Assembly: GCF_000378105.1 (NCBI RefSeq)
Contig: NZ_KB899259.1
Span: forward strand, 1 to 64,000
Direction: 5' to 3'
DNA from: Rubritalea marina DSM 17716
GTDB taxonomy: Bacteria; Verrucomicrobiota; Verrucomicrobiia; Verrucomicrobiales; Akkermansiaceae
DNA length: 64,000 nucleotides
Both the position numbers and the translations under genes were made by a program. Positions 1 to 64,000 of this stretch are shown piece by piece; the first letter of the stretch is position 1, and each line of letters begins with the position of its first letter. The notes beneath the pieces are model-generated. The model made no database searches. It was given only the letters and a program-made list of their open reading frames with translations, and was not told the DNA's origin.

Positions 1-297
1 TTGCGGAGCCGTGCTCCGGATCAACTTAGCGAGTTTCTCCTGCGCTCCCCTTGGCGGGTGAGGCGGGGCGCAATCTACATATTCCTCAGAGTCACGCAAG
101 TCATTTCGGCACCTTTTTTCACTTTTTATTCAAGACCATCCATAAACCACTGCATTTTCAATAAATTCGATCTGCTAGAAAACTCACAGCACTTTAGCTA
201 GTTGCTCACCACACGCGCTAAAAACCTTTCACATGGCAACAAAAATGCCCAATACCGAAGTATTGGGCATCACATTGATGGTAATTTGTCTAATTGC
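1..297. other. Window-edge region without a convincing gene; two GC-rich hairpins
   Basis: No convincing coding region is visible. Positions 4-18 form a perfect 6-bp hairpin (CGGAGC/GCTCCG, 3-nt loop). Positions 41-72 form a second GC-rich stem (TGCG and CCCC pairing with GGGG and CGCA). The rest is AT-richer and ends in the terminator of the minus-strand FKBP gene. A 66-codon plus-strand frame at 1-201 has no recognisable features and I treat it as chance. The two close hairpins could be a REP-like intergenic repeat, but no second copy was noticed in this window. Confidence 0.35.
240..270 (-). terminator. Intrinsic terminator of the FKBP gene
   Basis: Positions 245-270 form a perfect 11-bp stem (ATGCCCAATAC/GTATTGGGCAT) with a CGAA tetraloop. 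On the minus strand it is followed by TTTTTGT, 27 nt after the FKBP stop codon. Confidence 0.9.
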
Positions 298-1551
298 TTA
301 GCGAATACTAAAGAGTTCGACGTCAAAGCAGAGCATTCCCGCTGGAGCGCCATTTGGCGGATTCTCACCGTAAGCAAGCTTTGCGGGGATCCAAAAACGA
401 CGTTTCTCACCCACAACCATAAGTTGCACGCCCTCAGTCCAACCTGGAATCACCTGATTTAGCGGAAAAGAAACTTTCTCACCGCGTGCCACTGAACTAT
501 CGAATAATTGGCCATCAGTCGTCCAGCCACTGTAGTGCACTTCAACAGTGTCAGTTGCCTTCGGATGCTTGTCACCGGTGCCCTTCTTCAACACCTTCGA
601 AGCTAATCCTGAATCGGACTTCTCGGCATCAGCGGGAGCCGCTGCCACATCCTCTGGTGTTTTTGGTGGCTCTGGCATGTCTTGAATTTCAAGCAGTTCA
701 ACTTCGAAGCAGAGCATCCCAGATGGTGCCCCAGGGCGCTGTGGTGTTTCGCCATATGCCAATTCAGCAGGAATCCAGAAGCGACGCTTCTCACCTTCTA
801 CCATAAGCTGAACGCCTTCAGTCCAACCTGGAATAACCTGATTCAAACCAAAAGTTGCTGGCTGACCACGCAGCACGGAGCTATCAAAGAGCTTACCATC
901 AGTGGTCCAACCACTGTAATGCACTGTGACCTTGTCATGAGCGTCCGGCTTCACTGCACCGGAACCTTCGTTCAGCACCTTGGAGGCGAGCCCCGATGCT
1001 GTTTTCTCTGCATCAGCTGGCGCCGCAGCCACGTCTTCTGGTGTTTTTGGTGGCTCTGGTGCCTTTTCAATATCAAAAAGCTCTACATCGAAACAGAGCA
1101 TCCCACCCGGACGGCCACCGCCTGGGCTCTCACCATATGCCAATTCAGCCGGAATCCAGAAGCGGCGCTTCTCACCCACCACCATGAGCTGAAGCCCTTC
1201 TGTCCAACCCTTAATCACACGGTCGAGTGGGAAAGTGGCCTTCTGCCCACGCTGAACAGAACTATCGAAGAGCTTTCCGTCTGTAGTCCATCCACTGTAA
1301 TGAACTGTTACTGTATCTTTTGCGCTTGGTTTTTCTGAGCCTGAGCCCTGTTGGAGAATCTTCGAGGCTAAGCCTGAAGCCGTTTTTTCTGCTCCAGATG
1401 GGGCTGCCGCCACATCTTCTGGAGTCGTTACATTTTCTGCGTTCACAAGATTGATTGAGCCACAAGCAAGCGCGGCACTGATGCCGGCCGCCATTATTTT
1501 TTTGCTATGAGTTTTTTTCACTAGAGCACTCTTCGCAATCCCACATGACAT
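298..1551 (-). CDS. Secreted protein with three tandem FKBP-type peptidyl-prolyl isomerase domains
   Basis: A 417-residue protein with a basic N-terminus and hydrophobic segment (about residues 11-38, ending VNA-EN) that reads as a signal peptide. Three near-identical FKBP domains start at about residues 60, 187 and 315 (period about 127). Each carries the family pattern VHYSGWTTDG, LFDSS, a VIxGWTEGxQLM active-site strand, GEKRRFWIPAxLAYGE and a closing MLCFxVEL strand. The linker PEPPKTPEDVAAAP is also repeated, so the array arose by recent internal duplication. FKBPs catalyse cis-trans isomerisation of Xaa-Pro bonds; this one should act outside the cytoplasm as a folding catalyst or chaperone. 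Start chosen at 1551; Met20 (1494) is an alternative that would still leave a short signal peptide. Single gene with its own terminator. Confidence 0.9.
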   Translation of the reverse strand: MSCGIAKSALVKKTHSKKIMAAGISAALACGSINLVNAENVTTPEDVAAAPSGAEKTASGLASKILQQGSGSEKPSAKDTVTVHYSGWTTDGKLFDSSVQRGQKATFPLDRVIKGWTEGLQLMVVGEKRRFWIPAELAYGESPGGGRPGGMLCFDVELFDIEKAPEPPKTPEDVAAAPADAEKTASGLASKVLNEGSGAVKPDAHDKVTVHYSGWTTDGKLFDSSVLRGQPATFGLNQVIPGWTEGVQLMVEGEKRRFWIPAELAYGETPQRPGAPSGMLCFEVELLEIQDMPEPPKTPEDVAAAPADAEKSDSGLASKVLKKGTGDKHPKATDTVEVHYSGWTTDGQLFDSSVARGEKVSFPLNQVIPGWTEGVQLMVVGEKRRFWIPAKLAYGENPPNGAPAGMLCFDVELFSIR

Positions 1552-1572
1552 GTCAAGCGAGGGCTTGAGCCC

Positions 1573-2025
1573 TTATGAATCTTTTAAGCAAGGCACCACT
1601 AGAACCGGAATCTTGGATTTTTTCACGACCGCAGCAGTGATACTTCCTAATAACATGCTCGCCAGAGCGCCATGCCCGTGACTACCAATAACCAACATCG
1701 TAGCCTGCGAGCTATCCAGGTAATCAAGGAGTTGATTCTCAGGCTTCCCCGTTAGAATCACTTGCTCAGCATTCAAATCCTTCAAGCAATCTGAAGCCAA
1801 CATATCAATCATACGCTTCCCCGCTCTACTGATGGCAGCCTCAAGAAACTCAGTGGAAATAGCCAACTCTTCCGAGTACATCCCGCTGGCTGTATACAAC
1901 ACCGAATCATCCACTACGTGAACTAAAACAACCTGGCAATCCATCGTTTGAACCAGAGAACACGCAGCCTCCATCACATGCTGCGATTCGGGAGAAAAAT
2001 CAATGGCAACTACTAACTTTTGCAT
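1573..2025 (-). CDS. Universal stress protein, UspA family
   Basis: About 150 residues, a single USP domain (Rossmann-like alpha/beta). The N-terminal strand MQKLVVAIDFSPES and the C-terminal GSHGHGALASMLLGS followed by a VPVLVVP-like strand match the ATP-binding class of the family (G-2x-G-9x-G(S) pattern). The start is placed at 2025 because AGGGA lies just upstream; an upstream Met at 2046 would add seven residues with no support. USPs are cytoplasmic nucleotide-binding dimers induced by starvation and stress; the exact role here is unknown. It lies 21 nt upstream of the FKBP gene on the same strand, so co-transcription is possible. Confidence 0.92.
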   Translation of the reverse strand: MQKLVVAIDFSPESQHVMEAACSLVQTMDCQVVLVHVVDDSVLYTASGMYSEELAISTEFLEAAISRAGKRMIDMLASDCLKDLNAEQVILTGKPENQLLDYLDSSQATMLVIGSHGHGALASMLLGSITAAVVKKSKIPVLVVPCLKDS

Positions 2026-2121
2026 GATCCCTAGTTCATAACACACATTCGCTACTATTCCCAGTTATCATTCCATCCACGATCTGCTATATTGCCAACG
2101 GCAGGCGCCAAGACCAAAACC

Positions 2122-2583
2122 ATGGACACAGCACACCCAGTATTAGCAATCGATCACGGAGAGGCCAGAATTGGTCTAGCTATCACAGATCCAGTAGGCA
2201 TCATGGCCCACCCGCTCGAAACGATTCAAACAAAAACAACCCAAGTTTTTGAACGCATCAACACAATAATCGCCGAGCGCAAAGTCCAACAAATCGTGAT
2301 CGGCCTCCCACTTAGGATGGATGGATCTGAAGGCAGCGCAGCAGACAAAATCCGAAACTTCACCGAAGAACTTCACGCCTCGTTGCCAGCGGAGATCCCT
2401 ATCCACTTCATGGATGAACGCCTCACCACAGTAAGCGCCTCAGCCAAACTCCATGCTGCTGGAAAAAACGCGAAGAAACAAAAGGCGATCATCGATCAAG
2501 CAGCAGCAGTTGAAATTCTGAATGACTGGCTCAAGCAACAGTTTCCAACAGAATTTGATGAACCTCAGTTTGACCAATACTAG
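2122..2583 (+). CDS. ruvX: Putative pre-16S rRNA nuclease / Holliday junction resolvase-like YqgF
   Basis: The RuvX/YqgF family has an RNase H-like fold and is implicated in 16S rRNA 5' end maturation. Visible hallmarks: the first strand VLAIDHGEARIGLAI with the catalytic Asp, the IVIGLPLRMDGSEG loop, the FMDERLTT segment with acidic residues, and a C-terminal IIDQAAAVEIL helix with the last Asp. About 153 residues from Met at 2122, which matches the family; an in-frame ATG at 2092 would add ten residues of no clear character. The 3' end may overlap the next gene, depending on which start that gene uses, which suggests translational coupling. Confidence 0.93.
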   Translation: MDTAHPVLAIDHGEARIGLAITDPVGIMAHPLETIQTKTTQVFERINTIIAERKVQQIVIGLPLRMDGSEGSAADKIRNFTEELHASLPAEIPIHFMDERLTTVSASAKLHAAGKNAKKQKAIIDQAAAVEILNDWLKQQFPTEFDEPQFDQY

Positions 2584-3334
2584 AGACACCGTGTTAGAAG
2601 ATGATTTTAATGACTGCCTAATGAAGGCAATGCATGGGCAAGCCTTAAACACTGAGAAGCTTGCAATACGCGCAGGAATCCCTCAAGAGCGCATACTCCG
2701 CACCCTGCAGGGAGAGCATGACACCCCAACCATTTCAGCGCTTGCCTCAATACTCGGATTGGATAGCGACAAACTAGTCAACCTAAAATCCTACCAGCCA
2801 CGAGTGACCACACCGCATGCGCTGCACATGATTACAAGCCCCTTCGGGCACCTCGGAGTGAACGCTTATATCGTCACGAGCAATGGAGAATCCATCATCT
2901 TTGACACTGGCACAGACAGCACTGAACTTCACCGCATCGCTCCGAATCCCAAACATCTTTGCATTACCCATAACCACCCAGATCACAATCAAGGAATGCA
3001 AGAGTTTGAGTCCTGTACGATTTTCACGCCGGACTCCCTAAACCCAGGAGACTCTATCTCCATTGGCTCTTTGGGCATTGAAGTTATCGACTCCTCTGGC
3101 CATTTCTCCCCAGCAAGAACCTACCTGATCCATGGTGACTCATCACCAATCGCCATCGTTGGCGACGCTATCTTTGCTGGCTCAATCGGCAAAATCCCAG
3201 GGAATAAATACAACTCGGGACTGAAGACAATCAGGGAGAACATTCTCAACTTAGACCCATCTACCATCCTGTGTCCAGGACATGGCCCGTTGACCACAGT
3301 GGCCCAAGAACTTCTTCACAATCCATTTTTTTAA
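2558..3334 (+). CDS. Fusion of an XRE-like HTH domain with a metallo-beta-lactamase-fold hydrolase
   Basis: An N-terminal helix-turn-helix-like region (ALNTEKLAIRAGI to ALASILGLDSDKL) is followed by a metallo-beta-lactamase domain. The latter has the complete metal-ligand set: THNHPDH, a His in SSGHFSP, the Asp of VGDAIFAG, and the final His of LCPGHGP. The closest families are glyoxalase II-like thioesterases. The start is uncertain: ATG 2558 lies inside the ruvX 3' end, while GTG 2591 begins 8 nt after the ruvX stop and keeps the whole HTH region. The HTH may be regulatory or simply a dimerisation or substrate lid. Substrate unknown. Confidence 0.82.
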   Translation: MNLSLTNTRDTVLEDDFNDCLMKAMHGQALNTEKLAIRAGIPQERILRTLQGEHDTPTISALASILGLDSDKLVNLKSYQPRVTTPHALHMITSPFGHLGVNAYIVTSNGESIIFDTGTDSTELHRIAPNPKHLCITHNHPDHNQGMQEFESCTIFTPDSLNPGDSISIGSLGIEVIDSSGHFSPARTYLIHGDSSPIAIVGDAIFAGSIGKIPGNKYNSGLKTIRENILNLDPSTILCPGHGPLTTVAQELLHNPFF

Positions 3335-3653
3335 TGGCCTCAGTCACTCCGAGAAAGAAGTTGAACAAAGACTTATGGTGCACGAACGTTGTTTAAGAAG
3401 CATAAATGCTTCTTCCCCTTTGATTATTGTTCAGTGACACTCGACTAGCTGTTGTTCAGGACACACACAAGTGAGACACCCCATCACACTCGATTCACAT
3501 ACCCTGCTCAAATCAACTAATTGATCCATAAGCCCTTGCTCAATTCCTCAAGCGAAGGACTGTAAGAAGCGCTTCAACTTTACTGCTGTTAAGTTTTCCG
3601 CGCTTAGTATTGTGAATACTATCTTTTTAACGGAGGTTGAACATCCTCATTTT
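3335..3653. other. Intergenic region, about 320 nt, no gene seen
   Basis: Convergent intergenic space between the MBL gene and the DEAD-box helicase. It contains a perfect 8-bp palindromic hairpin at 3395-3414 (AAGAAGCA, loop TAAA, TGCTTCTT) and a weaker AGTATT/AATACT hairpin near 3606-3622. Neither has a clean T-run. No tRNA or credible reading frame is visible. Confidence 0.5.
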
Positions 3654-4970
3654 TTAGGACTTAGTGTCATTATTCCCGCGATTCCGCTGCGGCTTCCTCT
3701 TGGCACCGGACTTCGCCCGATCACCCTGTTCCCTTGATCTAGAGGGGCCTCTACCCTTATTTTGAGGTCGACGTGAACGCGACTTAGCGTGCGGCCTCCT
3801 ATTGGAAGTTTTTGGCGGCTGCGGACTGGCTACCTCCGTAGGCTCAAACCCCTGAACCACCACTTGCTTCAGTTGCAATTTGGTTAACTTTTCAATCGCT
3901 CTCAACTGATCGAACTGATCCACACACAACAATGAAATAGCATGTCCGTCTGCCCCAGCTCTTCCTGTGCGCCCGATGCGATGCACATAATCTTCAGCCT
4001 GATCCGGTAGATCAAAATTAACGACCTGAGGTAACTGGCGGATATCAATACCACGTGCCGCAATATCGGTAGCCACAAGGACATTCAACTTACCCGCTTT
4101 GAAGCCATCTAAAGCTTTAGTTCGCGCGCCCTGGCTTTTATCACCATGAATGGCAGAGGATTTCACACCGCATGATTCTAGCTTGCGAGCAAGTCGATTG
4201 GCGCCATGCTTGGTCCGCACAAATACCAGACACTGCTTCCAACCATGTTGTTTAATCAAATGCAACAACAGAGCGCCCCGCTTCACTTTATCCACTGGGT
4301 GCACCACTTGAGTCACTCTCTGCGCAGTGGTATTTCTAGGTGCTACAGATATTTCTACTGGTTTAGAGACTACCTGCTTCGACAATTTACGAATTTCGGG
4401 TGAAAATGTGGCCGAGAAAAGCAAGGTTTGCCGCTTTGCTGGGAGCAACTTCAAGAGCTTCTTAATCTCATGAATGAAGCCCATATCCAACATGCGATCT
4501 GCTTCGTCTAGCACCAGAACCTCAAGATCTTGAAAGCTCACAGCACCTTGATCGCATAGATCAAGCAAGCGCCCCGGAGTCGCCACGAGAACATCCACCC
4601 CCGCACGCAACTTTGCTATTTGAGGTTTGATATTCACCCCACCAAAGGCCACGCCTGTATTTAGATCGAGATACTTAGCGTATTTCTTCACATTATCAGC
4701 CACTTGAGCTGCCAACTCCCTCGTAGGAGTGATCACCAATGCGCGGACCCTCTTGGACTTCGCCCGCTCACCTTCTGAGAGCTTTTGCAGCACGGGCAAG
4801 CTGAAGCCAGCGGTCTTACCCGTCCCAGTCTGAGCCGCAGCTAAAACATCATGCCCTTCTAAAACAATTGGAATCGCTTTCACCTGAATCGGGGAGGGCT
4901 CACGGTACGACTCCTCTCGAAGCACACGCTGGATTTGCGGAGAAAGAGGAAATTCAGAAAAATCTATCAT
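3654..4970 (-). CDS. ATP-dependent DEAD-box RNA helicase, RhlE type
   Basis: 438 residues with all superfamily 2 helicase motifs in order: Q motif ([11 protein letters not shown]), I (AAQTGTGKT), Ia (PTRELAAQ), Ib (TPGRL), II (DEAD), III (SAT), IV-V ([11 protein letters not shown]) and VI ([10 protein letters not shown]). The last 60 or so residues are a highly basic Arg/Lys/Ser tail typical of RhlE proteins that contact RNA non-specifically. It probably remodels rRNA or mRNA structures in ribosome assembly or cold adaptation. It appears monocistronic. Assignment to DEAD-box helicase is certain; the RhlE subgroup is likely from the short core plus basic tail. Confidence 0.95.
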
Positions 4971-5042
4971 AGTAAGTAGCTGCCGACTGAGCAGAACGCG
5001 ACCCTAGGCAGCAATTAAGACGTTGAGCAACAAACAAAACGC

Positions 5043-5077
5043 AAAATCCCTCGCCGGACGTGCCGGCGAGGGATTTT
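5043..5077 (-). terminator. Strong intrinsic terminator downstream of the selenoprotein gene
   Basis: A perfect 15-bp stem (AAAATCCCTCGCCGG with its complement) and a 5-nt loop, with terminal A/T pairs giving a T-run on either strand. It lies 30 nt downstream of the TAA stop of the minus-strand selenoprotein frame. An intact terminator supports that frame being a live transcription unit. Confidence 0.9.
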
Positions 5078-5107
5078 CATATCTTTAGATCTCTCGTATC
5101 TCAGGAA

Positions 5108-5671
5108 TTAAAGGCTAGCCTTCTTCACTGACAGAACGGAGATTTTGTACTTTTTCAATGCATCTGTGACTGCTTTTTCATCGAGCGCCTTGTCTTCTGC
5201 AAGCTGGATCTCGAGATTGCTATTCACATATGCTGCTGCAATATTCGGCAATTTCTCTAAGGCCACACGGGCCTTATCATTTTCAATCGCTCAGGTAGCA
5301 CCTTTCACTTTGAGCATGTAAGCAGCTTCTGCCACTGCTTGCTCAGTCTCTTCTAGAGAAACAAAGCTCACAGGACCTTTACTAAATGCATCCTTTAAAC
5401 CTTGCTCTGTGAGCTTCTCACCATCTTTCATAAAGACTGTGGTGCGAAGACCAGACATTTTGAAGGAATCAACTCCTTTTTGACTTGAGATGGCCGCACG
5501 GACCGCCTTACCGGCGCCTCATCCTCCACCTTTAGCAGTGACAATGAATACCTTCATTGTCTTATTGTCAGCCGCGGCTGCTTGTTGCGTTGCTTCAGCA
5601 AGTGTTACTTCGGTGGTGAGACCACCAAAGGCAAGCACTGCGCACGCTGCGATTAGATATTTCTTTTTCAT
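5108..5671 (-). CDS. Predicted double-selenocysteine exported HMA-domain protein (two in-frame TGA codons)
   Basis: A 187-codon frame from ATG 5671 to TAA 5108, broken only by TGA codons at 51 (5519-5521) and 127 (5291-5293). Residues 1-25 are a signal peptide (MKKKYLIAACAVLAF...). Domain 1 (39-106) starts MKVFIVTAKGGG-U-GAGKAV. Domain 2 (118-185) reads YMLKVKGAT-U-AIENDKARVALEKLP and continues AYVNSN. Both match the HMA pattern (VxGMTCxxC...VExALxxLPGV). Each TGA replaces the first metal-binding Cys, and the second Cys is absent in both domains. There is no frameshift, codon usage is normal, and SECIS-like hairpins follow each TGA. SelB is encoded about 9 kb away, and TGA is a normal stop elsewhere. 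I infer a periplasmic redox or metal/metalloid-binding selenoprotein. The alternative is a pseudogene with two nonsense mutations. Confidence 0.85.
5248..5290 (-). promoter_or_regulatory. Putative bacterial SECIS element for Sec127
   Basis: Starts directly after TGA 127. Lower stem GCGAUU/AAUUGC (6 bp, one G-U), internal loop of 8 and 4 nt, upper stem UAAGGCC/GGCCUUA (7 perfect bp), apical loop CGUGU with G at its second position. The loop begins 21 nt after the UGA. This fits the bacterial SECIS rules (loop roughly 16-37 nt from UGA, G in the first two loop positions). Folded by eye. Confidence 0.75.
5486..5510 (-). promoter_or_regulatory. Putative bacterial SECIS element for Sec51
   Basis: The upper stem GGUC/GGCC (4 bp, one U-G) closes an apical loop CGUGC with G at position 2, 18 nt after TGA 51. 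Below a C-A mismatch the stem continues with AGG/UCU (three pairs, one G-U). The core GGUCCGUGCGGCC matches 11 of 13 nt of the Sec127 core GGCCCGUGUGGCC. A competing short hairpin (CGCC, loop GGUAA, GGCG) sits closer to the UGA, so this fold is less certain than the Sec127 one. Confidence 0.6.
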
Positions 5672-5770
5672 ATCATCGGTAAGATACCTCAATAGAGATC
5701 TTATTCCACAAAAATCGCTTGAATCAAAAAAAGCAAGAATCTCACCCTACACAAGCAAGGATGAGCGCAG

Positions 5771-5857
5771 TGGTACCACCGACCGGACTCGAACCGGTAC
5801 GCCCCGAAGGACAGCAGATTTTAAGTCTGCGGCGTCTACCAATTCCGCCACGGTGGC
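5771..5857 (-). tRNA. tRNA-Leu (anticodon TAA)
   Basis: An 87-nt class II tRNA with encoded CCA. Acceptor GCCACCG pairs with CGGTGGT; anticodon loop CTTAAAA gives anticodon TAA; a long variable arm (TGTCCTTCGGGGCG region) and T-arm GGTTCGAGTCC are visible. It lies between the membrane zinc-finger gene and the selenoprotein gene on the same strand. Confidence 0.97.
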
Positions 5858-5908
5858 TTGTGGCGCACATCTAAAAGTTAGATATCCGATCCATCTGCGG
5901 GGCGCACC

Positions 5909-7498
5909 CTATCGACGAGATTGGATCTCGTCAATAGTTGCTTTCAAAGAGTTTTTGAGATCCCCCTGAGCCTCCTGGTAAGCGGGAATCAAGACCTGTA
6001 GAGAACCCTCTCCACCCACCTTGCGCAAAATGATAGAAGCTGATCGCTTGGCGCTAATGTCTAGATCGGGAAACACCTCGAGCAATGCAGCCTCCGCCCG
6101 CACTCCTGCACTCAGCAGTAGCGCCTCATTCGCAATGCGATCCTGCATCCAAGCATAAACCATCACATCGCCGATCTCAGACACATCTTGTTCAATCAAA
6201 TATTCTAGATAGCTACGTGGAATCGGCTGCTTAAGAACAGCAAGCTGACGAGCTTGATCTACAACCTCTTGTCGCACGCCACTCTCAGGATCATCCCAGC
6301 GCTTCAACACCTCCACAACATCCTCTCGAAACTCACAACGTGGATCTTGAAGCATCAACAACAACTGCGCCACGACATCTGCACGTAGTCGAATACGATT
6401 CACCTGAATAAAACGCTGCACTGCCGCTTTTTGGCGATCTGGGTCGATGTGCTGCAACTCATGTAGGTTCACTAAATGGAACCTAGGGTGCTCCTCATCA
6501 ATCAAGACCGCAGTATCATTCATCGTCAATGCTGAGGCATCCACGCGCACGTCGATCAACTGCAGATCATCACGTTGAGCAACCACATCACCAAACTTTG
6601 GTACAGCCTGTACCAACTTGTTCATAGACACTTTGCAATCGGTATAGAGCAACAGAGTCGCTTTCTGCCCATTGACTGTACGATTCTTGTAGATTCTAGG
6701 CATTTCTTCAGAATCCATCACATGGCCAAGGTAATTACGAATCACATCGATGTGCGCTGGTTTCACGCCGAGCAAAGCAATACCAATGACTCGCTCAGGG
6801 CGCTCAGCCTCGTTGATCTGCTGCGCCACCACATCGTAACCAATATCTGATTTGTATTGAGCCAGTCGCTCTTCCGCCTGCAACTCCACCTCACGCTCGT
6901 CATCTACGACTGCCTCAGCAACCACTTTTTTTTCTTCAGCTTTCTCGTGAGGAAACCACAAGGGCAAGGTGCAGGTCGTCCCTGCAAACACGATGGTAAT
7001 CGCATAATCTAAGGCATGAAACCTGCGAAGCCCAAATAAAATCATCGAGCTCCCTATCAGAGAAAAGAAGCCCGAAAGCAACCACCTCTTACCCGGAGAC
7101 ATCGCCCCAAAGCTGTCAGTCTGGTGCTGCGTGATAAAGTACAGACTGATCGAAAGTAAAATCAACAAGCCAATAGCCACCATGATTTTCCCCATATCCC
7201 CCTTGGGCATCGAGTCCTGAGCTGTGACCGATTCATCGTATTCCACGGACTGGAATTGCACCTGATCAGCGATGTGCAAATCTGGTTTCTTCTTGGTGAA
7301 TCCCGAAAGCTGCTCCGATTTGCCACCTGGATAGACACGCTTGGTCTCGTCATCAAGATGATCACCATTCAGTATATGTTGTTCCTTGAGGTCGAAGGCA
7401 TACCCACAAGCCCCACATTCTACAGGAAAGCCTACCAGCTCTTCGGGCACAACGAATACTGCCTGGCACTCTGAACATTGGATCTGAATTTCACTCAT
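5909..7498 (-). CDS. Membrane protein with N-terminal zinc finger and C-terminal helical repeats; function unknown
   Basis: 529 residues. An N-terminal zinc-finger-like motif (C8xxC11 and C28xxC31) resembles the MJ0042-type finger at the N-terminus of many bacterial envelope proteins. Three hydrophobic segments follow at about 104-123, 138-157 and 164-182. An acidic charged linker leads to a soluble region from about 200 to the end. Its last 200 residues contain repeated helical pieces (for example VVAQLLLMLQDPRCEF and VLKRWDDPESGVRQEVV) that look like HEAT-type repeats. I do not recognise a specific family or enzymatic motif. The gene is followed on the same strand by tRNA-Leu and appears monocistronic. 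Confidence 0.8.
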   Translation of the reverse strand: MSEIQIQCSECQAVFVVPEELVGFPVECGACGYAFDLKEQHILNGDHLDDETKRVYPGGKSEQLSGFTKKKPDLHIADQVQFQSVEYDESVTAQDSMPKGDMGKIMVAIGLLILLSISLYFITQHQTDSFGAMSPGKRWLLSGFFSLIGSSMILFGLRRFHALDYAITIVFAGTTCTLPLWFPHEKAEEKKVVAEAVVDDEREVELQAEERLAQYKSDIGYDVVAQQINEAERPERVIGIALLGVKPAHIDVIRNYLGHVMDSEEMPRIYKNRTVNGQKATLLLYTDCKVSMNKLVQAVPKFGDVVAQRDDLQLIDVRVDASALTMNDTAVLIDEEHPRFHLVNLHELQHIDPDRQKAAVQRFIQVNRIRLRADVVAQLLLMLQDPRCEFREDVVEVLKRWDDPESGVRQEVVDQARQLAVLKQPIPRSYLEYLIEQDVSEIGDVMVYAWMQDRIANEALLLSAGVRAEAALLEVFPDLDISAKRSASIILRKVGGEGSLQVLIPAYQEAQGDLKNSLKATIDEIQSRR

Positions 7499-7598
7499 GA
7501 ATTGGTTTTTCTAACGAACTTTCGCAGTCTACATCAGCAATCTGATAAAATCCCAGCACATTCTACCAAGTCAAAAAAATTACTTTTGCGATGAGCAT

Positions 7599-8360
7599 AT
7601 GACGAATCTGAACACATCGTACTTGCCCAGCCCTATTAGATCGTCTTATCTAGACACCATGCTACCCGAAGTTGAGTCTCTCCTCATTGTTCAAGACCGC
7701 GATCAAAAAATCCTCATCCAACGCCGTGAGCTTGAGCGCGTCCCACGCGACAAAGCGAGTGCTGAAGACAAGCTCAGCAACGACAAATCCGCGGTATCCT
7801 GTGCCAAAGAAGCGTACCAAGAAAACCAAGTTGCCATCAAAAACACCGAGCTCGATATCGCCACTCGCCGAGACACGATCGCCAAGCTTAAAACCCAGCA
7901 GTTTGAAACAAAGAAGAACGAAGAGTACACTTCATTAGGAAAAGACGTCGAACGCTATGCTGAAATGATCGACGAGCTTGAAACCCAAGAGCTTGAACTG
8001 ATGGAGCAGGCTGATGAGCTCAAAGAAAAACACACCCAAGCGATCGCGGCACTAGAGGTAACGCAAAAAGAAGTCGACCAAGACATCGCGCATCTCGAAG
8101 TAAAGGCTAACGAGTGCCAAGGCCGCCTTGATGAACTACTCTCTGAGCGAAGCGAACTCATTGCCAAGGTAGACGACAATCTCATCACCCTCTACGAACG
8201 CCTCCTCAAGACAAAAGGCAACGACCCCGTGGTTCCCCTGAAAGGATCTCAATGCGGCGGGTGCCACATGAAGGTCACCCCCTCCACCGTCGCAAGTGTG
8301 CTTGCAGAAAAAGGCATCACTCAATGTGAGAACTGTGGTCGCATCCTCTACCAGTCATAG
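7599..8360 (+). CDS. Coiled-coil protein with C-terminal C4 zinc ribbon (CT398/CdsZ-like)
   Basis: 253 residues. Residues 30-190 are a long antiparallel coiled coil rich in E, K, Q and L. The C-terminus has a four-cysteine zinc ribbon, CGGCHMKV ... CENCGRIL. This is the architecture of the C4-type zinc-ribbon family (DUF164) represented by chlamydial CT398/CdsZ. Those proteins are proposed to bridge protein complexes. The start is ambiguous: 7599 gives a 20-residue N-terminal extension, and an internal Met at 7659 (MLPEVESLL) may be the real start. dusB follows 73 nt downstream on the same strand, so they may form an operon. Confidence 0.85.
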   Translation: MTNLNTSYLPSPIRSSYLDTMLPEVESLLIVQDRDQKILIQRRELERVPRDKASAEDKLSNDKSAVSCAKEAYQENQVAIKNTELDIATRRDTIAKLKTQQFETKKNEEYTSLGKDVERYAEMIDELETQELELMEQADELKEKHTQAIAALEVTQKEVDQDIAHLEVKANECQGRLDELLSERSELIAKVDDNLITLYERLLKTKGNDPVVPLKGSQCGGCHMKVTPSTVASVLAEKGITQCENCGRILYQS

Positions 8361-8433
8361 TCCTTCCTGCTTTTTATCATTGATGATTCAATGAGATCTG
8401 GCATCAAGCGGCCAACACGCACCCACAACAACG

Positions 8434-9447
8434 ATGCTTCCTTGGTTTGATCACGGCAAATTCCCACTCTTCCTAGCGCCTATGGCTGGGGTCACCGACG
8501 TCACCTTCCGCACCATTTGTAAGGAACTCGGGGCCGATGTGATGGTCACAGAATTTGTTTCAGCTGAAGGGATCGTGCGTCGTGACGACCGCACCCGTAA
8601 GTACACCGAGTTCCATGAAGGTCAGCGGCCAGTAGGCGTCCAACTCTTTGGCGCCGATGGTGAGCGCATGGGCGAAGCTGCCAAAAAAATCATCGATTGG
8701 AAGCAACCTGACTTTATTGATATCAATTTTGGCTGCCCGGTGTCCAAAGTGGTTTCAAAGAATGGTGGATCCTCACTTTTAAAAGACTGCCCATTGCTCG
8801 CCTCAGTGGCCTCAGGAGTCGCAAAGGCAGTGGGCGACCAAGTCCCAGTAACTGCCAAAATCCGCGTGGGTTGGGATGAAAAACACATCAATGCTCTAGA
8901 AGTCTGCAAGACGCTAGAAGACTGCGGCATGCAGCAGATCGCGATCCATGGCCGCACCCGCTCCCAAGGCTATCGCGGCGAAGCCAATTGGGATATCATC
9001 AACGAATGCGCAGAATCATCCAACATTCCCATCATCGGCAATGGCGACATCACCTCAGGTCTCGACGTAGCAAAGCGCAAAAATGAGACTGCAGTTTCGG
9101 GCCTCATGATCGGTCGTGCAGCCATGCAAAACCCATGGATTTTCAAAGAGGCAAAGCATTACCTTGAAACAGGCGAAATCCTCCCACCCATTGAGATCGA
9201 AGAACGCTGGCACCTCATCATCCGCCACTGCACACTCGCCACCCAAAGCGACCGTTACGGAGGCGAAGAAAAACACACCATCATGGCCATGCGTTCCCGT
9301 TTGATGGCATATTGTAAAGGATTCTCCGGCGCCAAAGCTCTGCGCCAAAAGCTCTGCCAAGTCGTCTCCGTCACCGAACTCGAAGACATTGCAGCAGCTC
9401 ACCTTTCAGGCGTTTACGACCGCCAAAGCGATGCTTTGGGCGACTAG
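8434..9447 (+). CDS. dusB: tRNA-dihydrouridine synthase, DusB family
   Basis: 337 residues, an FMN-dependent TIM barrel that reduces uridine to dihydrouridine in tRNA D-loops. Seen: the N-terminal FMN-binding LAPMAGVTDVTFR, catalytic Cys101 in NFGCPVSKV, phosphate and FMN binding HGRTRSQGY, GNGDI and MIGRAAMQNPW, then a C-terminal helical tRNA-binding domain. Length is normal. Upstream sequence lacks a Shine-Dalgarno motif. Start at ATG 8434 is consistent with homologues beginning shortly before the first strand. Confidence 0.96.
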   Translation: MLPWFDHGKFPLFLAPMAGVTDVTFRTICKELGADVMVTEFVSAEGIVRRDDRTRKYTEFHEGQRPVGVQLFGADGERMGEAAKKIIDWKQPDFIDINFGCPVSKVVSKNGGSSLLKDCPLLASVASGVAKAVGDQVPVTAKIRVGWDEKHINALEVCKTLEDCGMQQIAIHGRTRSQGYRGEANWDIINECAESSNIPIIGNGDITSGLDVAKRKNETAVSGLMIGRAAMQNPWIFKEAKHYLETGEILPPIEIEERWHLIIRHCTLATQSDRYGGEEKHTIMAMRSRLMAYCKGFSGAKALRQKLCQVVSVTELEDIAAAHLSGVYDRQSDALGD

Positions 9448-9601
9448 AGAGGCTAGCAACCCTCACCTAGCCATCCTCCATCCCTTCACATCAAACCTAG
9501 CTGGATGGCTTGGAAACCCATCCCTGCCCGCCTAAAACTATCGCAGCAATCTCAAATCCCCCCTTCCTTATTTCCCGAGGATTGTATAGGATGCTAGGGT
9601 G

Positions 9602-10702
9602 ATGTCCCCCCGTGATGCATACATCGCTCTCAACATGTTACCCAAGATCGGCCCGATCAGGGTGCGGCGTCTGCTCAATGAACTCGGCAGTCCAGAGCGC
9701 GTCCTAGCCGCCCCCATCCATCGACTCGAACAAGTCGCTGGGGTCGGCACCGAATCCGCACAAATCATCCACCACTGGGAGAACCACTGCGACATCCAAA
9801 AAGAAATCTCGGAATGTGAAACACGTGGCATTCGCATCATCACGGCAGCCAGCGATGAATACCCTGAGTCCTTACGCCACATATACGACCCACCCCTCTT
9901 ACTCTACGTCTGGGGCAAGCTTATCCCAGCTGACCAACACGCAATCGCCATCGTAGGCTCGCGACGCTCCACCCACTACGGACAACAAGCAACCCGCGAT
10001 ATTGCAAGCCACCTCACCCGTACTGGCCACACAATCATCTCGGGATTAGCCCGTGGAATCGACACCCATGCGCACCGTGCCGCCATCGATGCCGGCGGCC
10101 GCACCATCGCTGTGATTGGCTCGGGGCTCGGCCAGATCTACCCACCGGAAAACATGAACTTAGCGCATGAAATCGCCAGTGGCCATGGCGCCGTAATCTC
10201 AGAATTCCCGGTTCATAAAAGACCCAATAAAATGACCTTCCCTCGACGCAATCGGATTGTGGCGGCATGCTCAAAAGGCATCCTTGTCACGGAATGCCCC
10301 TCTTGGTCAGGGTCCCTGATCACAGCACAGCTCGGATTAGAAATGGGCAAAAACATCTACGCGGTTCCCGGCCCGATTGATCGTCCTCATTCCTCTGGCT
10401 GCAATCAACTCATCCGAGATGGAGCCACATTGGTGCGCAGTGCCGACGACATCATCGAGGACTTCGAGGCCCTGCCGTTGATAGGAAAACTCCATGCCCA
10501 GCCACAAGCCACACCCGATCCATCACTCAGCGAAGAGGAAAGCTCGATCTATGCCGCGATCCAACTCCAAGACCAAAGTATCGATAGCCTTGTGGACCGC
10601 ACGCGGCTCCCCATCGCCACCATCATTAGCCAACTTCTACAGTTAGAGATGAAGCGCCTGGTCACCCAGCTACCCGGCCCCAGGTATACCCTTAGAAAAT
10701 AA
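9602..10702 (+). CDS. dprA: DNA-processing protein DprA
   Basis: About 366 residues. N-terminal helix-hairpin-helix-like region (LNMLPKIGPIRVRRLLNE), a Rossmann-like fold with AIVGSRRST, the signature SGLARGIDTHAHRAA, IAVIGSGL, FPRRNRIVAACS and VPGPIDRPHSSGCNQLI. The C-terminal winged-helix-like domain ends TQLPGPRYTL. DprA binds incoming single-stranded DNA and loads RecA during natural transformation, so the organism may be competent. ATG 9602 is preferred over GTG 9599. It converges with the PEP-CTERM gene; no terminator hairpin is visible in the 18-nt gap. Confidence 0.96.
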   Translation: MSPRDAYIALNMLPKIGPIRVRRLLNELGSPERVLAAPIHRLEQVAGVGTESAQIIHHWENHCDIQKEISECETRGIRIITAASDEYPESLRHIYDPPLLLYVWGKLIPADQHAIAIVGSRRSTHYGQQATRDIASHLTRTGHTIISGLARGIDTHAHRAAIDAGGRTIAVIGSGLGQIYPPENMNLAHEIASGHGAVISEFPVHKRPNKMTFPRRNRIVAACSKGILVTECPSWSGSLITAQLGLEMGKNIYAVPGPIDRPHSSGCNQLIRDGATLVRSADDIIEDFEALPLIGKLHAQPQATPDPSLSEEESSIYAAIQLQDQSIDSLVDRTRLPIATIISQLLQLEMKRLVTQLPGPRYTLRK

Positions 10703-10720
10703 AAAAATCGTTCTCGAAAT

Positions 10721-11752
10721 CTAAGTACGCTTGCGGCGCAGCATCAAAACTAAAGAGCCAAAGCCTAGAAGCGATAATGAGCTTGGTTCAGGAACAAGCG
10801 CTACGTCAGCGCGCAGCTGGAAAGATGTCACAGTCTGGTAAACAAAACCTTTTGTCACTTCATCGACATCTAACGCTGTGGCTGCTGTCGCGTCATCTTC
10901 TATCCATGCATTGACAAATTCACCTTCTAACTCAAAAGCTGAGTCATTCCCAAACCCGTAAGTTGTGGCATCTGTATCACCCCCATTAACAGCCAGACCT
11001 TTCGTGAACGTGAGAGTAATCTGATTTACTTCAGCCAAAGCTTCTCCTATATCGCCGGGATCAACATCTAGAATACCCGAGGACTCTTGATCCACAGATT
11101 CATAGGCTCCATCAATCGTCCCCACGGTAGCGGCATAAACGTAATTCGTACCTTGATGCGTTGTATTATACAAAGACATCGTTACCGTAAATTCGCTCAC
11201 AGAAGTAGGATCGAAAGTGAAGACACCGATACCGTCATGACCGGTACTCCAAACACCATCAACACCATTGATACTAAATGTAGGGTTCGCTGGTAATGCC
11301 GTATTGAATGCAACATCGGGAGCAGTTATATCGACTTCCAGATCAACAAAATTTGGCGAACCAGCATCCTCATCCTTCAAGTGCAGCACATGGGTGTAAG
11401 TTGCGTCAACTGGGCGCACTGCTAACATCTCAGCCTCTGTGTCGTAGTTGTGACCACGCTTCCATAATTCATATTGTGTGCTGTATGGGATTTCATCCAC
11501 TACGCCACCATTAATCTTCACTCCATAGTATTCAGACTCCCCACCAGGTATCCACTCTCCAGTAAACGCATCTGATTCTCCGTCCATTGGACCACTTACA
11601 TCATCAAAACCATCGTACGAGACGATCGTCGAACTAGACTCATCAGTCTGATAAGAATACGTCTCCACACTTGAGAAAAAACCAACCGACACCGTAGAGG
11701 CTGAACATAAACCCGCTCCAGCCACCAATAAGAGAGATGTAATAATCTTCAT
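10721..11752 (-). CDS. Secreted PEP-CTERM protein, function unknown
   Basis: 343 residues. Signal peptide MKIITSLLLVAGAGLCSAST. An acidic Ser/Thr/Asp-rich beta-strand body carries no recognised catalytic motif. The C-terminal sorting signal consists of VPEPSS, a hydrophobic stretch and RRKRT. Such proteins are recognised by an exosortase at the VPEP motif, cleaved and attached or exported with extracellular polymer. Exosortase genes are present at 39897-41591 and 62025-62954. Strong compositional bias (few Lys/Arg until the tail) is typical of exported surface proteins. Upstream, TATTAA-TTGC-TTAATA at 11757-11772 is an AT-rich palindrome that might be regulatory. Confidence 0.9.
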   Translation of the reverse strand: MKIITSLLLVAGAGLCSASTVSVGFFSSVETYSYQTDESSSTIVSYDGFDDVSGPMDGESDAFTGEWIPGGESEYYGVKINGGVVDEIPYSTQYELWKRGHNYDTEAEMLAVRPVDATYTHVLHLKDEDAGSPNFVDLEVDITAPDVAFNTALPANPTFSINGVDGVWSTGHDGIGVFTFDPTSVSEFTVTMSLYNTTHQGTNYVYAATVGTIDGAYESVDQESSGILDVDPGDIGEALAEVNQITLTFTKGLAVNGGDTDATTYGFGNDSAFELEGEFVNAWIEDDATAATALDVDEVTKGFVYQTVTSFQLRADVALVPEPSSLSLLGFGSLVLMLRRKRT

Positions 11753-11979
11753 AATGTATTAATTGCTTAATATAACAGCACACCTAACACCGTCCAATCA
11801 CCATAGCAAGTAATTGCATTGATAGTTTTCTTCAATCTATGAATGAGCGAAATAATGAATCATACTGCGCTGAAGCACTTAAAAAAAGCGACGAATTATC
11901 CTGACTTACATCTTGCCAGCTCACTGGCCTGCGCCTACTCTAGTATTAGATCTCAGTCACTCAAGCATTCAACCCAAAG

Positions 11980-11996
11980 TTGGCACACTAGTTGCT
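11980..11996 (+). promoter_or_regulatory. Sigma-54 (RpoN) promoter of glnB
   Basis: TTGGCACACTAGTTGCT matches the -24/-12 consensus (TGGCAC-N5-TTGCW), with GG and GC separated by exactly 10 nt. It lies 26 nt upstream of the glnB start, giving a predicted transcript start near 12007. This links glnB to nitrogen-responsive RpoN control. I see no clear NtrC-type enhancer palindrome in the upstream 250 nt. Confidence 0.85.
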
Positions 11997-12003
11997 AGCA
12001 TGA

Positions 12004-12369
<366 letters not shown>

Positions 12370-12397
12370 TCGCCGCAACAGATTTTTTCTAACTACG

Positions 12398-12429
12398 AGC
12401 CACACAACAGATTTGTTGTGTGGCTTTTT
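12398..12429 (+). terminator. Intrinsic terminator of glnB
   Basis: A perfect 12-bp stem AGCCACACAACA/TGTTGTGTGGCT with a GATT loop, followed by TTTT, 28 nt after the glnB stop. Confidence 0.93.
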
Positions 12430-12457
12430 CGTGCTCGGTCGTTAGGCTTCTTGGCAG

Positions 12458-13534
12458 ATGAAGATGTCTTCAAAATTTGTGGTTCGCCTAGGAGCTTGGT
12501 CGCTGATCATGCTCTACCTTTTGATTGACCTTGTGATTTTCGAAGGCCCAGTGAAGCAAGGAGTCTACAAGATGCAGGGACACCCAGCGGCAAAAGCTGC
12601 CAACGACACCAAACAAGGGATTATTGCACGCGTTTTTGGCAAACCAATCTATCTCAGCCAAGTCGACTACACCGTAGATGAACGACTCTGGCGCAATGGT
12701 AGGAATCGTTCAGAGCTCAGCCAAGCCACCAGAAAAGCCATGCGTGAATCAGCGCTGCGTGAGCTCTGTGACTTTGCCATTCTCAGAGAGAAAGTAGCAC
12801 TCAACCGAGACAGCTACCCCGTCGACGAAAGCGAGCTTGAAGAAGCTTACGCCCGATTTGCCAGCAGATTCACCACCCCAGACGCATTCGCGCAAGCACT
12901 AAAAACCATGCATTACAAGGGAAGCCAAGAGGTCAAAATGCGCCTCGAGGCCAGGATCCAGCAGAACAACTACCTAGAAGACAAAATCCAACCCGGGATC
13001 TCAGTAAGCAACGAAGAAGCCAAGGCATGGTATCACGACCACCTAGCTGAACTGAGCATCCCCGAACTCCGCCACACGCGCCATATCTTCATCAGCAAGC
13101 AACATCATAATGCAACCCAAGCCCTCCGCAAACTAGAGCCAGCCCTAGACGCCATCATAGCAGACCGCAGCCAATTCCAGAGATACAACCAACAACTCAA
13201 CAACGACCCACGTGCCAAGACACGCCAAGGATCATTGGGAGCACTAACCCTCCAGCGCTGCCTTCCGGACATAGCCGATACAATCTTCTCCATGGAGGCC
13301 AACACCCCAGTAATTATCGAATCAACATTAGGCTGGCACCTCATTGAAGTCACCAAAATCGAAGCCTCACACCAACCCGCCTTTGCAGATGTGAAGGCCC
13401 AGATCATGACAACTCTGGAGAACACAAGACGTAAGGGTGCCGTGGCGGAATACCGACGCAACCTACGACTCCAACATTCAGAGAAAATCATCATCCACGA
13501 AAAATTACTCGATGCTGACTGGACTGGTGAATAA
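12458..13534 (+). CDS. Membrane-anchored parvulin-type peptidyl-prolyl isomerase (PpiC/SurA family)
   Basis: 358 residues. One N-terminal transmembrane segment (about 8-30) probably anchors it facing the periplasm. A SurA-like helical N-domain (about 50-185) precedes a parvulin domain (about 205-310). Parvulin hallmarks: the strand ELRHTRHIFISK, a QGSLGALT-type loop with the conserved GxLG pattern, the LPDIADTIFSM segment and the terminal STLGWHLIEVTK with the active-site His. It likely assists folding of envelope proteins. It follows the glnB terminator and precedes the acyl-CoA reductase by 62 nt, so it may head a block running through tlyA. Confidence 0.88.
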   Translation: MKMSSKFVVRLGAWSLIMLYLLIDLVIFEGPVKQGVYKMQGHPAAKAANDTKQGIIARVFGKPIYLSQVDYTVDERLWRNGRNRSELSQATRKAMRESALRELCDFAILREKVALNRDSYPVDESELEEAYARFASRFTTPDAFAQALKTMHYKGSQEVKMRLEARIQQNNYLEDKIQPGISVSNEEAKAWYHDHLAELSIPELRHTRHIFISKQHHNATQALRKLEPALDAIIADRSQFQRYNQQLNNDPRAKTRQGSLGALTLQRCLPDIADTIFSMEANTPVIIESTLGWHLIEVTKIEASHQPAFADVKAQIMTTLENTRRKGAVAEYRRNLRLQHSEKIIIHEKLLDADWTGE

Positions 13535-13596
13535 GGTTGAGCCTGGCAAGCTGAGCCTCTATGGCTAGCCCACAACCTAGTCACTGACTCAAGATC

Positions 13597-14691
13597 ATGA
13601 ACACCGAAGAACGAGCCCACCACCTAGCCAAAGCAGCCGCTCCAGTGGCACGCTTTCTCGGTGAGTTCTCGGCCAATGATCTATTAGATTGGCTCCAACA
13701 TGAACTCGGCGACTGGCGGGCCTTGGATGACTTTCAGCAAGTCGGCAACATCCTCACCAAAGCCAAAGCACTCAAACTCCTTCACGTAGTCAGTGGAAAC
13801 ACCCCGCACGCTGGGCTCCAGTCGATGCTTCGCGGCCTCCTCATAGGCGCAGAGAACTGCATCAAAGTACCTTCTAGCCTTTCACTAAAGCTTGGAACCG
13901 ACGCCCAACACACGATTCCGGCACTCGGAACCTTCTTCGCAGCATTACCAACCGAGCTGCAGGCACGCTGTCACTTCACCACCGAGCTCGATGATCACAC
14001 CCTAAGTTCGGCCGATTGCGTGATTGCCATCGGTTCGGATGAAGCCATCGCCGCCGTACATGCTCGCCTGACACCCCAGCAACGATTCATCCCTCACGGC
14101 CACAAACTCAGCATCGGCCTCATCGACAAGCCGAACTCAAAGCACGCCCAGCTCGCAGCTCGCGACGCCTCGATCTTCAACCAAAACGGTTGCCTTTCCC
14201 CCCACGCGATTTACGTGCAACAGGACGCCGCAGCCTTTGCTCCGATGCTCGCCGAGGCGATGGAGCGCTATGCCGAGAGCGACCCGCGCGGCGAGATCGG
14301 CCTCTCCGAGAGTGGTGCCATCCGCAACCTCCGCGAGACCACCCGCTACCGCGCCGCCCAATCCCCAGAGAAGATCCAGCTCTACGAAAGCGATGGCGAC
14401 ACCAGATGGACCGTCATCTACGACGAGAGCCCAAGGCTCGAACTCTGTCCAGGAAACCGCTGCATCTACGTCCGCCCATGGCCCGAAGACCTCAGCACCC
14501 TAGGCTCCGAAGTGGAATACCTCAGCACCATCGCACTCGCACCATTGCCAAAGCTACTCGACACCGTCGCTCCGCTCGAAGCACCCCGCATTTGCCAGCT
14601 AGGCCAAGCCCAATTCCCGGACCTCTTCTGGCACCACGACGGCTTCGCCCCACTGGCCAGTCTAGTCACCTGGCAAGACATCCACCTCTAA
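13597..14691 (+). CDS. LuxC-like acyl-CoA reductase (aldehyde dehydrogenase superfamily)
   Basis: 364 residues. It matches the LuxC/acyl-CoA reductase family: VVSGNTPHAGLQSMLRG then ENCIKVPS in the nucleotide-binding half, and the nucleophile segment DASIFNQNGCLSPHAIYV with Cys199. LuxC-family enzymes reduce acyl-CoA or acyl-protein thioesters to aldehydes with NADPH. No LuxE-like synthetase, acyl carrier protein or luciferase gene is adjacent, so the substrate and product use are unknown. It is shorter than bioluminescence LuxC (about 480) and resembles the compact LuxC-like proteins of other bacteria. It sits in a same-strand block with translation genes (IF-1-like, selB, tlyA), with which I see no functional link. 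Confidence 0.8.
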   Translation: MNTEERAHHLAKAAAPVARFLGEFSANDLLDWLQHELGDWRALDDFQQVGNILTKAKALKLLHVVSGNTPHAGLQSMLRGLLIGAENCIKVPSSLSLKLGTDAQHTIPALGTFFAALPTELQARCHFTTELDDHTLSSADCVIAIGSDEAIAAVHARLTPQQRFIPHGHKLSIGLIDKPNSKHAQLAARDASIFNQNGCLSPHAIYVQQDAAAFAPMLAEAMERYAESDPRGEIGLSESGAIRNLRETTRYRAAQSPEKIQLYESDGDTRWTVIYDESPRLELCPGNRCIYVRPWPEDLSTLGSEVEYLSTIALAPLPKLLDTVAPLEAPRICQLGQAQFPDLFWHHDGFAPLASLVTWQDIHL

Positions 14692-14756
14692 AGAAACGGC
14701 TCCCCAGAGCTGCACCCCCCCCCAACAACCAATAACTTTTAACCAACAACTATCCA

Positions 14757-14972
14757 GTGAAAGACACACCCATCCGCACCACCGCCACCATCACCGAAAA
14801 GCGTGAAGATGGCAAAACATTCATCGTCACACTCCCCAATGGCAAGACCTCGCTCGGCCATTCCCAACTCAAGCACAAAGCCTACCGCGATTCCCTAGAA
14901 ATCGGCGACCAAGTCACCGTGGAGATGACTCCCTTCGACTTCAACAAAGCCAGAATCATCCCTACGGATTAG
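14757..14972 (+). CDS. Translation initiation factor IF-1-like OB-fold protein
   Basis: 71 residues, the same length as IF-1, starting with GTG at 14757. The pattern ATITEKREDGKTFIVTLPNG, then GDQVTVEMTPFDFNKARI, follows the IF-1 S1/OB fold (compare VxLxNGxxVLAHISGK...GDKVTVELSPYDLTRGRI). It is diverged in the central loop (LGHSQLKHKAYRDSL). It could be the only IF-1, or a paralogue. No Shine-Dalgarno is visible, and the 24 nt around its start nearly match those around the tlyA start. It lies between the acyl-CoA reductase and selB. A 9-nt poly-C run (14715-14723) sits 34 nt upstream. Confidence 0.8.
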   Translation: MKDTPIRTTATITEKREDGKTFIVTLPNGKTSLGHSQLKHKAYRDSLEIGDQVTVEMTPFDFNKARIIPTD

Positions 14973-15050
14973 TACCTTGCTTAGGACTCATGAGGCACCA
15001 AACCCAGCGCCTCCGCGCTACTTCCTCCCCAAAGAACTAACCATCATTCC

Positions 15051-17003
15051 ATGCACATCATCCTCGGCACTGCTGGTCACATCGACCACGGCAAGTCATC
15101 TCTGACCCAAGCCCTGACAGGTATTGACCCCGATCGCCTGCCCGAGGAAAAGCAACGTGGCGTCACCATCGAGCTTGGCTTCGCCCACCTCACACTCGAG
15201 GAGTTTGAGATTGGCCTCATTGATGTCCCTGGCCACGCCGACTTCATCAACAACATGGTATCCGGAGTAGGCGCTCTCGATATCGCCCTCTTCATCGTGG
15301 CGGCCGACGATGGTTGGATGCCTCAATCCGAGGAACACCTACAGATTTTAAACTACCTTGGCATCGACAATGTCATCGTCGTACTCACCAAATCCGACCT
15401 AGCCGAGGACCTCGAATTCACCACCGAGTTGGTAAAGGAAGAGCTCATTGGTACTTCTCTTGAACACGCCTCAATCTTTCCTGTTTCATCACACACAGGC
15501 GACGGCCTCGATGCTCTGAAAGCAGAAATTGTAAAACGAGCGAGAGACCTAGCGACCTCTCCCAAGCACCACATCCCACGCCTCCATGTTGATCGCGCCT
15601 TCTCACCAAAAGGAGCAGGCACCGTCGTTACCGGCACGCTCACTGGGCAGCCGCTCTCAGCTGGTGAAGAACTCATCAGCCTCCCCGAAGCGCTCAGCGC
15701 CACCATCCGCAAAGTTCAAAACCACCAACAATCAATCGACTCCAGCGTCAGCGGCATGCGCACTGCGCTCAACCTCCCCGACCTCCCACTCAAACAACGT
15801 GGAAAACCTGGCGTTGGCCGAGGCTCCTTGCTCACCCTTCCTGGTCACCTAGAGCCAGTCAGCACCATCGATGTCACACTCACGCGCGCTAAGCGCGAAG
15901 TCAGCGGCCAATCCGCCACAAGCCGAGCAATCAAAAACACCGAGACAGTCGTCCTCCACCACGGCACCAGCCGCATCAAAGCCCGGGTCATTCTCAATGA
16001 CCGCAGCAAGCTCGAACTCGGCGACTCATGCTTTGCCCAATTGCGCCTAGAATCTCCCATACCAGCCTGCATTGGCGATCGCTTCGTCCTGCGCGACGGT
16101 GGCCAACAAGGCACCCTAGCCGGTGGCGCCGTGCTCGATCCCTCCGCGCAAGCTCGTGGCTTCCGCACCCCTGAGCGCAAAGCCTTCCTCGAACTCCGCC
16201 AAGAGCACCCAGAGCAACTGCGCCACATCATCCTGAGCGAACTTAGCAAATCACCTGCTTCTAGCCAGCCCGGCAAAGTCGGCGGCTGGGTTTCTAGCTG
16301 CTGCCCCGTCGCCAACACACCATTCACTCGCGAGCACCAACAAAAGACCTGCGAAAAGCTGGCGAAGGAAAAGAAACTCATCAGCCGAGGCGAGTTTCTC
16401 ATCGCCCCCAAATGGTGGAAAGAATCCGTGGGTGAAGCAGCTCAACTCATTGACCAATGGCACCGCAGCCATCCCGATGCACCCTCGCTACCGCTCAACC
16501 AATGGCGCAGCGAACTCAGTAGCCACTCGATCCCTAGCCAGCTTCATGACATTATCGAAGACCACTTGCTCAAATCCGGCTACATCAAGCAACAAGACGG
16601 GCTCGCCCATGAGAACCACTCGCTCGAACTCCCAGACCGGCTCGTCAGCATCGGCAATAGCTTGCTCAAAAAGTACCAAGACGCCGGACTCGAACCCGCG
16701 CCAAGGATCGACATGGCACCAGACGAGAGTGCCAAGCAAGCACTGCAATTCCTGATCCGCTCAGGCCAAATCACCGAGCTCGACCCCAAGGCCTTGCTCG
16801 CCGCAGATCATTACCAAAGCCTGCGCCACAAGGTTATCGACTTCATCCAAGGCCAAGGCCAAGCCACCGCTGGAGAAATCCGCGAAGCCAGCGGCGCCAG
16901 CAGAAAGTACATCATGCCACTCCTAGAATCTCTAGACGCCGAAGGCATCACCCGCCGCGACGGAGACTACAGAAGCCTCGCCCACACGTCCCAGCGGGGC
17001 TAG
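15051..17003 (+). CDS. selB: Selenocysteine-specific translation elongation factor SelB
   Basis: 650 residues. N-terminal GTPase: G1 GTAGHIDHGKSSL, GVTIELGFA switch I, DVPGHADFI (G3), TKSD (G4). It then has EF-Tu-like domains II-III (FSPKGAGTVVTGTL, GRGSLLTLPG) and a C-terminal array of winged-helix domains (about 400-645) that in SelB bind the mRNA SECIS hairpin. It delivers Sec-tRNA to recoded UGA codons. The IELGFA signature and the winged-helix tail distinguish it from EF-Tu and IF-2. Its presence implies selA, selC and selD elsewhere in the genome; none is in this window. A likely client is encoded at 5108-5671. Confidence 0.95.
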   Translation: MHIILGTAGHIDHGKSSLTQALTGIDPDRLPEEKQRGVTIELGFAHLTLEEFEIGLIDVPGHADFINNMVSGVGALDIALFIVAADDGWMPQSEEHLQILNYLGIDNVIVVLTKSDLAEDLEFTTELVKEELIGTSLEHASIFPVSSHTGDGLDALKAEIVKRARDLATSPKHHIPRLHVDRAFSPKGAGTVVTGTLTGQPLSAGEELISLPEALSATIRKVQNHQQSIDSSVSGMRTALNLPDLPLKQRGKPGVGRGSLLTLPGHLEPVSTIDVTLTRAKREVSGQSATSRAIKNTETVVLHHGTSRIKARVILNDRSKLELGDSCFAQLRLESPIPACIGDRFVLRDGGQQGTLAGGAVLDPSAQARGFRTPERKAFLELRQEHPEQLRHIILSELSKSPASSQPGKVGGWVSSCCPVANTPFTREHQQKTCEKLAKEKKLISRGEFLIAPKWWKESVGEAAQLIDQWHRSHPDAPSLPLNQWRSELSSHSIPSQLHDIIEDHLLKSGYIKQQDGLAHENHSLELPDRLVSIGNSLLKKYQDAGLEPAPRIDMAPDESAKQALQFLIRSGQITELDPKALLAADHYQSLRHKVIDFIQGQGQATAGEIREASGASRKYIMPLLESLDAEGITRRDGDYRSLAHTSQRG

Positions 17004-17042
17004 GCACCCAACAACGAATCACCATTCACCAATAACTATCCG

Positions 17043-17771
17043 ATGAAAGACCGAGCCGATGCAATCCTCGTAGCACGCAAGATGTGCGACTCCAGAGAGC
17101 AAGCCAAGCGCCTGATCCTCGCCGGCGAAGTCATGACTGGCACCACCGTCGTCGCCAAACCATCCACCAAGCTTTCCACCGACGCCCCGCTTGAGATCAA
17201 AGAAAAACCTAAATACGTCTCACGTGGCGGCCTCAAGCTAGAAGGAGCCCTCAAGCACTTCGGCTTCGACCCAACAGGAATGGTCTGCCTCGACTGCGGC
17301 GCCTCTACGGGCGGCTTCACCGACTGCCTCCTCCAGGCTGGCGCCGTCAAGGTCCATGCCATCGACGTCGGCACCAACCAACTCGTGTGGAAGATCCGCA
17401 GCGACGACCGCGTCGTCGTCAAAGAGAAGTTCAATGCCCGTCACATGGTACCCGATGATATTGGCGAGCAAATCGACCTCTGCGTCACCGATGTCTCATT
17501 CATCTCACTCACCAAGATCCTCCCCCCACTTTTCAGCGTACTCAAACCTGATGGCCACATCATTTGCCTGGTCAAACCTCAGTTCGAACTCGAACGCGAT
17601 GAGATCGGAAAAGGCGGCATCGTTCGCGACCCAGAGCTACACCAAAAAGCCGTCGATAAAATCCGCAATTTCGTCACCGACGAACTCGGCCACCAATGGC
17701 TTGAGCACACCACCTCTCCCATCACCGGCACCGACGGCAATGTTGAATACCTCGCCAAACTAAGCTTCTAA
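17043..17771 (+). CDS. tlyA: TlyA-family rRNA 2'-O-methyltransferase / hemolysin-like protein
   Basis: 242 residues. The N-terminal S4 RNA-binding domain (residues 3-60) ends in KYVSRGGLKLEGAL, the family signature. An FtsJ/RrmJ-type SAM methyltransferase domain follows with LDCGASTGGFTDCLLQ (SAM-binding), an acidic DVSFIS motif and a LVKPQFELER catalytic-Lys segment. TlyA methylates ribose of 16S and 23S rRNA nucleotides in mycobacteria. The gene starts 39 nt after selB with no Shine-Dalgarno, but shares an ACCAAYAACTATCC leader with the IF-1-like gene. It converges with pepP, leaving a 5-nt gap. Confidence 0.93.
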   Translation: MKDRADAILVARKMCDSREQAKRLILAGEVMTGTTVVAKPSTKLSTDAPLEIKEKPKYVSRGGLKLEGALKHFGFDPTGMVCLDCGASTGGFTDCLLQAGAVKVHAIDVGTNQLVWKIRSDDRVVVKEKFNARHMVPDDIGEQIDLCVTDVSFISLTKILPPLFSVLKPDGHIICLVKPQFELERDEIGKGGIVRDPELHQKAVDKIRNFVTDELGHQWLEHTTSPITGTDGNVEYLAKLSF

Positions 17772-17776
17772 TGAGC

Positions 17777-19066
17777 CTATCGAGCCATCAACCGCTCGAT
17801 CTCCTCAATCTCTACCGGGATGGTAGCCATCAAGTCCTCCACGCCATCTGCCGTGATGCGGTAGTTATTTTCAATACGGATGCCGATATTTTCTTCGCGA
17901 ATATAAATCCCCGGTTCAATCGTGATCACATGCCCTTCGGCAAAGGCTTCATTGGATGGGGCCACATCGTGAACATCCAAGCCGAGGTGGTGAGAAACTC
18001 CATGCATAAAATACCGACGCACCAACGGCTTCGAATCATCCTGATCCGCTGCCTCTGCTGCATCGATGAGTCCTAGACCAATCAACGCCTGCTGCACCTT
18101 CTCCAACACAAGCTGAGTGTACTCCTTGGGCATCACGCCAGGCTTCACGATACTGGCAGCATAGCGCATGACCTCTAAGACAGCATTGTAGACCTCGGCT
18201 TGGCGCTCAGTATACTTCCCACTCACAGGCACGGTACGCGTCATGTCTGCATTCCAATGTGAACACTCGGCGCCGACATCCATCAACACCAGATCGCCTG
18301 CTTGAAGGCGTTCATGATTGCTTACATAGTGCAAGACGCATGCGTTCTTCCCCCCACCTACAATAGGTGAGTACGCATGTCCGCGAGACCCTGACTTTAA
18401 AAATTCATGAGTGTATTCCGCCTCGACTTCCCACTCCCCCACACCTGGAGCCATCATGCCCAACACCCTACGAAAGCCCGCCTCAGTGATGGCACAGGCT
18501 CTTCGTATTGCCTGCACTTCCTCCTCTTGTTTCACAGCACGCAGTACATGCAATAATGGCGCAAGCCTGCCGTAGCGATGCAGTGGGTACTTTGCCTGGC
18601 ATTCTCTATTGAGGCGCATGGCTCGCGTCTCCACCCCACAGGCTGCTCGAGCATGCTCATTACTATTGAGCAACACCTCATCAGCCTGCACGACTAATTG
18701 GCCAAAGAGACCGTCAAAGTTCTCGGTCCATTGCACATTCTGCACTCCCGAGCGCAGGGTCGCAGCCTCCTTGGTGAATTTCTCACCTTCCCAAATCGCC
18801 AGATGCTCGTCCGTACGCCGTACGAAAAGTATTTCTCTCTGCTTCGGATCTGGTGCACTAGGATATAGCAATAGCACCGTTTCTTCTTGATCAATGCCAC
18901 TCAGATAAATCATGTCAGAATCCTGAACAAAAGGCATCACCCCATCAGCACTCGTAGGCATCACATCATTCGAATGCAACAACGCCATCGCGCCCTCTGG
19001 CATCGCCTCCATCAAGCGTGACCGATTCCCACTAAAAAATTCTGAACTCAAGCACTCAAATCGCAT
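17777..19066 (-). CDS. pepP: Xaa-Pro aminopeptidase (M24B family)
   Basis: About 430 residues from Met at 19066 (an upstream Met at 19093 is less likely). An N-terminal creatinase-like domain leads to a pita-bread catalytic domain with the dimetal ligands: Asp in LMDVGAECSHWNADMTRTVP (two Asp), His in MHGVSHHLGLDVHD, Glu in TIEPGIYI and Glu in GIRIENNYRI. Removes N-terminal residues that precede proline, in the cytoplasm. Length and motif order match PepP of other bacteria. It converges with tlyA and is monocistronic. Confidence 0.94.
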   Translation of the reverse strand: MRFECLSSEFFSGNRSRLMEAMPEGAMALLHSNDVMPTSADGVMPFVQDSDMIYLSGIDQEETVLLLYPSAPDPKQREILFVRRTDEHLAIWEGEKFTKEAATLRSGVQNVQWTENFDGLFGQLVVQADEVLLNSNEHARAACGVETRAMRLNRECQAKYPLHRYGRLAPLLHVLRAVKQEEEVQAIRRACAITEAGFRRVLGMMAPGVGEWEVEAEYTHEFLKSGSRGHAYSPIVGGGKNACVLHYVSNHERLQAGDLVLMDVGAECSHWNADMTRTVPVSGKYTERQAEVYNAVLEVMRYAASIVKPGVMPKEYTQLVLEKVQQALIGLGLIDAAEAADQDDSKPLVRRYFMHGVSHHLGLDVHDVAPSNEAFAEGHVITIEPGIYIREENIGIRIENNYRITADGVEDLMATIPVEIEEIERLMAR

Positions 19067-19161
19067 ACCATAGAGAACTAGGCTCTCACCCAAAGGTCAA
19101 GTGACTTGCTTAGACTGTAATATTTACACATCCTTATTTTTTATGGTTTCAGATCACAATG

Positions 19162-19191
19162 TTGACAAGTGACTAATAAAACAAGCATTAT
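19162..19191 (+). promoter_or_regulatory. Possible sigma-70 promoter of the PEP-CTERM gene
   Basis: A perfect -35 TTGACA at 19162-19167, then 18 nt, then CATTAT (4 of 6 matches to TATAAT) at 19186-19191. It lies 25 nt upstream of the preferred start at 19217. The -10 is weak. Confidence 0.35.
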
Positions 19192-19216
19192 GACAATGAC
19201 ATTAGATTACAACATT

Positions 19217-19873
19217 ATGAAATATACATCCCTCGTCACACTCGCCATGGCATCAAGTGCCTATGCGTCTACAATCATCGCCCCAACAGGAGTTATACTC
19301 AACACCTCAGGGACAGTTCTAAACCCAATCATCGACACTATCAATGGTAGCGGGTTTGACAATGGAGATGAACTGCTCCTAGAAACTGGTGATGCGGTAC
19401 CCGGGTCACTTCCGGGCCACTATTATATCTACAACACAGGCTACAGACAATTCAACGACGCGACTGCTACCATTGTGTTTGACTTAGGTGGTTCATTCAA
19501 CGTGGAATCTGTAATTTTATACAACTACGCGGAAGCTGGAAGTTCACCGAATCGCGGTATCAACACTGTGGACATTGAGTTTTCTACAGACGGAGGATTA
19601 AATTACACCTCAACACAAGCGACCACATTTTCTCAGGGAGTCATCAGCGGCACCGATGTTCTAGGTGAGAATGTTAGTCTAGCAAGCACAGTCAACGATG
19701 TGACCCATGTACGCTTCAGTGATATGGTCAACTTTGGAGGCACCAACTCCAACATCACAGGTTTCCAAGAAATCCGCTTTGTAGGTACGGCTGCGGTTCC
19801 CGAGCCTAGCTCAACGGCCTTACTTGGTCTTGCTGGACTCGGCCTCCTTGCGCTCCGCAAGCGTCACTCCTAA
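19217..19873 (+). CDS. Secreted PEP-CTERM protein with discoidin-like body
   Basis: About 218 residues from Met at 19217, chosen because MKYTSLVTLAMASSAYA is a clean signal peptide; an upstream ATG at 19169 would add 16 polar residues before it. The body has a TIVFDLGGSFNVESVILYN segment and a VDIEFSTDGGLNYT segment that recall F5/8 type C (discoidin) beta-sandwich folds, which often bind carbohydrates. The C-terminus is VPEPSS, a hydrophobic stretch and RKRHS, the exosortase signal. Extracellular, function unknown. It is followed by a clear terminator. Confidence 0.88.
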   Translation: MKYTSLVTLAMASSAYASTIIAPTGVILNTSGTVLNPIIDTINGSGFDNGDELLLETGDAVPGSLPGHYYIYNTGYRQFNDATATIVFDLGGSFNVESVILYNYAEAGSSPNRGINTVDIEFSTDGGLNYTSTQATTFSQGVISGTDVLGENVSLASTVNDVTHVRFSDMVNFGGTNSNITGFQEIRFVGTAAVPEPSSTALLGLAGLGLLALRKRHS

Positions 19874-19900
19874 GACAAATAAGCAAACACCCATTATTTC

Positions 19901-19927
19901 AAAGCTCCTCGATTGAGGAGCTTTTTT
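19901..19927 (+). terminator. Intrinsic terminator of PEP-CTERM gene
   Basis: A perfect 10-bp stem AAAGCTCCTC/GAGGAGCTTT with GATT loop, running into a T-run (TTTTTT), 28 nt after the stop. Confidence 0.93.
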
Positions 19928-20133
19928 ATTGCCCACGATCAGCAGCACCATTGAATCGACCACAAGGTGCTCCACACACACACTCATGCGTCCCATCATG
20001 AATCAATCTGGAAACAAAAAAGCGTCGCACATCTATCATGGCCCGAGACAACAATGCGTCAAAGCAAGTAAGTCAAGCATCGTATGCAGTGTCTGCAACC
20101 ACACACAACACACCTAGTGCCATGATCGTAGAC
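19928..20133. other. Intergenic, no feature seen
   Basis: About 200 nt between two terminators. No tRNA or convincing reading frame; short CACACA-rich stretches only. A 62-codon plus-strand frame at 19929 lacks any recognisable character. Confidence 0.4.
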
Positions 20134-20175
20134 TCAAAAAGAAACACCCTAGGCTCTCTCTAGAACCTAGGGTGT
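20134..20175 (-). terminator. Terminator of the HzsA-like gene
   Basis: A 10-bp perfect stem ACACCCTAGG/CCTAGGGTGT with a 12-nt loop, followed on the minus strand by TTTCTTTTTGAG, 43 nt after the stop. Confidence 0.8.
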
Positions 20176-20217
20176 GTGAGTCATTGGCAATGCCAAGTTG
20201 ATCTAATCAATCTACCG

Positions 20218-23100
20218 TTACGGTTTAGACATGTGGCGATGATTCCCCTGCCCTCCAGGGAGTTCCTCTTCTAGCACACCATACGCCTGCTCTACGGTGA
20301 GCTCCACCCCTGGGTGAGACAGCTCAAGGTAAAAACGACCAGTGTTGTATGGTTCCTCAAAACGGTGTTGAAGCACCTCACCTGGCTGGACTTGAAGCCC
20401 GAGCACAAGCTCTTTGGTATGCTTGCGGCGAAGCTCCACGCCCACGGGGTGCTTTGCATCAGTGCTGAGATTCAGAGTATCAATCAATGCCACGGGAAAC
20501 TGATCCAACATGATTTGCTTATTCTCGTTTGGCTGTAACACCACCTTATCGAAGACTGGACGGTAGAACGCGCGAGTGAATGCCTCCGTGTTTTCGTTCT
20601 CGACTGGGTGCTTTCCATTGTCAGCCATCAAATCTTTGATATTTTGCTGCTCTTCTTCGTATTGATCCTTACGCTTCTTCTCGTAGTAGTTGTAATACTG
20701 CGTCTCATGCGGAAGCCAATCGCTCTCCTCGTGGTAATCACCAGAGAATGGCACGAGAAGGTCAATCCATGCGTAGATCTTGTGAAGATCCTCTTCACTG
20801 AGCTCGACTCCTTGGTGACCATCTTCCAGCATCTTGACCAATGGGCTTGTGGCTGCGCCGGCGAAGTATGGCTTAATCTCATCTGGTTGTGACATCTGGC
20901 TGATCCAGGAAACGATTCCAGCCTCAGGGTGGTTGGTTTTGAAACTCTTGTGCTTATCAAGCTTTGCGCCAGTGAGGTTGATGTAGGACTTCGACCACTT
21001 ACGCTTGTTCATGTTACTCTCCTGCACCGGAATGCCACGGAGATCCATACGATCCTTCTGTGATCCATCATGACACTGCACACAGCTGCGATCTAGGATC
21101 GGCTGCACCTCCTTGACGAAACTAAATCCTCGGGTCTTTCCATAAAACGGCTGAAGTTGCTGAGGCGATTGCTGCCACGCCATCGTGCCATCATTCTCAA
21201 ATTCATGGAAATTCGCATTCGTTGGTTCGTGACAGCCCACACAGGACTTTCGCTCCCCAGGGCGCAATGTATCCCAAGTTCGCGTTGTCTGAATCACCTG
21301 CCCCTTATCATTGAGGATCTGATGATACTGAGAGACCATCGCTGGCACATCAAACATCACCGAACCATCTTCATGAATATCGACGTCGCCTAAGATTTTT
21401 TTCACATCCCAAGTCGCGTTACCAATACTGATTGGCGTCGTGTTCAATGAGCCACCTCCAGGGCCACCATTGAATTTACCACCAACACCTGCCGCACGAT
21501 AATCAATTTCTACCACGCGTAGCTTCTTGGCTTCACCGCGCTTGATTCCCTTCAACCCGAGGCCTTCATAAACATCGTGCACGTAGTATGTGCCATTTTC
21601 TTTGGTATAATCTACGGTGTCTGCGATCGTCTCTACTTGAGCTTTCTTGGTAAGTGAAACCATACGACCAACTCCCATGTCTTGCGCACGGAATAGCAGC
21701 TCGCGTTCACCATCCATATTCATCCAGTATAATCCATAGTGGTGACTCCCCTTCAAGCCATGGCGATGGGTGGTGTACCAATTGGCTCGGAATCCATAGT
21801 CTGGCTGATAACTGATCAAACACTCCTCTTCGCTGAGCGGGAATGGATAGCGGAATTGATCACCATCTTGGCCCCACATATCTTTCACCACCGGTGACTT
21901 TGTACCTTCACCCGCTACATAACCATGGTCTCGGCGAGGTGCTACGAGCTCGAGGCCGTGCCCTTCGTTGCGACCTTTGCTGACATCCACGATCGTAAGC
22001 TTACCATTCTGGGTGGTATGGTGTCCTGAAGCAATCGACATCACCTTATCTGACCCTGGGATGGGGCGAGTGTGGAGTAGAGATGTTGGGAACCATGAAT
22101 TGGCGCCATAGTAAGCGCGTTGCCCCTGCCCATCAGGGTCCATTGTGAAGACCGGGTGCGGGTATACCTGACCGCGGTCACTGTAGTCCCAGCGCGTGTA
22201 CGCCACTCGGCCATTGCTCAGAACGATCGGGTAAATCGTATGCACCTGATCGATCGCCAAACGACGCACGTAGCGTCCTTTACCATCCATACGGTATAGA
22301 TTGCTCACATCCGTGTGGAAACATGGCACACTGTGCTCTGCACGAGTCGAAACGAACATAATCTCACCATCTGGCAAGTAGACTGGTTCGTAGTCCGCAC
22401 GACCGAGACCAAATGTCAGCTGCTGTGCCGAAGTGGTCTTGAGGTCATACTCGTAGACATGGTAATCATCGAGGCGGTCAGACTTCTTCCATGAAAAAAG
22501 CAATTTTTGTTTATCAAAAGAAACATCCACATCGCGCATCATGCCATGTGGGTCATTGATCAATGTTTCGGCTTCCACGTAGGTCGAGTCAGGTTTGAAG
22601 TCTACTTGCGTGAGGCGTGAGCCAGGTGAGAAGAATCGTTCTGTCCGTGCATCTGAGAGCCCCTCAGTGTAACCAAAAAAGCTATTCCGAATCGTATCGC
22701 TCTCGGTGAAAACAAATGGCGCCCACTGCTTGACCGCTTTTCCGAGTCGCTTGGCTCGGCGAGCTTCGCACAGCTTCACATAATCCTCCAGGCTGCCGAT
22801 ACTGGTTTGACCATGCGACTTGAACATCGCTCTGAGTATTTGACCTCGGTTCTCTGGGATAACCAGAAGCCAAGAATTCTTACCACCGTCTTGAAGCACC
22901 CAATCAGTAAGAATTGGAAAATCTAGGCTAAGCTGAAAGAAGGCTTTCTGATACGACACCGCACGCTCCACCGCTTCCATCTTGTTGTATTCCTCAGGAA
23001 TAGCGTCGAGAGCTTTTTGAAAACCACTCCAATCTGGCGAGGCCACGGCCGACGAACAAAGAGCCAGCGAAGTGATGAAAATTTTATGTAGGTGATGCAT
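20218..23100 (-). CDS. Secreted HzsA-like dihaem beta-propeller protein
   Basis: 960 residues with signal peptide (MHHLHKIFITSLALCSSAVA). A WD/TolB-like propeller region (about 190-480) contains repeats such as EPVYLPDGEIMFVSTRAEHSV and RRLAIDQVHTIYPIVLSNGRVAYTRWD. Two c-type haem motifs follow: C620xxCH624 and C673xxCH677, the second in VQPILDRSCVQCHDG. The order (propeller, then two CxxCH) matches the broad 'hydrazine synthase alpha subunit-like' family, common in Planctomycetes and Verrucomicrobia outside anammox. I do not claim hydrazine synthesis: the family is wide, and no HzsB/C partners are present. A periplasmic electron-transfer or oxidative enzyme is likely. Monocistronic with its own terminator. 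Confidence 0.8.
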   Translation of the reverse strand: MHHLHKIFITSLALCSSAVASPDWSGFQKALDAIPEEYNKMEAVERAVSYQKAFFQLSLDFPILTDWVLQDGGKNSWLLVIPENRGQILRAMFKSHGQTSIGSLEDYVKLCEARRAKRLGKAVKQWAPFVFTESDTIRNSFFGYTEGLSDARTERFFSPGSRLTQVDFKPDSTYVEAETLINDPHGMMRDVDVSFDKQKLLFSWKKSDRLDDYHVYEYDLKTTSAQQLTFGLGRADYEPVYLPDGEIMFVSTRAEHSVPCFHTDVSNLYRMDGKGRYVRRLAIDQVHTIYPIVLSNGRVAYTRWDYSDRGQVYPHPVFTMDPDGQGQRAYYGANSWFPTSLLHTRPIPGSDKVMSIASGHHTTQNGKLTIVDVSKGRNEGHGLELVAPRRDHGYVAGEGTKSPVVKDMWGQDGDQFRYPFPLSEEECLISYQPDYGFRANWYTTHRHGLKGSHHYGLYWMNMDGERELLFRAQDMGVGRMVSLTKKAQVETIADTVDYTKENGTYYVHDVYEGLGLKGIKRGEAKKLRVVEIDYRAAGVGGKFNGGPGGGSLNTTPISIGNATWDVKKILGDVDIHEDGSVMFDVPAMVSQYHQILNDKGQVIQTTRTWDTLRPGERKSCVGCHEPTNANFHEFENDGTMAWQQSPQQLQPFYGKTRGFSFVKEVQPILDRSCVQCHDGSQKDRMDLRGIPVQESNMNKRKWSKSYINLTGAKLDKHKSFKTNHPEAGIVSWISQMSQPDEIKPYFAGAATSPLVKMLEDGHQGVELSEEDLHKIYAWIDLLVPFSGDYHEESDWLPHETQYYNYYEKKRKDQYEEEQQNIKDLMADNGKHPVENENTEAFTRAFYRPVFDKVVLQPNENKQIMLDQFPVALIDTLNLSTDAKHPVGVELRRKHTKELVLGLQVQPGEVLQHRFEEPYNTGRFYLELSHPGVELTVEQAYGVLEEELPGGQGNHRHMSKP

Positions 23101-23190
23101 ATCCTCTATACTATACCTCTATCACCCCACTTTCATAAATCATCAAATCATAGGAGTGAAAAAATCACCCTCTGTTCATCTAGATAATAC

Positions 23191-23222
23191 AAAAAAAGCA
23201 CAGCTCCTATGAGCTGTGCTTT
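23191..23222 (-). terminator. Terminator of ilvD
   Basis: Perfect 12-bp stem AAAGCACAGCTC/GAGCTGTGCTTT with CTAT loop, followed on the minus strand by a run of T, about 50 nt after the ilvD stop. Confidence 0.92.
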
Positions 23223-23273
23223 GATCTGTTAAAAATGTGGTTCTAGACCGCGCTAGAACCTTAGACTATCTGC

Positions 23274-24983
23274 CTAGAGTCCAGCGTCTGTCACCGCCCC
23301 CTTAGAAGCAGATTCAGTGAGCTTCGCAAACTTCGCGAGAATCCCGCGACGGTAGCGTGGTTCCGGCTGCACCCAAGCCGCCTTACGCTCGGCCAGTTCC
23401 TCTTCACTGAGGTCTACATTAATCTCATTATTTTCGGCGTCGATGGTGATGGTATCGCCATCCTTAAGGAGACCAATCGTACCACCCACGTGTGCTTCCG
23501 GCGTGATGTGACCCACCACGAATCCGTGGGAGCCACCAGAGAAGCGACCGTCAGTGATGAGTGCCACGCTATCACCAAGACCACGTCCCATGACCGCAGC
23601 GGTAGGCCCAAGCATTTCGCGCATTCCCGGACCTCCTTTAGGTCCCTCACGGCGCACCACGATCACATCACCTGGCTTGATCTCACCAGCGAGAATTGCC
23701 TTCATTGATTCTTCTTCAGAGTCAAAACAACGAGCCGAACCAGTGAAGCTCAAGCCCTCGTTCCCAGAGATCTTCGCTACCGAACCTTCAGACGCGAGGT
23801 TCCCGTATAGAATGCGGAGGTGTGAGTCCTTCTTCTTAGGTTGATCAAGCGGAAGGATGATCTTTTGATCTTCCGGATAGTAGAGCTTAGAGTTCTTCAG
23901 GTTCTCCGCCATCGTCTTGCCAGTCACCGTCATCACATCACCGTGTAAAAGGCCGGCTTCGAGTAGGGTGCGCATGAGTGGCACCGTGCCGCCAATACGT
24001 ACGAGATCGGCCATCACATACTTACCTGATGGCTTGAGATCAGCCACCACAGGCACACGCTTGCCGATTTCAGTAAAGTCATCAATCGAGAGCTCCACGT
24101 TCGCAGCGTGAGCCATCGCTAGAAGGTGGAGTACCGCGTTGGTAGAACCACCGAGAGCAATCACCACAGTGATTGCATTTTCAAATGCTTTGCGCGTCAT
24201 GATGTCACTTGGGCGAATCCCCTTATCAATCATATTGACCACCGCTGCACCTGCATCGAAGCAGTCGATCAGCTTGTCGTCACCCACCGCTGCCTGAGCG
24301 GAGCTATTTGGCAGGGACATCCCAAGCGCCTCGATAGCACTCGCCATCGTATTTGCCGTATACATACCACCGCAAGAACCCGCACCCGGGATCGCACAGC
24401 TCTCCACAGTTTGAAGCTCTTCATCATTAAACTCGCCACTCGCATGCTTGCCTACAGCTTCGAAAACAGAAACCACATCGAGGTCCTTTTTCTCCCCCTT
24501 TACCGAAGCGCAGCCCGGTAGAATCGTACCGCCATAAATGAACACAGCCGGACGATCGAGGCGTGCAATCGCCATCATACAGCCTGGCATGTTCTTGTCA
24601 CAGCCACCAACAGCTACCAAGCCATCCATGCCCTCCGCACCGACTGCAGTCTCAATAGAGTCAGCAATCACCTCACGTGACACAAGGGAGTACTTCATTC
24701 CCTCCGTACCCATTGAGATACCATCTGACACAGTGATGGAGCCAAAGGTGAGCGATTTGCCGCCCGCCGCATTGGCACCTTCTGCTGCTTTTTCGGAAAG
24801 CTTATCGAGGTGGATGTTGCATGGAGTCACTTCACTCCAGAGGGAAGCGATTGCCACCTGTGGCTTCTTAAAATCTGCTTCTTCAAAACCTACTGCGTAA
24901 AGCATTGCACGACTAGCGGCGCGATCATCACCATCCACTACTATCGAAGAGTATGGACGGCGGTTATTTTCATATGGATTCAT
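23274..24983 (-). CDS. ilvD: Dihydroxy-acid dehydratase
   Basis: 569 residues, full length for IlvD. Iron-sulfur and substrate motifs: [43 protein letters not shown], and the C-terminal [14 protein letters not shown]. Dehydrates 2,3-dihydroxyisovalerate and 2,3-dihydroxy-3-methylvalerate to the 2-keto acids of valine, isoleucine and leucine synthesis. It carries a labile Fe-S cluster and Mg2+. The gene stands alone and is divergent from serA, with about 310 nt between; no branched-chain leader peptide or T-box is visible. Confidence 0.96.
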
Positions 24984-25294
24984 AACTTATCTGTGAATTC
25001 GATTGCGCCAGAGTCTTTCATAGTTCCTCGCTGGGTCAAGTCTCGGGTTCAAGCAGCCCATCAAGTCCACCAAACCAAACGGCACCAACATGGAAGTCGC
25101 GCCACCACCCAACCAGACAAGATGCAAGCCCAGCAAATAGACCATTCATTTAACGCATCCTAAATAATCGCAGAGCCTTTGAATGTTAGTATTTCATAGC
25201 CATTTTACAAAAAATCACTCTTCAATAAAAATAATACATAGAAAATGTAGCACTAGCTTTGACAATTTTCCACGAAAAGACTAGTGGTGAGCGC
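24984..25294. other. Divergent ilvD-serA intergenic region
   Basis: About 310 nt between divergent biosynthetic genes. It should hold both promoters. The part near serA is AT-rich (for example TTCAATAAAAATAATACATAG at 25220-25240). No clear attenuator, riboswitch or ORF is visible. A TTGACA hexamer at 25259-25264 lacks a suitable -10. Confidence 0.45.
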
Positions 25295-26893
25295 ATGTCA
25301 ACCAAGCGCATTCTCGTATCTGATCCGATCTCTGAGATTGGTGTGGAGGCACTCAGCCAGCACCCAGCTCTCGAAGTCGATGTAAACACTGGCCTCACGC
25401 CTGAAGAACTCATCGCTATCATCGGCGACTACGACGGACTCATCATTCGCTCCCAGACCAAAGTCACACGCGAAGTACTCGAAGCAGCCACCAAGCTCAA
25501 AGTCATCGGCCGCGCTGGTGTGGGTGTCGACAACGTGGACCGCGAAGCCGCGACTGACCACGGCGTGATCGTCATGAACACCCCGACAGGCAACACCATT
25601 TCCACTGCGGAACTCGCCTTCACTCTCATGCTCTCCGCTGCTCGCAACATCGCCCCAGGCCACGCTGGTGTCCTCGCTGGCGATTTCCCTGCAGCTCGCA
25701 AGGCATTCAAAGGTATCGAAATCTACCAAAAGCGCCTCGCCGTCATCGGCATGGGCCGCATCGGCACAGAATTCGTCAAGCGCGCTCAAGCATTCGGCAT
25801 GACCGTTGCAGCCTTTGACCCATTCCTCACTGCAGCTCGCGCTGAACAACTCAAGGTCGAACTCGCTGACTCTCCAGAAGCAGCGCTCACCGGAGCCGAC
25901 TTCGTGACGCTCCACGTCCCAATGACTCCGGACACCAAGCACATCATCAATGCTGAGCGCCTCGCTCTCATGAACAAAGGTGCGATCGTGGTGAACTGCG
26001 CACGCGGCGGCCTCATTGACGAGCCAGCACTCCTCGCTGCGATCGAGTCTGGCCATATCGCTGGTTGCGGACTCGACGTATTCGAAGACGAACCACCATC
26101 TGCAGACCACATTCTTTTCAAGCTTCCTAAGCACACGGCCTTCACCCCGCACCTCGGAGCTTCAACCAACGAAGCACAAGAAAACGTAGGCATCCAAGTG
26201 GCTGAGCAACTTCGCGACTTCCTCACCTCTGGGGAAATCCGCAATGCGATCAACATGCCATCACTCGATGCCGCAGCACTTGAAGACATCGGCGATTACC
26301 TTGGACTTGCCAAATCACTTGGTAAATTCGTGGCAAAGCTCGGACCTAGCAATCCAGACTCCATCCGCGTTTCCTACCACGGCGCCGTAGCAGACAAAGA
26401 CACACCGCTCGTGTCACGTACCGTACTTCACGGATTCCTCGCTGCAGCACGCGAAGACGTCAACATCGTCAACTGCCCAGCCATTGCCAAGGAGCTCGGC
26501 CTCGAACTCGTAGAATCCACCATCAATGCAAGCACTGAATACGCTGAGCTCATCGTGGTAGAACTCAAGAAGGGCGACGAAAAGTTCCGTCTCGCAGGCA
26601 CCATCATCGGCAAGTCGCCACGCATCGTCGAAATCGACAAACTCTACGTCGACACCAACATCGCAGGAAACTTCCTCATCGTGAAGAACGACGACCGCCC
26701 AGGCATCGTTGGCCTCGTTGGCTCCAAGCTCGCTGAAGAAGAACTCAACATTGCCAACCTCTCGCTTGCTCGCAACAAGTCTGAAGGCAATGCCCTCAGT
26801 GTTATCGAGCTCGACTCCCCAGCCTCTGAGTCCGTCATCAGCTCACTCAGCAACGCTGCCGGAGTCCTCTCAGTCAAAGCGATCGAAATCTAA
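25295..26893 (+). CDS. serA: D-3-phosphoglycerate dehydrogenase, long form
   Basis: 532 residues from ATG 25295, chosen because GGTGAG lies at the right distance and the downstream sequence begins at the first strand (RILVSDPIS). Catalytic NAD domain with VIGRAGVGVDNVD, the Rossmann motif VIGMGRIGTEF, VNCARGGLIDE with the catalytic Arg, and the FTPHLGAST His. An allosteric-substrate-binding (ASB) domain (about 315-455) and a C-terminal ACT domain (KNDDRPGIVGLVGSKLAE) follow. This is the M. tuberculosis-type long SerA, whose ACT domain binds serine. First step of serine synthesis, cytoplasmic. Confidence 0.96.
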   Translation: MSTKRILVSDPISEIGVEALSQHPALEVDVNTGLTPEELIAIIGDYDGLIIRSQTKVTREVLEAATKLKVIGRAGVGVDNVDREAATDHGVIVMNTPTGNTISTAELAFTLMLSAARNIAPGHAGVLAGDFPAARKAFKGIEIYQKRLAVIGMGRIGTEFVKRAQAFGMTVAAFDPFLTAARAEQLKVELADSPEAALTGADFVTLHVPMTPDTKHIINAERLALMNKGAIVVNCARGGLIDEPALLAAIESGHIAGCGLDVFEDEPPSADHILFKLPKHTAFTPHLGASTNEAQENVGIQVAEQLRDFLTSGEIRNAINMPSLDAAALEDIGDYLGLAKSLGKFVAKLGPSNPDSIRVSYHGAVADKDTPLVSRTVLHGFLAAAREDVNIVNCPAIAKELGLELVESTINASTEYAELIVVELKKGDEKFRLAGTIIGKSPRIVEIDKLYVDTNIAGNFLIVKNDDRPGIVGLVGSKLAEEELNIANLSLARNKSEGNALSVIELDSPASESVISSLSNAAGVLSVKAIEI

Positions 26894-26988
26894 GTCACAG
26901 AACAAAAAAATGCTTGCACCGCGAGCGGATGCTTACTAGTTTCCGCCCGCAGCAGTCGAAGCACAGCTAGACTAGCAAGCATCAAAAA

Positions 26989-27063
26989 GCGCGATTAGCT
27001 CAGTGGTAGAGCAATGCCTTGACATGGCAGAGGTCGATGGTTCAAATCCATTATTGCGCACCA
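26989..27063 (+). tRNA. tRNA-Val (anticodon GAC)
   Basis: A 75-nt tRNA with encoded CCA. Acceptor GCGCGAT/ATTGCGC, D-arm GCTC...GAGC, anticodon loop TTGACAT (anticodon GAC), T-loop TTCAAAT. The first anticodon-stem pair is an A-G mismatch. Followed 8 nt later by its own terminator. Confidence 0.97.
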
Positions 27064-27071
27064 TTTTCACC

Positions 27072-27105
27072 AAAAGGGATCACAGTAACATGTGATCCCT
27101 TTTTT
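27072..27105 (+). terminator. Terminator after tRNA-Val
   Basis: A perfect 13-bp stem AAAAGGGATCACA/TGTGATCCCTTTT with a 6-nt loop and T-run. Confidence 0.95.
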
Positions 27106-27138
27106 GTACTCCTCATGCAATACAGCAAAAATTCGCCA

Positions 27139-27172
27139 CAAAAAAAGGTGCACTACAATAGTAGAGCACCTT
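27139..27172 (-). terminator. Terminator of the minus-strand PEP-CTERM gene
   Basis: AAGGTGC/GCACCTT stem with an inner CTAC/GTAG stem, followed on the minus strand by TTTTTTT. It lies 24 nt past the stop. Confidence 0.88.
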
Positions 27173-27195
27173 ACTTGGATCAATCGATTGCTAAA

Positions 27196-27933
27196 TTATT
27201 GCTTGCGGCGACGCATCAAGAATGCCAAGCCACCAAGACCGAGCAATGCGGTAGAAGCCGGCTCGGGAACAGCTGTTGCTGTGAGCGAGATATTGTCGAT
27301 AGCCGTGGAGTAGAAGTTATCATTGGATTGAGCAACATCATCAGCGGTAAATCGTATCTGAATATTACCGAGCTCCGCGCCTGTTGCAGTATAATTGAGG
27401 ACACGAGTCTCTGCAGATGTATTGATATCAACAGCCGCAAATGTAGCTGTGGCCAAAACTCCATTGTCATCAAAAATCTCAGCTGTAACTGCACGGCCTC
27501 CGGTTGGAGAATTGGACGCTCTGTAATGAAGAAAGCTAAGAGAATAGTCAGTGCCGGTCATAAAGCTCTGTGTGGTATCCACAGCTGTCGTTTGAGCTCT
27601 TCCCATAGAAGCATAAAATCGGCCACCTATCCCGACGCCGGCACCACCGCTGTCCACATTGTTAATCCCATTGGAATATGCCCCATTCTCAGTCAATACG
27701 TCCAGAGTGAAAACGCCTCCAGAAGATACAAAGTCGGTACCAACAAGTCCGAAGATGTATCTGGTTCCACCATAAGTGGCTCCAAGCGCATCAAGACCTG
27801 CGGTTGTTGTTGGTGTAGCTTCGAAGTCTTCCGAAAAGATCACTGCAGCATTCGCTGAGCCTAGCAAGGTAAGTGAGGTTAAGGCGACTAGAGCAGTAGA
27901 TCGAGTCGACTTTCCGTGTAGGATATTTTTCAT
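27196..27933 (-). CDS. Secreted PEP-CTERM protein, function unknown
   Basis: 245 residues with signal peptide (charged n-region, STALVALTSLTLLGSANA). A beta-rich body follows with FSEDFEA near the mature start and AEIFDDNGVLATATFAAVD and LGNIQIRFTADD segments. This resembles the common 'PEP-CTERM/LamG-like' jelly-roll proteins and contains no catalytic motif. C-terminus VPEPAS, hydrophobic stretch, RRRKQ: exosortase signal. A perfect 19-bp palindrome (27962-27980) lies 29 nt upstream of the start codon and may be an operator. Confidence 0.9.
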   Translation of the reverse strand: MKNILHGKSTRSTALVALTSLTLLGSANAAVIFSEDFEATPTTTAGLDALGATYGGTRYIFGLVGTDFVSSGGVFTLDVLTENGAYSNGINNVDSGGAGVGIGGRFYASMGRAQTTAVDTTQSFMTGTDYSLSFLHYRASNSPTGGRAVTAEIFDDNGVLATATFAAVDINTSAETRVLNYTATGAELGNIQIRFTADDVAQSNDNFYSTAIDNISLTATAVPEPASTALLGLGGLAFLMRRRKQ

Positions 27934-28209
27934 AGAATAATTTTTTAATAGGTTTGTTCATTTCTGCAATCATTGCAGAATCAACAACATAGCAAGACAC
28001 CAGCTATTAAAGCTACCCGTAAAAATAACTACACTTAATCGCCAACAACAAACTAATATATATGTACTAGCACAATCGTCAGGTAGGCGCAGATCAGACT
28101 TTCTATGCAAACCAAATGTGTCGATGTGATAGAAAGCCGAGATACTAGGTGTTTTTATCTTGGCGATTCCTCATCACAAATTGCATGCTGCGTGGAGTAG
28201 AGAGAGTGA
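27934..28209. promoter_or_regulatory. Divergent intergenic region with perfect palindrome TTCTGCAAT-C-ATTGCAGAA
   Basis: 276 nt between the PEP-CTERM gene and hemY. 27962-27980 is a perfect 9+1+9 inverted repeat. Its position (29-47 nt upstream of the PEP-CTERM start) suits a regulator binding site or 5' leader hairpin. I did not see the same palindrome upstream of the other two PEP-CTERM genes. No ORF is visible in the rest. Confidence 0.4.
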
Positions 28210-29601
28210 ATGAGAAAACATATTGCCATTATAGGGGCCGGCGTATCCGGCCTCAGCACTGCCTACCATTTGCAGCAGGCTGGCCACAGCGTCGTGGTAT
28301 TTGAATCCAGCAAGCGCGCTGGTGGCGTGATCCAAACAATCAGGGAAGATGATTATCTCTGCGAATGGGGGCCTAATAGCCTCATGATTGGGGACAAGCG
28401 CATCGAAGCGTTGCTCAAATCCATTGGCCTAGATGACGAGATACTCGAGGCCAACACGGCGTCCAAGAAGCGCTTCATCATCGACCGCGACAGACTGCAA
28501 GCCCTACCCAACGGCCCATTCCAATTACTGGGCTCTCCGATATTCAGCCTCAAAGCAAAGCTTCGTCTCCTCAAAGAGCCCTGGGTGAAGCGCCACCCAG
28601 CAAATAGCAAGGAGACTCTTGCTGATTTCATGGAGCGGCGACTAGGTCCTGAGCCGGTCGCCAAGCTCGTGAACCCATTCATCAGCGGAATCTACGCCGG
28701 TGACCCAAAGCGTCTTGCTGTAGAGCACGCATTCCCGAAATTGTTTCAGCTCGAGCAAGACTACGGCTCGCTCATCTGGGGAATGATTCGCTCAAAAAAA
28801 GACCAGAAGAATAGCTTCAAATCGAAACATAAGCTACAGAAACGCCGCATTGTTTCCTTCAAGCAAGGTATGGAGGCTCTGCCCCAGGCAATGGCAGCCG
28901 CCCTCGATGAAGGGACACTCATTTTTGAAGCGAAGATCGGCGGCATTTCCCAAAACCGCAATAACAAGCGCTGGCATATGGACTGGAAGTGCCCAAATGG
29001 CACGATTGGCCAAGGCAGCTTTGACGCCGTGATCCTCACACAAGCGTCACACCACTTGAACGATATCCCCCTGGATGAGGAAGTCCTCGAGTCACTAAGC
29101 AAACTCCCCTCGATTGATCACGCGCCAGTCACCAGCATGTTACTCGGCTTCAAACGCGAACAAATCAAGCATCCTCTCGACGGCTTTGGCATGCTCAGCA
29201 CCTTTGAACAAAAGTCAAAAATGCTCGGTGCCCTCTTCACTTCTTCGCTCTTTCCCGGCCGAGCTCCCGAAGGTCACGTCGCCATCAATGTGATGATTGG
29301 AGGCGTGCGCCGCCCTGAGCTCTGTGAGCTCCCTGAACCGACGCTGCGCGCCAACATTTTAGATGAACTACGTAGATTGTTAGGTGTTGATGGGAAGCCG
29401 AGCTTCTGCCATATTCACCACACTAGCAAAGCGATCCCGCAGCTACACACTGACTATGGAATCGTGGCCCAACAAATTATCGATTGCGAACGCGAGCACC
29501 CTGGACTTTATTTGGCGGGAAGCTACCGCAATGGCATCGCGTTACCGGACCGCTTGCTCGAGGGGATTTCCCTCACCGAAAAGATAAATCAATCTCTTTA
29601 G
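28210..29601 (+). CDS. hemY: Protoporphyrinogen/coproporphyrinogen oxidase (HemY-type)
   Basis: 463 residues, FAD-dependent oxidase of the HemY family. The N-terminal dinucleotide fold IAIIGAGVSGLSTAYHL ends in VVFESSKRAGG, and the C-terminal FAD-binding segment is LYLAGSYRNGIALPDRLLEG. Family features in between: EWGPNSLM and NPFISGIYAGDPKRLAV. It oxidises protoporphyrinogen IX, or coproporphyrinogen III in the coproporphyrin-dependent route; sequence alone does not decide. Ferrochelatase hemH begins 36 nt downstream on the same strand, so the two are probably one operon for the terminal haem steps. Confidence 0.93.
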   Translation: MRKHIAIIGAGVSGLSTAYHLQQAGHSVVVFESSKRAGGVIQTIREDDYLCEWGPNSLMIGDKRIEALLKSIGLDDEILEANTASKKRFIIDRDRLQALPNGPFQLLGSPIFSLKAKLRLLKEPWVKRHPANSKETLADFMERRLGPEPVAKLVNPFISGIYAGDPKRLAVEHAFPKLFQLEQDYGSLIWGMIRSKKDQKNSFKSKHKLQKRRIVSFKQGMEALPQAMAAALDEGTLIFEAKIGGISQNRNNKRWHMDWKCPNGTIGQGSFDAVILTQASHHLNDIPLDEEVLESLSKLPSIDHAPVTSMLLGFKREQIKHPLDGFGMLSTFEQKSKMLGALFTSSLFPGRAPEGHVAINVMIGGVRRPELCELPEPTLRANILDELRRLLGVDGKPSFCHIHHTSKAIPQLHTDYGIVAQQIIDCEREHPGLYLAGSYRNGIALPDRLLEGISLTEKINQSL

Positions 29602-29637
29602 TCACGTACCCACACCCAACTCACACAGTTTTTGATC

Positions 29638-30657
29638 ATGGCAAAAAAAGGCGTCATTCTCCTCAACCTCGGCTCACCTGACTCTACAGATGTAGAGGAC
29701 GTGCGCACCTATCTCGACCAGTTCCTTTCAGATGAACGCGTTCTCGACATCAATCCAGTGGTTCGCAAGCTTCTTCTAAAACTTGTCATCCTACCCAAGC
29801 GCCCCAAAGATTCAGCAGAAGCCTACAGCAAGGTATGGACTGAGGAAGGCTCCCCACTGATCGTCACCAGTCAGAAGCAACAAAAGCTTGTTCAGGACAA
29901 TACCGACATTCCGGTCTACCTCGGGATGCGCTATGGCAATCCCTCCACTCCAGACATCGTCGCAGAGATGAAGAAGGATGGAATCGACGATCTGCTCATC
30001 ATCCCACTGTACCCACAATACGCGATGTCGAGCTACGAAACTGCCGTCGTCGAGCTAATGAACCAACTGCGCGAGCAAGGAATGGGCGGAATCAACACCG
30101 TTTTGGTGCAGCCGTTCTATAAAGACCCAGCCTACATCGATGCGCTCTGGGAATCCATCCGCCCAAGCTACGAAGGCTCAGGAGCACACCTCATGATGTC
30201 CTTCCACGGCATCCCTCAACGTCACGTGCAGAAGTCTGACCCGTCACACGATCATTGCCTAAAAACCAAAGATTGCTGCACTACTCCGCACCCAGCGCAC
30301 CACACTTGCTATAGTCATCAGTGTTACGCTACCGCCTACGCACTCATTGCCAAGGCTGGCCTCAAACATGATGACGTGACTATTTCCTTCCAATCACGCC
30401 TCCTCAAAGATCCTTGGCTTGAACCATACACCGACTTTGAAATCGAACGCCTTGCCAAAGAAGGTGTGAAGAAGCTCAAAGTCATTTGCCCGGCCTTCAT
30501 CACCGACTGCCTCGAAACTCTTGAGGAAATTGCGATGGAGGGTAAAGAAGAGTTCCTCGAACATGGCGGCGAGGAATTTGAGCTCATCCCTTGCCTCAAC
30601 ACCCACCCAGCTTGGATCAAGTGGCTCAATGACAAAATCGAGCGCTGGGAACCATAG
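29638..30657 (+). CDS. hemH: Ferrochelatase
   Basis: About 340 residues from ATG 29638 (MAKKGVILLNLGSPDST); an upstream in-frame ATG at 29632 adds two residues. Ferrochelatase hallmarks: the N-terminal GVILLNLGSP, the PLYPQYAMSSYETA active-site region, SFHGIPQRHVQKSDP with the metal-binding His, and the CPAFITDCLETLEEI acidic helix. Inserts Fe2+ into porphyrin. Odd: a cysteine- and histidine-rich insertion after the SFHG motif (DHCLKTKDCC ... HTCYSHQCYATA, five Cys) is a candidate metal or Fe-S site. No N-terminal export signal is seen; a cytoplasmic or membrane-associated location is expected. Confidence 0.94.
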   Translation: MAKKGVILLNLGSPDSTDVEDVRTYLDQFLSDERVLDINPVVRKLLLKLVILPKRPKDSAEAYSKVWTEEGSPLIVTSQKQQKLVQDNTDIPVYLGMRYGNPSTPDIVAEMKKDGIDDLLIIPLYPQYAMSSYETAVVELMNQLREQGMGGINTVLVQPFYKDPAYIDALWESIRPSYEGSGAHLMMSFHGIPQRHVQKSDPSHDHCLKTKDCCTTPHPAHHTCYSHQCYATAYALIAKAGLKHDDVTISFQSRLLKDPWLEPYTDFEIERLAKEGVKKLKVICPAFITDCLETLEEIAMEGKEEFLEHGGEEFELIPCLNTHPAWIKWLNDKIERWEP

Positions 30658-30696
30658 CCCCTAACTGAGCCGAGGCTCGCAGGTCCGTATTTTCAG

Positions 30697-30735
30697 AGGA
30701 GTAGAGAGGCTATGCGCCCTCTACTCCTTTTTTTG
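30697..30735 (+). terminator. Terminator of the hem genes
   Basis: 10-bp stem AGGAGTAGAG/CTCTACTCCT extended by inner GGC/GCC, then T-run (TTTTTTT), about 40 nt after the hemH stop. Confidence 0.93.
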
Positions 30736-30795
30736 TGCTCCTGCCCTGCAGGACTTGAAGATTGACAGCCTGAGTAGATTCCCTAGCTCTTAAGG

Positions 30796-32325
30796 ATGCC
30801 ATCTCGTACTCTTTTTCTATCAGCCATTGGCCTCTTCACCATGGCAGCAAGCCTAGCGGCCAAGACACCAAACGTCTTGATCATCTATGCGGACGACCTC
30901 GGATATGGAGACCTCGGGTGCTACAATGAAGACAGCAAAATCCCCACCCCCCACCTCGACAAGCTCGCAGCTGGTGGGATGCGCTTTACCGATGGCCATT
31001 CATCCTCTGGCATCTGCACGCCATCACGCTATGCCTTACTCACAGGGCGCCACCATTGGAGAGATTTCCACGACATTGTAGGTGCCATGGGGGCATCCGT
31101 GTTCAAGCCTGAGCGACTCACCATGCCCGAGATGTTCCAAGCGAAAGGATACACCACCGCAGCTGTGGGCAAGTGGCACCTTGGCTGGGACTGGAAGTCG
31201 ATCCGCAAGCCGGGAGTTAAAGAACTCACAAAACAAGAACAGAGAAAGAAAGGCCACCACTTCAGTTCCTACGATTGGTCAAAGAACATTCCTGACGGCC
31301 CACTTGCCCATGGTTTTGATTATTACTTTGGTGACACCGTGATCAACTTCCCACCCTACACTTGGATTGAAAACGATCGCGTGACCGAGGTGCCAGATAC
31401 CATGCTGGACACCAAAACATTCAAACCCATCAAAGAAGGCAATTGGGAGTGCCGAAAAGGCCCCATGGTCACAGGATGGGACCCCTATGAAAACATTCCC
31501 GTCACCACCCAAAAAGCGATCGCATGGATGGAGGAACAAACAACACAAGAGAAGCCATTCTTCCTCTATTTTGCTTTCCCCTCACCACACGCCCCCATCA
31601 TCCCCAATGACGCATTTGATGGCAAATCGGAAGCCGGCCCGTATGGTGACTTTGTCGTAGAAACCGATGACTCAGTGGGCAAGCTCCTGGCCACTCTGGA
31701 TCGGCTAAAGATCACCGATGACACCATCGTCATTTTCTCCGCAGATAATGGACCCGAGTCCTACGCTTACAAACGCGACGAAAAATTGGGGCATTGGTCT
31801 GCCTATCCTCTGCGCGGGTTGAAGCGCGACATCTACGAAGGGGGGCATCGCGTGCCGTTTATCATCCGCTACCCTGGAGTCACCCCCGCAGGGAGCGTGA
31901 GCGATAGCTTGGTGTCTCAGATTGATCTCATGGCTACCTTGGCCAAGGTCATTGATTTCCAGCTCCCCAATCACAACGCCGCCGAAGATTCCTACGACCA
32001 ATCAGCTGTGCTCAGCGACCCAAATCAAATCATCCGCACAGAGCACGTCCACAACACCTTCGACCGAGCCTTTGCAATGCGCCAAGGCGATTGGGTTCTC
32101 ATTGAGAGTCAATCCGGCTACCATTCAAAATGCCCCCCGACTTGGGAAGCCAAACGCTCCTACCCAAAAGATGATGAGCAGGCGATAGAGCTATACAACC
32201 TCAAGAAAGATCTCTCACAGATGCAGAACATTGCCTCCGAACATCCAGAAAAAGTAGAGCAGTTACAAAAGCGACTGAAGCGAATCCGAGAGCAAGGCTT
32301 CAGTGCTCCACGGTTGAATCAATAA
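30796..32325 (+). CDS. Secreted sulfatase (FGly-type arylsulfatase)
   Basis: 509 residues. Signal peptide (LFLSAIGLFTMAASLAA), then the sulfatase N-terminus PNVLIIYADDLGYGDLGCYN with metal-binding Asp residues. The formylglycine motif Cys74-TPSR with GICTPSRYALLTGRHHWR is complete, so it is an active-type S1 sulfatase matured by FGE/AtsB-like enzymes elsewhere. The C-terminal metal motif SADNGPES also matches. Such enzymes desulfate marine polysaccharides, and verrucomicrobia often carry many. Substrate is not predictable. No polysaccharide lyase or GH is adjacent. Converges with uvrA (3-nt gap). Confidence 0.94.
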   Translation: MPSRTLFLSAIGLFTMAASLAAKTPNVLIIYADDLGYGDLGCYNEDSKIPTPHLDKLAAGGMRFTDGHSSSGICTPSRYALLTGRHHWRDFHDIVGAMGASVFKPERLTMPEMFQAKGYTTAAVGKWHLGWDWKSIRKPGVKELTKQEQRKKGHHFSSYDWSKNIPDGPLAHGFDYYFGDTVINFPPYTWIENDRVTEVPDTMLDTKTFKPIKEGNWECRKGPMVTGWDPYENIPVTTQKAIAWMEEQTTQEKPFFLYFAFPSPHAPIIPNDAFDGKSEAGPYGDFVVETDDSVGKLLATLDRLKITDDTIVIFSADNGPESYAYKRDEKLGHWSAYPLRGLKRDIYEGGHRVPFIIRYPGVTPAGSVSDSLVSQIDLMATLAKVIDFQLPNHNAAEDSYDQSAVLSDPNQIIRTEHVHNTFDRAFAMRQGDWVLIESQSGYHSKCPPTWEAKRSYPKDDEQAIELYNLKKDLSQMQNIASEHPEKVEQLQKRLKRIREQGFSAPRLNQ

Positions 32326-32328
32326 CCG

Positions 32329-35175
32329 TCAGTCAGTACCACTTCTCACTAAGCTTGCGCCAGTGAGAGATTCAGACTCTCGAATCAACTCAGCCGGCGT
32401 TGTAGCCGCGACAAGCTGCCCACCGTGCTTGCCTCCTCCAGGGCCGAGATCGATCACCCAATCGGCAGCACGAATCACGTCGAGGTTGTGTTCGACCACA
32501 ATGAGAGAATTCCCCTCATCGCGCAGTTTTTCTAAAACTCCCATCAGGACCTGAACATCGCCGAAATGCAACCCAGTGGTGGGTTCATCCAACAGATAGA
32601 GGGCGTGCCCAGGGCTACGTTTGGCAAGCTCAGTAGCGAGTTTGACCCGCTGCGCCTCCCCCCCACTGAGGGTATTGGCCGCTTGTCCCAGCTGCATATA
32701 ACCAAGACCAACATCGCACAGCGAGCGGAGTATGGCTTCTAACTTAGGCACAGCGGCGAAAAAAGCGTGCGCCTCTTCGGCACTCATTTCCAGGACTTCA
32801 GCCATGTTCTTGCCCTTGTAGGTAACCTCTAATGTTTCGCGGTTGAAGCGCTGCCCCTGGCAGGAATCGCACGGCACGTAGACGTCGCTAAGAAAATGCA
32901 TGTCGATCTTGATTTCCCCATCGCCTTGGCATTTTTCGCAGCGTCCGCCACGCACATTGAAACTAAAGCGACCAGCCTTGTAGCCGCGCTGCCGTGAAAG
33001 CGGGAGTTTTGCGAAAAGTGCGCGAACGTGATCTAGCGCGCCGGTGTAAGTCGCGGGATTCGATCGAGGGCTGCGTCCGAGTGGGCTTTGATCGACCACG
33101 ATCACGCGGTCGAGCTGCTCCATCCCTTCAATAGCATCATGCGTACCTGGCGCGGCCTTTGCACCGTGGAAGTGCCGTGCAAGCGCGCGCTTCAGAATCG
33201 TATTGGTGAGGGTCGATTTACCACTACCCGATGGGCCTGTAACACAGACGATCTGCCCGAGAGGAAACACAACATCAATGCTGGCTAAGTTGTGTTCACG
33301 CGCTCCAAGCACGATCAATTCACCCATGTCGTGCCTGCGACCCTGTGAAAGCGCTATAGGCGGGGTGCTCAACCATTTGCCAGTGGCCGAAGTGGTTTCT
33401 CTAGCAATATCTGACGGCGTCCCTTGAGCCACAAGGTATCCCCCCTGAGCTCCGGCAACCGGCCCCATATCGATCACCCAATCTGCAGCTCGTATCGTTT
33501 CTTCATCATGCTCCACCACCACGACGGTATTGCCTATATCACGCAGGCGCTTTAGAGCTTTGATGAGGCGTGCATTATCATCTTGGTGGAGGCCAATGCT
33601 AGGTTCATCCAAAACATAGATCACCCCTGAGAGGCCCGCACCAATCTGAGTAGCCAAGCGAATCCGCTGAGCTTCCCCGCCACTCAGGGTCCCACTTTTG
33701 CGATCCAGCGATAGATAACCCAAGCCCACTTCATTTAGAAAACCTAGTCGCTCTCGCACCTCACCTACGAGCCCTTGTCCAACATCCAATTTGTCCTCGG
33801 GTAGGCGAATCGCTTCAATCCACACTAATGCTTCATCAACTGGAAGAGAACACAACTCTTGGATACCCAAGCTCGTGGCATGGCCCTCCAATTTCACAGA
33901 TAGAATTTGCGCTTTGAGGCGCTTACCAGCACACACATCGCAGGCTTGGCTGGTCATATAGCGGCCCATGCTTCTCTTTACTCCATCACTAGTCGTCTCC
34001 GAATAAAGCCGCTCAACCGTACGGCAAAGCCCTTCGAATTCTTTACTCCATGGCATAGTTTCGCCGTCTCGTTCCCAAACAAGTTGGATCTTTTCACCCG
34101 GCATGCCGTAAAAGAGGGCATCCTTGAAATCCTCAGATAAATGCCCAAAGCTTTTTGAACGATCCACACCGAAGTGGTTTGCGACAGCATCCACTTGCTT
34201 CTCCATCCATCCCTTCTTTTTCTTTGTCCCTCCCCACACTTGAACAGCGCCATCGTTTAGGCTCTTCATCGGATCTGGTACAATCAAGGCAGGATCACAA
34301 TGCACCTTTGTGCCTAATCCATGACACGCTTCACAAGCACCTTTGTGAGAATTGAATGAGAAATCTTGGGGGCTCAGGCTACCGAGTTCAAACCCAGTCT
34401 TAGCATTGCGGTAACTGGTCGAAAAGCTCAGCAACTCCCATCCCTCGTCGCCTGGGCCTTGCACTAATGCTTGAGCTTCTTGGCCACAAACTCTCAGGCA
34501 AGTTTCCACGCTATCGGCGATGCGACTTTCCACACCATCACGGACACCCAGCCGATCGACAACCACTTCAAAAGATTCTACCCTATCTGGCCATGCCGAT
34601 TCCGCCTCTTGAGCATCAAGAATCTCTCCATTGAGCCGCACCCTCACAAAGCCTTGACGGTGGATGTCCCCCATGACCTGAGCGGGGTCATGCACGTCAC
34701 TTAAATCAACAGGAGCCAAAAGAATCACTTTACTACGCTCTGGTAAAGAGGCCAGACGACTAACAACATCAGCCGAAGTCATTTTCTCGAGACGCTCGCC
34801 AGTGGCTGGGTCATGTGGCACCCCCACGGCCGCGTATAACACACGGAGGTAATCGTAAATCTCTGTTGCGGTTGCGACCGTTGAGCGCGGATTCCCACTT
34901 CCCGCTTTTTGATCGATTGCTATCGCTGGGCTTAGCCCCTCGATGCCTTCAAGGTCTGGTTTCTCTAGTTTCTCTAAAAACTGCCTAGCGTATGCAGAGA
35001 GACTCTCCACATAACGGCGCTGCCCTTCAGCGTATAGCGTGTGGAAGGCTAAACTGGACTTACCACAACCACTCGGCCCAGTAATGACAACCAGCTTGTT
35101 TTTTGGGATTTGAAGATCTAGGTTCTTCAAATTGTGCTGCCGCGCACCTCGAATCTTTATTGGCTCCACAGCCAT
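32329..35175 (-). CDS. uvrA: Excinuclease ABC subunit A
   Basis: 948 residues, full length. Two ABC ATPase modules: Walker A GPSGCGKSSL near the N-terminus and GPSGSGKSTL near residue 650, with two LSGGEAQRI/V signature sequences. Zinc-finger cysteines occur in CEACHGLGTK, CDVCAGKRLK and CEKCQGDGEIK with CDSCQGQRF. Damage recognition in nucleotide excision repair with UvrB/C. A 14-bp perfect palindrome (35227-35240) lies 51 nt upstream of the start in the divergent region with the thioredoxin-fold lipoprotein, possibly a damage or redox regulator site. Confidence 0.97.
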   Translation of the reverse strand: MAVEPIKIRGARQHNLKNLDLQIPKNKLVVITGPSGCGKSSLAFHTLYAEGQRRYVESLSAYARQFLEKLEKPDLEGIEGLSPAIAIDQKAGSGNPRSTVATATEIYDYLRVLYAAVGVPHDPATGERLEKMTSADVVSRLASLPERSKVILLAPVDLSDVHDPAQVMGDIHRQGFVRVRLNGEILDAQEAESAWPDRVESFEVVVDRLGVRDGVESRIADSVETCLRVCGQEAQALVQGPGDEGWELLSFSTSYRNAKTGFELGSLSPQDFSFNSHKGACEACHGLGTKVHCDPALIVPDPMKSLNDGAVQVWGGTKKKKGWMEKQVDAVANHFGVDRSKSFGHLSEDFKDALFYGMPGEKIQLVWERDGETMPWSKEFEGLCRTVERLYSETTSDGVKRSMGRYMTSQACDVCAGKRLKAQILSVKLEGHATSLGIQELCSLPVDEALVWIEAIRLPEDKLDVGQGLVGEVRERLGFLNEVGLGYLSLDRKSGTLSGGEAQRIRLATQIGAGLSGVIYVLDEPSIGLHQDDNARLIKALKRLRDIGNTVVVVEHDEETIRAADWVIDMGPVAGAQGGYLVAQGTPSDIARETTSATGKWLSTPPIALSQGRRHDMGELIVLGAREHNLASIDVVFPLGQIVCVTGPSGSGKSTLTNTILKRALARHFHGAKAAPGTHDAIEGMEQLDRVIVVDQSPLGRSPRSNPATYTGALDHVRALFAKLPLSRQRGYKAGRFSFNVRGGRCEKCQGDGEIKIDMHFLSDVYVPCDSCQGQRFNRETLEVTYKGKNMAEVLEMSAEEAHAFFAAVPKLEAILRSLCDVGLGYMQLGQAANTLSGGEAQRVKLATELAKRSPGHALYLLDEPTTGLHFGDVQVLMGVLEKLRDEGNSLIVVEHNLDVIRAADWVIDLGPGGGKHGGQLVAATTPAELIRESESLTGASLVRSGTD

Positions 35176-35226
35176 GACGCTAAAGGGTAATTGAGATCAC
35201 AACAATTCTCTATTTTCGGTTTTAAT

Positions 35227-35240
35227 GTTGCAGCTGCAAC
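35227..35240. promoter_or_regulatory. Perfect 14-bp palindrome between divergent uvrA and lipoprotein gene
   Basis: GTTGCAGCTGCAAC is a perfect inverted repeat 51 nt upstream of the uvrA start and 25 nt upstream of the lipoprotein start. A regulator binding site is plausible. It does not match the TGTTC-type LexA boxes that I would look for; identity of the regulator is unknown. Confidence 0.35.
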
Positions 35241-35265
35241 CTAAGAACATAAAGTTCGATGCATC

Positions 35266-35925
35266 ATGAAATGGAACGGCAAACCAATTTCCCTTCTCAC
35301 CGCAACAGCAATTAGCAGCCTCAGCATGGTCTCATGTGACCGAGTCACCGAACTCGCAGGAGAAGTCACCTCCACAGTCACTGACATGGTGAGCCTCAAG
35401 GAGAGGCGACAAGGTATGCGATACATTCACCCTGCGACCGAGGCTGAACTCGACCAATGGTTGGTTGAACCAAACGTCTTGATCACTCTCTTCTTTTACG
35501 ACTCTACTGTACCTTCGAATCTGATGATGAAGACCAGGCTCTCAGAATTAGCCAAGACCCACGAAGATGTCTCAGCCGTACTAAGCTTTGATATTGGTAA
35601 GCCCGGTGAAGTCACGGATATGGCACTTAATCGCTTCAATATCCAAGAAACTCCAACACTAAAACTCATGCTAAACTCGGAAGAGCTTGTGTCGGAGATT
35701 GGCCCAGTACAACCCAAGGCTTTAGAAGAGCTATACGCCACTCAAGTAGCGTCCATCGATACCAGCATGGAGCTACGTGAAGGAAAACTCCCAGGGATGG
35801 ACGCCAAACGCCCACCTGAAGAAATGATGGTCCGTCAGCGAAAGAATGAACTCCCATCAGGGATTGAGCGAGTCTACATCCCCGAGGGTGCCAAAGACAT
35901 CACAGAAAAAGTACCCAAGCCATAG
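35266..35925 (+). CDS. Lipoprotein with a thioredoxin-like fold lacking CxxC
   Basis: 219 residues. A hydrophobic N-terminus leads to SMVSC, a lipobox (Cys24). The region from about 68 to 165 follows the thioredoxin fold (NVLITLFFYDSTVPSNLMMKTRL, VSAVLSFDIG, FNIQETPTLKLML with the cis-Pro-like TPT). The active-site CxxC is replaced by STVPS, so it cannot do disulfide chemistry. The C-terminus is charged and Pro-rich. Outer membrane or periplasmic, function unknown; a scaffold or chaperone-like role is possible. It has its own terminator. Confidence 0.75.
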   Translation: MKWNGKPISLLTATAISSLSMVSCDRVTELAGEVTSTVTDMVSLKERRQGMRYIHPATEAELDQWLVEPNVLITLFFYDSTVPSNLMMKTRLSELAKTHEDVSAVLSFDIGKPGEVTDMALNRFNIQETPTLKLMLNSEELVSEIGPVQPKALEELYATQVASIDTSMELREGKLPGMDAKRPPEEMMVRQRKNELPSGIERVYIPEGAKDITEKVPKP

Positions 35926-35949
35926 GCTTCTACTGCCAGCTATTGATAC

Positions 35950-35983
35950 AGCCCAACAGCGTCAATGCTGTTGGGCTTATTTG
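35950..35983 (+). terminator. Terminator of the lipoprotein gene
   Basis: AGCCCAACAGC/GCTGTTGGGCT (11 bp) with a 6-nt loop, followed by TTATTTGTT, 24 nt after the stop. Confidence 0.88.
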
Positions 35984-35996
35984 TTCCAAATGCGAA

Positions 35997-36593
35997 TCAA
36001 CGCCCCCAAACCTGGACTTCAGTGAACGCACACCACAGGTCTCTGGCTGGCACCAAATCTGTGATATTGATCCACTCTACTTTACGTTTGGAAAATTGTA
36101 TCTGCTGCCCATCCGCAGTCCGACTCAATGTGTAGGGAATTTCTGTGCCGTCAGAAAACTCGATCGTACCAGACTTCCAATAACTATCATGGTTCCCCTT
36201 TGTATAAGGTGTGAACTCGGCTCGGACGTAAATCACCACCTTATCGATCTCGACCTCCTTGCCAAAATCGATTCGGAACCACAAATCAGACCTCTTGTGT
36301 GGCCCCCATGAAGGAAAGGCTCCTCCATGGCCTTTTGACTCGAGCTTGCCATTGATGGCGCACATCGCAGCAAAAAATGGAAGGCGATTGAATTCGCTGT
36401 TAGAGCTTGCACGAGGATAGCGCTGAGTATCAGGGCTAGCATTCAATGCTACATTCCTATCGCCATCGCGAGGAGAGGTCACAGCAGTCGCCTTCACCGG
36501 AGCTGCAAGATCGGCCGATACAGCCTGACATAGAAAAACGGGCTGAATCAAAATCAAAACACACCATACTAACTTACTGCTTCTACTTATCAT
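35997..36593 (-). CDS. Secreted discoidin (F5/8 type C)-like domain protein
   Basis: 198 residues. An N-terminal hydrophobic signal (LVWCVLILIQPVFLCQAVSA) precedes a single beta-sandwich domain: NVALNASPDTQRYP, LWFRIDFGKEVEIDKVVIYVR, a GTIEFSDGTEIPYTLSR segment and CAFTEVQVWGR at the end. This is the layout of discoidin/CBM32-like domains that bind carbohydrates. No catalytic domain is attached, so it might be a surface adhesin or accessory lectin. Stands alone between the lipoprotein gene and the exosortase locus 1. Confidence 0.75.
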   Translation of the reverse strand: MISRSSKLVWCVLILIQPVFLCQAVSADLAAPVKATAVTSPRDGDRNVALNASPDTQRYPRASSNSEFNRLPFFAAMCAINGKLESKGHGGAFPSWGPHKRSDLWFRIDFGKEVEIDKVVIYVRAEFTPYTKGNHDSYWKSGTIEFSDGTEIPYTLSRTADGQQIQFSKRKVEWINITDLVPARDLWCAFTEVQVWGR

Positions 36594-36675
36594 AGTGCAT
36601 AGATGCTAGATTCTCTCTGAGTGGGATGGCAAGGGCTGCAACATCCTCATTATTGAGTAGAATCGATTGTCTTGG

Positions 36676-38172
36676 CTACATTCCCTTGCCAAAGACCATC
36701 ATGTAAATGGTCTTTACGACGATAGTTACATCAAGCGACATCGAATAATGACGCACGTAGTAAAGGTCATAGTTCAGCTTTTCCAGAGTATCTTCATCAT
36801 TGGCGCCGTAGGAATAATTGACCTGTGCCCACCCTGTAATCCCAGGCTTCACGGCATGGCGAAAATGATAAAAAGGAAAGCGTTCTTCATAGCCTTGTAC
36901 TAGGTCCACCCATTCAGCCCTGGGCCCAATGAGGCTGAGGTCACCGATCAACACGTTCCAAAGCTGAGGCAACTCATCCAATCGAGTCTTCCGAATAAAT
37001 CCACCAATCGGGGTTAGTCGTGAATCATTCACTTGGGTGTACTTATTACCCTTTTCTGCCCCCACATGCATCGAGCGGAACTTGTAGATAGTAAATGGTT
37101 CCTCTCTAAAGCCTGTTCTCTGTTGTTTGAATAATATGGGTCCTCTGGAAGTGGCCTTCACAGCAATCGCTGTGGCAATCAAGAAGGGACTCGCCAATAG
37201 AAAACCAAACAATGCAGCGGAAATATCCATCACGCGTTTTGCTCGGTCATAACTCACGCTACGATTCAAACGAAAGCCATCGAGCATCGGCCAGTTCAGA
37301 CTGAGCTGACAAGGCGGCTGAATTTGCATCGAGTTTCTCAGGTAAGATTCATAAGTCTCAATTCGATGACGATGAAAAAGAGCTGCTACCATCTTGCGGC
37401 TGAATTCCTCAGGAAGCTTCTCGGTATCGGTAGCGATCACAAAGCGCTCCACATAACGACCATTGATGGTCGGTTCAAAATTCACCTGATCAATCGAGAC
37501 TGTCACAGGCGAATCAGGATCATCCTCAATCAAATGATTCCCGACCCAGTCCGGAACAAAGGTGGCAGGGATCACTTGATGGGCGCGCCCTCTCCGGGCT
37601 AGGCGGGTGTATAAATCTCGCGCGCGCGTCCCGGCTCCAATCACACAAATGACATTGTCTCGCTCGAAGTATTCTTGGATTCTCCCCAATACATAGCGGT
37701 AAGACAATGATGCTACCGGAAAGACAACAAGTGTGAGCCCAACAACCAATCGCGGGGACTTTAAAGCCACACCATACGAAATGACCGAATAGATCATGCC
37801 GAATGATAGAACCGCCATGGCCACAGCAGCAATGATGTGCTCAGCAAAGAATCGAGAACTGTTATGGGGAATTGCCGGATTATACCCCCCTACCAGATAA
37901 ACCCCTAAAAGGCTGGGAAGACCTATGCAAACGAGAACCCTTCTACTCACTGACTCAAAGAATTCTACTCCAGAATGGAAATACAAGATCACAGCAAAGC
38001 TTAGGACGATGATCGCTGCATCAATGAGCAACAAAACAAACGGGTAGGTAGCAGCCATGAATCGGCGACGAAAATCTGACGTTTTACTAACATCTTCGTC
38101 CGTTACCGCAAAAATCGAACCACTGAGAGGTTGAGTCTTGATTGGGGATTTCATGTCAGGGATGCTTCGCAT
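36676..38172 (-). CDS. Polyprenyl glycosylphosphotransferase (PEP-CTERM-associated sugar transferase)
   Basis: 498 residues (start 38172 or Met7 at 38154). The N-terminal half has about five transmembrane segments and a nucleotide-binding-like domain (VICVIGAGTRARDLY). The C-terminal third is a bacterial sugar transferase domain: KRVMDISAALFGFLLASP, FKQQRTGF, YKFRSMH, RKTRLDELPQLWNVLIGDLSLIGPR and KPGITGWAQVNY. It transfers sugar-1-phosphate to undecaprenyl phosphate to initiate exopolysaccharide. It is the last gene of the exosortase locus 1 operon, and its partner at 59870-61267 occupies the same position in locus 2. This fits a link between exopolysaccharide and PEP-CTERM sorting. Confidence 0.93.
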   Translation of the reverse strand: MRSIPDMKSPIKTQPLSGSIFAVTDEDVSKTSDFRRRFMAATYPFVLLLIDAAIIVLSFAVILYFHSGVEFFESVSRRVLVCIGLPSLLGVYLVGGYNPAIPHNSSRFFAEHIIAAVAMAVLSFGMIYSVISYGVALKSPRLVVGLTLVVFPVASLSYRYVLGRIQEYFERDNVICVIGAGTRARDLYTRLARRGRAHQVIPATFVPDWVGNHLIEDDPDSPVTVSIDQVNFEPTINGRYVERFVIATDTEKLPEEFSRKMVAALFHRHRIETYESYLRNSMQIQPPCQLSLNWPMLDGFRLNRSVSYDRAKRVMDISAALFGFLLASPFLIATAIAVKATSRGPILFKQQRTGFREEPFTIYKFRSMHVGAEKGNKYTQVNDSRLTPIGGFIRKTRLDELPQLWNVLIGDLSLIGPRAEWVDLVQGYEERFPFYHFRHAVKPGITGWAQVNYSYGANDEDTLEKLNYDLYYVRHYSMSLDVTIVVKTIYMMVFGKGM

Positions 38173-38200
38173 TGGCTGGGGGCTAGGTACTAGAAAAGCA

Positions 38201-39913
38201 TTATGCAGCAGGCTTCTTCATCGCATCAATATATAGTTGTTGATAATGAACTGATCTTTTGCGATCGCCTAGCTCAGCATACGACGTAATCAACCATTGT
38301 AAACATTTCAAGTACTCATTTTTATTCAAGGTAGTGGGGTCTTGAGTGGATACAACTGTTTCAAGTAAGTTAACTACTTCGCTCCATTGCTGCCTTTTGC
38401 TGTGTATCTCACAACGCACCAAGATGTATTTGAGATCGTGATCTGGATCCACCGACTCCAAGACATCAACCATTCTGAATGACCGCTTGAAGTATGTTGC
38501 ACTGTTATTAAATAATGAAAAGTCGAGGTCTCCCTTTGCATACTTTCGGGCGACCACAACCGCAGCCTCTCCCATAATATCAAATGCCTTAGGCTCTAGG
38601 GAACGTGCGACCAATAGGTGTACTTTCATCGCGTCATAATCACCCTGATACCATCGATCAATCGCCATGGCGAGGTGGCAGCCGGCACCACCATGACGAC
38701 CTAATGCCTCCACAATTTGCCCCGTAAGAACAGAAAACTTGGAATCACTGTCCAACAAGCCAAAGAGCAGGGTGGCTGCCTCACTAGTTGAAACACCGGT
38801 ATCAATGGCCGCATTGAGATGTATGAAACCGAGTTCACGCTGAAGCGTACCGTGCGTTTCAAACAACACACGCGCAATTTTAACGTGAGCCGATGACTTC
38901 AATCGGTCAATGTACTCCGTATTCCGTGCGAAGAGCTGTTGTTTCTCTAACTCTCCAATCGCTTTATTGTAAAGCTCCTGTTGCTCATCCACATCCTTAG
39001 ATGATTGGGCAAGAATCGTAAGAGCGTTCATATACACTCCCAAGTATACCTCTAAATCTGGGTCTTCAAATTCAATGTATTTAACCAGCTTTTTCAGCTC
39101 CTGACGCGCATTCTTGACCTCATTCAGCATGATCAATGATCGGACCTGCAACAAATGCGCCTCAGGGTCTAATTCATCTCGAAGCTCCAGCACTTCTAAC
39201 ACCACCTGAAAATGCTTTTGCTCATAGAGCAATCGAGCGAGAGCAAAATTCCAATAATCGTAGTAACTGGCATCTTCGGCCTCCCCCAACATTTCGCGAG
39301 CGATCTCAACAAGTTCATCTAGATTGGCAGTGCCCGATTTACCAGACAAAGCACGCTCAACGACCCATCGTTTGGCAGGTTCGTACTCTCGTTCATAAAA
39401 CAATTTTTGCTTCAATGCCTGTTCACGAGGTAGGTTTCTATTCGACGCAGCCGCAATCATGGCACGAAACAGAACCGAATCTGAGTCTTTGTACGAAGGG
39501 TGGTGGATCAGTTTCGCAAACAAGAAGTCTGCTTTTTTAAAATCTCTCTGGCTGAGAGCTTTCAATGCGCCTTGGTAATAGCCAGAATACGCCTTACCCC
39601 TACTGCGGTTCATCTGAATAAAGACCACTGAAAACAACACGAGTGCCCCTATCAATACCGGGGCAGCCCACACTAACTTACCCCATGGACGTGAGCTAAA
39701 CCAACTCAGCGCAAAACCTTTAACCGCCAACCAAGGCTTCGCAAAGGCATATGAAATATCATCAATGAGCCCTTGCCCTCCGATTCTCTCAAGTCCACGA
39801 CTCATCAACCAAATGAACCACTTCGGAATCAGTATGATCGCCACAGGGATCGCGAGCAACATGGAGCGCTTCCAAACCCGCTTGAAAGACGATTGCTTAT
39901 AGGGATTGAGCAT
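38201..39913 (-). CDS. Membrane-anchored TPR protein of exosortase locus 1
   Basis: 570 residues, two N-terminal transmembrane segments (about 17-37 and 79-100), then TPR-like helical repeats over about 115-560 (for example FKKADFLFAKLIHHPSYKD). Its first 17 nt overlap the exosortase gene, so translation is coupled. TPR proteins are standard partners in PEP-CTERM/exopolysaccharide loci, where they scaffold secretion. No enzyme motif is visible. Confidence 0.85.
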   Translation of the reverse strand: MLNPYKQSSFKRVWKRSMLLAIPVAIILIPKWFIWLMSRGLERIGGQGLIDDISYAFAKPWLAVKGFALSWFSSRPWGKLVWAAPVLIGALVLFSVVFIQMNRSRGKAYSGYYQGALKALSQRDFKKADFLFAKLIHHPSYKDSDSVLFRAMIAAASNRNLPREQALKQKLFYEREYEPAKRWVVERALSGKSGTANLDELVEIAREMLGEAEDASYYDYWNFALARLLYEQKHFQVVLEVLELRDELDPEAHLLQVRSLIMLNEVKNARQELKKLVKYIEFEDPDLEVYLGVYMNALTILAQSSKDVDEQQELYNKAIGELEKQQLFARNTEYIDRLKSSAHVKIARVLFETHGTLQRELGFIHLNAAIDTGVSTSEAATLLFGLLDSDSKFSVLTGQIVEALGRHGGAGCHLAMAIDRWYQGDYDAMKVHLLVARSLEPKAFDIMGEAAVVVARKYAKGDLDFSLFNNSATYFKRSFRMVDVLESVDPDHDLKYILVRCEIHSKRQQWSEVVNLLETVVSTQDPTTLNKNEYLKCLQWLITSYAELGDRKRSVHYQQLYIDAMKKPAA

Positions 39914-41591
39914 CTCTTGTTTCTTGTTGGATTAATAAGCGAGTTTGCTCGCGAAACTCTTCATACATCAAACGAATCTCTTGCTTGGTTGGCTCATCAA
40001 GCGCAAAGGGCGTCGTCACCATCGCCTGCGTCTGATAAAAGGTATTCTTGTTTCTGTCCACCGACACCCCATAGGGAGCAGCCCATTGCTTTGGATGCAG
40101 ATAATACATCACCATATCAAAACGGTGGTCAGTCGGTTTAGGCTGAACAACATTCCCCTCATGGTCACAATGGCTACAAAGAATAAATCCAAAGTCACCC
40201 GTCGGCAGGGTCATTTCGGTTTCTGAAGCACCCCAATCAATGTAGCGCTTAAATGGCTCCAGTCTCTCGCTAGAGGCTTGCCAGCCCAACCTACCATAAC
40301 ACACTTTAACATCATGCCATTTATCAAATGGATAATCCAAGGCCATGATAACCAGAGTATCATGGTAACGTAATCTCCAGATAAAGGAATACGCGCCCCA
40401 CAAACTGGCAAAAGGGCGTTCCTCAGTTTCAATACCGATGAGAGTCCAATTATCTCGATCAAAACGCACCAACTCTGGTTCAATAATCGCTAATTGGCTC
40501 TTATCGTGCATGAAGTAGGTTTGATAATCGCCAAAACCATATTGGTAATACAATACAGGTGCTCCAAACCCACCAAAGCAAAGTAATGCCACCGATAGTA
40601 TCGCTATGCTCCATCTTGGTATCCTTCCTCCTTCAGTATCGGTAGACTTCCTGAACACTTGCATCAGAGCCATCGGACCGAGCTCTGTGAGCCGATCCCA
40701 TACTCGAGCCAGAGATTTCCCATATTTATTGGGCTTTTCTTCTCCTACAGGAGTAAACAAAAACACCAACAGCGCATCCATACTAAATAGCAAGATGACG
40801 CCCAGGGCATAGGACCCGACCAGTAATACATATTCCCATATATTGGTCATTATATCCACGCCGTATGAAGCATAAACCACACCGACAGCCGTAATTCTCA
40901 GAATATTCACGAACGCCGCTGCGACGACACCAAAGAGCATCAACAAAATTCCTTGTATCAACGAGCGCTTCATGACGACAGCCATCACTGCAGCTAACGC
41001 CACCATGCCAATAAGAGAAAAGGGTCCGTTACATATACCGGAAATATCAATTTCATAACCATCGATCACCAATACCTTACCTTGGAAAACATGATAGTGA
41101 CCCGCATAGTCAATTGCAGGAGATGCCCCCTTAGATGAAAGCCCTTGAAATAGGGTCAAGAAACGGCGTTCCACTTGATGAGGGACTCGAACTAACAGAA
41201 ATAAAAGACTCCAAATAGCAAAAGCCCTTGGCATCCTCTTTCGGCCGTTTAACTCAGCAAGCATCAAGCCAATGACAAAAATACTGGTCACCATTGCGAC
41301 CCAACCAGTGAAATATAGATAAGCGACTCCAGCCAGAGCGAGGCAAAATGTATACCCCACACACAAAGCCCAAGGGCGAGGTCGAAACTGTGCGACTTCT
41401 GAATTCTTCCAGCTTTTGTATAGTAGGCCCAGGACGATACAGATTAAAACTGGAAACCATTTGTAATGTGAACGCGCCCAAAGGTCTGCAAAATGATCTA
41501 TCAGCACAGGGACTAAACTGATCAACAGCAATGCACATAGGACTTGAAAACCCCAGTTCTTAGCTTCGGACGTTGAGCTTTGGCTTTCCAT
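39897..41591 (-). CDS. Exosortase-family protein fused to an EpsI-like domain
   Basis: 564 residues. The first about 280 are multi-spanning membrane with exosortase motifs: Cys187 in ISGICNGPFSLIG and Arg232 in VNILRITAVG. The third catalytic residue, a His in the usual YHxxxG segment, is not where expected (TNIWEYVLLVGSYALG). After a further transmembrane segment (about 326-345), the C-terminal periplasmic domain includes DKWHDVKVCYGRLGW (His426, Cys431, GW436-437). This mirrors the EpsI motif HRPEVCLxxQGW found in the separate EpsI of locus 2. It is therefore a natural exosortase-EpsI fusion. It starts directly at the stop of the upstream TPR gene (TAAATG). Confidence 0.8.
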   Translation of the reverse strand: MESQSSTSEAKNWGFQVLCALLLISLVPVLIDHFADLWARSHYKWFPVLICIVLGLLYKSWKNSEVAQFRPRPWALCVGYTFCLALAGVAYLYFTGWVAMVTSIFVIGLMLAELNGRKRMPRAFAIWSLLFLLVRVPHQVERRFLTLFQGLSSKGASPAIDYAGHYHVFQGKVLVIDGYEIDISGICNGPFSLIGMVALAAVMAVVMKRSLIQGILLMLFGVVAAAFVNILRITAVGVVYASYGVDIMTNIWEYVLLVGSYALGVILLFSMDALLVFLFTPVGEEKPNKYGKSLARVWDRLTELGPMALMQVFRKSTDTEGGRIPRWSIAILSVALLCFGGFGAPVLYYQYGFGDYQTYFMHDKSQLAIIEPELVRFDRDNWTLIGIETEERPFASLWGAYSFIWRLRYHDTLVIMALDYPFDKWHDVKVCYGRLGWQASSERLEPFKRYIDWGASETEMTLPTGDFGFILCSHCDHEGNVVQPKPTDHRFDMVMYYLHPKQWAAPYGVSVDRNKNTFYQTQAMVTTPFALDEPTKQEIRLMYEEFREQTRLLIQQETRDAQSL

Positions 41592-43049
41592 TTATTTACG
41601 CACCATCAATTTGTGCTGATCTTCCATCAAGTAGTTACCCAACTCCGCATAACAAGCAGACAAGTAACGATGCAATGATGGTGGAGATGTGACCTGAGAA
41701 ATTGCCAATGCTTGCTCAAAAGACTCAACAGCATGCTGCCATTGCTTCAACTGCATCTGCAGGCGGCCGCGAGCAACGAGAACTTGAAACTTCTGCTGGG
41801 TGCTGAGTGAACGATCATTCACCAAGTAGTCAGCCCATTGCATCATTTGCGATAAGTTCACAATACGCCCATCTCCGTCGGAGTGCTTCACTAAAGCCAC
41901 CAACAATTCGGGGGATGCCCCTCCTTGCGCTCGCACATCCATTAATAATTCCACGGCCACATCCGAAGCAAGTAACTCAGCATAGAAGATATCCATTGAG
42001 ACGGAATGATTCCTCTTCAATAAGGGAGATATGCCACTTTGAATGTCAGCTTTTAGTTCGGGATATGTTTCATAAAGACGAGAGAGCCCTTCGGCGTAAT
42101 AAGCACTCTCCGGGTCAAAGGCACAGGCTGCGACTAAAGACTCTAAGGCTTTAACCTCATCAAAAGTTTCAGCCTTCAACAAATAGACCGCCTTAATATA
42201 CTCAGCCAATCCTTGCATCCGATCCACGCTGGCATCGAAATCTGAGATGTATTTCTGAGAGGCTGACTTGGCCAAATTAAACTCACCAAGAACGTTCGCC
42301 AAAAAGATGTAACAAAGACGCGATGCCTTATCTCCACGTAGAGGCCCAGTAATCCCTCGACCAAGAGTAGCAAACTCATGCCAATTCCACTCCTCCAGCT
42401 CGAGATCATTGCCTTGATAAACTGTCGCATGGATCATCGGAACTAAAATATCCACCGATGGGGCATCGGTGATCCTGACACCCTCGAAGAGTATCTCATA
42501 TGCTTCATTTCGCTTTCCTGAAAGTAACAACCATTCAGACAAAATTTTCCGAGCCTCATCAAGTTTGGGATTGAGTATCAAGGCTGACTCAAGGTGCTTG
42601 ATTCCGCGCTCAACCACTTCAGAACGCATTTCTTCAGAATATCGAGGAGCATAGTTTTTACCACCGGTGAGCTCAATTGGATAACGGTTCAGAATCCCCT
42701 GCTGCGCATCGCCTAAAAACAACTTAGCCATCCACAAGTGCGCTAAAGGATTCCCTTTCGCAATCAAACTTGCATTGGATAATGGAGCGAGGCGTTGCAT
42801 CACAGCACGCCCACCTTCGAAGTCACCTTCATCCAATAGCGCCTGCCCCTCTTCAAATGTGAGGTTGGAGATCTTACGAGCAACCTCAGAAGTGATCGAA
42901 TTTCCAAAGTCCTCCTGGGCTGGAGGTTCATGGGTACTGAGCGCATACCAAACACCACCAGCGACTACACCGACAATCAATACGATAATGGCAAGTATAC
43001 GCCCGTATACTTCACACCACCTTTTAAAACTTCTTAAGCGTCTGGACAT
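41592..43049 (-). CDS. Membrane-anchored TPR protein heading exosortase locus 1
   Basis: 485 residues with one N-terminal transmembrane helix (about 18-38) then TPR-like repeats (FEEGQALLDEGDFEGGRAVMQR, AHLWMAKLFLGDAQ, HLESALILNPKLDEARKILSE). Predicted to face the periplasm. First gene of a four-gene operon that continues through exosortase, TPR and sugar transferase without gaps. Probably tethers components of the polymer/protein export assembly. Exact function unknown. Confidence 0.85.
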   Translation of the reverse strand: MSRRLRSFKRWCEVYGRILAIIVLIVGVVAGGVWYALSTHEPPAQEDFGNSITSEVARKISNLTFEEGQALLDEGDFEGGRAVMQRLAPLSNASLIAKGNPLAHLWMAKLFLGDAQQGILNRYPIELTGGKNYAPRYSEEMRSEVVERGIKHLESALILNPKLDEARKILSEWLLLSGKRNEAYEILFEGVRITDAPSVDILVPMIHATVYQGNDLELEEWNWHEFATLGRGITGPLRGDKASRLCYIFLANVLGEFNLAKSASQKYISDFDASVDRMQGLAEYIKAVYLLKAETFDEVKALESLVAACAFDPESAYYAEGLSRLYETYPELKADIQSGISPLLKRNHSVSMDIFYAELLASDVAVELLMDVRAQGGASPELLVALVKHSDGDGRIVNLSQMMQWADYLVNDRSLSTQQKFQVLVARGRLQMQLKQWQHAVESFEQALAISQVTSPPSLHRYLSACYAELGNYLMEDQHKLMVRK

Positions 43050-43151
43050 AGATTTTCACGATAGCATGCACAGCCTACTCCCGCATAGCAAGAGTTAGTA
43101 ATACACGATTCAGTTCCAATTCAAGCTATTATAAGCCTATTTCTATAGCAC

Positions 43152-43697
43152 TCAACCGATCTTAAATTCCTTCATCACAAAGCGTTGATCAAATCGCCCC
43201 CCTGAATGCCTCTTACAACACGAAGCACAAGCAATCTTTCGCTTCACACGCCTTACTCGATCCACATCCAGATCACAGTTCGGACAAACGTAACGCCACT
43301 TCCGAACTTGTCGCGCACGAGGCAGACTCAGACGATGTGTTGCAGATTCACCGGGAATACCTAGATCAGCGCAGGCGGTTCGCCATTCAATCCCGTGCGG
43401 CGCAATACGGCGCCCTCCAGCTCGCCAATATGCTAACAAATGTGCTAGCTCGTGTAACAAAGTCCTACGAACCTCAGTCAAACTTATATCCAGCAAACGC
43501 GGATTCAAGTCCACCCGACACTCAGGCCAAAATGCTCGACCTGCGGCTGAGCGCATGCGCGAATTCCAGGCCACAGAAACACGCGCAGCCACCTCTCTCC
43601 CATGATCGGCGCCATCTAATATTGCTATGCAATCAGCGACTAACTGCTGAAGCCGCACGGCATCGACCCGTTCAGACAAGGGCTCAACATCATTCAT
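43152..43697 (-). CDS. SprT-like zinc metallopeptidase
   Basis: 181 residues. The active-site motif HELAH (82-86) with third ligand His101 in APHGIEWRTAC, and a C-terminal zinc ribbon (CPNC...CASC), match the SprT family (Spartan relatives). In eukaryotes the family degrades DNA-protein crosslinks; the bacterial role is poorly defined. Its ATG overlaps the stop codon of prc as ATGA, which suggests translational coupling downstream of that protease. Confidence 0.9.
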   Translation of the reverse strand: MNDVEPLSERVDAVRLQQLVADCIAILDGADHGREVAARVSVAWNSRMRSAAGRAFWPECRVDLNPRLLDISLTEVRRTLLHELAHLLAYWRAGGRRIAPHGIEWRTACADLGIPGESATHRLSLPRARQVRKWRYVCPNCDLDVDRVRRVKRKIACASCCKRHSGGRFDQRFVMKEFKIG

Positions 43698-45937
43698 TGT
43701 GACGCTTTCACCACCTTGGCTGCTTCAGAAAGTTCGATGAGATCGCCTAAAATAGCAACACCCTCGCGCTTTACCAGATCCAAGCCTGAAGGCCATTCAG
43801 GAGTGATATCCAGCTCCTCAATTTCATCTACAGCCATTTCCATGTAGTCATCTTCATCTGATGATGGGTCGAATTTCGGTAAACCGTCTTTTTTAAGATC
43901 GTCAAGGTGGGCGCGATAAAATGTCATGCTCTCACGATCCGCTTTCTGCACTTCGGCGAAACGAACGAGACGTTCTTTGTTCAGCTCTTTAGTACGTTGC
44001 TCTACCTCCTCTAGCTCCAGCTTGCGATTGACTATGTTGAGAGACAGCTCATTTTTGTCGATTCTTTCCTTTGCACGTCGCACATCCTCTTCGAGATACT
44101 TAAAATCGTTAGATTCTGAAACTCGCTTCAAACTACGTCCTTTCAGTTCCGAAACAAACAAGCTTGCTCGATCAAGAGCATTGTAGCCCTTGGCTTTCTC
44201 GATCATATCGTAAGCTAGTGCGTAGTAGAGATACTTCTCCCCCACTTCAACAGCATCCATCATGTTTGGTAGAACAATATCAGCTTCCACACCTCTATTT
44301 TGGGTAGACTTCCCTGAAACGCGGTAGAACTTCTGAATCGTAGGTTTCAAAAAACCGGCGCGATCTCGATTGGCAAAGAATGGCATCAGACGAGCAATTT
44401 CCATAGGTTGCTGCACTGTACCTTTGCCGAAGGTGGAGCTAGTCCCGACCACCACAGCTCGGTTGTAATCTTGAAGAGCTCCTGCCAAAATTTCACTCGC
44501 TGAGGCACTTGCTTTATCAATCAATACCACCATTGGCTTGGTGAAGAAGGCCTTGTCGTATGAGCGCTTCACATCCACCCCTCCAAGGTAATCTTTGATC
44601 TGCACCACAGGACCACGGCCAGTAAAGAAACCGGTCATACGACGAACTTCTTCAAGTGAACCTCCGCCATTCCCACGTAGATCCATCACCAGTCCATCTA
44701 CCTTCTCGTCATTAAAACGGTGAAGAATTTCCTCCACATGCACAGAGCATCGGTTCTCCCCAGTATCGAAATTGGCATAAAATGAAGGGAGGGTAAGAAT
44801 ACCAAGCTTGCTGATAGACCCATCCTCCTTTTTCTTTTCAATAATTTCCCCCTGCGCGAACGACTCTCCCATTTCTACGGTTCCGCGCTTGATGACAATG
44901 AACTTTGGCTGTCCACCGTCAGCTGGCTCCACCTTGAGTCGAACACTCGTGCCCTTTTCGCCACGGATTTTATCCACGACTTTATCGAGCTTCATGAACA
45001 TGATATCGATGACGTCACCAGTATTGTTATGATCCACTCCTACAACGCTATCATTGAGCTTCAACTCACCTTGTGATTCAGCTGGTCCGCCTTTCACTAT
45101 CCCCATGATCTTGGTACTTCCATCATCTTGAGCCTGAAGCATCGCCCCAATACCTACAAATTCATTGCTCATCCCCTGCATGAAACGCTCCATCTCACGA
45201 GCACTGAAGTAGTCCGTATGTGGCCCATATGACTTTGCCACTGCTGACAAAAAGTAATTCGCCACATCCTCATGGTCCGCATCATCCACAGCGTGCTTGA
45301 CTCGTTCATAGCGTAGCTTGAGCTTTTCACCGATGGGCTTCTCATCCTTCAGTGGGTTCTCTTTCCCCTGCTCTTCCGCACGCTTCATGATCACTTGGCG
45401 CCGTAAAGTCTCCGAGAGCATCGCGTCTTCAATCATCCCACTCCATAGTGTCTCAGCCGCCTTTTCATCTTCAGGCCAGCCCTCGAGAGTGGGCTTCAGC
45501 TGGTCGCGTCGGCTACGCTTGATGACTCGGTCAGAATCGAACGTAAACTCCGCTTCACTGAGAATTTGCTGAGCGACTGCGATACGTTGATTCACACGCT
45601 CTTTGTAGACTGCATATATTTCCTCAGCAGCGGTCATGCTTCCTTTATTCAACAGTAAGGCAGTCAGCTGATCGTTGTACTTAAGCGCTAAGCTATCTAC
45701 ATCCTTCTGCGTGAAATACATTTTCCCAGAATCTAGCTCGTTAAGATACATCGCAAACACTCGCTCACTCAGGGCAGCGTCAAAATCTAAACGATCATAA
45801 TGTCGGTTACGCAACATGATCGACATTTGCTTGCCAACTTCATTAAAATCAGTACCCGCGCCATGCACTGGCAGCACTGAAATCACACTGGCAATTCCAA
45901 TCATCCACACTCTGGATATCCACTTCAAATTCTTCAT
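43694..45937 (-). CDS. prc: Carboxy-terminal processing protease (tail-specific protease, S41A)
   Basis: About 747 residues from Met at 45937, chosen because MKNLKWISRVWMIGIASVISVLPVHGAG is a signal peptide; the upstream frame to 46054 lacks such a feature. An N-terminal Prc-specific helical domain, a PDZ domain (GIGAMLQAQDDGSTKIMGI) and a catalytic domain follow. Catalytic Ser is about 479 in KASASASEI, and the general base Lys is about 505 in TFGKGTVQ. GNGGGSLEEV also matches. A C-terminal coiled-coil-rich extension follows. Periplasmic processing of C-terminal tails, for example of envelope proteins. Overlaps the sprT-like gene. Confidence 0.94.
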   Translation of the reverse strand: MKNLKWISRVWMIGIASVISVLPVHGAGTDFNEVGKQMSIMLRNRHYDRLDFDAALSERVFAMYLNELDSGKMYFTQKDVDSLALKYNDQLTALLLNKGSMTAAEEIYAVYKERVNQRIAVAQQILSEAEFTFDSDRVIKRSRRDQLKPTLEGWPEDEKAAETLWSGMIEDAMLSETLRRQVIMKRAEEQGKENPLKDEKPIGEKLKLRYERVKHAVDDADHEDVANYFLSAVAKSYGPHTDYFSAREMERFMQGMSNEFVGIGAMLQAQDDGSTKIMGIVKGGPAESQGELKLNDSVVGVDHNNTGDVIDIMFMKLDKVVDKIRGEKGTSVRLKVEPADGGQPKFIVIKRGTVEMGESFAQGEIIEKKKEDGSISKLGILTLPSFYANFDTGENRCSVHVEEILHRFNDEKVDGLVMDLRGNGGGSLEEVRRMTGFFTGRGPVVQIKDYLGGVDVKRSYDKAFFTKPMVVLIDKASASASEILAGALQDYNRAVVVGTSSTFGKGTVQQPMEIARLMPFFANRDRAGFLKPTIQKFYRVSGKSTQNRGVEADIVLPNMMDAVEVGEKYLYYALAYDMIEKAKGYNALDRASLFVSELKGRSLKRVSESNDFKYLEEDVRRAKERIDKNELSLNIVNRKLELEEVEQRTKELNKERLVRFAEVQKADRESMTFYRAHLDDLKKDGLPKFDPSSDEDDYMEMAVDEIEELDITPEWPSGLDLVKREGVAILGDLIELSEAAKVVKASQ

Positions 45938-46113
45938 AACAAATACTACGCTGACAATTTTCCAATTTAGCGAACTTCTCAAACAATCCACCACATTGGA
46001 GGAATTGTCGAACCCTTTCCTCATACTGTAGGCCAAAATTCCCGCAGCATTCAACCATTCAGCCAGTCCTGCGTATTTTTCTTGTCATTAGCACTGCAAT
46101 TGGCACAACTCCC

Positions 46114-47022
46114 ATGGCCATGCACATTGACGACATTCTACAGCAGAATTCCCCCTCGCTTTCATTCGAGTTCTTTCCTCCACGCACCCAAGATGGCGCG
46201 GACACACTCTATGAAACGATCGCTGATTTAGAACCATACAACCCCTCATTCGTTTCCGTCACCTATGGTGCGGGAGGCACCACCCGGGACCTCACCCACG
46301 ACCTCGTGCTACGCATCAAGGAAACAACAGGTATCCCACCTGTTCCACACCTCACCTGCATCGGCCACAGCAGGGAAGAAATCGAGCAAATCCTCATCCG
46401 CTACGCAGAGGCCGGAGTGGCCAACATCCTAGCACTGCGCGGCGACCCTCCGCGCGACCAACCAGACTACGACCGCAGCAAGGACGACTTCCAGTTTGCC
46501 TCGGACCTCGTCTCATTTATTAAAGAATTTAACGCATCTGGTCGCCATCCAGACTCACGAGGCTTCGGCATTGGGGTCGCGGGCTTCCCCGAAGGCCACC
46601 CAGCAACGCAAAACCGGGTGCTCGAAATGGATTACATGAAACAAAAAGTTGATGCTGGTGCCGACTACATCTGTACCCAACTCTTCTTCGACAACCACGA
46701 CTTCATGGACTACCGCGAACGTTGTGACATTGCAGGCATCAACATCCCGATCATCGCAGGCGTCATGCCAGTCACCTCACTCGGAGGCATGAAGCGCATG
46801 GCTGAGCTAGCCGAAGGAGCACGCTACCCGGCGAAGCTTCTACGTGCTCTTGAACGCGGTAACGGAGATGCCAGCTCTGTGGAACGCATTGGTATTCATT
46901 ACGCTGCGCAACAATGCCACGAACTCCTAGATAATGACGTCGACGGCATCCACTTCTACACCTTGAACAAATCCAAGGCGACACGGGAAATTTATGCAAG
47001 TTTAGGCTTGAGCCAATCCTGA
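46114..47022 (+). CDS. metF: 5,10-methylenetetrahydrofolate reductase
   Basis: 302 residues, MetF TIM barrel: LSFEFFPPRTQDGADTL, SVTYGAGGTTRD, PHLTCIGHSREEI, LALRGDPPRDQ, AGFPEGHP, CTQLFFDNHDFM. Reduces methylene-THF to methyl-THF with FAD and NAD(P)H, feeding methionine synthesis. ATG 46114 starts MAMHIDDIL; Met3 is possible. The upstream sequence has no Shine-Dalgarno. Followed 55 nt later by tRNA-Gly. Confidence 0.97.
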   Translation: MAMHIDDILQQNSPSLSFEFFPPRTQDGADTLYETIADLEPYNPSFVSVTYGAGGTTRDLTHDLVLRIKETTGIPPVPHLTCIGHSREEIEQILIRYAEAGVANILALRGDPPRDQPDYDRSKDDFQFASDLVSFIKEFNASGRHPDSRGFGIGVAGFPEGHPATQNRVLEMDYMKQKVDAGADYICTQLFFDNHDFMDYRERCDIAGINIPIIAGVMPVTSLGGMKRMAELAEGARYPAKLLRALERGNGDASSVERIGIHYAAQQCHELLDNDVDGIHFYTLNKSKATREIYASLGLSQS

Positions 47023-47077
47023 GCATCCCTTAATACTCCTCGCACGTCACCCAAACAGGTGATCTTCTAATGCGAAA

Positions 47078-47151
47078 GCGGGTATAGCATAGTGGTAATG
47101 CTCCAGCCTTCCAAGCTGATTAGGAGGGTTCGATTCCCTCTACCCGCTCCA
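47078..47151 (+). tRNA. tRNA-Gly (anticodon TCC)
   Basis: A 74-nt tRNA with encoded CCA. Acceptor GCGGGTA/TACCCGC, anticodon loop CTTCCAA (TCC), T-loop TTCGATT. Terminator follows immediately. Confidence 0.97.
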
Positions 47152-47153
47152 TT

Positions 47154-47193
47154 AAAAAAGCCTCTTGAGTCACACTCACGAGGCTCTTTTTTT
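47154..47193 (+). terminator. Terminator after tRNA-Gly
   Basis: Outer stem AGCCTC/GAGGCT with an inner GAGT/ACTC stem, then a run of seven T. Confidence 0.9.
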
Positions 47194-47288
47194 CTTAATC
47201 CAAGGTAACAAGGTGCTCCTGACACAACAGCAACAGATGAGCCCTCCCTGGTCCGACCTACACAAGCCACTTTGGAATTTGCAAGCAT

Positions 47289-47312
47289 CGCGGCATCTGC
47301 TTTGATGCCGCG
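47289..47312. other. 9-bp hairpin in the leader of the DUF2064 gene
   Basis: Perfect stem CGCGGCATC/GATGCCGCG with TGCTTT loop, 23 nt upstream of the start codon at 47336. Not followed by T residues, so unlike a terminator. Function unknown. Confidence 0.4.
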
Positions 47313-47335
47313 CCCAGAAACTCCTGACACATCAT

Positions 47336-48034
47336 ATGAATGCACTCTTAATACTCATCCAGGAACCGATCACCGACCCACTCGGCTCGGATAGCGGTGG
47401 ACTGAGTCCGGTGCACTATCAAGCACTGCTCGAAGTGCTACTGCAGCAACTTGAGGGCCTCCATGACACTCATGTACGCTTTTGTTACAGCCCAGCAGAC
47501 GCGGGTGAAGCGCTACAATTTTTTCTACTCCCTCTGCTACGCGGTCAAGTTCACAAACGCCGCCACGACTTTCTCTTCACTCCAGAAAAGAATGCTCCCG
47601 CCTTCACCATCGGCTTCACCCCGCTTGAGGCACACGCCATCGGCCAGGCCCTCACCAATACCATTGAAAGCCTTTACCGGGAGGGCTTCAATAAGGTTGC
47701 CGTGATGGGCAGCGACTCGCCAGCCTGCGGGTCACGATGGATCAAAACGGCACTCTCGCAAACCAAACCAAAATCGCCAAGCCTCGGGCTCAATCACGCG
47801 GGGGAACCATACTTCATCGCTTCCACTGAGGCTAGTGACTTTGCTTATCTGGCCGAAGCTCTCGGCCCTCTCACGGTCTCATTACCTAGCCAGCGCCCAG
47901 CCCTCACCACTCAGGCCTTCATGCTTCCAGCACTCGAACACGTCCGCAACGTCTCAGAATGGGAAGACGCCTTAAATTCTGCCATAGGTGGAAAACTCAA
48001 AGCAGCCTTCAATCGCCAAAAAGAACACTGCTAG
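47336..48034 (+). CDS. DUF2064 / glycosyltransferase-A-like protein
   Basis: 232 residues. It resembles the TIGR04282/DUF2064 family of GT-A-like nucleotide-sugar-binding proteins: MNALLILIQEPITDPLGS at the N-terminus, a mid segment NKVAVMGSDSPACGSRWI (family VxxxGSDxPxL), and AFMLPALEHV near the end. Substrate unknown. The next gene starts 14 nt downstream, so co-expression is likely. Confidence 0.75.
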   Translation: MNALLILIQEPITDPLGSDSGGLSPVHYQALLEVLLQQLEGLHDTHVRFCYSPADAGEALQFFLLPLLRGQVHKRRHDFLFTPEKNAPAFTIGFTPLEAHAIGQALTNTIESLYREGFNKVAVMGSDSPACGSRWIKTALSQTKPKSPSLGLNHAGEPYFIASTEASDFAYLAEALGPLTVSLPSQRPALTTQAFMLPALEHVRNVSEWEDALNSAIGGKLKAAFNRQKEHC

Positions 48035-48048
48035 ACCATACCCACTTT

Positions 48049-50376
48049 ATGTCCTACAAGATCCAACATAGCCTAATCTGGTTACTGGGCTCAGTATTCG
48101 GCATCACGCCTCTACTGCAAAAACACCACTATGCTAGGGGGGCTATTTCTCCTTACCTCGGTGATGGATTCATCGCACATCATGTTCTCATTGGGCTCGC
48201 ACTTGGCGCCATGGGCGCCTCCCTTTGGGGGAGCTTCTCTAATTGGATCCATCAATCCTCCAAGACGCCTGAGCAGGCCACCCCATGGATTCGCGCCACT
48301 TTTGCCACACAAGTCGCGTGTATCACCCTAGCCTATTTAGGCATACTCACCGGCGGGATCTACCTCCTCGTAGGAGGCGCCTCCACCATAGTGATCGGCT
48401 ACGTGTTTAGCCTGAGCAGCAGCCGAGGTACTGGCCCATCAGCTCCCGCTCAGGCGTGGGCATGGCTTCGCCGCAGTCGCCCGATACATTGGCCGTTCTT
48501 ACTCAGCATTTGCGCCCTCCTTATCTGGCACAACACTGAGCTAATTAAAGGCATGCACTCGCTGGCCCCGCTTCACACCTTAAGCCTATTTATCAGCCGC
48601 ATTGCCACGCAAATCACCGCTGCAGGCAGCCTCTATTTGATCCTTCAACTCGCAATCGACTCAGGCCCACGCTGGGCCAAGCCCAGCCTCTGGTCACTGA
48701 TCTCCCTAACCCCTATCTTTGTCGTAGCAGACCAAATGCTTCACACATATTGGAATCAGACCTTCATGGGCTTCCTCAATCAATTTGGTATTCAAGGTCT
48801 ACTCAACCTCAACGCCGAACTCAAAGGCGGCGGCGTCCCAATGGGTGTCTGGGCTCTAATCGGCGTGATAGCCATCCTCTTCGCCGTCCTAGCAAGCTGC
48901 ACCTACCTGGCGAGCAAAGTAGCGCAGAGGCTTCACCTCAATCTCGCTCCATCTAGCCTACTTGTCCTCATTGTTACCGGGACTGCTATCGCCTCACTAG
49001 AGCAAGCAATCGGTAAATCGTGGAAAGACCACCGCGACTGGAAGCAAGAGTACCTCGAGTTCGGGCTTCATCTCTCAGGCATTCGCCCCCCCAATGGTCT
49101 AGCAAAATTTAGCGTTGCACACAAACTTCCAAACTACCCCATCAGCCCCGATGCTCTCATAGCAAAACGCCAAGCAGACATCTACATCGTCTACATCGAA
49201 TCCTTCAGACATGACGCACTACGCGCTAACATCACCCCCTTCCTCCACCACTTTGCCGAGTCTGAAGCCCAATCCATTGGCTCCACCTGGGCCGCATCCA
49301 ATGGCACCCACCTCAGCTGGTTCAGCACACTCACGGGACAAACACCACTCGCCAGAGAGCTCCACCGCGACCACGCCAGAGAACAAAACTGGCCAGGCCT
49401 CTGCACCATGAGAGCTCTCAAGCAAGCTGGTTACCAACTCCACATACATACCGCCAAGAGCCTCGCGTACCGCGGCATGGGCACACAACTGATCGGCGAG
49501 GCTCAGAGCCCATTTTGCTCTATCCGACAGGACGAACCCAGTGATCCAATGCATGGTTTCAGCTACCCAGAGAAAGAAGTGATGGTCTTTGACGGGGTGG
49601 TCGAACTCATTGACAAAGCCCCCAAGGGCCAGACCTTTGTTATCACCACCATCGACTCGCCGCACTTCCAGTACTCGTGGCATCCTGACTTCACGCCACC
49701 TTTTCCAGATTACTACCCGCACAAAGTATTTCCGGCCACCCCGACGAAAGAGGAAATTCAGCTGATCAAAAATCAATACTACAACGCCTTAGCTTGGGGT
49801 GACCAAGTGGCCAAATCATTTTGCGACGGACTCAAAAAGATCGGACGCTATGAGGAATCCATCATCGTCTTTCTAGGTGACCATGGTGAAGAATTCCAAG
49901 ATCATGGGGGATGGCTGCATGTTTCCTCGCTAGAAGACGAACAAATCCTCAGCCCCATGCTGATCAAGTGGCCAAAATCCTATGGCTCCACCCCATCCCA
50001 CATGGAGGCTGGCCACATCGACCTCTTCCCAAGCCTCCTCCATTACATTACGGGCCAAGTCCCTCAAGACCTACCCGGCCACAGCTTGCTACAAAAAGAC
50101 CCAGAGCGCACACACATCATCTGTACCGCTCAAGGTGGAGTCACCGAAGAAGGGATGCTACTAACGCGAATGGGCTACAAGGCATTCTTCACTTGGCCAG
50201 AGTACTTCACCGGGCGCCCAGGTGACACCCTCACGCTCACTCGCCTCACCGGGCCAGATGGCGATATCCACTGCAACTCAGATCAGGAATATTACCAAAC
50301 CATCATGACACTCTTCCCGGATGCCGTCGGCACCTACTTCAAGCATCTGATCCTTGATCGCTCAGAACCTAACTAA
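48049..50376 (+). CDS. Membrane alkaline-phosphatase-superfamily protein (YejM / LTA synthase-like)
   Basis: About 775 residues from ATG 48049. The N-terminal region (to about 350) has several transmembrane helices. The periplasmic C-terminal domain is a sulfatase/phosphotransferase of the alkaline phosphatase superfamily: DIYIVYIESFRHDALRA carries the first metal-binding acid, SNGTHLSWFSTLTG the nucleophile Thr, and FLGDHGEEF the C-terminal metal-ligand segment. This is the pattern of YejM, LtaS and EptA relatives, not FGly sulfatases. It could transfer phosphoglycerol-like or other groups in the envelope, or be regulatory like YejM. Its 3' end overlaps the UDG gene tail to tail by 8 nt. Confidence 0.8.
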   Translation: MSYKIQHSLIWLLGSVFGITPLLQKHHYARGAISPYLGDGFIAHHVLIGLALGAMGASLWGSFSNWIHQSSKTPEQATPWIRATFATQVACITLAYLGILTGGIYLLVGGASTIVIGYVFSLSSSRGTGPSAPAQAWAWLRRSRPIHWPFLLSICALLIWHNTELIKGMHSLAPLHTLSLFISRIATQITAAGSLYLILQLAIDSGPRWAKPSLWSLISLTPIFVVADQMLHTYWNQTFMGFLNQFGIQGLLNLNAELKGGGVPMGVWALIGVIAILFAVLASCTYLASKVAQRLHLNLAPSSLLVLIVTGTAIASLEQAIGKSWKDHRDWKQEYLEFGLHLSGIRPPNGLAKFSVAHKLPNYPISPDALIAKRQADIYIVYIESFRHDALRANITPFLHHFAESEAQSIGSTWAASNGTHLSWFSTLTGQTPLARELHRDHAREQNWPGLCTMRALKQAGYQLHIHTAKSLAYRGMGTQLIGEAQSPFCSIRQDEPSDPMHGFSYPEKEVMVFDGVVELIDKAPKGQTFVITTIDSPHFQYSWHPDFTPPFPDYYPHKVFPATPTKEEIQLIKNQYYNALAWGDQVAKSFCDGLKKIGRYEESIIVFLGDHGEEFQDHGGWLHVSSLEDEQILSPMLIKWPKSYGSTPSHMEAGHIDLFPSLLHYITGQVPQDLPGHSLLQKDPERTHIICTAQGGVTEEGMLLTRMGYKAFFTWPEYFTGRPGDTLTLTRLTGPDGDIHCNSDQEYYQTIMTLFPDAVGTYFKHLILDRSEPN

Positions 50377-51238
50377 AGTAAGAGCGCTGCTTCTCAGAAA
50401 TAGGCATTTCTAGCAGCTCCATGATCGCGAGCATATCCTTCCACACCCATTTCTTTTCTGGGGTGATCCCTTCTTGGAGAAGGTAGCTGGGGTGGTATGT
50501 GGAGCGAACTGGCACCTCAAATGCATCATTGAAGCGACCTAACAACTGCTTTGCGGACACCTCATGCCCCACTAGCGCTTTAGCAACTGAAGAGCCGAGG
50601 GCGATAATGACCTTCGGTTGCACCAATTCGATTTCGCGCTTCAAGTATGGTAGAAAGGCATCAACCTCCTCGCGACTAGGCTTCCGAGTATTGATCGTCT
50701 GTCCAACAGCATTAGGTCTATATTTGACCAAGTATGTGCTATGCACATCATCCAGCTGCAAACCCATTGCTTTGAGAATCGCAGCCATCTTTTTACCAGC
50801 TGGTCCAGAAAATGGCAGCCCTGCCTGCTCGTCGTGGTAGCTAGGAGATTCAGACACTAACATAATCCCTGAACGCGCACTGCCATTGGCGGCCACAAAC
50901 TTAGTTTTTAATGCCCCCACATTACTCAACTCCGTATCGTTCTGCATCTGAGTGAATAATTGCTCTAAGCTGCCTGCCGCGCTAATATCCATCGCTGGAG
51001 AAACCGGAACTTCCGCAGCAACGGAGGGCGGAGCAGCAGAGGCAACTTGCCCCTGTCGCGGCGTCTCAGTAGCTCGATTTGAAGACTTCGCGTGAGGTGA
51101 CACGGCCTCTTTTTGATGAGCCTCTAGATAAAACTTCCTAAGTAACTTTTTCGCCGAATCGTCCACCCAAACAGCCTCCTGCCCCCGGCGCTGCAGTAGC
51201 TCCAAGTACTCAGTCAACATCGCTTTAGTGGTAGGCAT
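50369..51238 (-). CDS. Uracil-DNA glycosylase family 4-like protein lacking the Fe-S cysteines
   Basis: About 290 residues from Met at 51238; the frame upstream to 51319 is not supported. The C-terminal UDG domain is recognisable: IMLVSESPSYHDEQAGLPFSG, YLVKYRPNAVG, LPYLKREIELVQPKVIIALG and the catalytic-type TYHPSYLLQ. In family 4 enzymes four Cys hold a 4Fe-4S cluster. Here the usual VKCRP reads VKYRP, EExxAC reads EEVDAF, and the N-terminal CxxC is missing, so no cluster can form. The N-terminal about 110 residues are a low-complexity Ala/Pro/Ser linker. It follows trmL by 37 nt on the same strand. Confidence 0.8.
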   Translation of the reverse strand: MPTTKAMLTEYLELLQRRGQEAVWVDDSAKKLLRKFYLEAHQKEAVSPHAKSSNRATETPRQGQVASAAPPSVAAEVPVSPAMDISAAGSLEQLFTQMQNDTELSNVGALKTKFVAANGSARSGIMLVSESPSYHDEQAGLPFSGPAGKKMAAILKAMGLQLDDVHSTYLVKYRPNAVGQTINTRKPSREEVDAFLPYLKREIELVQPKVIIALGSSVAKALVGHEVSAKQLLGRFNDAFEVPVRSTYHPSYLLQEGITPEKKWVWKDMLAIMELLEMPISEKQRSYFS

Positions 51239-51275
51239 AATCAAACCATCTAGCGACGACAGTGTAAGGTCAAGG

Positions 51276-51737
51276 TCATTCCTCGAGACGCATCTGACGC
51301 ATGCCTTCAAACAAGACAATGCCGACCGCAGTCGCCAAATTCAGACTACGTGTCCCCCCGCTTACCATCGGAATCGTCAGGGCCGTATCCTGATACTTTT
51401 CAATAATCGGTTCAGCGAGCCCTCGCGTCTCACGGCCAAACAAGAGGTAGTCGCCCTCTTTAAGGTCAGCATCCCAGTATGCCTTTTCTGTCTTGGTCGT
51501 GAGCAAGAACATGCGTGACACGTCACTCACGGATGCTTCAAATTCCTCCCAAGACTCCCAGATCACCAAATCCACATCTTTCCAGTAGTCTAGGCCAGCG
51601 CGTTTGACCGTCTTCTCGTCGATATCAAAGCCTAGCGGCTTCACCAAATGCAGACGCGCACCGGCCGCTAAAACCAAGCGCCCTGCAGCCCCAGTATTGT
51701 GAGGAATCTCGGGGTGCACTAATACGACATTGAACAT
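51276..51737 (-). CDS. trmL: tRNA (cytidine(34)-2'-O)-methyltransferase
   Basis: About 153 residues from Met at 51737 (MFNVVLVHPEIPHNTG). SPOUT/TrmD-TrmH fold: VHPEIPHNTGAAGRLVLAAG, LLFGRETRGL and the knot segment SLNLATAVGIVLFE. It methylates the wobble nucleotide of tRNA-Leu isoacceptors; a tRNA-Leu(TAA), its known target type, is encoded at 5771-5857. Upstream divergent neighbour is the OmpA lipoprotein gene. Confidence 0.94.
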   Translation of the reverse strand: MFNVVLVHPEIPHNTGAAGRLVLAAGARLHLVKPLGFDIDEKTVKRAGLDYWKDVDLVIWESWEEFEASVSDVSRMFLLTTKTEKAYWDADLKEGDYLLFGRETRGLAEPIIEKYQDTALTIPMVSGGTRSLNLATAVGIVLFEGMRQMRLEE

Positions 51738-51823
51738 GAAACAGGCATATCTACAGGATTCACAAGATTCAAGCACTGGGGGAAAGAATTCGCTGTGTTA
51801 TCGCGTAAAATTTGTGTATTGTC

Positions 51824-53200
51824 ATGCCCGTGAAACCACACCTTCTCATCAGCCTCATTTCTCTTTCCGTATTCAGCTTCAGCTGCGGCAAAAAAGAGGA
51901 AGCACCCGCTCCTACACCAAACGAGAACAAAGAAGCCATAACTTCGGACCCGACAGGAGACGCATTGAGCCAACGTCGAGTCGCACCTCAAGAGGTCGAA
52001 ACGGAAGATACGCTGCCAGAGGCTCAGCTTTACATCAAGCCGACCCGCTCTCCTGAGCAATTCCTCGCCAACTTTATCGAATTACTCCAGTCTGATGTTT
52101 CACCAGATCAGATTCAACACATGCTCGAGGACTACTCGAATCTCAAATTGAGTGCTGAGCAAGTCGAGCAGATCAAGGCCCTCCAGTCGCTTGTACAATC
52201 ATCCAAGGCGGACACTCCAGCCACAAAACAACTTGAAAAAGTAGGGGACATCAAAATCAACCAAGTCAGCCGCTGGGCACTCAAACACCTCGGCCAAGCT
52301 CCCATACTCATCGACGTGAGCCGCCAAGGCAGTAGCGCTTGGAGTATTGAGCAAATCGCCATCCCACAAGTAGCCTCCAACACCCCAGCCCCAAGCACCA
52401 TCACAGCTGGAGATGAAGCGACCACTCAGGATTCCAAGGGCACGGAGAAATCAGCCCAAGACGATCCACTCAACTTCAGTTATTTCTTCCTCCAAGCTCT
52501 GCTCAAACAAGACTTCCGCCTTGCTAAAACGATGGTCGACACCAACACCATCACCGACGCAACCCTGGCCGCACTTTGTATTATCTTTGATGAGGCCGCA
52601 TACACCATCGATAAGAAAAAACCGCTGCGTGCCCTATTCATGCGCGAAACCGCTGCTGGCTTCTATGCCAACGTGATTTCAAGTGAAGGTAGTAAAGCCG
52701 CTCATTTCTCCATTCTCACCCAACGCGAAACAGCTCAAGATAAATGGAAAATCTACGAGATCAACCTCAACGACCTCCTCAGCGACTTCACCAAGCGTAT
52801 GGGTGCAGGTGATAGCTATTTCACCCCCCTCGTGAAGAACCCTCAAGGAGGGGACACTTTGGTGATATACTTTGATTTCGACTCCGATCAAATCACTCCT
52901 CGCATGGAAAAGCAGCTGCAGATCGTCACCGCCTTGCTGAAGTTAGACAACGCCAAGAAAATCACACTCTCCGGGCACACCGACAGCAAGGGCCAAAGCG
53001 GCTACAACCTAAGCCTCTCAGAAAAGCGCGCACTTAAGGTAAAGGAGTATCTCTCCAGCCATGGAGTGAATGCCGCTCAAATCATTACCAAATCTTTGGG
53101 AGCAACCATACCTCGAGCGCCGAACACTTTCAATGACGGTAGCGACAACCCCGATGGAAGACGCGCAAACCGCCGCACAGAAATCTTCTTAGACTTCTAA
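51824..53200 (+). CDS. Lipoprotein with C-terminal OmpA peptidoglycan-binding domain
   Basis: About 458 residues from Met at 51824. Signal peptide with lipobox (FSFSC) followed by GKKEEAPAPTP. A long helical, Gln/Asp/Ser-rich region follows, then the OmpA-like domain: IYFDFDSDQITP, the TLSGHTDSKGQSGYNLSLSE stretch, and RRANRRTEIFLDF at the end. It should anchor the outer membrane to peptidoglycan (Pal-like). The M23 peptidase gene begins 22 nt downstream, so both are probably an envelope operon. Confidence 0.88.
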   Translation: MPVKPHLLISLISLSVFSFSCGKKEEAPAPTPNENKEAITSDPTGDALSQRRVAPQEVETEDTLPEAQLYIKPTRSPEQFLANFIELLQSDVSPDQIQHMLEDYSNLKLSAEQVEQIKALQSLVQSSKADTPATKQLEKVGDIKINQVSRWALKHLGQAPILIDVSRQGSSAWSIEQIAIPQVASNTPAPSTITAGDEATTQDSKGTEKSAQDDPLNFSYFFLQALLKQDFRLAKTMVDTNTITDATLAALCIIFDEAAYTIDKKKPLRALFMRETAAGFYANVISSEGSKAAHFSILTQRETAQDKWKIYEINLNDLLSDFTKRMGAGDSYFTPLVKNPQGGDTLVIYFDFDSDQITPRMEKQLQIVTALLKLDNAKKITLSGHTDSKGQSGYNLSLSEKRALKVKEYLSSHGVNAAQIITKSLGATIPRAPNTFNDGSDNPDGRRANRRTEIFLDF

Positions 53201-53222
53201 TCTACCTCGACCAGCCTAGCAC

Positions 53223-54077
53223 ATGCCCTTCATTCTATCACGCTTTGTGCTAGCGCTCATCCTAGGGCTCATTTGTTATGCAGCCTACCTCACGATCGAC
53301 ACCCGCTATGAGGAACAACCTCCATTGCAGAATTTCTACAATGCTCAATTTGTGGATGTGCCGCTAGGGATCCCCTTCGATCAAGACACACCAAATAATG
53401 GAGCACAGCAATTCGACCCTCGCTTCCACTTCCATAGCCCCTTTGAAGCTGCTCAGATCCCCAAAGCGACCATCGTATCTGAAACTCTAGGTTCAGAATT
53501 TGGAGGTTTTGCATACAATGCACAGGCCTTCATGTCCCCGAATAGCGTGCGCGGGGGAAGGCATACCGGGGATGACCTCAACGGCATTGGTGGTGGAGAC
53601 TCAGACTTCGGTGATCCGGTTTATGCATTTGGCGACGGCCTCGTGATCTACGCCGGAACACCATCACCCGGCTGGGGGAAAACTGTGATCCTCGCACACC
53701 GCGCAGAAGATGGGTCCACTCTCCACAGCATGTATAGCCACCTTTCTGCAATCGATGTATCTACCAACACGCTCGTAGCACGTGGCACCACGGTAGGCAG
53801 TGTCGGATCAGCAGATGGACGCTACCTCGCACACCTTCACCTCGAGCTCAGACAGACCGATGGTTTTTCTCCGCAAAGTGGCTACTCCACCCACCAGTTT
53901 GACCGCCTAGATCCAAGCGAAGTGCTGAGCCAGTGGCCTCAAAAACCTCTCGCGGCTGTTAGCCCCAGCATTTTGAACATCATCCAAAATACGGCAAGAA
54001 AGCACGCCCAACTACCAAAGATGGACACACAATCGGCACTCAAACTTCAAGAGCTGTTGGATGATTCTAGTAATTGA
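53223..54077 (+). CDS. Secreted or membrane-anchored M23 (LytM-type) peptidase
   Basis: 284 residues with an N-terminal membrane anchor (about 5-24). The M23 domain is visible with the metal ligands HTGDDLNG (His and Asp), HSMYSHLSA and LAHLHLELR (second His). It likely cleaves or binds peptidoglycan cross-links. Pairs with the OmpA lipoprotein upstream. The 3' end overlaps the convergent M29 aminopeptidase gene by 11 nt. Confidence 0.88.
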
Positions 54078-55176
54078 GACCACTAAGCGACTCATCCAAG
54101 AAAACACCATCTTTACGGATCAATACGTCATCGAAATAGATCTCGCCACCTCCCCAGTCTTCTCGCTGAATTGACACCATGTCCCAGTGCACTTGCGAGC
54201 GGTTTCCATTATCGGCTTCCTCATAGGCTTGGCCTGGAGTGAAATGGAAAGACCCTGCAATTTTCTCATCAAATAAGATGTCTCGCATCGGCTCTTTAAT
54301 TACGGGATTGAAACCCAGAGCAAATTCACCAACGAATCGAGCACCTGCATCTGAATCAAGAATCTTGTTGAGTGCCTCAGTTTTTGAGCCGGCCTCAGCC
54401 TTCACGATTTTTCCATTCTCAAAGGTGAGCTCTATGTTATCGAAAGCAATCCCTTGATAGATTGTTGGTGCATTGTAAGTGATCACGCCGTTCACGCTTT
54501 CTTTCACCGGTGCATTGAAGACCTCGCCATCCGGAATGTTGTAATTACCGCAACATACAATTGATGGAATATCTTTGATCGAGAAGGTCAGGTTAGTTCC
54601 AGGCCCGACAATGCGCACATCATTGGTCTCATCCATGAGGGTCTTGAGATTTTCAGCTGCATGATTCAGCGCAGCGTAATCGAGAAGACACACTTCAAAG
54701 TAAAAGTCTTCAAACGCTTCCGTACTCATACTTGCTTGTTGCGCCATGGAGGGTGTGGGCCAGCGCAACACACACCACTTCGTCTCTTTCACGCGATGGT
54801 CCATCACTGGCCTGAGCGCCTGCATTGCTAGAGCCATTTTCTCCGGTGGCACATCACTCAACTCAGTAATATTCTGTGATCCGCGGAGAGCAATGTATGC
54901 ATCCATGTCTTTCATCTCAGCCATTTGATGCTCCGCCAAGGCCTTGTACTGCTCCGTGGTGGCACCGAGCATCAATTCACGATTCAAACGAGCATGGTTC
55001 ACTCTCAAGAATGGTAATCCACCACACGCTCTCACAGCGCGCATCAAAGCCACGCCAATCGCGTCAGGGACCTCGGCCAAGTCGATAAGAACTTTCTCCC
55101 CTGATTGGATGTTCGTAGAGTATTGGACGAGTTGTTGGGCTAACTGATCAATTCGGGAATCGTGCATGCTGAACAT
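54067..55176 (-). CDS. Leucyl aminopeptidase, M29 family (AmpS-like)
   Basis: About 370 residues from Met at 55176 or 55167 ([17 protein letters not shown]); the longer upstream frame lacks support. The family core is visible: [42 protein letters not shown], the metal-site region LTFENGKIV and KAEAG, and LGFNP ... QVHWDMVS near the end. M29 aminopeptidases are cytoplasmic metallo-enzymes active on dipeptides and short peptides. Divergent from the SMUG-type gene with about 106 nt between. Confidence 0.9.
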
Positions 55177-55282
55177 GCTGGATCTATCGACTTGGATGTC
55201 AAGCAAGCGAGTCCGCAGGAGGGGTCTTTTTGATGCTTCACAGTTGCAAGCTGCCCCCTTCTGATCCACCTTAGCTCTCAGT

Positions 55283-56008
55283 ATGAGGGAAGAGATTGAG
55301 ACTGCTGGTAGATTGCTCATCAAGCAACTTGAGAATATCAAGTTCTCCGAGCCCGTTACCCACACATACAACCCGATGGACTACGCTTGGGACGCCCACC
55401 ATGAGTACACCACTCGCTTTGCCGGCAACAAAAAGCAGGTGCTATTTCTAGGTATGAACCCCGGACCATGGGGGATGGCGCAGACTGGAGTACCATTCGG
55501 CGAAATCTCCGCAGTACGTGATTGGATGGGTATTGAAATGGACGTGCTACAGCCCCAAAACCCACACCCAAAACGCCCGATCGAAGGCTTTGCCTGCAAG
55601 AAGTCGGAAGTCAGTGGCAGGAGGCTCTGGGGGCTATTTGCTTCCAAGTACCCCAATGCCGAAGACTTTTTTCGAGAACACTTTGTGACTAACTTCTGCC
55701 CACTCGTATGGATGGGTGAGACTGGTAGAAACATCACACCAGATAAATTGCCAAAATCAGAATTCACTCCAGTCGAGGAAGCCTGTCAAAGTTACCTTAG
55801 CACCATCATCCGCCAACTTAAACCCACTCACCTCGTCGGCGTTGGTGCCTTTGCTGAAAAGCAACTCAAGCTCACCGCCAACAAGCACCTGGGTGACCAA
55901 ACATTTCAAATTTCTAAAATCCTACACCCCTCACCAGCCTCACCTCTCGCGAACAAAGGCTGGCCAGATGTCCCAACCCAACAACTGAAAGACCTCGGGC
56001 TCTGGTAA
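55283..56008 (+). CDS. SMUG1-type single-strand-selective uracil-DNA glycosylase
   Basis: 241 residues. The SMUG pattern is clear: [21 protein letters not shown] in the N-terminal part with the catalytic Asn-Pro-Gly motif, [21 protein letters not shown], and the second loop [20 protein letters not shown]1 enzymes remove uracil and oxidised pyrimidines; they are scattered in bacteria. A separate family-4-like UDG lies 4 kb away, so base excision capacity is duplicated. pdxH follows at 30 nt on the same strand. Confidence 0.9.
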
Positions 56009-56037
56009 TCCCCTCAATCCAAACCCATCACTTCTTC

Positions 56038-56682
56038 ATGGACCTATCCGAATACCGCAAAGACTACCTCAAAGACGGACTCACCCGAGCCAACGCTATG
56101 GAGGATCCCCTAAAGCAATTTGAACATTGGTTCCAACAAGCTGTGGACGCCGACTACCCAGAGCCGAATGCCATGTCTCTTGCCACGGTAGACACCAACA
56201 TGCAGCCGAGCATACGCACTGTCCTTCTCAAGCACTTTAGCGCCGAAGGTTTCGTGTTCTTCACCAACTATCAGAGCCGCAAAGCTCAAGATATCGAAGC
56301 AAACCCACAAGTCTCCATCCTATTTCCTTGGATCACACTTGAGCGACAAGTCATCATCAAAGGACATGTAGAAAAAATCTCCCGCGAAGAGTCCGAGCAA
56401 TACTTCAAGAGCCGCCCACACTCGAGCCAACTCGGAGCTTGGGTCTCGAACCAAAGCTCCGTGGTGCTCAATCGAGAATTCCTAGCAACCAAACTCGATG
56501 AGCTAGATAAAGAATTTAAGCCCGGAGAAGTACCACTCCCAGAGTTTTGGGGAGGCTATCGGATCAAGCCCGAGAGCTTTGAGTTTTGGCAAGGTGGTCC
56601 AGGCAGATTGCACGATCGTCTCTACTACAGCCCAGCGCCCAACAACTCAGGAGAGTGGTCGATCGAGCGACTCTCTCCATAA
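56038..56682 (+). CDS. pdxH: Pyridoxamine 5'-phosphate oxidase
   Basis: 214 residues, complete PdxH. Substrate and FMN residues in family order: MSLATVDTNMQPSIRTVLLKHF, VFFTNYQSRKAQDI, FPWITLERQVIIKGHVEKI, SRPHSSQLGAWVS, and the C-terminal FWQGGPGRLHDRLYYSP and ERLSP. Final step of pyridoxal 5'-phosphate synthesis from PNP/PMP. The stop abuts the araD stop with no gap (convergent). Confidence 0.96.
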   Translation: MDLSEYRKDYLKDGLTRANAMEDPLKQFEHWFQQAVDADYPEPNAMSLATVDTNMQPSIRTVLLKHFSAEGFVFFTNYQSRKAQDIEANPQVSILFPWITLERQVIIKGHVEKISREESEQYFKSRPHSSQLGAWVSNQSSVVLNREFLATKLDELDKEFKPGEVPLPEFWGGYRIKPESFEFWQGGPGRLHDRLYYSPAPNNSGEWSIERLSP

Positions 56683-57375
56683 TTACTGCCCATAGTAGGC
56701 ATTGGCTCCATGCTTGCGCTGGTAATGCTGCTTAAGAATGTGCTCCGGAATAGGCTTCAGCTCAGGATTCAGCTGGTAGCTCATTAAGGCCATCTGCGCG
56801 CACATCTCTAAGGCGATACTGTTCTCCACAGCTTTGACCGTATTCTGCCCCCACGTAAATGGAGCATGATGCCGTAATAACACCGCTGGCATCTCAACTG
56901 GATCAAGTCCCAGCGCTTCAAAACATTCTACAATACTCACCCCCGTGAAGTGCTCGTAGTCCTGAGCAAGCTCAGCAGCTGTCAGCGCACGCGCAAGTGG
57001 CACCTCACCATAAAAGTGATCAGCATGCGTTGTGCCGAGGCAGGCCAATGCTTTTCCTGCTTGAGAAAACGCGGTAGCAGAAGGACTGTGAGTATGCACC
57101 ACGGCACCTATGCTTGAAAAATTCCGATAGAGCTCAAGATGGGTTTTTGTGTCTGATGAAGGCTTAAATTCGCCCTCAATCACATCATTCTCGAGATTCA
57201 CCACCACGATGTTTGAAGGCTTCAGCTCTTCGTATGGAACCCCACTGGGTTTGATCGCCACTAGACCAGAATCTCGGTCTATAGCACTCACATTTCCCCA
57301 AGTAAGCGCCACCAAACCTGAGCTCTTTAACGCTTGATTTGCCTCAACTACTTGGCGCTTTAATTCCTGTGTCAT
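56683..57375 (-). CDS. araD: L-ribulose-5-phosphate 4-epimerase
   Basis: 230 residues, class II aldolase/epimerase fold. Zinc ligands HTHSPSATAF and a further His in LRHHAPFTWG; the TTHADHFYG loop is typical of AraD. It interconverts L-ribulose-5-P and D-xylulose-5-P. Its start overlaps the araB stop by 4 nt, so araBD are coupled. No araA isomerase is visible in this window. Confidence 0.94.
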   Translation of the reverse strand: MTQELKRQVVEANQALKSSGLVALTWGNVSAIDRDSGLVAIKPSGVPYEELKPSNIVVVNLENDVIEGEFKPSSDTKTHLELYRNFSSIGAVVHTHSPSATAFSQAGKALACLGTTHADHFYGEVPLARALTAAELAQDYEHFTGVSIVECFEALGLDPVEMPAVLLRHHAPFTWGQNTVKAVENSIALEMCAQMALMSYQLNPELKPIPEHILKQHYQRKHGANAYYGQ

Positions 57376-59060
57376 TCGTTTGCAATCTTACGTTGTTGCT
57401 CTCTAATGTCCATCAGCTCTTTCATGATATTGTAGAGATTGCCCTGCCATTGCTGGGTCCCAAAGGCATCATGGAGCTGACGATACAATTGATAGATTCG
57501 ATCATAAGATTCAACATGCTCTGGAACTGGAATGTACACTCTATCATGGTGACGAACCACACGGCCTTGCATCACAGACAGCTCATCATACCCTGCAGCT
57601 ACGGCGCCAAAAACAGCGGCTCCTAACGCACAAGTTTGCTCGCTTTCAGAAACCTTCAGAGGCTTAGCAATAACGTCAGCATAGATCTGCATCAGCACGG
57701 GATTTTTCAATGAAAGCCCACCTGTAGTGATCACTTCATCAATGCGCACTCCATATTCTTCCATGCGCTCAATAATGGCACGCGCTCCGAAAGCGGTAGC
57801 TTCAATATAAGCGCGATAAACCTCGTGGGCTTGAGTCTGAAGCGTCTGTCCCACAAGCACCCCCGAGAGGCGAGGATCCGTAAGTACTGTGCGATTTCCA
57901 TTATTCCAATCCAACGCTAACAAGCCAGTCTCCCCCGGCTTTAATGCTTCTATAGCCTCCCCCATCACTTGAAATTTTTCTCCTAAGTCGCAACCATAGG
58001 AATCTGGAACCAAGTGCCTCACCAGCCAGAGAAAGAGATCACCTACGGCAGACTGCCCAGCCTCTATGCCAATCAATCCAGGGATCACTGACCCGTCTAC
58101 TTGACCACACACCCCCGGAACATCTGCCACGTCTGCTTGGGCCACAGTGATATCACATGTGGATGTCCCCAACACCTTGACCAAAGAACCCACGTTCACC
58201 CCAGCCCCGACTGCGCCCATATGGCAATCAAAGGCTCCCACCGCGATCGCGACCCCTTCCCTTAAACCTAGACGATCTGCCCAACCTTTTGATAGTGTCC
58301 CCGCGAGTCGGTCCGATGGATGCGCCCTATCGTAGAGACGGTCCCTCAAGTCAGCGAGTTCTGGGTCCAGCTCAGCCAGAAACTCCTTGTCGGGCAATCC
58401 CCCCCAAGCGTCTGAATACATTGCTTTATGCCCAGCCGCACACACTGAGCGTTTCAGAGTGAGTGGATTGGTGTCACCTGAGAGTTCAGCAGTCAGCCAA
58501 TCGCAATGCTCAACAAAGGAGAAAGCAGCATTGAAGACCTTCAGGTCAACATTCTTAAGGTGCAAGATCTTCGCCCACCACCACTCTGAGGAATAAATCC
58601 CACCACACTTCGCCAAATACTCTGGTCGTGATTTTTTCGCAACATCGGTAATGAGCTCAGCCTCCCGGTATGCCGTGTGATCTTTCCACAACCATACCTG
58701 AGCATTGAGCTTGTCTCGGAATTCCTCTTGGAACGCTAAAGGTTGACCTTTCATGTCCACGGGAATCACAGTGGAACCAGTGGTATCCACACCAATGCTA
58801 ATAACATCTGCCGCTTCGAATTCCGTACACCTTTGGGCAGCTTGCTCCACTGCCGCACGGATGATGTGCACACAACCGTCAAGGTAATCTTTCGGGTTCT
58901 GACGTGCCACATGCGGATTCTCCGGATCATTTAAAATCCCCATCTCACCCGAAGGATAATGGTACACCCCAGAGCCAAGCTCCTCACCCGTCTCCAAATC
59001 AATCAATAGTGAACGACATGAATTGGTTCCGTAATCTAATCCTATTCCGTATTTTGACAT
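57372..59060 (-). CDS. araB: Ribulokinase
   Basis: 562 residues, FGGY kinase, family-typical length. N-terminal phosphate-binding GLDYGTNSCRSLLIDL, ISIGVDTTGSTVIPVD, and the C-terminal GGLSLKNPVLMQIYADV. The DWNNGNRTVLTDPRLSG segment matches L-ribulokinase. Phosphorylates L-ribulose. First gene of the two-gene araBD operon. No regulator (AraR/AraC) is adjacent. Confidence 0.95.
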   Translation of the reverse strand: MSKYGIGLDYGTNSCRSLLIDLETGEELGSGVYHYPSGEMGILNDPENPHVARQNPKDYLDGCVHIIRAAVEQAAQRCTEFEAADVISIGVDTTGSTVIPVDMKGQPLAFQEEFRDKLNAQVWLWKDHTAYREAELITDVAKKSRPEYLAKCGGIYSSEWWWAKILHLKNVDLKVFNAAFSFVEHCDWLTAELSGDTNPLTLKRSVCAAGHKAMYSDAWGGLPDKEFLAELDPELADLRDRLYDRAHPSDRLAGTLSKGWADRLGLREGVAIAVGAFDCHMGAVGAGVNVGSLVKVLGTSTCDITVAQADVADVPGVCGQVDGSVIPGLIGIEAGQSAVGDLFLWLVRHLVPDSYGCDLGEKFQVMGEAIEALKPGETGLLALDWNNGNRTVLTDPRLSGVLVGQTLQTQAHEVYRAYIEATAFGARAIIERMEEYGVRIDEVITTGGLSLKNPVLMQIYADVIAKPLKVSESEQTCALGAAVFGAVAAGYDELSVMQGRVVRHHDRVYIPVPEHVESYDRIYQLYRQLHDAFGTQQWQGNLYNIMKELMDIREQQRKIANE

Positions 59061-59352
59061 TTTAATTTCAGTGGGTAAAACAACGCATCTAGCACTCCCA
59101 ATAATTAGTTTACTTTCATCACATGGCTACGCCCCCTGACACGGGAAGCTTGCCTCTCGGCAGAAGAACACATGACGAATTAAAACAATACGAATCGAAT
59201 ATGCTAGAGCACACAATTTCATACCATTATTAGGATTACCAAAGAATCAGACACAATTCTCCTGAAATAGGAAAGAGCATTTCCCCAACCTATTTCAACA
59301 CACACAATCCCACACATAGACACAATCCCTCAAACCAGAATACGTATTTACG
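59061..59352. other. Divergent intergenic region, no gene seen
   Basis: About 290 nt between araB and the orphan gene. It should contain the araBD promoter. AT-rich with several ACACA stretches (59290-59340). I see no clear operator palindrome, riboswitch or tRNA. Confidence 0.4.
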
Positions 59353-59865
59353 ATGACTAAATCACACATGCTTCAGCAATCTCAGGAACTCTCCTTCATT
59401 TCTCAAGCTTTCATTGCCCTGAGAATCACAGAGAATTACTTTGCAAAAATCGGCTTCACGCACCCCATCATCGACGAGTTTTTTTATCACCTTTGGGAAC
59501 TTCCACAGCTCCAAAGCCCTCAAGAGTTCTCTCAGTGGGAAGCACGAAGGGGTGATCTCGTAGACTTCGGACTCACCGACGACCTTCCAGATGATCTCGA
59601 GGGCGTGCTCGCGTTAACCCCTCTTGATGAAGAACAACTATTCAAGATCATTGAAGCTCCCGTAGAAATCCTTTGGGGCAATTTCTTCAGCACACCAAAT
59701 CAAGCAAACACGCGAGAGCTCTTCGAAAACGCTCTTAATCTCGCAGAAAAAGAGGGCGTCATCTTCCCCAAGCTAGACCCATTTCTCCTATCCAAATGGG
59801 CCGATAATAACGCCTGGGGCAAGGCTCTATCCATGGATGAGTTGACGCTTTGGAAGAACGCTTAG
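59353..59865 (+). CDS. Hypothetical protein, no recognised family
   Basis: 170 residues, acidic, mostly helical, rich in Phe, Leu and Trp. Segments such as SFISQAFIALRITENYFAKIG and EEQLFKIIEAPVEILWGNFF suggest a compact alpha-helical cytoplasmic protein. No signal peptide, no transmembrane segment, no known catalytic motif. It ends 4 nt before the convergent sugar transferase. Real coding is supported by length and normal composition, but the function cannot be assigned. Confidence 0.7.
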   Translation: MTKSHMLQQSQELSFISQAFIALRITENYFAKIGFTHPIIDEFFYHLWELPQLQSPQEFSQWEARRGDLVDFGLTDDLPDDLEGVLALTPLDEEQLFKIIEAPVEILWGNFFSTPNQANTRELFENALNLAEKEGVIFPKLDPFLLSKWADNNAWGKALSMDELTLWKNA

Positions 59866-59869
59866 GCGC

Positions 59870-61267
59870 TCACTTCGCACCCGTTCCGAAGAGTACAGCA
59901 GGCACAGTCTTGAGTACTATCTTCAGATCCTTCCAAAGCGACCAGTTGTCGATATATTCGAGATCCATTTCTACCCATTCTTCGAAGTTGTTAATGCTGT
60001 TTCGGCCTCCAGCCTGCCAGGTACACGTGATGCCAGGCTTCACACTAAGGCGACGTCTATATGCCATCTTCTCAAAGTCTTTAACTTCATAGACCGGAAG
60101 CGGACGAGGGCCGACCATACTCATTTCACCGGCAAGCACATTCAGCAACTGAGGGAGCTCGTCGATACTCGTTTTGCGCAACCACTTCGCAAATGGAAAA
60201 ACACGTGGGTCGTCGTCGAGCTTGAATACAGGGCCAGTCATATTGTTCCCTACCTGCTTTTTGATAGCGGCTAGTTTTTCTTCAGCATCAACACACATCG
60301 TTCGGAATTTCCACATGGAGAATTCTTTACCGAATTTACCCGAACGTCGCTGACGGAAAAAAATGGGCCCAGGGTCTGAAAATAAAATACCGAGAGCAGC
60401 GATCACCCACAATGGAGCGGTGAACACCAGCAGCGAAAGAGCAAAGCACTTATCACAAAAAGATTTGGTCAACAATGCCCAGGAAAGCTCAGGTGTCGAC
60501 TTCAGTACCAACATCGGCTTCTCCCCCATAGAGTCAAACTTAGGTCTAGCCAGTTGAGATCTGATGAAATCAGCTGCAATCCAAACCTCAACCCCCTGGG
60601 TTTCAGCCACTTCAACGGCATCGCCAATTGTATCGAATACCACCTGGTGGGGTGAAATAATCACCCTCTGAGCCGAGAGTTTCACAATCTCATCAGCTAA
60701 CTCAAGAGGGGCGCGAGTCGTGATATCAAAGTGCAATTGAATATCTAGATAGGCAAGAACCTCCTCAGGCTGATTTTTTATGAAAGCCTCAGTTTCCTCT
60801 GGGAGCCCTACTAAAATTGCCTTCTCTCGCGATGCTCCATTTTTGACCCTGCGACGTAATACACTTCGAACCCAAACAAAACGAAAAAACACCAACACAA
60901 AAGACGACACCCCACCCGCTCCCAATACAATTCTGGAAGATGGATCTAGCTGGAAGCTAACGACTAAGATCCCGACAAAAAGAACGATCACCCCCGCAGT
61001 CTGCATCATTTTCCAGAGGGCTGCACTCAACTTACGGTTAAGCGGGTTGCGATAGAAACCAAACAACTCAAGCGTCAATGGAGTGAACGGCACAAGAATA
61101 AACAGCAACCAAGAGATAGGAGCCAAACCCAAGCCATCATTCTGATTGCCTACCACGTTCCAGCGAATCGTCGACGCCACAGCAAAGCTAAACCACACCA
61201 AGGCGCCATCCAACAGCTGGAGCGCCTGCAATGAAAATTGCTCTCGTTTTGAAGAACCAAACATCAA
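59870..61267 (-). CDS. Sugar transferase of exosortase locus 2
   Basis: 465 residues. N-terminal transmembrane helices (about 5) and a nucleotide-binding-like part (AILVGLPEETEAFI), then the bacterial sugar transferase domain: CFALSLLVFTAPLWVIAAL, FFRQRRSGKF, WKFRTMCVDA, RKTSIDELPQLLNVLAGEMSMVGPRP and KPGITCTWQAGGRN. Begins undecaprenyl-linked polysaccharide assembly. Last gene of the locus 2 operon, 6 nt after EpsI. Confidence 0.93.
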   Translation of the reverse strand: MMFGSSKREQFSLQALQLLDGALVWFSFAVASTIRWNVVGNQNDGLGLAPISWLLFILVPFTPLTLELFGFYRNPLNRKLSAALWKMMQTAGVIVLFVGILVVSFQLDPSSRIVLGAGGVSSFVLVFFRFVWVRSVLRRRVKNGASREKAILVGLPEETEAFIKNQPEEVLAYLDIQLHFDITTRAPLELADEIVKLSAQRVIISPHQVVFDTIGDAVEVAETQGVEVWIAADFIRSQLARPKFDSMGEKPMLVLKSTPELSWALLTKSFCDKCFALSLLVFTAPLWVIAALGILFSDPGPIFFRQRRSGKFGKEFSMWKFRTMCVDAEEKLAAIKKQVGNNMTGPVFKLDDDPRVFPFAKWLRKTSIDELPQLLNVLAGEMSMVGPRPLPVYEVKDFEKMAYRRRLSVKPGITCTWQAGGRNSINNFEEWVEMDLEYIDNWSLWKDLKIVLKTVPAVLFGTGAK

Positions 61268-61273
61268 ATCAAA

Positions 61274-62038
61274 TTATTTTTCTCGCACCACCTCGGGAAG
61301 GAAAAGGCCTAAAAACTCCTCCATCACTTTGCGACTTTCATCTTCATCAAACACAGCCTCATCCTTGATATTGAAGCCCTGCTCTCTGTATACCGAAGTA
61401 ACTCCAACACTAAATGTGGCATAAGCCCACTGTTGATCATAACCGCCTAACAAGCGACCTTTAATATCTTCAAACGTCCGCTCATAATGACCTGAAACCA
61501 CCTTCTCAGAACCGAAGAATGTGTAGTAGAGGATTTGTTTATCATACAATGGATTTCCCCACTTATTCATTGGGACTCTTTTGTTGTCTTTTGACACTCT
61601 TGGACGCACACAAACAATTTCACGGAAGGGAACGCCCTCCCCCCCTGATAATAGATTGGGCACAAGTATCGAACGTTCACTCACAAAATTCCAACCTTGA
61701 GCCCTCAGACATACCTCAGGGCGATGTAAACTATTGTTAATATCCTTTCCTGAAAAAACGACTGACGCCTCCACGCCTGGAAAGTTTGACATTTTTACAT
61801 TAGAATAATACCTACGCGCAAATTCAGTATCAGCAGCCAAAATCTTGCGCTCCTCATCACTCACAACTCTTTTCTGACTCTCCCAGTCAACTAGTGACTC
61901 TGGTATCTCTTGTGACAAGATTGAAGGCACCATCGTCTCCGCCTTTGGCAATAGATAAATGGATGAAAAACCCAAGGTGAGCAGGCACAGCAAATACCAT
62001 AACCGCGTTGTGATAGTCTTGAGGTCACACATCACCAC
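61274..62038 (-). CDS. Exosortase-associated EpsI-family protein
   Basis: 254 residues with one N-terminal membrane segment (about 13-31). The family motif NNSLHRPEVCLRAQGWNF (His105, Cys110, Gly-Trp 115-116) is complete. EpsI-type proteins always accompany exosortases, sometimes fused to them, and may take part in the sorting reaction or its polymer-attachment step. Overlaps the exosortase gene by 14 nt. Confidence 0.92.
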   Translation of the reverse strand: MVMCDLKTITTRLWYLLCLLTLGFSSIYLLPKAETMVPSILSQEIPESLVDWESQKRVVSDEERKILAADTEFARRYYSNVKMSNFPGVEASVVFSGKDINNSLHRPEVCLRAQGWNFVSERSILVPNLLSGGEGVPFREIVCVRPRVSKDNKRVPMNKWGNPLYDKQILYYTFFGSEKVVSGHYERTFEDIKGRLLGGYDQQWAYATFSVGVTSVYREQGFNIKDEAVFDEDESRKVMEEFLGLFLPEVVREK

Positions 62039-62954
62039 CTCCCTTCATCGTAATTCTGACCTCTTTTTTGTATTTCTTTGGATTAAATAATCGATCTAAC
62101 CCAAACAGCCCTGCCAAGGCAGCAGGAAAGAAAATAAAGAGTCCAGAAAAGTCGTGATACGCATTCGCAGCAAAATCCTCATAACCAAGTTCAGCTAAAA
62201 TCAAAATAGTGAACACCCTACAAAAATTTCCAAATAAAGCTAGAGGTAATGATGCTCCAAATACCAGAGCCTTTTTCCATAATTCTTTTTGGGTATAATA
62301 TGCATAGATAGCTGAAATCATCACCAATGCCATTAACGACCGAATCCCACTACACCCCTCTGCGATGTTAAAGTCCCACTTATCAGAAGCAGAATGAATA
62401 TTGTTGCCTGAATGAATTAAATCCATACCCGCTGTGGCCCCCACGAAATAACATGCCTGAGTGACCATTACTTGAAGGAAGTTTGTCATTTGATTTAAGC
62501 CCGGCACCGGAATAGCAAACCACCAAAAAAATGCAGGAAACAACATATACCTGCCCGCTTTCCAGCCAAGGACCGAAGAGACACTACCTGCAATCAAGAA
62601 CGGCATTCCAATTAATGCGAGGCGTGGCTGAATCGTGCGTACCGAAGCCACATACAACAAGAGTCCAATAATAACCATGAACCACCCAGCCCAAGTACTA
62701 GACGCTACCTCAGCCCTCACCTGCTTCCACGCTTGGTAACTAAAAGCCACAAAGAGAAAAGGGACTGCGTAACCGTGGAGAAGGTCATTTCCACCGTTCC
62801 AAGAAAACACCATCCATTGGACAAGCTGACTTTCCCTACCTTCCAACGTTGGGTAAATATCACACCAAGCCGAAAAATAAACAAACACAAAAGTCAACAA
62901 GACTAGCGGAAACACCCAAGAATTCTTATGCCGATGATTATTTAAATTCTCCAT
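62025..62954 (-). CDS. Exosortase (PEP-CTERM sorting transpeptidase-like)
   Basis: 309 residues, about eight transmembrane helices. All three catalytic residues are present: Cys201 in AEGCSGIRSL, Arg246 in GNFCRVFTI, His267 in NAYHDFSGLF. It is the expected processing enzyme for the three VPEP-CTERM proteins in this window. The subtype (XrtC or XrtD-like) cannot be set here. The locus order is TPR, exosortase, EpsI, sugar transferase. Confidence 0.94.
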   Translation of the reverse strand: MENLNNHRHKNSWVFPLVLLTFVFVYFSAWCDIYPTLEGRESQLVQWMVFSWNGGNDLLHGYAVPFLFVAFSYQAWKQVRAEVASSTWAGWFMVIIGLLLYVASVRTIQPRLALIGMPFLIAGSVSSVLGWKAGRYMLFPAFFWWFAIPVPGLNQMTNFLQVMVTQACYFVGATAGMDLIHSGNNIHSASDKWDFNIAEGCSGIRSLMALVMISAIYAYYTQKELWKKALVFGASLPLALFGNFCRVFTILILAELGYEDFAANAYHDFSGLFIFFPAALAGLFGLDRLFNPKKYKKEVRITMKGGGDV

Positions 62955-63098
62955 GCTAGTTAGTCACAAACAGTATGATATGCATCAAAGACTCTAGCCC
63001 CTGATCAATCAACGAAAAAAAGTGATACGCTACAATGCTAACGTCAACATAACTAAAACATGCTTATTCTGGAGCAAATCTTTATTATAGAGGCCGTT

Positions 63099-64000
63099 CT
63101 ACTTCAACATTTCTTCAGCCAAGGCTTCCTTGACCTCACGTGCCTCATCTCGAGTCTCCCCCCTCAAGCGAGAGTCTAACCTGTAATTAGCAAGCGCCTG
63201 TTGGAAGTATTGTCTTGCCTCATCATGCTCCCCAGATTGCCAAATTTGTGATGCCAACTGGAGATAAAAGTCACCCAATAGAGCATAGGTTCTAGCCTCT
63301 CTTTGTCTCAAGATATATGGTGGGATGACGTGCTGTAATTCGTCAATTACCTGCTTACCTGTTGCATACTGCTCGGTGAACATGTGAAGATTGATACGAC
63401 TAAGCATAATATTACGTATTAACCTCAACGCTTCATTACGGTGAGCCATGGAAGACTCAGCTTTTTCATGAGCTCGACATAGTAATGCATCTGTCAGATC
63501 AAAATCCTGATCATTATACGCAAGGTCTGCCCTGAACAAATCATTCTGAGCCCAGTTAAGCGAAAAACGCCCTTCAAAGTCAAGTGGTGTAGAAAATCTA
63601 GCTGCTTGGTGATAGTATTCATCAGCTAAATCATATTGTCCTTTTTCTCGATATAGATTTGCCATTTCAAGAATACCAACTGGATAGTGAGGGTGGCGCT
63701 CTATGCATTCGACTGCTGCATTCTCCCATGCTCTCAGATCCTGTTCGCGCCTACCGTTATTGAAGTAGTTCTGTTTATGGATCTGGGCAATTCGAGAGGA
63801 TTTCCTATAGTCAGCAGCGAGTGAGCTAGATTTCTCATACACTCTCAGCATCTTCTCGGGTTCCTCTGGCTCCCAAAGTACGTGATCTGATACCTGACGT
63901 GCTTGGATGATTGGTATCGATGCTCGTAATTCTGGCAATGCTATAACAAGAGAGGCTATAGCAAGGCATAAAGGTAGGGTAACCGCCAGAGCCCTGCTCT
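63099..64000 (-). CDS. Secreted TPR protein of exosortase locus 2 (5' end beyond the window)
   Basis: At least 300 codons; the frame runs off the window edge with no start. Its visible N-terminal part reads as a signal sequence (VTLPLCLAIASLVIALPE). The body holds TPR-like helices (YPVGILEMANLYREKGQYDLADEYYHQAARFS split among several repeats, EHDEARQYFQQALANYRLD). It ends at 63099. It is separated from the exosortase start by about 144 nt, so it may be a separate or read-through transcript. It mirrors the TPR gene that heads locus 1. Confidence 0.85.
   Translation of the reverse strand, partial: SRALAVTLPLCLAIASLVIALPELRASIPIIQARQVSDHVLWEPEEPEKMLRVYEKSSSLAADYRKSSRIAQIHKQNYFNNGRREQDLRAWENAAVECIERHPHYPVGILEMANLYREKGQYDLADEYYHQAARFSTPLDFEGRFSLNWAQNDLFRADLAYNDQDFDLTDALLCRAHEKAESSMAHRNEALRLIRNIMLSRINLHMFTEQYATGKQVIDELQHVIPPYILRQREARTYALLGDFYLQLASQIWQSGEHDEARQYFQQALANYRLDSRLRGETRDEAREVKEALAEEMLK

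Follow-up and report, generated by a model that had tools for sequence, protein, structure and literature searches.

Can a short reading frame that is interrupted by two in-frame TGA codons encode a protein with two selenocysteines (Sec), and if so, what kind of protein is it? This question is raised by a locus in a window of 64,000 nt, the whole stretch of DNA analyzed here (positions 1 to 64,000 of contig NZ_KB899259.1 of Rubritalea marina DSM 17716, a member of the Akkermansiaceae and one of the marine relatives of Akkermansia). A preliminary description placed at 5108-5671, without giving a strand, an otherwise intact 187-codon frame with a signal peptide, a terminator and two TGA codons in HMA domains, and proposed that it is an undescribed double selenoprotein. 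We examined this locus and its relatives by comparative sequence analysis and structure prediction.

The reading frame and its relatives

On the plus strand, there is no sensible frame at these coordinates; the frame is broken by stops. On the minus strand, a single frame of 187 codons runs from 5671 to 5108, which contains exactly two in-frame TGA codons (codon 51 at 5521..5519 and codon 127 at 5293..5291) and ends with TAA at 5110..5108. It is followed by a terminator-like hairpin at 5077..5043. A likely signal sequence of about 25 residues (5597..5671, end uncertain) was recognized by eye, and this stretch has low pLDDT in the predicted structure. The observation made in the preliminary description is confirmed. 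In the 4900-5800 region, an Rfam search returned four matches at E up to 1, all of them below the gathering score.

Relatives of this gene retain both TGA codons, and the pattern is more than chance. Among 195 genomes of the same family, 51 have a match, of which 50 have a gene with exactly two TGA codons and the remaining one is cut by its contig end after the first TGA. A search of 288 genomes of the order (partly the same genomes) added four genomes from two other families, again with two TGA codons. All 54 complete genes, from 54 genomes of different species, have two Sec (U) positions, which are 75-77 residues apart. Three residues after U, where HMA domains have their second Cys, stands A, G, S, P, T or D in domain 1 and T, K, E, D or I in domain 2. 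Thus, neither CxxC nor U-x-x-U is present in either domain of the 54 proteins, and 51 of 54 have no Cys in the core, counted from 14 residues before the first U. In an alignment of 38 members, G48, U51, G66, S73, G74, G124, U127 and R135 are invariant. In nine pairs of relatives, the stretches between and after the two UGAs are under purifying selection (dN/dS 0.00-0.34 where not saturated). For the window gene and its nearest relative, dN/dS is 0.20 between the UGAs, whereas synonymous sites are saturated after UGA127 (pN/pS 0.27).

In a class sample of 384 genomes, two-TGA genes occur only in the same order, and in a phylum sample of 387 genomes only in the same family. One genome of the class sample had a one-TGA match that carries a TAA and no HMA-like sequence, and it was discarded as a chance hit. 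A scan of GTDB contigs gave at least 14 named loci, including Roseibacillus persicicus KCTC 12988 (NZ_BMXI01000005.1), Roseibacillus and Rubritalea MAGs, and other Akkermansiaceae and Verrucomicrobiales MAGs. Some members of the window's genus (loci L028, L032, L034 and L042, and upstream of L027 and L031) show by eye a lipobox-like Cys after the signal sequence, suggesting that some are lipoproteins. A CTTGC-like box is also often seen by eye in the upstream stretches.

SECIS-type hairpins and the Sec machinery

After each UGA lies a hairpin with a six-pair stem and a five-base loop (N-G-U-N-N), 12 bases downstream of UGA51 (5490..5506, minus strand) and 15 bases downstream of UGA127 (5259..5275, minus strand). 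In 41 genes, the loop G is present in 41 of 41 at both sites, and G-U in 40 and 38, respectively. On 38 sequences, the first stem has 95.2% of cells paired and two-sided changes in four of six pairs, with a covariation score of 0.435 (shuffles 0.255, slid versions at most 0.208). On 36 sequences, the second stem has 97.7% of cells paired and two-sided changes in five of six pairs, with a score of 0.670 (0.273 and 0.206, respectively). However, the measures that count pair types and, for the second stem, the number of pairs with two-sided changes do not exceed the shuffles. RNAalifold predicts exactly these stems from the alignments. In the first element, loop bases 1 and 4 pair in 37 of 38 sequences through three pair types (A-U 18, C-G 17, G-C 2); read by eye, this switches the encoded residues between Arg-Ala and the like, Ser-Ser/Leu and Gly-Leu/Gln, a sign of RNA-level constraint.

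Not all individual hairpins are perfect. All six pairs form in 30 of 41 first hairpins and in 36 of 41 second hairpins; in the window, the first has five pairs and a C-A mismatch, while the second is intact. We also applied our own implementation of the single-sequence bSECIS model as restated in PMC13188914. In total, 32 of 41 first sites and 28 of 41 second sites pass, but so do 70 of 300 random control codons taken from 30 of the genes, and UGA51 of the window fails, with a competing fold favored there. It is the covariation that carries the argument for the two SECIS elements.

The genome encodes the Sec machinery, including tRNA-Sec (54.3 bits, cut-off 47), selA, selB and selD. As stated in the preliminary description, selB lies in the same window, at 15057..16979 on the plus strand (TIGR00475, 290.9 bits, cut-off 242.25). 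The selD gene (contig C4 of this genome, 174005-174934) has one in-frame TGA, and SelD is probably a selenoprotein too. Over the 195 family genomes, selA is found in 70, namely in 48 of the 51 with the two-TGA gene and in 22 of the 144 without it (Fisher p 9e-25). The three exceptions have selB, and it may be inferred that the missing selA is probably an assembly gap. The preliminary description had also named TGA as a normal stop of neighboring genes (uvrA, prc, metF and M23). Over the window as a whole, 6 of 30 stop-to-stop frames of at least 300 codons end in TGA, although some of these frames may not be genes.

Predicted fold and related proteins

HMA similarity of the window protein alone is weak and below the Pfam gathering score (PF00403, E 0.0014, 19.4 bits against a cut-off of 24.8, residues 120-173 only), but 26 of 38 aligned members match HMA at E up to 1 (best 5.8e-8). 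Pfam HydF_tetramer hits in 12 of 38 members (best E 2e-4) were taken as a likeness of ferredoxin-like folds. AlphaFold2 modeling on the 38-row alignment gave a mean pLDDT of 86.6 and a pTM of 0.75. Two beta-alpha-beta-beta-alpha-beta domains are predicted, at residues 38-112 (5336..5560, minus strand) and 116-185 (domain 2 lies at about residues 115-186, 5114..5329, minus strand), with U51 and U127 each in the loop between the first strand and the first helix, the place of CxxC in HMA domains. The linker is about three residues and the modeled arrangement of the domains is uncertain. The best structural matches are HMA domains of copper and zinc ATPases, CopZ and, lower, MerP (Z 10.0 to 8.4 in the 50 rows listed), although Z near 8 can reflect a common fold. 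Most of these rows cover domain 2 and fewer domain 1, and nine are not HMA by title (seven permutants of ribosomal protein S6 and two uncharacterized proteins). Tandem copper-ATPase structures superpose badly over the whole chain (rmsd 11-17 A).

Among NCBIfam models (June 2026), none fits the window protein. The model most often matched by members at E up to 0.01 is the UxxU metal-binding (seleno)protein (NF041115; 31 of 38, best E 3.9e-9), followed by CopZ and MerP (15 of 38 each; best E for MerP 1.8e-5). NF041115, the 'putative mercuric reductase' with two Sec in Table 1 of PMC13188914, shares an HMA-like domain with Sec and is called metal-binding, and the domains of the present protein are its distant kin. 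It differs in having both Sec in one U-x-x-U motif of a 74-position model instead of one Sec in each of two domains, and the window protein scores 17.5 bits against its cut-off of 95. MerP (TIGR02052) was not returned for the window protein at E up to 10, and MbdU (NF045648) was returned neither for the window protein nor among the 16 families listed for the 38 members. The MerT/CopZ-fusion selenoprotein (NF045683), the Sec-containing cation ATPase (U-x-x-C), MerP and MbdU are HMA-type or metal-related proteins, several of them with Sec, but no tandem exported protein with one Sec per HMA domain was seen among their descriptions.

Another family of the class has a single-domain relative of about 112 residues, apparently exported, with one TGA in a U-x-x-C motif (loci L122-L128, 7 of 7 genomes). 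Its profile matches domain 1 with Sec on Sec (probability 97.3, E 2.6e-11). The one member scanned is below the cut-off of every NCBIfam model listed (best MerP, 37.1 bits of 92.55), and this protein is itself a candidate undescribed selenoprotein. A further single-domain gene with one in-frame TGA (motif U-A-G-G-C), also apparently exported, was found beside the two-TGA gene in the same genome (genome G094, contig C17, reverse complement 1883-2269).

No Cys orthologs of the kind expected in the preliminary description, which are the usual Sec/Cys-pair support for a selenoprotein, were found: all 52 match rows in the 195 family genomes contain TGA. Only more distant two-HMA proteins without Sec, with an export signal, were detected in the same bacterial family, where 30 of 137 genomes match at E up to 1e-12. 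Of these, 12 translated in full (L163-L174) have CxxC in both domains and a Cys-rich N-terminal stretch; of seven others retrieved, one has CxxC in both domains, two in one and four in none, and the counts leave out the remaining 11. Four relatives lacking CxxC in both HMA-like domains (L175, L176, L180 and L181) keep the Cys-rich N-terminal stretch. The profile of the CxxC proteins matches over both domains (probability 96.4, E 1.3e-9), with U127 on the first Cys of CxxC and U51, across a gap, on the second Cys. These proteins occur beside the Sec protein in the same genomes (for example G022, G041 and G050) and are thus not its orthologs.

Analysis of the gene neighborhoods of 35 sequences (34 stretches plus the window, several being two records of one genome) revealed no conserved functional partner. 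The commonest cluster, in 11 of 35, is FAD-oxidoreductase-like by eye and looks like synteny of close relatives. A frame at 298-1551 of the window (minus strand) has three repeats that look by eye like FKBP-type peptidyl-prolyl isomerase domains, and a similar frame lies near the gene in one other genome (G066).

Searches of the open-access literature showed no HMA-type double selenoprotein and none from Verrucomicrobia, although an earlier description in subscription papers, preprints or supplements is not excluded. The May 2026 catalogue of 119 families (PMC13188914) has no such entry, and nothing alike was seen in PMC12013277, PMC9312934, PMC1088965 and PMC4807772. A 2008 ocean survey (PMC2398784) lists a 'MerP' selenoprotein (numbers 2, 1, 0 in its table row), which may belong to this family.

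Interpretation of the double-Sec locus

The interpretation given in the preliminary description is supported. Of the conditions set beforehand as refuting it, those examined here did not occur: relatives keep TGA at both positions, their frames are intact, and the genome has selA, selB, tRNA-Sec and selD. It placed both TGAs at the first Cys of the HMA metal site. The predicted fold supports a place of each TGA at the HMA metal loop, and profile alignments put U127 on the first Cys of CxxC, whereas U51 aligns with the Sec of the U-x-x-C relative but, across a gap, with the second Cys of the CxxC proteins. Its claim that the second Cys is missing from both domains holds, which excludes a classic CxxC site; its suggestion of redox or metalloid chemistry remains a hypothesis.

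We consider it nearly certain, on comparative sequence evidence, that both UGAs are decoded as Sec by the SelA/SelB/SelD/tRNA-Sec system of the genome, each through its own downstream SECIS hairpin, and our confidence in this identity together with the HMA architecture is high. What the comparison itself shows is two Sec sites and two SECIS elements; the tandem HMA fold is predicted, export is read from the signal sequence by eye, and the function of the two selenolates, including any metal binding or redox activity, is inferred without protein, selenium or metal data. The most likely function, about as likely as not, is a soft-metal or metalloid site of the MerP/CopZ kind (for example Cu(I), Ag(I), Hg(II)), in which each domain would give one Se ligand and the protein would scavenge or hand on the ion outside the cytoplasm. 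The scaffold, the profile matches, and the U-x-x-C and CxxC relatives point in this direction.

A redox protein, in which the two Sec residues would form a reversible diselenide (within one molecule or between two) or each react alone with peroxides or partner thiols on an HMA scaffold, is possible but less likely, and some other function is not excluded. Since most members have no Cys in the core, Sec could pair only with the other Sec, a partner or a metal, and most known selenoproteins are thought to be redox proteins (PMC13188914); however, the scaffold and the nearest profile matches are metal-binding families and no redox partner gene was found nearby. It is very unlikely that the TGAs are nonsense mutations or real stops. 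TGA does end other frames of the window, and the first hairpin has a mismatch there, but both TGAs persist in all 54 complete genes, with purifying selection after both and covarying hairpins at both. Reassignment of TGA to another amino acid (for example Trp or Gly) is equally improbable and has no support beyond the open frames, given that TGA also ends long frames, the Sec machinery is complete, the gene tracks selA, and SECIS-type hairpins are found at both sites.

The loss of the second ligand in both domains, with both Sec always kept, suggests one shared site or a diselenide. It is thus conceivable, although tentative and somewhat less likely than not, that the two selenolates meet in one composite, cysteine-free site (Se-metal-Se or a reversible diselenide), so that two SECIS elements in one short gene would build a selenium-only binding or redox center on an exported HMA scaffold, in a family without a known Cys ortholog that depends on Sec.

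These results add a well-supported double-Sec family, which represents a new selenoprotein family with a new arrangement rather than a new principle. We infer that ordinary annotation probably misses it, since two UGAs break the frame and methods that look for Sec/Cys pairs have no Cys ortholog to use. It makes directly testable the question of what one Sec per HMA domain, without a second ligand in the same domain, binds or reacts with. It also provides a natural set of 41 genes with paired SECIS elements, whose stem and loop changes could calibrate SelB recognition in Verrucomicrobiota.
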